In this document: positions 1 to 19,291 of the stretch, in pieces
Layout of the letters: every line of letters starts with the position of its first letter
How positions within the stretch are numbered: position 1 is the stretch's first letter
NCBI GenBank assembly: GCA_030148625.1
Contig: JASBTC010000369.1
Location: forward strand, 1 to 19,291
DNA from: Sphingobium sp.
GTDB lineage: Bacteria; Pseudomonadota; Alphaproteobacteria; Sphingomonadales; Sphingomonadaceae
Direction of reading: 5' to 3'
DNA length: 19,291 nt
Notes under the pieces: model-generated
Database searches by the model: none
What the model was told of the DNA's origin: nothing
Seen by the model: only the letters and a program-made list of their open reading frames with translations
Position numbers and translations under genes: made by a program

Positions 1-5
1 CTTCG

Positions 6-788
6 GTGATCCTCGATCGCCGGATCAACGCCGTGCGCGGCGACGTCGCCGACATCGCGCTCGCCGGCACGCTCTTTGCCCCCCACTATGCCTGTCCGAT
101 GAGCCGGAACTGCGCCGTGCCGTCAACGCCGGTGCGCGAGCGGCCGAGCGACGATGCAGCGCGGGTGTCGGAACTGCTCTATGGAGAGGCGTTCGAAGTG
201 CTCGACCTCAATGGCGGCTGGGCCTGGGGCTATTGCCGCGCCGACCATTATGTCGGCTATGTGCGCCAGGATGCGCTAACCACTGCGCATGACGGGACCT
301 GGCGGATCGCGGCTCCCGAAACCCGCGCCGATCGGGGTGACGTCCTGTTCATGGGCTCGATGATCGAGGGCACCGTACAAGGCGATGTGATCGAGACCCC
401 GCTTGGCGCGATCGCGCTCGGCGACGTGGCGGCCCCCGACGCGACCTTCGATCCCGTGGCGGTGGCCGAACGCTTCCTGGGCGCTCCCTATCTGCTGGGC
501 GGCCGCACCCTGCGCGGCATCGACTGTTCGGGGCTCGTGCAGCTTGCATATGCCATGGCGGGCGTTGCGCTGCCGCGTGACAGCGATCTCCAGGCCGCTA
601 TGGGGACTCCGCTTGCAGCCGGGGAGAACGCTCAGCGCGGCGACCTGGCTTTTTTCCCCGGCCATGTCGGGATGATGATCGATGGAGACCGCATGATCCA
701 CGCCACCGCACATAGCGGCAACGTCACTATCGAGCCGTTGGCCGATGTCGAGGCGCGCACGAGCGCGGCGACGGTGCGGCGGCCATGA
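6..788 (+). CDS. NlpC/P60 family cell-wall hydrolase (5' end may lie outside the window)
   Basis: Probable peptidoglycan endopeptidase that cleaves peptide stems in the periplasm. Residues about 35-95 look like a bacterial SH3-type wall-binding domain, and residues about 150-245 are the NlpC/P60 papain-like domain. The catalytic cysteine is Cys174 in DCSGLVQ, the general-base histidine is His220 in GHVGM, and the third polar residue is probably His232 in MIHAT. The reading frame is open to the window edge, so the GTG at position 6 is only the first start visible and the true start may be upstream. No signal peptide is visible from this start. The stop overlaps the argC start by four bases (ATGA), which implies one transcript with translational coupling. 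The family call is firm; the cleaved bond is not determined. Confidence 0.88.
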   Translation: MILDRRINAVRGDVADIALAGTLFAPHYACPMSRNCAVPSTPVRERPSDDAARVSELLYGEAFEVLDLNGGWAWGYCRADHYVGYVRQDALTTAHDGTWRIAAPETRADRGDVLFMGSMIEGTVQGDVIETPLGAIALGDVAAPDATFDPVAVAERFLGAPYLLGGRTLRGIDCSGLVQLAYAMAGVALPRDSDLQAAMGTPLAAGENAQRGDLAFFPGHVGMMIDGDRMIHATAHSGNVTIEPLADVEARTSAATVRRP

Positions 789-1726
789 CGCGCGTTTTCA
801 TCGATGGCGCCGCGGGCACGACCGGGCTGGAGATCCGCGAAAGGCTGGCAGGACGGAGCGACCTGTCCGTCACCGTGCTTTCCGATGCGGATCGCAAGGA
901 TGCCGCGGCACGGCGCGGCGCGCTCAATGATGCGGACGCCGTGATCCTCTGCCTGCCGGACGATGCTGCACGCGAAGCGGTTTCGCTGATCGAAAATCCC
1001 GCGGTCAAGGTGATCGATGCCTCGACCGCACACCGCACGGCTCCGGGCTGGGCCTATGGCTTTGCCGAGATCGAGCCCGAGCGCCGCGCCGAACTGTCCG
1101 GGGCAACGCGCATCTCCAATCCGGGCTGCTACCCTACCGGTTTTCTGGCGCTTGTCCGCCCGCTTGTCCGCGCCGGGCTGATTCCGGCGGACTGGCCGTT
1201 CACGGTCAACGCCACTTCCGGCTATTCGGGTGGCGGCAAGTCGATGATCGCGGCCTTTGAGGATGCAGCGGCGCCGGACGCGACCGATACCGCGTTTCGC
1301 ATCTATGCGCTCGGGCTGGGGCACAAGCACGTCGCTGAAATGCAGGTACAGGGCGGCCTCGCCCACCCGCCGCTGTTCATGCCCGCCGTCGCGCGCGCCT
1401 ATCGCGGCATGCTGGTCGAAGTGCCGCTGCAATTGTGCGCCATGGCGAACGCGCCGAGCGCCACCGCGCTGCGCGCTGCGCTTGCCGAGGCCTATGCCGG
1501 CAGCCGGCTGGTCTCGGTGCATCAGGACGGCGATCCCTCGCTGCTGACACTGGAGCGTTCCGCAGGCACCGACCGGCTGGAGTTGTTCGTCTTCGCCAAT
1601 GAAGCGGCGGGCCAGGTGCGCCTGGTCGCGGCGCTCGACAATCTCGGCAAAGGCGCCGGCGGTGCCGCTGTCCAGAATCTCAACCTGGCGATCGGGCTCG
1701 ACGAATATGCCGGGCTGCGGCTGTAG
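785..1726 (+). CDS. argC: N-acetyl-gamma-glutamyl-phosphate reductase
   Basis: Reduces N-acetyl-glutamyl-5-phosphate to the semialdehyde with NADPH, the third step of arginine synthesis in the cytoplasm. The N-terminus carries a nucleotide-binding glycine stretch (residues 7-14, DGAAGTTG). The catalytic cysteine is Cys115 in SNPGCYPTG, and a GYSGGGK loop lies near residues 147-153. At 313 residues it matches the shorter type-2 ArgC subfamily rather than the roughly 345-residue enterobacterial form. The ATG overlaps the stop of the NlpC/P60 gene, so it is translationally coupled to a wall hydrolase and no other arg gene is in view. The call is firm. Confidence 0.95.
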   Translation: MTRVFIDGAAGTTGLEIRERLAGRSDLSVTVLSDADRKDAAARRGALNDADAVILCLPDDAAREAVSLIENPAVKVIDASTAHRTAPGWAYGFAEIEPERRAELSGATRISNPGCYPTGFLALVRPLVRAGLIPADWPFTVNATSGYSGGGKSMIAAFEDAAAPDATDTAFRIYALGLGHKHVAEMQVQGGLAHPPLFMPAVARAYRGMLVEVPLQLCAMANAPSATALRAALAEAYAGSRLVSVHQDGDPSLLTLERSAGTDRLELFVFANEAAGQVRLVAALDNLGKGAGGAAVQNLNLAIGLDEYAGLRL

Positions 1727-1749
1727 AGGGATCCAGCGATCTTGAAATG

Positions 1750-1813
1750 CTCGTTATTGCGAGCGGGGCGACCGATGCCGGGTTGCTTCGCCGCTTGTGC
1801 GCTTCGCAATGGC
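1750..1813. repeat. Degenerate REP-like inverted repeat after argC
   Basis: The left arm ATTGCGAGCG (about 1756-1765) and the right arm CGCTT..GCTTCGCAAT (about 1791-1811) form an imperfect inverted repeat. Its flavour resembles the intergenic 'attgcgaagc' type repeats of many proteobacteria. It lies in the 164-bp gap between argC and the next gene. It may act as a weak terminator or be a decayed repeat. No second copy is present in the window. Confidence 0.3.
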
Positions 1814-1890
1814 GATCGACTTTACCGGAGCTTGCCTTGATCGCGGCTTAGGCGCATTTTTCCCTGCCTTGGGCAACAAGGGGGGATATC

Positions 1891-2325
1891 ATGAATGAAG
1901 CCGCCATCGTCGCGCCGACATGGTTCTGGATCGTTGTCGCCGTCTTCATCCTGTGGGGCCTGATGGGATGCTGGGCCTGCTATAGCCAGATGACGATCGC
2001 GCCCGAGAAGCTTGCAGCCCTTCCCGAAGCGCAACGCGATGCCTGGACCGCCCAGCCTGGCGCCATCAAGCTCGCTTATGTCGTTGCCGTCGGGGCCGGG
2101 CTTGCCGGGGCGGTGCTGCTCGCGATGCGCATGGATGTTGCGCGATGGGCGTTCGTCATATCGCTGGCCGCAGTGGTGCTTCAATTCGGCTGGTTCTTCG
2201 GCCCTTATCGCGGCGGCCAGAAGCTCGGCTGGGGGTCTGCGGGCTTTCCGCTGTTCATCGTGGCGATGTGCGTGATCCAGATCTGGTTCACCTGCTTCGC
2301 CGCGGCGAAGGGCTGGATCGGCTGA
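1891..2325 (+). CDS. Hypothetical four-helix inner-membrane protein
   Basis: Not a family I recognise. The 144-residue protein has four hydrophobic segments at about residues 10-30, 60-80, 84-104 and 118-138, separated by short loops. The longest loop (31-59) is polar and contains PEAQRDAW. The start ATG follows a strong Shine-Dalgarno sequence (AAGGGGGG, nine bases upstream). Spacing from argC is 164 bp with a degenerate repeat between, so it is probably a separate transcription unit. A perfect hairpin follows the stop. The strong ribosome site, membrane pattern and matching codon use make it a real gene; its function is unknown. Confidence 0.8.
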   Translation: MNEAAIVAPTWFWIVVAVFILWGLMGCWACYSQMTIAPEKLAALPEAQRDAWTAQPGAIKLAYVVAVGAGLAGAVLLAMRMDVARWAFVISLAAVVLQFGWFFGPYRGGQKLGWGSAGFPLFIVAMCVIQIWFTCFAAAKGWIG

Positions 2326-2331
2326 ACATCA

Positions 2332-2356
2332 TCCTCCCCATCGACGATGGGGAGGA
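2332..2356. terminator. Bidirectional hairpin between convergent genes
   Basis: A perfect 11-bp stem (TCCTCCCCATC with GATGGGGAGGA) around a GAC loop sits between the stop of the membrane protein (2325) and the stop of mltG (2360) on the other strand. There is no long T run on either side. Placement and symmetry suggest shared termination for both operons. Confidence 0.65.
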
Positions 2357-2359
2357 ATA

Positions 2360-3328
2360 TCACATTTCGCCCTTGGATCGGCGCAGCGCATACCATTTCT
2401 GCACATTGGCGTTGTGCTGGGCCAGTGTCTCGGCGAAGACGTGGCCGCCGCTGCCGTCCGCCACGAAGTAGAGCGCCCGGCTTTGCTCGGGATCGAGCAC
2501 CGCGGCAATGGATTCGGCGCCGGGGTTCGCGATCGGCCCTGCGGGAAGGCCGGCCATCGCATACGTATTGTAGCCGTTCATGGCATTCAGCTCGGAACGC
2601 AGGATGCGCCGGCCGAGCGGCTTCCCCTTCGTCACCGGATAGATGACGGTCGGATCGGCCTGCAGCTTCATCCCCGTGCGCAGGCGGTTGCCATAGACCG
2701 AGGCAACCATGCGGCGTTCGCCCGGCACGCCGGTTTCCTTCTCGACGATCGAGGCCAGGATGATCGCTTCACGCGGACTCGATACGGCGCTGGTCGGCTT
2801 GCGCGTCGCCCAGAGCGCAGCGAGCTTCTTGGTCATCGCATCCTGCATCCGCTTGAGCACCGCGGCGCGGGGCTCGCCGCGCTCGAAGCTGTAGGAATCG
2901 GGCAGCACCGACCCCTCGGGCGGAACCGGCACCGATCCGGTCAGCAGCTTCTCCGCCATCAGCTTTTCCTGGACCAGGATCGAAGGCATACCCGGCGGCA
3001 CGGTCACGAAACGCTGCAGCGTCTTGCCGCCCTGGAGCATCTTGAGCACGTCGGACGCGCTGGCGCCCTTGGGCACGCGATATTCGCCGGACTGGATCGG
3101 GGCATCGTCCCCGAACAGCTTGGCAAAGGTGAGGAACGTGTCCGCGGAACGGATCGCCCCGGCCTGCTCGAGCGTCCGCGCGGCGCCGGTCAGCGACGAT
3201 CCGTCCTTGATGATCACGGTCAGATTCTGCTCGGCCGGCCCCGGGCCGCCCCAGCTGCGCAACAGGTAGAGCCCCGCCAGTGCGACCGTGATCGCGACGA
3301 CGAGGCCGAGGCAGCCGGCCTTCTTCAC
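2360..3328 (-). CDS. mltG: Endolytic murein transglycosylase MltG
   Basis: Inner-membrane lytic transglycosylase that cuts nascent glycan strands and helps set their length (YceG-like family). A single membrane anchor spans about residues 7-24. A LysM-like region follows, and the catalytic domain contains LASIVEKET, with the expected catalytic glutamate at Glu196 (equivalent to Glu218 of the E. coli protein). Conserved YPVTKG, NAMNGYNTYAMAGLPAGP and NPG motifs follow. Length is 322 residues, close to the usual 340. The start is a GTG four bases after the fabF stop, so it is the last gene of the fab operon, a common alphaproteobacterial arrangement. Confidence 0.95.
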   Translation of the reverse strand: MKKAGCLGLVVAITVALAGLYLLRSWGGPGPAEQNLTVIIKDGSSLTGAARTLEQAGAIRSADTFLTFAKLFGDDAPIQSGEYRVPKGASASDVLKMLQGGKTLQRFVTVPPGMPSILVQEKLMAEKLLTGSVPVPPEGSVLPDSYSFERGEPRAAVLKRMQDAMTKKLAALWATRKPTSAVSSPREAIILASIVEKETGVPGERRMVASVYGNRLRTGMKLQADPTVIYPVTKGKPLGRRILRSELNAMNGYNTYAMAGLPAGPIANPGAESIAAVLDPEQSRALYFVADGSGGHVFAETLAQHNANVQKWYALRRSKGEM

Positions 3329-3332
3329 CCTG

Positions 3333-4592
3333 TCAGACCGCCCGCATCACCAGGCTGGCGTTGGTCCCGCCAAAGCCGAAGCTGTTGTTGAGGATCGCCT
3401 TCACCCGACGCTCCTTCGCGACATGCGGCACCAGATCGACGCCTTCGCAGCCGTCGCTGGGATTGTCGAGATTGAGAGTCGGCGGCACGATCTGATCGCG
3501 CATCGCCAGGATGGCGAAGATCGATTCGACCGCACCCGCGCCACCGAGCAGATGGCCGATGGCCGATTTGGTCGAACTCATCGACAAGCCGGAAATATCG
3601 CTGCCGAACAGCCGCTTGACCGCCCCCAGCTCCAGCTCGTCGCCGAGCGGCGTCGACGTGCCGTGCGCGTTGATATAGTCGATGTCGGACAGCGACAGGC
3701 CCGATTTGCGCATCGCCATCTCCATCGAGCGAAAGGCGCCCGAGCCCTCGGGATGCGGCGCCGTCACATGATAGGCGTCGCCCGACAGGCCGTAACCCAG
3801 CACTTCGGCATAGATTTTGGCGCCGCGCGCCTTGGCGTGCTCATATTCCTCGAGGCAGACGATGCCCGCGCCCTCGCCCATGACGAAACCGTCGCGTTCC
3901 TTGTCCCAGGGGCGGCTGGCCCGGGCCGGCTCGTCGTTGAAATTGGTCGACAAGGCACGTGCCTGCGCAAAGCCAGCGATACCCAGCGGGCACAGCGCAC
4001 CCTCCGAACCGCCCGCCAGCATGATGTCCGCGTCGTCCATCGCGATCATCCGTGCCGCGTCGCCGATGGCGTGCGCGCCGGTCGAGCAGGCGGTGACGAC
4101 CGCATGATTGGGGCCCATCAGCCCATATTTGATCTGAACCTGACCGGTGATGAGGTTGATCAGGCGGCCATGGACGAAATGCGGGCTGACGCGGCGCGGC
4201 CCCTTTTCGTGCAGGACGATCGATTCTTCCTCGATGCCCGGAAGGCCGCCGATTCCCGATCCGATCGAACAGCCCGCGCGATAGCGCTGCGCCTCGGTCA
4301 GATCCGCAAGCCCCGCATCCTCATAGGCCTGGCCGGCGGCGTCGATGCCATAGATGATGAAGGGATCGACCTGACGCTGGACCTTGTGGTCGACGCGCTT
4401 GCCAGGATCGAAGCCATATTCATGGTCCGCAGGCTTCACTTCGCATGCAATGCGGCAGACATAATCGGTCGCGTCGAAACGCGTGATCTGTCCTGCGCCG
4501 GATTTACCCGCGATCAGGTTCCTCCAGACGGTTTCGACCTCCGCCCCGAGCGGCGTCACGAGGCCCAGTCCGGTTACGACGACGCGGCGCAT
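3333..4592 (-). CDS. fabF: 3-oxoacyl-[acyl-carrier-protein] synthase II
   Basis: Condensing enzyme that elongates acyl-ACP with malonyl-ACP in type II fatty-acid synthesis. The Cys-His-His triad is Cys169 (VTACSTG), His310 (NAHGTST) and His347 (IGHLLGG), matching 163/303/340 of E. coli FabF. The start chosen is the ATG at 4592, which gives the canonical MRRVVVTGLG beginning and 419 residues. A GGAG sequence lies seven bases upstream. A longer in-frame start at 4622 would add ten residues that lie over the terminator tail and are not family-like. It follows acpP across a terminator-like hairpin and is followed closely by mltG. Confidence 0.96.
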   Translation of the reverse strand: MRRVVVTGLGLVTPLGAEVETVWRNLIAGKSGAGQITRFDATDYVCRIACEVKPADHEYGFDPGKRVDHKVQRQVDPFIIYGIDAAGQAYEDAGLADLTEAQRYRAGCSIGSGIGGLPGIEEESIVLHEKGPRRVSPHFVHGRLINLITGQVQIKYGLMGPNHAVVTACSTGAHAIGDAARMIAMDDADIMLAGGSEGALCPLGIAGFAQARALSTNFNDEPARASRPWDKERDGFVMGEGAGIVCLEEYEHAKARGAKIYAEVLGYGLSGDAYHVTAPHPEGSGAFRSMEMAMRKSGLSLSDIDYINAHGTSTPLGDELELGAVKRLFGSDISGLSMSSTKSAIGHLLGGAGAVESIFAILAMRDQIVPPTLNLDNPSDGCEGVDLVPHVAKERRVKAILNNSFGFGGTNASLVMRAV

Positions 4593-4620
4593 AGTCTCAC
4601 TCCGATAGAAATTCCAAAGC

Positions 4621-4662
4621 AAAACGGCTCCCCGGCCCTGATGAACCCGGGTCGGGAAGCCG
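4621..4662 (-). terminator. Intrinsic terminator or attenuator between acpP and fabF
   Basis: Read on the minus strand, CGGCT at 4662-4658 pairs with AGCCG at 4629-4625. Inner pairs CCCG/CGGG and CCC/GGG continue the stem, and four U residues follow (4624-4621). It lies 35 bases after the acpP stop and 28 bases before the fabF start. That geometry suggests partial termination, which would make more acpP than fabF message. Confidence 0.65.
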
Positions 4663-4697
4663 CTTCTATATCCTTGGGCGGCCGAACGGCCAGCCGA

Positions 4698-4934
4698 TCA
4701 GCCCTTGTTGGCGTCGATATAGGAGATCGCGTCCTTCACGGTCGAGATCTTCTCGGCCGCGTCATCGGGAATCTCGACACCGAATTCTTCCTCGAAGGCC
4801 ATGACGAGCTCGACGATATCAAGGCTGTCCGCGCCCAGATCGTCGATGAAGCTCGCGTCTTCGGTCACCTTTTCGGCCTCGACGCCGAGATGTTCGACGA
4901 CGATTTTCTTCACGCGGTCGGCGGTCTCGCTCAT
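4698..4934 (-). CDS. acpP: Acyl carrier protein
   Basis: Carries growing fatty acyl chains on a phosphopantetheine arm. The 78-residue acidic protein has the attachment motif [10 protein letters not shown], with Ser37 as the modified serine, and the usual helix II sequence [15 protein letters not shown]. The ATG at 4934 follows AAGGATG, about eight bases away. It sits between an unknown secreted-protein gene and fabF in the fab operon. A terminator-like hairpin follows, as expected if this abundant protein needs more message than its neighbours. No promoter of convincing quality was found in the 99 bp upstream. Confidence 0.97.
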
Positions 4935-5033
4935 GAGGTCATCCTTTTCTTAATGGGTGTTCAGCTTCAGGACGCACCTAATGTGCCACTGCGCCGCTGG
5001 CAAGAGGGCCGCGGAGCAGCTTCACGGATCGCG

Positions 5034-5585
5034 CTAATTCGCAATGAATTTCGCACGATCGACTTCAGCCACCGCAAGCAAAGCCGCGAGAATGCCCAGA
5101 TGCTCGCCATGCATTTCGGTTTCCACCTTCAAACCCGCCGCTGCGACGGCGCCCATATAGGCGGCGATCGTCGCATCGGGAATCGGATCCTGTTGAAAGC
5201 TGGCACGCATATCGTCGGGCAGAGCACGGAAAATGCGCGTCACCGTGACCGGGTCGAATCCGTCGCCGGCCAGTGCGCGTTCGGCACCCGGGACAGTGAG
5301 CGCTGCGATGACGTGGCCGATCGCCGCCTCGAACGCCACGTCGGACCAGCCATGTTTCTGTTTGCAGGCGACTGCCTGCGCGGCGACGGCCTCGACCGCT
5401 TCATCTCCGGGCGGCCGTGCCGTCTCCGCGTCGATCGATTGAAACAGATCGTCGGAAAGCTGCCTGGGAATCGATGGATCGAGCCCGTCCGCAATGCAGC
5501 CCAGCGTTGCGGCGTCAGCGGCCAGCGCCGGCACGGGCGACAACAAGGCAGCCAGGGTCGCGCCGGCGAGCCACTTGATCCTCAT
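5034..5585 (-). CDS. Hypothetical exported protein in the fab operon
   Basis: Not a family I recognise. The 183-residue protein begins with a clear Sec signal peptide (basic MRIK, hydrophobic core to about residue 16, cleavage probably after ALA at residue 22). The mature part is alanine-rich and predicted helical, with two cysteines (Cys30 and Cys74) that could form a disulfide in the periplasm. The ATG follows AAGGGAAG at good spacing. It lies 39 bp after fabG and 99 bp before acpP, co-oriented with both. A secreted protein here is unusual because the flanking enzymes are cytoplasmic. Its function is unknown and a link to lipid or envelope supply is only a guess. Confidence 0.8.
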   Translation of the reverse strand: MRIKWLAGATLAALLSPVPALAADAATLGCIADGLDPSIPRQLSDDLFQSIDAETARPPGDEAVEAVAAQAVACKQKHGWSDVAFEAAIGHVIAALTVPGAERALAGDGFDPVTVTRIFRALPDDMRASFQQDPIPDATIAAYMGAVAAAGLKVETEMHGEHLGILAALLAVAEVDRAKFIAN

Positions 5586-5624
5586 CGCGCTTCCCTTCGA
5601 TCGATCGCCCGGCTTGGGGGACGA

Positions 5625-6362
5625 TCAGAGCATGGCCATCCCGCCATTGACGTGCAAGGTCTGGCCGGTGACGTAAGATGCCTCACGACTGGCCAGATAG
5701 ACCACCGCCGCGCCGATATCGTCACCTTCGCCCAGCTTGCCCGCCGGAATCCGCCCGAGCAGCGCATCCTTCTGCGCTTCGGGCAGAACATCGGTCATCG
5801 CCGAGCGAATGAAGCCGGGCGCGACGCAATTGACGGTGACGTTGCGACTGGCCAGCTCCTGCGCCACCGCCTTGGACATGCCGACCAACCCGGCCTTCGA
5901 CGCGGCATAATTGGCTTGCCCGGGATTGCCCGTCGCGCCGACGACCGAAGTGATCGAGACGATACGTCCGAATCGCGCCTTCATCATCGGTTTCGACGCG
6001 GCGCGGACGAGGCGGAATGCGGCCTCGAGATTGACGCGGATCACGGTTTCCCATTCCTCGTCCTTCATCCGCATGGTCAGGTTGTCACGAGTCACGCCGG
6101 CATTGTTGACCAGGATATCGAGCTGCCCCAGCGCTTCGACCGCGCGCGGCACGAGTCCGTCCACCGCCGCGCCATCCGAGAGATCGCAGGCGAGCGCGAC
6201 ATGATCGCCGCCGAGTTCGGCACGAAACGCCTCCAGCTTCTCCGCATTGGATCCCGAAAGCGCGAGCCGAGCGCCCTGCCCGGCCAGCGCCTTCGCCACC
6301 GCCGAGCCGATTCCGCCCGAAGCGCCAGTCACCAGCGCGGTCATTCCCGTCAGATCGAACAT
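5625..6362 (-). CDS. fabG: 3-oxoacyl-[acyl-carrier-protein] reductase
   Basis: NADPH-dependent short-chain dehydrogenase that reduces 3-oxoacyl-ACP in each elongation cycle. The Rossmann motif is TGASGGIG (residues 12-19) and NNAG lies at 86-89. The catalytic set is Asn111, Ser139, Tyr152 and Lys156 (NYAASK), as in E. coli FabG. Length 245 matches the family. The ATG at 6362 follows AAGGGAAAG. That ribosome site lies just before the stop codon of the upstream GxxExxY gene, so translation is likely to be coupled. In relatives of this operon fabG usually follows fabD directly; here a 442-bp inverted-repeat unit separates them. Confidence 0.96.
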   Translation of the reverse strand: MFDLTGMTALVTGASGGIGSAVAKALAGQGARLALSGSNAEKLEAFRAELGGDHVALACDLSDGAAVDGLVPRAVEALGQLDILVNNAGVTRDNLTMRMKDEEWETVIRVNLEAAFRLVRAASKPMMKARFGRIVSITSVVGATGNPGQANYAASKAGLVGMSKAVAQELASRNVTVNCVAPGFIRSAMTDVLPEAQKDALLGRIPAGKLGEGDDIGAAVVYLASREASYVTGQTLHVNGGMAML

Positions 6363-6374
6363 GTCTTTCCCTTT

Positions 6375-6791
6375 TTATTGGTTCACGCGGAGGCGCGGAG
6401 ACGCGGAGGGTTTGTGGTCGTTGACCACCCGACGCACGCCTTCCTTCAACGTCGCTCCGCCAAAGTTGATTAGCAGCCCAACAGCCTGCCCGGTCAGTCG
6501 CAAATATGTCAGAAGCTGTTTTGTATGCGCGTTGTTCAGATTCTCGACGGATTTGACCTCGACGATCAGGCGCTCGTCGATAAGCAGGTCGATTCTGAAC
6601 GCCGCCTCGAAATGCATCCCCTCAAATTCGATATTCACGGGCCTTTGCCTGCTGACCGTATATCCCATCATCGTCAGCTTTCCGGCTAGAACGGTTTCGT
6701 AGACACTTTCGAGCAATCCTGGACCGAGATCGCGGTGAATGCGCAGCGACAGATCGAGCACGTCGCCGCTGATTTCATCGATCTCCCTCAC
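6375..6791 (-). CDS. GxxExxY protein (PD-(D/E)XK nuclease-fold family)
   Basis: Small protein of the GxxExxY family (PDDEXK_3), a restriction-nuclease-like fold whose role is not established. The name motif is GLLESVY at residues 25-31. The nuclease core is visible as Glu28, Asp68 (RIDLLID), Glu78 and Lys80 (VEVK), with Gln92 after it, so the active site looks intact. Length 138 is normal. The GTG start at 6791 is preceded by GGAGGGGAG, part of which belongs to the terminal inverted repeat. The last residues, about 128-137 (PSASPRLRVN), are encoded inside the other arm. The gene lies between fabD and fabG in the same direction and ends 12 bases before fabG. Confidence 0.9.
   Translation of the reverse strand: MREIDEISGDVLDLSLRIHRDLGPGLLESVYETVLAGKLTMMGYTVSRQRPVNIEFEGMHFEAAFRIDLLIDERLIVEVKSVENLNNAHTKQLLTYLRLTGQAVGLLINFGGATLKEGVRRVVNDHKPSASPRLRVNQ
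6383..6410 (+). repeat. 28-bp inverted repeat, fabG-proximal arm
   Basis: Consists of TC followed by three tandem octamers, ACGCGGAG, GCGCGGAG and ACGCGGAG, then GG. It is an exact reverse complement of 6797-6824. On the minus strand it encodes the C-terminal end of the GxxExxY protein. Confidence 0.95.
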
Positions 6792-6796
6792 TGCTC

Positions 6797-6824
6797 CCCT
6801 CCGCGTCTCCGCGCCTCCGCGTGA
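6797..6824 (-). repeat. 28-bp inverted repeat, fabD-proximal arm
   Basis: Exact reverse complement of 6383-6410, beginning nine bases after the fabD stop codon in the direction of transcription. On the minus strand its end provides the GGAGGG that serves as the ribosome-binding site for the GTG start at 6791. Confidence 0.95.
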
Positions 6825-6832
6825 CCCCGTAC

Positions 6833-7771
6833 CTAAAGCGTCTTCAGCAGGGCCTCGATATCGTCCATCGACACCAGGCTCACCGCCTCCACGTCACCGA
6901 CCGCGCTGCGCTTGACCATCGGGCCGAGCACCTTGCCGCCGAACTCGACGAACTGCGTGACGCCGGCAGCCTCCATCGCCACCACCGATTCGCGCCAGCG
7001 CACGCGGCCGGTCACCTGTTCGACCAGCAGGCCGCGAATGATATCGGCATCGGCCGCCGGCGCGGCGGTGACATTGGCATAGACCGGGACCAGCGGGGCG
7101 CGGATCGCGGCGACGGCAAGCGCCTCGGCCATCGCATCGGCGGCGGGCTGCATCAGCGGGCAGTGGAAAGGCGCGGACACAGGCAAGAGGATGCTCCGCT
7201 TGATGCCGTGATCCTTGACCAGCGCGACGGCGCGCTCGATCGCGCCCTTATGGCCTGAAATCACCACCTGTCCGGGATCATTGTCGTTGGCGACGGTGCA
7301 GACCTCACCCTCCGCGGCCGCATCGGCCAGCGCCTGGGCTTTTTCGATATCCGCGCCGAGCAAGGCCGCCATCGCGCCGATGCCCACCGGCACGGCGGCC
7401 TGCATCGCCTGTCCGCGCAGTTTGAGCAGCCGCGCGGTGGTCGCGACATCGAAGGCATCGGCCGCGCACAGCGCGCTATATTCGCCCAGGCTATGGCCGG
7501 CGACGAACTCCGCCTTGTCGGCCAGCCTGACTCCACCTTCCTTCTCGACCACGCGCAGCGTTGCGATCGCGTTCGCCATGATCGCCGGTTGGGCATTCTC
7601 GGTGAGCGTCAGCTGATCCTCGGGGCCCTCGGTCATCAGCCGGAACAGATTCTGCCCAAGCGCCTCATCGATTTCCTGGAACAGCTCGCGCGCGACGGGA
7701 CTCGCATCGGCGAGTGCCTTGCCCATACCGACCGCTTGGCTGCCCTGCCCCGGGAAAATGAAGGCCTTCAT
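6833..7771 (-). CDS. fabD: Malonyl-CoA:ACP transacylase
   Basis: Transfers malonyl from CoA to ACP, committing malonate to fatty-acid synthesis. The sequence opens with the canonical FPGQGSQ. The nucleophile is Ser94 in GHSLGEY, the acyl-binding arginine is Arg119 (LRGQAMQ) and the catalytic histidine is His203 (APFHCPLM). Length 312 matches the family. The start chosen is the ATG at 7771, with AGGAG 11 bases upstream. An in-frame start at 7867 would add 32 residues with no family counterpart. It is the first gene of the fab operon and is divergent from the efflux operon across a 147-bp gap that must hold both promoters. Confidence 0.96.
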   Translation of the reverse strand: MKAFIFPGQGSQAVGMGKALADASPVARELFQEIDEALGQNLFRLMTEGPEDQLTLTENAQPAIMANAIATLRVVEKEGGVRLADKAEFVAGHSLGEYSALCAADAFDVATTARLLKLRGQAMQAAVPVGIGAMAALLGADIEKAQALADAAAEGEVCTVANDNDPGQVVISGHKGAIERAVALVKDHGIKRSILLPVSAPFHCPLMQPAADAMAEALAVAAIRAPLVPVYANVTAAPAADADIIRGLLVEQVTGRVRWRESVVAMEAAGVTQFVEFGGKVLGPMVKRSAVGDVEAVSLVSMDDIEALLKTL

Positions 7772-7918
7772 CGCAAATTTCGCTCCTGTTACAATTCGCG
7801 ACACAAAATAATTTGGCGCGTAAAACCGGTTGCGGCAGGGACTAGAGAGAGGAATGACGGCACGCAAGCCGCATGAATTTCATTTCCCGTTCAGGCGGAA
7901 AGCGGAGTCAATCCACGG

Positions 7919-9313
7919 GTGCGTAGCAAGCTGATCCTTTCACTGAGCCTCGCCCCGCTGATGGCGGGGTGTGCGGCCGGGCCCGATTACCGGCCGGCGG
8001 CTCCCACGCAATTGGGCGTTCCCGATGCCTATAGCCAGGGCGCCGGGCAACCGCTGTCGCCCGATGCGATGGCAAGCTGGTGGACGCAATTGGGCGATCC
8101 CACCCTCGATACGCTGGTCGAACGCGCGATCGCGGCCAATCTCGATCTTGCCCAGGCGACGGCACGATTGCGCCAGGCGCGCGAAGCGCTGGTGCAGGCA
8201 CGCGCGGGGCTGCTCCCCACGCTCGATGCGTCGGCGGGAACGGGGCGCAACTTCAGCAGTCCGGGCACGGACCGCAGCAGTTTCTCGCTTGGCGGCGACG
8301 CCGCATGGGAGATCGATATTTTCGGCGGTATCGGCCGCTCGGTCGAAGCGGCGCGCGCCGATGCCGAAGGCGCCGGTTATGATCTCGCAAATGTCCGCGT
8401 CGCGATCGCCGCCGAGGTCGTCACCAATTATATCCAGGCCCGCCTGTCGCAGGAACAGCTGCGCATCGCGCGCGAAACGCTGACCAACGACTCCGAGAAT
8501 CTCGATATCGCCGGGTGGCGCGTCCAGGCCGGGCTGGTCTCCTCGCTCGATCAGGAGCAGGCGCGGGCCCAGCGCGCGCGGACAGCAGCCTCAATCCCGA
8601 GCCTCGAGACCCAATATCGCGGCGCGCTCAACCGTATCGCGGTGCTGACCGGCGAAGCACCGGGCGCAGCCACCGCCTCGCTCGAGGCGCCCGCACCGAT
8701 CCCGTCCGCGCCCACCGACATCGCCACCGGCATCCCCGCCGATACGTTGCGTCAGCGGCCCGACGTCCGGTCCGCGGAACGCGCTCTGGCCTCTGCGACC
8801 GCGCGGATCGGCGTCGCGCAGGCGGACTTGCTGCCGTCGCTCAGGATCACGGGCAATATCGGCACCAGCGCTTTCTCGCTCGGCGGTCTGTTCGACACCG
8901 TCACCGGCGGCCTGTTCGCCAACATCGCCCAGTCGATCTTCGATGGCGGCCGGCGGCGTTCGGTGGTCCGTTCGCAGCAGGCGGCGGCCGACGCGGCCTT
9001 TGCCGGTTACAAGCAGACCGTCCTCACCTCGCTCGAGGATGTCGAGAATGGCGTGAACGCGCTCAATGCGTCACGGATCCGCGCCGGCGAGTTCACGATC
9101 GCGCTCGACGCCGCCAGCAATTCGGCGATCCTGGCGCGCAGCCAGTATCGTGCCGGCCTGACCGATTTCCAGACGCTGCTGCAGACCGAGCAATCCCTGC
9201 TGTCGGCGCGCAACAGCATCGCCTCCAGCCGCGCCGACCAGGCGCTGGCGGTGGTCCAACTCTATCGCGCGCTCGGCGGCGGATGGCAAAGCATGGACGG
9301 AATTGCCCGATGA
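7919..9313 (+). CDS. NodT-family outer-membrane efflux lipoprotein (TolC-like)
   Basis: Outer-membrane channel of a tripartite exporter. The GTG start gives a lipoprotein signal ending LMAGC, so Cys18 would be lipidated. The early motif GPDYRPA is typical of NodT-type factors. Two outer-membrane-efflux repeats follow (about 60-255 and 270-455), with the conserved LRQRPDVRSAE at the start of the second half and YRAGLTDFQTLLQTE near the end. Length 464 is usual. The ribosome site is weak (GGAG about 13 bases away), but no better in-frame start exists. The stop overlaps the adaptor gene start by four bases (ATGA), placing all four exporter genes in one operon. Confidence 0.93.
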   Translation: MRSKLILSLSLAPLMAGCAAGPDYRPAAPTQLGVPDAYSQGAGQPLSPDAMASWWTQLGDPTLDTLVERAIAANLDLAQATARLRQAREALVQARAGLLPTLDASAGTGRNFSSPGTDRSSFSLGGDAAWEIDIFGGIGRSVEAARADAEGAGYDLANVRVAIAAEVVTNYIQARLSQEQLRIARETLTNDSENLDIAGWRVQAGLVSSLDQEQARAQRARTAASIPSLETQYRGALNRIAVLTGEAPGAATASLEAPAPIPSAPTDIATGIPADTLRQRPDVRSAERALASATARIGVAQADLLPSLRITGNIGTSAFSLGGLFDTVTGGLFANIAQSIFDGGRRRSVVRSQQAAADAAFAGYKQTVLTSLEDVENGVNALNASRIRAGEFTIALDAASNSAILARSQYRAGLTDFQTLLQTEQSLLSARNSIASSRADQALAVVQLYRALGGGWQSMDGIAR

Positions 9314-10986
9314 ACGACACGACCAATGGCATTGGCAACACCGCCGGACTCGACGATTTCCTGGGCGTCCAGCCCGGCAAGCCCTGGCGCAAATGGGCGG
9401 TGCGCGGCGGTGCCCTGGCACTGCTGGTCGTCCTGGTCCTGCTCGTCGCGCGCTGCTTCGGCGGCAGCGAAGAGCCGAACTATACCACCCGCGAGGTGCG
9501 CAAGGGCGACCTGACCGTCACCGTCTCCGCCACCGGCAATCTCAAGCCGATCAACCAGGTCGATGTCGGCTCCGAACAATCGGGCCTGATCACCAACGTC
9601 TATGTCGACGTGAACGACCGCGTCACCAAGGGGCAGTTGCTCGCAATACTCGATCCGTCGCGACTGAACGATGCGGTGACGCAAAGCCGTTCGCAGCTTT
9701 CGGCATCGCAGGCCGGGGTCGCGCAGGCACAGGCGCAGGAAGCGCTCGCGCGCGCCACGCTCGCTCGTCAGGAGGAAGTCTTCAGGCTGTCGGGCGGCAA
9801 GGTGCCGTCCAGGACCGAGCTCGATACCGCACGCGCCAATTTCCGTCAGGCACAGGCCCAGATACGTTCGGCTCAGGCCCAGGTCGAAGTGTCGCGCGCG
9901 CAGCTTTCCTCCGCCCAGTTCAATCTCAGCCGGGCGCGGATCGTCTCCCCGGTCAACGGCGTAGTCCTGTCGCGCGATATCGAGCCGGGTCAGACGGTGG
10001 CGGCATCGTTCAACGCGCCCGTGCTGTTCACCATCGCCGAGAATCTCCAGCAGATGGAGGTCGAGGTTTCGGTCGACGAAGCCGATGTCGGCCAGGTCAA
10101 GGACGGCCAGGAAGCCACCTTCACCGTCGACGCATTTCCCGGCCGCCACTTCCCCGGCCGGATCACCCGCGTCAATGTGGGCTCCAATGCCGCGAGCAGC
10201 AGTTCATCATCGTCGTCGGCGGCTTCATCGAGCACCGGCACCGTCGTCGCCTATACAGCCGTCCTGTCGGTGCAGAATCCCGACGAGACGCTGCGGCCGG
10301 GCATGACCGCGACCGCGGACATCGTCACCAAGCAGCTCCAGAACGTCGTGCTCGTTCCCAATTCCGCGCTGCGCTTCAATCCGCAACAGGCCGGCGGCGG
10401 TCAGCGTGGCGGCATCACCAGCCAGATCGTTCCAGGGCCCCGCCGTTTCGGCAATCGCGCCACGCGCGAAGTGAGTTTCGGCGCAGGCAGCCGCCAGACC
10501 GTCTATGTGCTGGGTGACGACGGCAAGCCCAAGGCGATCAATGTCGTCATCGGCGACAGCGACGGCAACCGTACGGTCGTCACAGGCGGTGACCTCAAGG
10601 AGGGCATGAAAGTCATCACCGGCCAGCTCGCGGCCGGCCAGCAGGCGCCCGAGACCGATCGCACCGATGAAAAGAGCGGCCAGCGCAATGGCGCCGGACA
10701 AGGCAAGGCAGACAATGCCGCGACGCCGGCGGCCAACCCTGCCGCGTCGGCGCCCAGCACGACCTCGCAGCGCGACAGTGGCGGCACCGTTGCGGCCACG
10801 CCCCCGGTACAGGGCGGAGCCGCCGCCCCGGGCGGTCAGCGCCTGCGTGACATGACGCCCGAGCAGCGTCGCGCCTTTCTGGACAGCCTGACGCCCGAAC
10901 AACGCGAGGCATTCCGCAAACAGCGGGAGGAACGCCGCCAGCAACGCGGGCAATCCGGTGGAGCGGCCGCGTCCGATGGAGAATGA
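9310..10986 (+). CDS. MacA-like periplasmic adaptor (HlyD/RND-MFP family)
   Basis: Membrane-fusion subunit joining the MacB-like pump to the outer-membrane channel. One membrane helix spans residues 30-47. A lipoyl/barrel-sandwich domain follows (about 60-100 and 205-240), interrupted by a long alanine/glutamine-rich coiled-coil hairpin (about 110-200), then a beta-barrel. Odd features are an eight-serine run (residues 296-303) inside the barrel region and a low-complexity tail of about 120 residues ending in two LTPEQR-like repeats (515-533) and a basic Arg/Gln stretch. The start is the ATG overlapping the previous stop; upstream in-frame sequence belongs to the channel gene in another frame. 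Length is 558, longer than the roughly 370 of E. coli MacA. Confidence 0.92.
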   Translation: MNDTTNGIGNTAGLDDFLGVQPGKPWRKWAVRGGALALLVVLVLLVARCFGGSEEPNYTTREVRKGDLTVTVSATGNLKPINQVDVGSEQSGLITNVYVDVNDRVTKGQLLAILDPSRLNDAVTQSRSQLSASQAGVAQAQAQEALARATLARQEEVFRLSGGKVPSRTELDTARANFRQAQAQIRSAQAQVEVSRAQLSSAQFNLSRARIVSPVNGVVLSRDIEPGQTVAASFNAPVLFTIAENLQQMEVEVSVDEADVGQVKDGQEATFTVDAFPGRHFPGRITRVNVGSNAASSSSSSSSAASSSTGTVVAYTAVLSVQNPDETLRPGMTATADIVTKQLQNVVLVPNSALRFNPQQAGGGQRGGITSQIVPGPRRFGNRATREVSFGAGSRQTVYVLGDDGKPKAINVVIGDSDGNRTVVTGGDLKEGMKVITGQLAAGQQAPETDRTDEKSGQRNGAGQGKADNAATPAANPAASAPSTTSQRDSGGTVAATPPVQGGAAAPGGQRLRDMTPEQRRAFLDSLTPEQREAFRKQREERRQQRGQSGGAAASDGE

Positions 10987-11677
10987 TCCGATCATTCGTC
11001 TGCGCGGGGTCACCAAGACCTATGGCAGCGGGCCGACCGCCTTTCAGGCGCTGAAGGGCGTCGATCTCGATATCCAGCGCGGCGATTTCGTCGCGGTCAT
11101 GGGCCCGTCGGGATCGGGCAAGTCGACGACGATGAACATTCTCGGCTGCCTCGATGTGCCGAGCGGTGGATCGTTCGAGTTCAAGGGGCATCGCGTCGAA
11201 GCGCTCGACCGCGATCAGCGCGCGCTGCTCCGCCGCAAATATCTCGGATTCGTCTTTCAAGGGTTCAATCTGCTGAGCCGCACCACAGCGCTCGAGAATG
11301 TCGAGCTGACTTTGCTCTATCGCGGCGAGGACAAGAAGACGCGCTACGATTCAGGCATGGCTGCGCTCGACAAGGTCGGGCTGAAACCATGGTGGGACCA
11401 TACTCCGGCCGAATTGTCGGGCGGACAGCAACAACGCGTCGCCATTGCGCGCGCGATCGTCACGCACCCGGACGTGCTGCTCGCCGACGAACCCACCGGA
11501 AATCTCGACAGCGAGCGCTCGGTCGAGATCATGGAATTGCTGACCGACCTCAATCGCAACAGCGGCATCACCGTGCTGATGGTCACGCACGAGCCCGATA
11601 TGGCCGCTTTCGCGCGCACCATCGTCCATTTCAAGGATGGGTTGGTCGAGCGCACCGAAAAGGGGAAGCGGGCATGA
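10976..11677 (+). CDS. MacB-like ABC transporter ATP-binding protein
   Basis: ATPase subunit of the exporter, of the LolD/MacB type. Walker A is GPSGSGKST (43-51), the Q-loop lies in VFQGFNLL (93-100), the signature is LSGGQQQR (147-154), Walker B is VLLADE (167-172) and the switch histidine is His205. The ATG at 10976 overlaps the adaptor by 11 bases and gives 233 residues; an in-frame GTG at 10958 is a possible but longer alternative. In E. coli MacB this domain is fused to the permease, whereas here the two are separate genes overlapping by ATGA. All motifs are intact. Confidence 0.95.
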   Translation: MENDPIIRLRGVTKTYGSGPTAFQALKGVDLDIQRGDFVAVMGPSGSGKSTTMNILGCLDVPSGGSFEFKGHRVEALDRDQRALLRRKYLGFVFQGFNLLSRTTALENVELTLLYRGEDKKTRYDSGMAALDKVGLKPWWDHTPAELSGGQQQRVAIARAIVTHPDVLLADEPTGNLDSERSVEIMELLTDLNRNSGITVLMVTHEPDMAAFARTIVHFKDGLVERTEKGKRA

Positions 11678-12885
11678 TCCTCGGCACCACCGTCACCCTC
11701 GCCTTTCGTGCGATCCTGCGCCACAAGCTGCGGTCTTTCCTGACGACGCTCGGCATCATCATCGGCGTGTCCGCGGTCGTCACCATGACCACGCTCGGCA
11801 ATGGCGCGACCGCCGCGGTGCGCGAGCAGATCGCAAGTCTCGGCGCCAATATCCTCCAGCTTCGTCCCGGCCAGGGTTTCGGTCGTGGCGGCGGCGGGCC
11901 GCGACCGCCGGACTTCAAGCCCGAGGACGTCACCGCCATCGCCAACCAGATCACGGGTGTCCGTGCGGTCGCGCCGCAGGCGCAGAGTTCCGGCACCGCG
12001 ATCTACGAAGGCAATAACTGGTCGACCACCGTCAACGGCACGACCGCATCCTATTTCGAGGCGCAGCAATGGCCGCTGGAATCGGGCCGGCTGTTCATGC
12101 CCGAGGAAGAGGAGGCTGGAAAACCGGTCTGCATCATCGGCAGCACGCTGCGCAAGAATCTGTTCAAACAGGCCGACCCGGTCGGCCAGCGTTTCCGTAT
12201 CAAGGGCGTGAGCTGCCAGGTGATCGGCGTGCTCGCGACGCGCGGTCAGGGCGGCTTCGGCCAGGATCAGGACGATGTGGCGGTGATGCCGATCAAGTTC
12301 GTCCAGCGCCGCTTCACCGGCAATCGCGACCTGGGGTTGATCATGGTCGCGGTCGACGATGCCTATGACTCGGCAGCGGTCCAGGCATCATTGGAAGGAT
12401 TGATGCGTGAACGGCGTCGGATCAAACCCGGCGACCAGGACAATTTCAACGTGTTCGATACCAAACAGATCTCGGACACGCTGACCGGCACCACCACCAT
12501 CCTGACCCAGATCGTGGCCGCCGTCGCCGCGATCTCGCTGCTCGTCGGCGGCATCGGCATCATGAATATCATGCTGGTCTCGGTGACCGAGCGGACGCGC
12601 GAGATCGGCATCCGCCTCGCCATCGGCGCGGTGGCGCGCGAAGTGCTGCTTCAGTTTCTGGTCGAGGCGATCGTGCTGTCGTGCCTGGGCGGGTTGATCG
12701 GCATATTCCTCGCGCTGATCGCTTCGATCACGATCGCGCCGCTGATGCAAGTTCCCTTCATTTTCGATGTGAAGATCAACCTGTTGGCCTTTCTCTTTTC
12801 TGCGGCGATAGGTGTGGTCTTCGGCTATTTTCCGGCGCGCCGCGCTGCTCAACTCAACCCCATCGATGCGCTGCGCCATGAATAG
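11674..12885 (+). CDS. MacB-like ABC transporter permease (FtsX domain)
   Basis: Membrane subunit of the exporter. One N-terminal helix (about 21-42) is followed by a large periplasmic MacB_PCD domain (about 43-270), which contacts the adaptor. Three C-terminal helices (about 278-300, 330-355 and 369-388) form the FtsX-type domain. The conserved VSVTERTREIGIRLAIGA motif links the last helices, and the protein ends NPIDALRHE, a typical MacB ending. A glycine/arginine-rich loop (GFGRGGGGPRPP) lies near residues 68-79. The ATG overlaps the ATPase stop by four bases. Length is 403. The substrate cannot be read from sequence; MacAB relatives export macrolides, peptides or lipids. Confidence 0.94.
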   Translation: MILGTTVTLAFRAILRHKLRSFLTTLGIIIGVSAVVTMTTLGNGATAAVREQIASLGANILQLRPGQGFGRGGGGPRPPDFKPEDVTAIANQITGVRAVAPQAQSSGTAIYEGNNWSTTVNGTTASYFEAQQWPLESGRLFMPEEEEAGKPVCIIGSTLRKNLFKQADPVGQRFRIKGVSCQVIGVLATRGQGGFGQDQDDVAVMPIKFVQRRFTGNRDLGLIMVAVDDAYDSAAVQASLEGLMRERRRIKPGDQDNFNVFDTKQISDTLTGTTTILTQIVAAVAAISLLVGGIGIMNIMLVSVTERTREIGIRLAIGAVAREVLLQFLVEAIVLSCLGGLIGIFLALIASITIAPLMQVPFIFDVKINLLAFLFSAAIGVVFGYFPARRAAQLNPIDALRHE

Positions 12886-12899
12886 GCAAGCGATTCGCA

Positions 12900-12937
12900 C
12901 CCGAAACGACCGGCGGCTGGAAACGGTCCGATTCGGG
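12900..12937 (+). terminator. Hairpin after the exporter operon
   Basis: CCCGAA (12900-12905) pairs with TTCGGG (12932-12937), and GACCG (12908-12912) pairs with CGGTC (12924-12928), with a small internal loop. It begins 15 bases after the permease stop. No clear T tract follows, so termination is plausible but not certain. Confidence 0.45.
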
Positions 12938-13176
12938 GCTTTGAGTGATTATTCAGTATTTTCAGGTGGATGGCTGATTTTTCGGTCCCGCTTCGGTACG
13001 CTTGATCGCGAAGGCCTCGCGGAAAAACTTGCGAAATTACATGGTTTTCGGCAAGATGATCGAAGTTAGCCGTTCGATGCTGTCCGATTGGCTCCGTGAC
13101 ATTCTACCCGGTTCTTCGGGTGGCCGGCCCTGTCGGGATGGGTCGGGCTTGACCGGCATGATTTAGGGGTTTGAGA

Positions 13177-13455
13177 ATGATCCGATCAGAACTCGTCCAG
13201 CGGCTTGCCGGCGAAAATCCCGACCTTTCGATCAAGGATGTCGAGCGCATCGTCGACGTGTTCTTCGACGAAATCACCGCACGCCTGGCCGAAGGCGGTC
13301 GCGTCGAGCTGCGCGGCTTCGGTGCCTTTTCCACACGGTCGCGCACCGCGCGTGTCGGGCGCAACCCGCGTACCGGTGAATCGGTGGATGTCGACGCCAA
13401 ACGCGTCCCCTATTTCAAGCCGGGCAAGGAAATGCGCGAGCGCCTGAACGTTTAG
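13177..13455 (+). CDS. ihfB: Integration host factor subunit beta
   Basis: DNA-bending nucleoid protein that pairs with IHF-alpha. The 92-residue sequence has the HU/IHF fold, with the beta-arm motif GRNPRTG (61-67; Pro64 is the intercalating proline), the RGFGAFS core (46-52) and the ending [16 protein letters not shown]. The [10 protein letters not shown] beginning and FKPGKEMR ending favour IHF-beta over HU. The ATG at 13177 is preceded by AGGGG at seven to eight bases; a TTG six bases earlier is in frame but less likely. It stands alone, with 291 bp upstream that contains small GC-rich hairpins (for example 13116-13131) and no convincing promoter that I could identify. Confidence 0.93.
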
Positions 13456-13493
13456 AGCTGGAGCGGATTAGTCCAGCGAGCTGATCCAACCCA

Positions 13494-13563
13494 CGTCATG
13501 CCAGCGAACGCTGGCATCTATGCGCGATCTGGTCAGCAGACCCCAGCCTTCGCTGGGGTGACG
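13494..13563. repeat. Two-hairpin intergenic repeat
   Basis: Two perfect hairpins sit side by side: ATGCCAGCG/CGCTGGCAT (13498-13517) and ACCCCAGC/GCTGGGGT (13540-13559). The outer ends CGTCATGCCAGC and GCTGGGGTGACG are themselves imperfectly complementary, so the whole 70 bp is a large palindrome. It lies between the convergent ihfB and ABC permease genes and may terminate both. This layout is typical of dispersed repeats in sphingomonads (from memory, not checked). Confidence 0.75.
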
Positions 13564-13583
13564 CCTTGGTTCGGACTCTTTAC

Positions 13584-14351
13584 TCAGCTCTTCAGCCGAT
13601 ACCCTGTCCGGAACATCCAGCCGACCACAGCCAGGCAGATTGCCAGGAACGCGAAGACCGCGATCAGGCTGACCTCGATCGCAACGTCGCTCTTGCCGAA
13701 GAAGGTCCAGCGAAAGCCGCTGATCAGATAGACGACCGGATTGAACAGCGTCACCGTCCGCCACGCGGCGGGAAGCATGTCGATCGAATAGAAGGCGCCG
13801 CCGAGAAAGGTCATCGGCATCACCACCAGCATCGGCACGACCTGAAGCTGTTCGAAGCTCTGCGCCCAGATGCCGAGAATGAAGCCGAACAGGCAGAATG
13901 TGACCGCCATCAGCACCATGAACCCCACCATCGCCAGCGGATGCGCCACCTGCACGTCAACGAACAGATGCGCCGTCGCGAAGATGATCGTCGCGATCAC
14001 CAGCGACTTGGTCGCCGCTGCGCCGACATAGGCGATCACCGTTTCGATCGCCGAGACCGGCGCCGACAGCAATTCGTAGATCGTGCCCGACCATTTGGGC
14101 ATGTAGATGCCGAAACTGGCGTTGAAGATGCTCTCGGTGAACATCGTCAGCATCATCAGCCCGGGCACGATGAACGCGCCATAAGGCACGCCGCCGATCT
14201 CGGTCATCCGCGACCCGATCGCCGAGCCGAAGACGATGAAATAAAGCGAGGTGGTGATGACCGGCGTGATCAGGCTGGTGAGCACCGTCCGCCCGAAGCG
14301 CGCGACCTCGAACTTGTAGATCGCCCAGACGCTGTGCGCGTTGAACCCCAT
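13584..14351 (-). CDS. ABC-2 type transporter permease
   Basis: Membrane subunit of an export ABC transporter in the ABC-2 (YadH-like) family. It has about six hydrophobic segments, with the characteristic FGSAIGSRM after the first helix, [27 protein letters not shown], and the late motif [14 protein letters not shown] followed by [12 protein letters not shown]. The ATG at 14351 shares one base with the stop of the ATPase gene, and GGGGAG lies six bases upstream. A GTG one codon earlier is also possible. Length is 255. It forms a two-gene operon with the ATPase; the substrate is unknown. Confidence 0.93.
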
Positions 14352-15289
14352 CACTTGCTCCCCGCCGTGTCGTCATGGACGAGGCTCACGAAAATCTCCT
14401 CGAGCGAGCTTTGCCGCGTGTTGAGATCCTTGAAGCCGATGCCGAGATCGCTCATCCGCCGCAGCAGCGACGGGATGCCCGTGCGCTCGTCATGCGTGTC
14501 GAACACATATTCGAGCTCATGGCCGTCGTCCTTGAGCTCCAGCGCCCAGTCGGACAGTTCGGCGGGCAACGCGGTCATCACCTCGGACAGGTTCAGGGTC
14601 AGCGTCTTCTTGCCAAGCTTCTTCATCAGCGCGCGCTTTTCCTCGACCAGGATCAGCTCGCCCTTGCTGATCACCCCCACCCGATCGGCCAGTTCCTCGG
14701 CCTCCTCGATATAATGGGTGGTCAGGATGATGGTGACGCCCTTCTCGCGCAGCTCGTGGACGAGCCCCCACATATCGCGGCGCAGCTCGACATCGACGCC
14801 CGCCGTCGGCTCGTCGAGGAACAGGATCTCGGGCTCGTGGCTCAGCGCCTTGGCGATCATCACGCGGCGCTTCATGCCGCCCGACAATTCCATGATCTTC
14901 GACTTGCGCTTGTCCCACAGCGACAGGTCGCGCAGGACCTTCTCGATATAGGCCGGGTTCGGCGCCTTGCCGAACAGTCCGCGCGAGAAGCTGACCGTGG
15001 CCAGCACCGTCTCGAACGCGTCGGTATGCAATTCCTGCGGAACGAGACCGATCTTGGTTCTGGCCGCACGATAATCGCGGACAATATCGTGGCCGTCGGC
15101 GATCACGACGCCGGAGCTCGGCCGGACGATGCCGCAAACGATGTTGATCAAGGTGGTCTTGCCCGCGCCGTTCGGCCCGAGCAACGCGAAGATCTCACCC
15201 TTGCGAATCTCCAGGTCCACGCGCTTGAGCGCCTGGTGGCCGGATTTGTAGGTCTTGGTGAGATCCGAGATCGAAATGATCGGCTGCAT
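14351..15289 (-). CDS. ABC transporter ATP-binding protein (ABC-2 export type)
   Basis: ATPase partner of the following ABC-2 permease, resembling YadG-type proteins. Walker A is GPNGAGKT (38-45), the Q-loop is VPQEL (83-87), the signature is LSGGMKRR (135-142), Walker B is ILFLDEP (155-161) and the switch histidine is His192. A C-terminal extension of about 100 residues is typical of the family. The ATG at 15289 gives the expected [14 protein letters not shown] beginning. No Shine-Dalgarno sequence lies at normal distance (the nearest GGAG is about 17 bases away), so initiation may be unusual. The gene is upstream of, and overlaps, the permease. Confidence 0.95.
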
Positions 15290-15296
15290 CGGACGC

Positions 15297-15325
15297 TATC
15301 TAGGCGCTCCGCAGCGGCGCTGCAA
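15297..15325 (-). promoter_or_regulatory. Possible promoter very close to the ABC ATPase start
   Basis: On the minus strand TTGCAG (15325-15320) and TAGATA (15302-15297) are 17 bases apart. The second box ends seven bases before the ATG at 15289, so transcription could begin at or next to the start codon. The -10 box is a weak match, and this is a tentative call. Confidence 0.25.
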
Positions 15326-15417
15326 CGGCATGTGACATGTGGCATATCGCAAGCAAGGTCGAACCCGTTGGGGGGCCAAGGCCGAACGGCCGCCCGCGCT
15401 TGTGCGAGGGAAGCCAA

Positions 15418-15433
15418 GGCGACGGACGTCGCC
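15418..15433 (-). terminator. Hairpin downstream of tRNA-Leu
   Basis: A seven-base perfect stem GGCGACG/CGTCGCC with a two-base centre lies 26 bases past the tRNA 3' end on the minus strand and is followed by TTGGCTT. It may end or process the tRNA transcript. The short U-rich stretch makes this uncertain. Confidence 0.35.
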
Positions 15434-15458
15434 GCGGGCGCCCGAGGCGAAAACAAGC

Positions 15459-15543
15459 TGGTGCCCCCTCCCGGACTCGAACCGGGACGCCATCAGGCCC
15501 GGCATTTTAAGTGCCGTGCGTCTACCAATTTCGCCAAGGGGGC
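15459..15543 (-). tRNA. tRNA-Leu (anticodon UAA)
   Basis: On the minus strand the cloverleaf is complete. The acceptor stem GCCCCCT pairs with AGGGGGC. The D arm begins GCGAAATTGGTAGACGC. The anticodon stem CGGCA/TGCCG encloses loop CTTAAAA with anticodon TAA (15509-15507). A long class II variable arm of 13 bases follows. The T arm is CCCGG-TTCGAGT-CCGGG, the discriminator is A, and CCA is encoded (15461-15459). It decodes UUA and UUG, rare codons in GC-rich genomes. No repeated copy of its 3' end, as an integrated element would leave, is visible in the window. Confidence 0.97.
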
Positions 15544-15708
15544 GCCGGCGGCTCTCATGGAGCGTCGAGCCGCTCAAGCGCAAGAGGGCAACACAGATTC
15601 ACAGGCGTCATCGGGCATATGTGCTTTGCGCGAACAGCCGATGGGCGTAGGAAGGTGCATCGCCGCACCGACGGGCCCGCAGGCACGCGACGACCGAGAG
15701 ACACGCCG

Positions 15709-15728
15709 CTCCCGCTTGCAAGCGGGAG
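15709..15728. repeat. Perfect 20-bp palindrome overlapping a ribosome-binding site
   Basis: CTCCCGCTTG is followed directly by its reverse complement CAAGCGGGAG. The right half contains GGGAG, the Shine-Dalgarno sequence for the TTG start at 15736. In RNA it can fold into a hairpin that hides this site. Short CTCCCGC hairpins are common between genes in sphingomonads (from memory), so it may be only an intergenic repeat. Confidence 0.6.
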
Positions 15729-15735
15729 ACTTGCG

Positions 15736-16191
15736 TTGATCCACACCGATATCACATCACCGCCGCGCAGCCGGCCAGCCGGCGCCAATGACGGCGTAAC
15801 GGCCGAACCGCAGGCCGCGCCATTCCTGTTGGAGCGCACCGAACCCGGCCGGTTGGCGGTTGAAGACAAGGTTTCTGCCGGTGTAGCCGGCGACGGCGGA
15901 TTGATCGGCCAATATCCCTGGAGATCCGTGCCGCTGCACGTGTCGAACGATCTTTCACCACCCTATTTCGATATATTCCGCGCCCAGGAAGTGAATCTCA
16001 CGACGGTCCTGCGAACCGGTGGGGACTGGCGCTGGCGCTTCTGTACCGCCAGTGGCGCCGTGCTGGCAGCAGGTGCCGGCTATCGCACCGAAAATGCCTG
16101 CGTCGCAGCGGTGGACGCATTGCGGCAGGCGGCGGGATCGGCGGAGATACGACGTCGCCCGCAAGGACCATCGCTGCCGCGGCACGCCTGA
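15736..16191 (+). CDS. DUF1508 (YegP-like) domain protein
   Basis: The C-terminal part (residues about 77-133: FDIFRAQ.., GGDWRWRFC, GAVLAAGAGYRTENACVAAV) matches the DUF1508/YegP pattern, a small domain of unknown role often found in one or two copies. The preceding roughly 75 residues look disordered. The start is uncertain. TTG at 15736 has GGAG at seven bases and gives 151 residues, whereas GTG at 15928 has GGAG at four to five bases and gives a shorter protein with almost only the domain. A start further upstream would run into the tRNA gene. It converges on the cold-shock gene, with a hairpin between. Confidence 0.65.
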   Translation: MIHTDITSPPRSRPAGANDGVTAEPQAAPFLLERTEPGRLAVEDKVSAGVAGDGGLIGQYPWRSVPLHVSNDLSPPYFDIFRAQEVNLTTVLRTGGDWRWRFCTASGAVLAAGAGYRTENACVAAVDALRQAAGSAEIRRRPQGPSLPRHA

Positions 16192-16214
16192 GGCGCGCTC
16201 CATGCGGCAATCAT

Positions 16215-16248
16215 CTTCCGGACGGACGCCAAAGCGCCCGCCCGGAAG
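16215..16248. terminator. Bidirectional hairpin between DUF1508 and cold-shock genes
   Basis: CTTCCGG (16215-16221) pairs with CCGGAAG (16242-16248), continued inside by GG/CC and CGC/GCG around a CAAA loop. It stands between the two convergent stops (16191 and 16303). There is no U tract, but location and stability suggest shared termination. Confidence 0.55.
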
Positions 16249-16302
16249 GCTATGTTCGACCTGGCCCTGCGGCGTCGGAAACGCGCGCAAGGCCGATCGA
16301 AA

Positions 16303-16509
16303 TCAGAGGGACTGGAGGTTGACGGCGGACTGCTTGCCGCGCTGATCGGCCTCGACGTCATAGCTGACGCGCTGGTCCTTGTTCAGCGTGCTCATACCCG
16401 CGCGCTCGACGGCGGAGATGTGGACGAAGCTGTCATTGCCGCCATCTTCGGGCTGGATAAAACCATAACCCTTGTCGGCATTGAAGAATTTTACGGTACC
16501 AATAGGCAT
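16303..16509 (-). CDS. Cold-shock protein, CspA family
   Basis: Single cold-shock domain of 68 residues that binds single-stranded RNA and DNA and acts as an RNA chaperone. RNP1 is KGYGFIQ (13-19) and RNP2 is FVHIS (28-32), both intact. The MPIGTVKFFNADKGYGFI opening is typical. The ATG at 16509 is preceded by AAGGGAAG. A good sigma-70-like promoter lies about 125 bases upstream, giving a long leader as in cspA-type genes. Whether the gene is cold-induced cannot be read from sequence. Confidence 0.95.
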   Translation of the reverse strand: MPIGTVKFFNADKGYGFIQPEDGGNDSFVHISAVERAGMSTLNKDQRVSYDVEADQRGKQSAVNLQSL

Positions 16510-16539
16510 ATGTCTTCCCTTCAGGAAAATAGAAAGAAG

Positions 16540-16621
16540 CCTCGGAAAACTCTTTCCGAAGCGCCAGTAGCGTGAAAAGGAAGATTGAGCCCAAGGGGAT
16601 AATTTTCCGTCGCAGGCGACG
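16540..16621 (-). promoter_or_regulatory. Structured 5' leader of the cold-shock gene
   Basis: Within the predicted leader of about 118 nt, two hairpins can form on the minus-strand RNA. One lies at 16561-16540 (nine pairs with one G-U, loop GAGU) and the other at 16621-16608 (CGTCGC/GCGACG). A poly-purine ribosome site follows near 16515-16522. Such leaders control cold-shock translation in CspA-type genes; that role here is inferred. Confidence 0.45.
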
Positions 16622-16633
16622 ATAGCGTCGTCT

Positions 16634-16662
16634 TATATATCAGCGACATATTATTTTAGCAA
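16634..16662 (-). promoter_or_regulatory. Promoter of the cold-shock gene
   Basis: On the minus strand TTGCTA (16662-16657) and TATATA (16639-16634) are separated by exactly 17 bases in an AT-rich stretch that stands out from the GC-rich surroundings. The predicted start of transcription is near 16627. Upstream lies a perfect hairpin (GCGCGGA/TCCGCGC, 16674-16693) of unknown role. I see nothing else recognisable from 16694 to 16829. Confidence 0.7.
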
Positions 16663-16829
16663 TGCTGGAAGGAGCGCGGATTTATTTCCGCGCTTCGAAG
16701 CGAGCCGATGCATATTTCTCGCCAGATCGTATCATATCGGATAGGATGACATATCGCCGGTCTTCGGATGCAAGCGCCCGGCGGCAGAGAGACCAAAGTG
16801 CTCCCGCTTGCGATCAAGGGTAACCACCC

Positions 16830-17069
16830 GTGTCGCCTGAAGACGAAAACGAGGATCTTGCCCAAGCCGCGCCCAGCCCGGCAAGCGCGACGTCCGACGC
16901 AAGCGATGCGCCAGATCCCGCTGCGCGAATGAAGCTGGTGATCGCCTATCGCGGTCGAAAGATCGAAATGGGGCCGGACACGGATTTCGAGCGGATCCGC
17001 GGATATCGTGAAAGCCAGGCAAGTCACCCCCTGCATCTGCCGGACGATGGCGGATCGCCAAGCACCTGA
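16830..17069 (+). CDS. Small acidic hypothetical protein
   Basis: Not a family I recognise. The 79-residue product has an Ala/Asp/Ser/Pro-rich, probably disordered N-terminal half (residues 1-33). A more ordered segment then contains KLVIAYRGRKIEMGPDTDFERIRGYRES (35-62, given here only as a landmark), followed by a short polar tail. The GTG start follows AAGGG at nine bases. Codon use is similar to the neighbours. It lies between the cold-shock promoter (divergent) and the RHH gene. No membrane segment or signal peptide is present. An ATG at residue 34 is an alternative start that would leave only the ordered part. Confidence 0.5.
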   Translation: MSPEDENEDLAQAAPSPASATSDASDAPDPAARMKLVIAYRGRKIEMGPDTDFERIRGYRESQASHPLHLPDDGGSPST

Positions 17070-17178
17070 TTCGCAATCTCTGCGGCCCCCGCGGCGATCG
17101 CCATGGATGAAATCGGCGGCCCCATTCGTTGACGGAGCGTGTCGATGTTTGGCACGGTTCGAACAAAGGTAGCGTATC

Positions 17179-17358
17179 ATGAGGCATTCAGCCGTGGGAT
17201 GGCCCCGCGTCGATGGCGATGGCGGCGCCAAGATCCTCGTTGGCATCCGCCTCGAGCGGGAACTCATCGACGCACTGGATGACTGGATCGCGCGTGAAGG
17301 CGTCACGATCACCCGGCAGGAAGCCATCCGGCGAATGATCGTCAGCCGGCTGGGCTGA
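17179..17358 (+). CDS. Small ribbon-helix-helix DNA-binding protein
   Basis: A 59-residue protein whose residues 19-58 fit a CopG/Arc-type ribbon-helix-helix. The strand is ILVGIRLE, helix A is RELIDALDDWIARE, the turn is GVTIT, and helix B is RQEAIRRMIVSRLG. The ATG follows AAAGG at about nine bases. No toxin gene or other partner adjoins it, so it may be a free-standing repressor rather than an antitoxin. A perfect 15-bp palindrome 42 bases after its stop (17400-17414) is a candidate binding site. Its target is unknown. Confidence 0.75.
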   Translation: MRHSAVGWPRVDGDGGAKILVGIRLERELIDALDDWIAREGVTITRQEAIRRMIVSRLG

Positions 17359-17399
17359 CCGGCGCGAGCGCCCCCCATCCGCCATTTGCCGCGATGGCG

Positions 17400-17414
17400 G
17401 GGTTACGGTAACCC
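17400..17414. promoter_or_regulatory. 15-bp palindrome, possible operator
   Basis: GGGTTAC and GTAACCC are perfect inverted arms around a single central G. It lies between the RHH gene and the solute-binding lipoprotein gene, in a 180-bp gap where a promoter is expected. The operator role is an inference from symmetry and position. Confidence 0.35.
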
Positions 17415-17538
17415 GGTGGCTGCAACCAAACGGCCCACAGGTGATCCAGCGGTGACAGTTCATGCGTAGTCGCGCCCGGATTCATAAGCATCTCCCCGGA
17501 AGATCTTGTCTGCTGTGCGCGCGAAAGCCGATCGACTG

Positions 17539-19002
17539 ATGACGCGTGTCCGAATCATCCACGGGATCATCGCAGCGTCCCTCGCCATATTGCTTGCGGG
17601 TTGCTGGAATCAGGGCGAGCCCGACGGGCCCGTCCGCGTGAGCGTTATTGGCCCCGCCCCCGAACTCAAGCTCATCGGGCGCGACGAGGCCAAACCGCCC
17701 CAGGCGGTGCTGCTGCTCGCAGTGGCGCAAGGGCTGGTCGCGCTCGATGCCTCAGGCCGGATCGAACCGGGGCTGGCGCAGCGCTGGATCGTTTCGGATG
17801 ACGGGCTGAGCTATATATTCCGCCTGCGTCGTGCCGAATGGCGCTCGGGCCGTCCCGTCGTCGCAGAGGAACTGGCACACAGCCTGCGCGCCGCGGTAAA
17901 TCCGGGCGAAGGCAACCGTTTCGCACCCTATTTCAGCGCGGTGGACGAGATCGTCGCGGTCACGCCGGAAATCCTGGAGATTCGGCTCAGCCGCCCGCGC
18001 CCCCATTTTCTCGATCTGCTGACCCAGCCCGAAATGGGCTTTCTGGCCCGCAAGCATGGCACCGGGCCGTATCGCATCGCGAACCAGAGCCATGGCGCGA
18101 TCGCGCTTACGCCGATCGCCGATCCCGATTTCCCCGAAGAGCAACAAGCGCGCTATCCCGTCGCATTGCGCGCCGAACGCGCCGCGCGCGCGCTGGCGCG
18201 CTATGGCCGCGGGCAAGCCGATCTTGTGCTCGGCGGGACCTTCGCCGATCTCGCGGTCGCGCGCGCGCTCGATCCGCCGGCGACGCAACTGCGCTTCGAT
18301 CCGGCCCGCGGCCTGTTCGGGCTGGCGGTGACGAGCGAGAAAGGCTTTCTGGCGAGCGCCGAAAATCGCAGCGCCATCGCCATGGCGATCGACCGCGACG
18401 CGCTGGTCGCGGCCTTTTCCGTACCGGGCTGGCGGCCGATGCTTTCCATCGTCCCGGACCGGCTGGAAATGCGCGCCGACCCCGCGCTGCCCGAATGGGC
18501 GGCAATGGCGATGCCCGAACGCATTGCGCTTGCACGCGCACGGGTCGCCGCGTGGCGGGGCAATAATGCGGAATTTCCACGATTGCGTATCGCACTGCCC
18601 GATGGACCGGGCGCACGATTGCTGTTCACGCGGATCGCCATCGATCTCGGCCGCATCGGCATCATCGCGCAGCGCGTATCGGTCGATGCTCCTGCCGATC
18701 TGCGCCTGATCGACTCGGTCGCCCCCAATGACAGCGCAACTTGGTATCTCACCCGCCTGTCCTGCGAGATCGGCCTGCCCTGCGGCGAGACGGGCAGCGC
18801 GGCGCTTGCAGCCTCACGCGCGGCACCGACGCTGGCGGAACGCGCCGCCAGACTCGCGGAGGCGGATGCCGCCTATGCCGTGAACGCGCCCTTCATCCCG
18901 CTTGCGTCACCGCTGCGCTGGTCGCTGGTGCGTCCGTCGCTGCGCGGCTTCCGCACCAACAACCGCGCCGCCCATCCACTGCACCACCTGTTGAAGGATT
19001 GA
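17539..19002 (+). CDS. ABC transporter solute-binding lipoprotein (SBP_bac_5-like)
   Basis: Periplasmic binding protein resembling the dipeptide/oligopeptide/nickel family 5. The ATG at 17539 gives a lipoprotein signal with lipobox LLAGC, so Cys22 would be lipidated. Upstream in-frame TTG (17506) and GTG (17515) are possible but give an overlong signal. Family landmarks are LAQRWIVSDDGLSYIFRLR, a Trp-Arg-Ser-Gly-Arg-Pro-Val-type motif, GTGPYRI (174-180), and a late NAPFIPLASPLRW. Length is 487. No permease or ATPase gene is adjacent in the window, so the partner transporter, and whether there is one, is unknown. The match is weaker in the middle, and the ligand is not predictable. Confidence 0.8.
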   Translation: MTRVRIIHGIIAASLAILLAGCWNQGEPDGPVRVSVIGPAPELKLIGRDEAKPPQAVLLLAVAQGLVALDASGRIEPGLAQRWIVSDDGLSYIFRLRRAEWRSGRPVVAEELAHSLRAAVNPGEGNRFAPYFSAVDEIVAVTPEILEIRLSRPRPHFLDLLTQPEMGFLARKHGTGPYRIANQSHGAIALTPIADPDFPEEQQARYPVALRAERAARALARYGRGQADLVLGGTFADLAVARALDPPATQLRFDPARGLFGLAVTSEKGFLASAENRSAIAMAIDRDALVAAFSVPGWRPMLSIVPDRLEMRADPALPEWAAMAMPERIALARARVAAWRGNNAEFPRLRIALPDGPGARLLFTRIAIDLGRIGIIAQRVSVDAPADLRLIDSVAPNDSATWYLTRLSCEIGLPCGETGSAALAASRAAPTLAERAARLAEADAAYAVNAPFIPLASPLRWSLVRPSLRGFRTNNRAAHPLHHLLKD

Positions 19003-19043
19003 GCGCCGTCCCCATATCGAGCGTTGCAGGAGAGGAGCATCGC

Positions 19044-19291
19044 ATGCGCGTTTCGCCCGATCAGTTCGAACGTATCGCCCAGGGATTGCCGCAACTGGGC
19101 CGCGACCCCGCCGCGATCCGGCAGCGTGTCGAGGCAATGGAAGCGGTGCTCGAACGCGTTTTCGTCATTCCCGGCATCAACCGCCCGGTCGGGCTCGACT
19201 CGATCGTCGGACTGGTGCCGATCGTCGGTGACGTGCTGACCGCGGCGATGGGCGCCTGGATCGTCTGGGAAGCCCGCAATCTGGGCGTGTC
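19044..19291 (+). CDS. DUF4112 membrane protein, truncated by the window end
   Basis: The first 82 residues are visible. Residues about 30-82 contain the DUF4112 pattern: FVIPGINRPVGLDSIVGLVPIVGD followed by a hydrophobic segment and IVWEARNLGV (quoted only as landmarks). The ATG follows AGGAG at seven bases. It starts 42 bp after the lipoprotein gene in the same direction and may share its transcript. The function of the family is unknown. The 3' end lies outside the window. Confidence 0.85.
   Translation, partial: MRVSPDQFERIAQGLPQLGRDPAAIRQRVEAMEAVLERVFVIPGINRPVGLDSIVGLVPIVGDVLTAAMGAWIVWEARNLGV

What the first reader, a model, noticed from the sequence alone, without database searches (positions are those of the whole stretch)
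6383..6824. A GxxExxY nuclease-fold gene packaged between perfect 28-bp inverted repeats inside the fab operon
Seen: arms 6383-6410 and 6797-6824 are exact reverse complements over 28 bp, each built from three 8-bp units ([A/G]CGCGGAG), and they enclose only the GxxExxY gene. The match stops abruptly on both sides. Known: the PD-(D/E)XK fold is shared by restriction, repair and transposition nucleases, and the GxxExxY family is, as I recall, multi-copy in some genomes. Inference: the 442-bp unit may be a minimal mobile cassette, either self-moving through its own nuclease or moved in trans like REP/RAYT or MITE systems. The active-site residues (Glu28, Asp68, Glu78, Lys80) appear intact.
Basis: partly seen in the sequence, partly recalled or inferred. 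Interest (0 to 1): 0.78.

Follow-up and report, generated by a model that had tools for sequence, protein, structure and literature searches.

The report
Nuclease gene with dispersed hairpin repeats
A small, widespread bacterial gene of unknown role sits between mirror-image DNA repeats that are also scattered through the same genomes, which suggests that its enzyme spreads these hairpin-forming repeats in a way not described before.

Summary
In detail: arms 6383-6410 and 6797-6824 are exact inverted repeats (31 nt at 97%) around a GxxExxY (PF13366/TIGR04256) gene between fabD and fabG; one arm also encodes the protein's tail.

It is not a local oddity. 48 of 50 sphingomonad GxxExxY loci (window included) and 25 of 29 from other Pseudomonadota are flanked by inverted arrays of ~8-9-bp units (random places: 23 of 3000). 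Gene-free ~145-bp hairpins with such arms are dispersed, up to 96 arrays per genome. Gene and arrays co-occur (21/5/5/116 of 147 Sphingomonadales; p 2.5e-16, kinship uncorrected). Arms of one element match each other although arms differ between elements. Arm type follows GxxExxY phylogeny, not host (partial Mantel r 0.66). At fabD-fabG the host-gene tree is rejected for GxxExxY (AU p 1e-5), so the site was refilled or exchanged. No target duplication was detected. Y1 (RAYT-type) transposases were not found in 14 of 17 array-bearing genomes.

Best reading: a REPIN/RAYT-like system built on a PD-(D/E)XK nuclease. The linkage is shown; the enzyme's role in moving repeats is inferred. Against it: some array-bearing genomes lack the gene.

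The parts
6380..6827 (.). whole element: arm, GxxExxY gene, arm
6380..6410 (+). arm next to fabG: 31 nt, three units NCGCGGAG; also encodes the C-terminal tail of the GxxExxY ORF
6797..6827 (-). arm next to fabD: inverted copy, 97% over 31 nt, 100% over the inner 28 nt, a few bases upstream of the GTG start
6375..6791 (-). GxxExxY gene, 138 aa, PD-(D/E)XK fold nuclease (E28, D68, E78, K80 invariant in 35 relatives)
6833..7867 (-). fabD (upstream neighbour, same direction; ORF as listed mechanically, start not verified)
5625..6362 (-). fabG (downstream neighbour, same direction)

Best explanation
The 448-bp unit is the gene-bearing (master) form of a family of mobile hairpins. Arms made of short tandem units (C[A/G]C[A/G][A/G]AG plus 1-3 spacer bases) in inverted orientation mark the ends. 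The GxxExxY PD-(D/E)XK nuclease recognises arms of its own type and acts in cis and in trans, so that gene-free ~145-bp hairpins with the same arms spread through the genome, as REPINs do with RAYT enzymes. Likely steps, inferred: the arms pair into a ~30-bp hairpin on single-stranded DNA (for example the lagging-strand template); the nuclease cuts at the hairpin base near GGTTC/GAACC; a copy is joined elsewhere without target duplication; repair of mismatches in the hairpin keeps the two arms alike. Shown here by comparison: flanking by arrays, dispersal of gene-free copies, gene-array co-occurrence, coevolution of arm and protein, concerted arms, host-discordant occupancy, and purifying selection on the protein. 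Not shown: binding, cutting and movement.
For: Flanking: 48 of 50 sphingomonad (window included) and 3 of 7 other-phylum GxxExxY loci have inverted-repeat score >=30, and 25 of 29 from other Pseudomonadota, against 23 of 3000 random places. Co-occurrence: in 20 genomes that I picked, 17 of 17 with the gene have arrays and 3 of 3 without it have none; 21/5/5/116 in 147 evenly drawn Sphingomonadales (p 2.5e-16) and 18/19/12/250 in 299 Pseudomonadota with a 9-bp-period pattern (p 2e-11; reversed pattern 0.06). Dispersal: in one Novosphingobium genome 13 of 13 copies picked for their spacing share ~145 bp including the interior, in unrelated flanks. Specificity: Mantel r 0.70 (0.64 in sphingomonads) between protein and arm distance; at fabD-fabG partial r 0.66 given host genes, and arm~host given protein -0.18. 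Concerted arms: own partner is the best match (ties allowed) in 40 of 49 elements, strictly best in 33. Host discordance: AU p 1.25e-5. Selection: dN/dS 0.08-0.18 in 5 of 6 pairs, the sixth saturated. Hairpins: z -10.4, -9.3, -6.0 in three elements. Across phyla: a Gemmatirosa megaplasmid has 95 arrays against 4 for the reversed pattern, a Bacteroides plasmid record 13 against 0.
Against: Array-bearing genomes without the gene exist: 5 of 147 and 12 of 299, several with many arrays and intact-looking hairpins; a loose search of 13 of these 17 found no clear remnant (two sub-threshold matches, E 0.042 and 0.239). The GxxExxY-array pairing p values ignore kinship. In the 147 genomes the reversed pattern also hit 9 genomes, 1-4 times each, all 9 with the gene; I think long arrays with an A spacer match it, but did not test that. 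Matching of gene-free arms to the own genome's gene arms is weak (p 0.01-0.03), and arm concordance in gene-free elements was significant in one of three genomes tested. The arms compared were delimited by aligning the two arms of each element with each other, which favours own partners. Four distant plasmid-borne GxxExxY loci (Prevotella, Fusobacteria, Treponema, Persicobacter) have no such arms at the threshold, and the CAGAG-type pattern gave 0-1 match in 5 of 7 plasmid records. No recent insertion with a clean empty site was found. A PD-(D/E)XK enzyme acting alone as a transposase has no precedent that I know of (recalled).
Confidence: 0.7

Rival explanations
1. The hairpins are MITEs of another, unidentified transposase. 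The GxxExxY gene is a cargo or captured gene that rides in them and serves another purpose, such as repair or defence.
For: 5 of 147 and 12 of 299 genomes have arrays without the gene, and 13 such genomes gave no clear gene remnant. Genomes hold several array subtypes that do not all match the gene's arms.
Against: A captured cargo need not be flanked in 48 of 50 and 25 of 29 loci, nor coevolve with the arms after host effects are removed. Y1/RAYT-type enzymes were not found in 14 of 17 array-bearing genomes. No target duplication was detected in 72 elements, which argues against most DDE enzymes (recalled). No other candidate gene family was tested against the arrays.
Confidence: 0.15
2. GxxExxY is a structure-specific nuclease that trims or resolves the hairpins (Hjc-like or Cas4-like) and so controls or maintains them rather than spreading them. 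It sits beside its own targets as a self-regulated or addictive pair.
Confidence: 0.1
3. The arms are an mRNA or promoter/terminator control structure of the gene and nothing moves; both arms covary because they pair.
For: Arms abut the start codon and overlap the end of the ORF. Arm covariation would follow from pairing.
Against: Gene-free dispersed copies with the same kind of arms; gene loci at several different junctions; host-discordant occupancy.
Confidence: 0.03
4. The gene descends vertically at fabD-fabG with losses, and the arms drift in concert by gene conversion.
For: 21 of 80 fabD loci, in several genera, hold the gene there; a moderate host signal (Mantel r 0.45).
Against: AU test rejects the FabD/FabG topology (p 1.25e-5). 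Close hosts carry very different elements: L042/L032 5% host but 37% GxxExxY divergence with other arms; L058/L065 7% and 35%. Recombination confined to the junction is not excluded, and FabD+FabG stood in for a species tree.
Confidence: 0.05

Closest known systems
REPIN-RAYT system
   Same: Low-copy gene partnered with dispersed inverted-repeat hairpins that carry no gene; the gene lies beside the same repeats; GxxExxY was in 0 of 50,697 phage and 8 of 72,556 plasmid records.
   Different: Enzyme is a PD-(D/E)XK nuclease, not a Y1/HUH tyrosine transposase. Arms are tandem ~8-9-bp units, not REP palindromes. Occupancy of one junction is host-discordant, whereas RAYTs are described as single-copy and vertically inherited (passage of PMC8049555).
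IS elements with MITEs (DDE transposases)
   Same: Gene-bearing and gene-free forms share terminal inverted repeats.
   Different: No DDE family matched the enclosed gene and no target duplication was detected. Ends are tandem-unit arrays that differ from element to element in concert.
GxxExxY protein family (TIGR04256 / PF13366)
   Same: The protein is a clear member.
   Different: The two papers of the library that hold the name mention it once each; the passages seen do not mention repeats. One more paper holds PF13366 (listing only, not read).
Hjc / Cas4-type PD-(D/E)XK nucleases
   Same: Predicted fold and E...D...ExK residues.
   Different: No sequence match among solved structures at E <= 1; a short stand-alone protein tied to dispersed repeats.

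Membership tests
GxxExxY / PDDEXK_3 | Score over the curated cut-off | tested here: met
   PF13366 124.9 bits against 22; TIGR04256 123.7 against 35
GxxExxY / PDDEXK_3 | GxxExxY motif and D...ExK catalytic residues intact | tested here: met
   G25, E28, D68, E78, K80 invariant in 35 sequences; Y31 at least 90%
GxxExxY / PDDEXK_3 | Nuclease activity | not testable with these tools
   needs purified protein
REPIN-RAYT | Y1 (PF01797) tyrosine transposase as partner | tested here: not met
   found in 3 of 20 genomes; 14 of 17 array-bearing genomes gave no match
REPIN-RAYT | Inverted repeat doublets forming hairpins, dispersed (abstract of PMC3116915) | tested here: met
   strictly extragenic position was not tested genome-wide
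REPIN-RAYT | Partner gene in low copy and beside the repeats | tested here: met
   1-4 copies per gene-bearing genome; 48 of 50 flanked
REPIN-RAYT | REP unit: short palindrome with a tetranucleotide tag such as GTAG (recalled; title of PMC3733652 in a listing) | tested here: not met
   by inspection the arms are tandem ~8-9-bp units, not palindromes
DDE insertion sequence with MITEs | Target-site duplication | tested here: not met
   72 elements, no clear enrichment of flanking direct repeats of 3-9 bp over shuffled pairs (best z 1.75)
DDE insertion sequence with MITEs | DDE transposase encoded by the gene-bearing form | tested here: not met
   only PF13366 matched
Homing endonuclease gene | Inserted inside a conserved target, with cleavage of gene-free alleles | tested here: inconclusive
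   recurrent junctions (fabG downstream in 30 of 57, a set biased by the fabD query), but insertion points vary and cleavage was not tested

The most novel reading that the evidence does not exclude
A new class of bacterial mobile element present in several phyla: a stand-alone PD-(D/E)XK nuclease (GxxExxY) that copies or moves hairpins bounded by tandem-unit inverted arrays, without target duplication. It would give a function to a family of at least 7,999 protein clusters (capped) and an origin to a large set of unexplained intergenic repeats.
Probability: 0.55. Interest if true: 0.93.

Novelty: new variant of a known kind. Interest (0 to 1): 0.85.

Why it matters
GxxExxY proteins are numerous (7,999 homologues scored, a ceiling), and searches of the paper library by family name and accessions listed no paper on their role. 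Tying them to dispersed hairpin arrays in several phyla makes both testable: the repeats get a candidate mover and the protein gets a candidate substrate. It would be a second, independent origin of the REPIN-RAYT way of life with a different enzyme fold. The coevolution of protein and arm offers a natural data set on DNA recognition.

Tried and rejected
Target duplications: no clear signal in 72 elements, some of them orthologous copies. Clean empty sites: flanks of seven hairpins compared in two to four related genomes each; intergenic stretches had turned over too far, with other palindromic repeats in some gaps, so no exact insertion point could be read. Phages: no match among 50,697 records with two queries at E 1e-5; IMG/VR scans gave no confirmed relative with a single protein or an alignment. 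Plasmids: 8 of 72,556 records with each of three queries. Rfam: one match, far below its gathering score. PDB by sequence: none at E <= 1. Vertical inheritance at fabD-fabG: rejected by the AU test. RAYT as mover: not supported, Y1 found in 3 of 20 genomes. Subtype matching of gene-free arms to own-genome gene arms: weak only, 15 genomes, few elements in most.

Rows dropped and choices. The 20 genomes were picked by me: 16 with the gene at fabD-fabG and 4 without it there. In one search the stretch from G075 (L164, the weak match) gave no tblastn hit and is not among the 57. In one search, 8 of 57 loci were dropped (arm score under 30 or broken ORF): L017, L099, L100, L170, L184-L187. One search used 21 of 22 junction elements for the Mantel tests (L017 dropped) and 22 for the AU test. 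In one search, 29 of 30 loci were tested (L296 dropped, a sphingomonad genome already counted), and only 30 of the 62 listed places had loci. One search fetched 20 stretches covering 21 of the 32 places. One search aligned 13 simple and 7 compound elements that I picked from the listed pairs of one genome. One search covered 13 of the 17 array-only genomes; G032, G360, G421 and G432 were left out. The L014-type ~800-bp gaps were not examined beyond L010.

Paper searches for the family name, its accessions or such repeats; a licence-limited PMC library without preprints.

Full report
1. The thing itself. The window is from a sphingomonad (closest FabD relatives are Sphingopyxis); its own genome is not held. 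Between fabD (6833-7867, minus) and fabG (5625-6362, minus) lies a GxxExxY gene (6375-6791, minus), PF13366 at E 2.7e-36 and TIGR04256 at 4.5e-36. Its arms 6380-6410 and 6797-6827 are inverted at 97% over 31 nt and exactly over the inner 28. Each arm is three units NCGCGGAG. The arm on the fabG side is inside the reading frame and codes for the tail PSASPRLRVNQ; listed relatives have a similar tail.

2. The same junction in relatives. A scan with FabD gave 80 loci. In 21 of 80 a GxxExxY gene lies between fabD and fabG; in 26 of 80 the gap is 2-33 bp; the rest have longer gaps with other palindromic repeats, other reading frames or remnants, or lack fabG in reach. L064 keeps both arms with most of the gene deleted; L012 has arms around a gene-free interior. 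Arm sequences differ between loci, but the two arms of one locus agree, including odd features: an insert in both arms of L162, an extra C in both arms of L166, an altered outer unit in both arms of L175.

3. Flanking is the rule. Of 57 distinct GxxExxY loci, 51 have an inverted-repeat score of 30 or more: 48 of 50 sphingomonad loci (window included), and 3 of 7 plasmid-borne loci from other phyla (Bacteroides, Bernardetia, Gemmatirosa; not Prevotella, Fusobacteria, Treponema, Persicobacter). Many of the 50 came in through the fabD query. Of 29 loci from other Pseudomonadota, found by PF13366 alone, 25 pass; the other four scored 22-29. Random places: 23 of 3000, with the stretch lengths. Units vary (CGCGGAG, CGCAGAG, CGCGAAG, CGCAAAG, CGCCAAG, CACAAAG, CACGAAG, CACAGAT, CACGGAA) but keep a pattern near C[A/G]C..A[G/T] with 1-3 spacer bases.

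4. Dispersed gene-free copies. In 20 sphingomonad genomes that I picked, 17 have 1-4 GxxExxY genes, and all 17 have arrays (3 to 96 exact matches per genome; reversed-pattern control 0-4); the three without the gene have none. Six of the 20 are Sphingopyxis, three with and three without, so the contrast exists within a genus. Over 147 Sphingomonadales drawn evenly the table is 21 both, 5 gene only, 5 array only, 116 neither (p 2.5e-16). Of the five gene-only genomes, four have variant arms that the pattern misses, and the fifth match is a weak fragment (E 7.2e-5). The reversed pattern hit 9 of the 147 genomes, 1-4 times each, all 9 gene-bearing. Over 299 Pseudomonadota, with a 9-bp-period pattern that covers only part of the arm types, the table is 18/19/12/250 (p 2e-11), and the reversed pattern gives 4 of 13 with the gene, p 0.06. 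Related genomes are not independent, so these p values overstate the certainty.

5. Anatomy of the gene-free copies. In the genome of L057 (Novosphingobium colocasiae), 13 of 13 elements picked for their spacing, about 145 bp long, share arms and a degenerate common interior while the flanks are unrelated, apart from one pair with similar flanks; a second family, 7 examined, has an outer pair of arms of one type around an inner element of another, degenerate in one. One element of this genome and two from the genomes of L065 and L068 fold into hairpins of about 25-30 bp with z -9.3, -6.0 and -10.4. Ends read TGG|TTCRCGC ... GCGYGAA|CCA, and 72 elements give no clear target duplication. In the Novosphingobium genome the two arms of one element differ at 1.5 of 27 positions against 3.9 between elements (p 0.0002); in two other genomes, with 5 and 4 elements, the difference was not significant.

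6. Protein and arm coevolve, host does not count. Protein distance and arm distance correlate at 0.70 over 49 elements and 0.64 over 46 sphingomonad elements; an arm's own partner is its best match, ties allowed, in 40 of 49 (arms were delimited by aligning them with each other, which favours this). At the fabD-fabG junction the protein-arm correlation given FabD+FabG distance is 0.66 (p 2e-4), while arm and host given protein is -0.18. The FabD+FabG topology is rejected for GxxExxY (AU p 1.25e-5). Neighbours in host terms carry unlike elements: L042/L032 differ by 5% in FabD+FabG and 37% in GxxExxY, L007/L009 by 6% and 43%, L058/L065 by 7% and 35%, each with another arm type; L065/L068 (2% and 4%) and L059/L070 (3% and 10%) carry like ones. 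The junction has therefore been refilled more than once, or exchanged by recombination confined to it. Thirty of 57 loci have fabG downstream, a set biased by the fabD query; 5 lie before an NLTHSL-type gene.

8. Mechanism. I commit to a REPIN-RAYT-like system with a PD-(D/E)XK enzyme: arms mark ends, the enzyme recognises arms of its own type, and gene-free hairpins spread in trans. Linkage, dispersal, coevolution and selection are shown by comparison; recognition, cutting and movement are inferred. Array-bearing genomes without the gene are the strongest evidence against. They may be recent losers, as orphan REP populations are thought to be (recalled), or may point to another mover.

9. Known or new. 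REPINs are described as REP doublets in inverted orientation that form hairpins and are tied to RAYTs (abstract of PMC3116915), and RAYTs as single-copy and vertically inherited (passage of PMC8049555). The present system fails the defining RAYT test: Y1 matches in 3 of 20 genomes, 14 of 17 array-bearing genomes without. It also fails the MITE/DDE test of target duplication, as far as 72 elements can tell. The family name occurs in two papers of the library, once each (passages), and PF13366 in one more (listing); other searches listed no account of such a pairing, judged from listings and abstracts only. I file it as a new variant of a known kind (repeat plus partner enzyme) with an unrelated enzyme, and give the reading as a new class of element a probability of 0.55.

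Noticed in passing
L028, L035, L036, L038, L044, L046, L050, L052: fabD-fabG gaps of 106-169 bp: Other palindromic repeats (for example CCCTCTCCC...GGGAGAGGG in L028) occupy the same junction in relatives, so this gap tolerates several kinds of inserts.
   Followed up: no
L010, L014, L018, L021, L023, L027, L029-L031, L056: fabD-fabG gap of 802-819 bp: Only L010 was read: its insert looks by eye like an enoyl-CoA hydratase gene. L067 and L071 (gaps 757 and 780) hold other, apparently reverse-oriented reading frames.
   Followed up: partly
G077 (L323, L324, L326, L327), some of G108 (L316, L319): In two genomes with arrays but no detected GxxExxY gene, several arrays are in the inside-out order (right arm, short gap, left arm).
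   Followed up: partly
G203 (L329-L332): A genome without a detected GxxExxY gene holds CACAGAG-arm hairpins; three of the four fetched (L330-L332) share similar interiors and flanks.
   Followed up: partly
G011 (L251-L257), also L117, L136, L144: Compound hairpins: an outer pair of arms of one type around an inner element of another type, with short linkers.
   Followed up: partly
JGI names: Several GxxExxY proteins are named 'iron complex transport system substrate-binding protein' in a public source, probably a wrong transferred name.
   Followed up: no
L009 (Sphingopyxis sp. HIX) 4940-7720: A nested gene-free element and another long reading frame lie between fabD and the GxxExxY element.
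   Followed up: partly
L182, 1301-1371 and 1887-1958: The GxxExxY copy on the Gemmatirosa megaplasmid, matched in two overlapping pieces in different frames, has a complete hairpin on each side rather than one arm on each side.
   Followed up: partly
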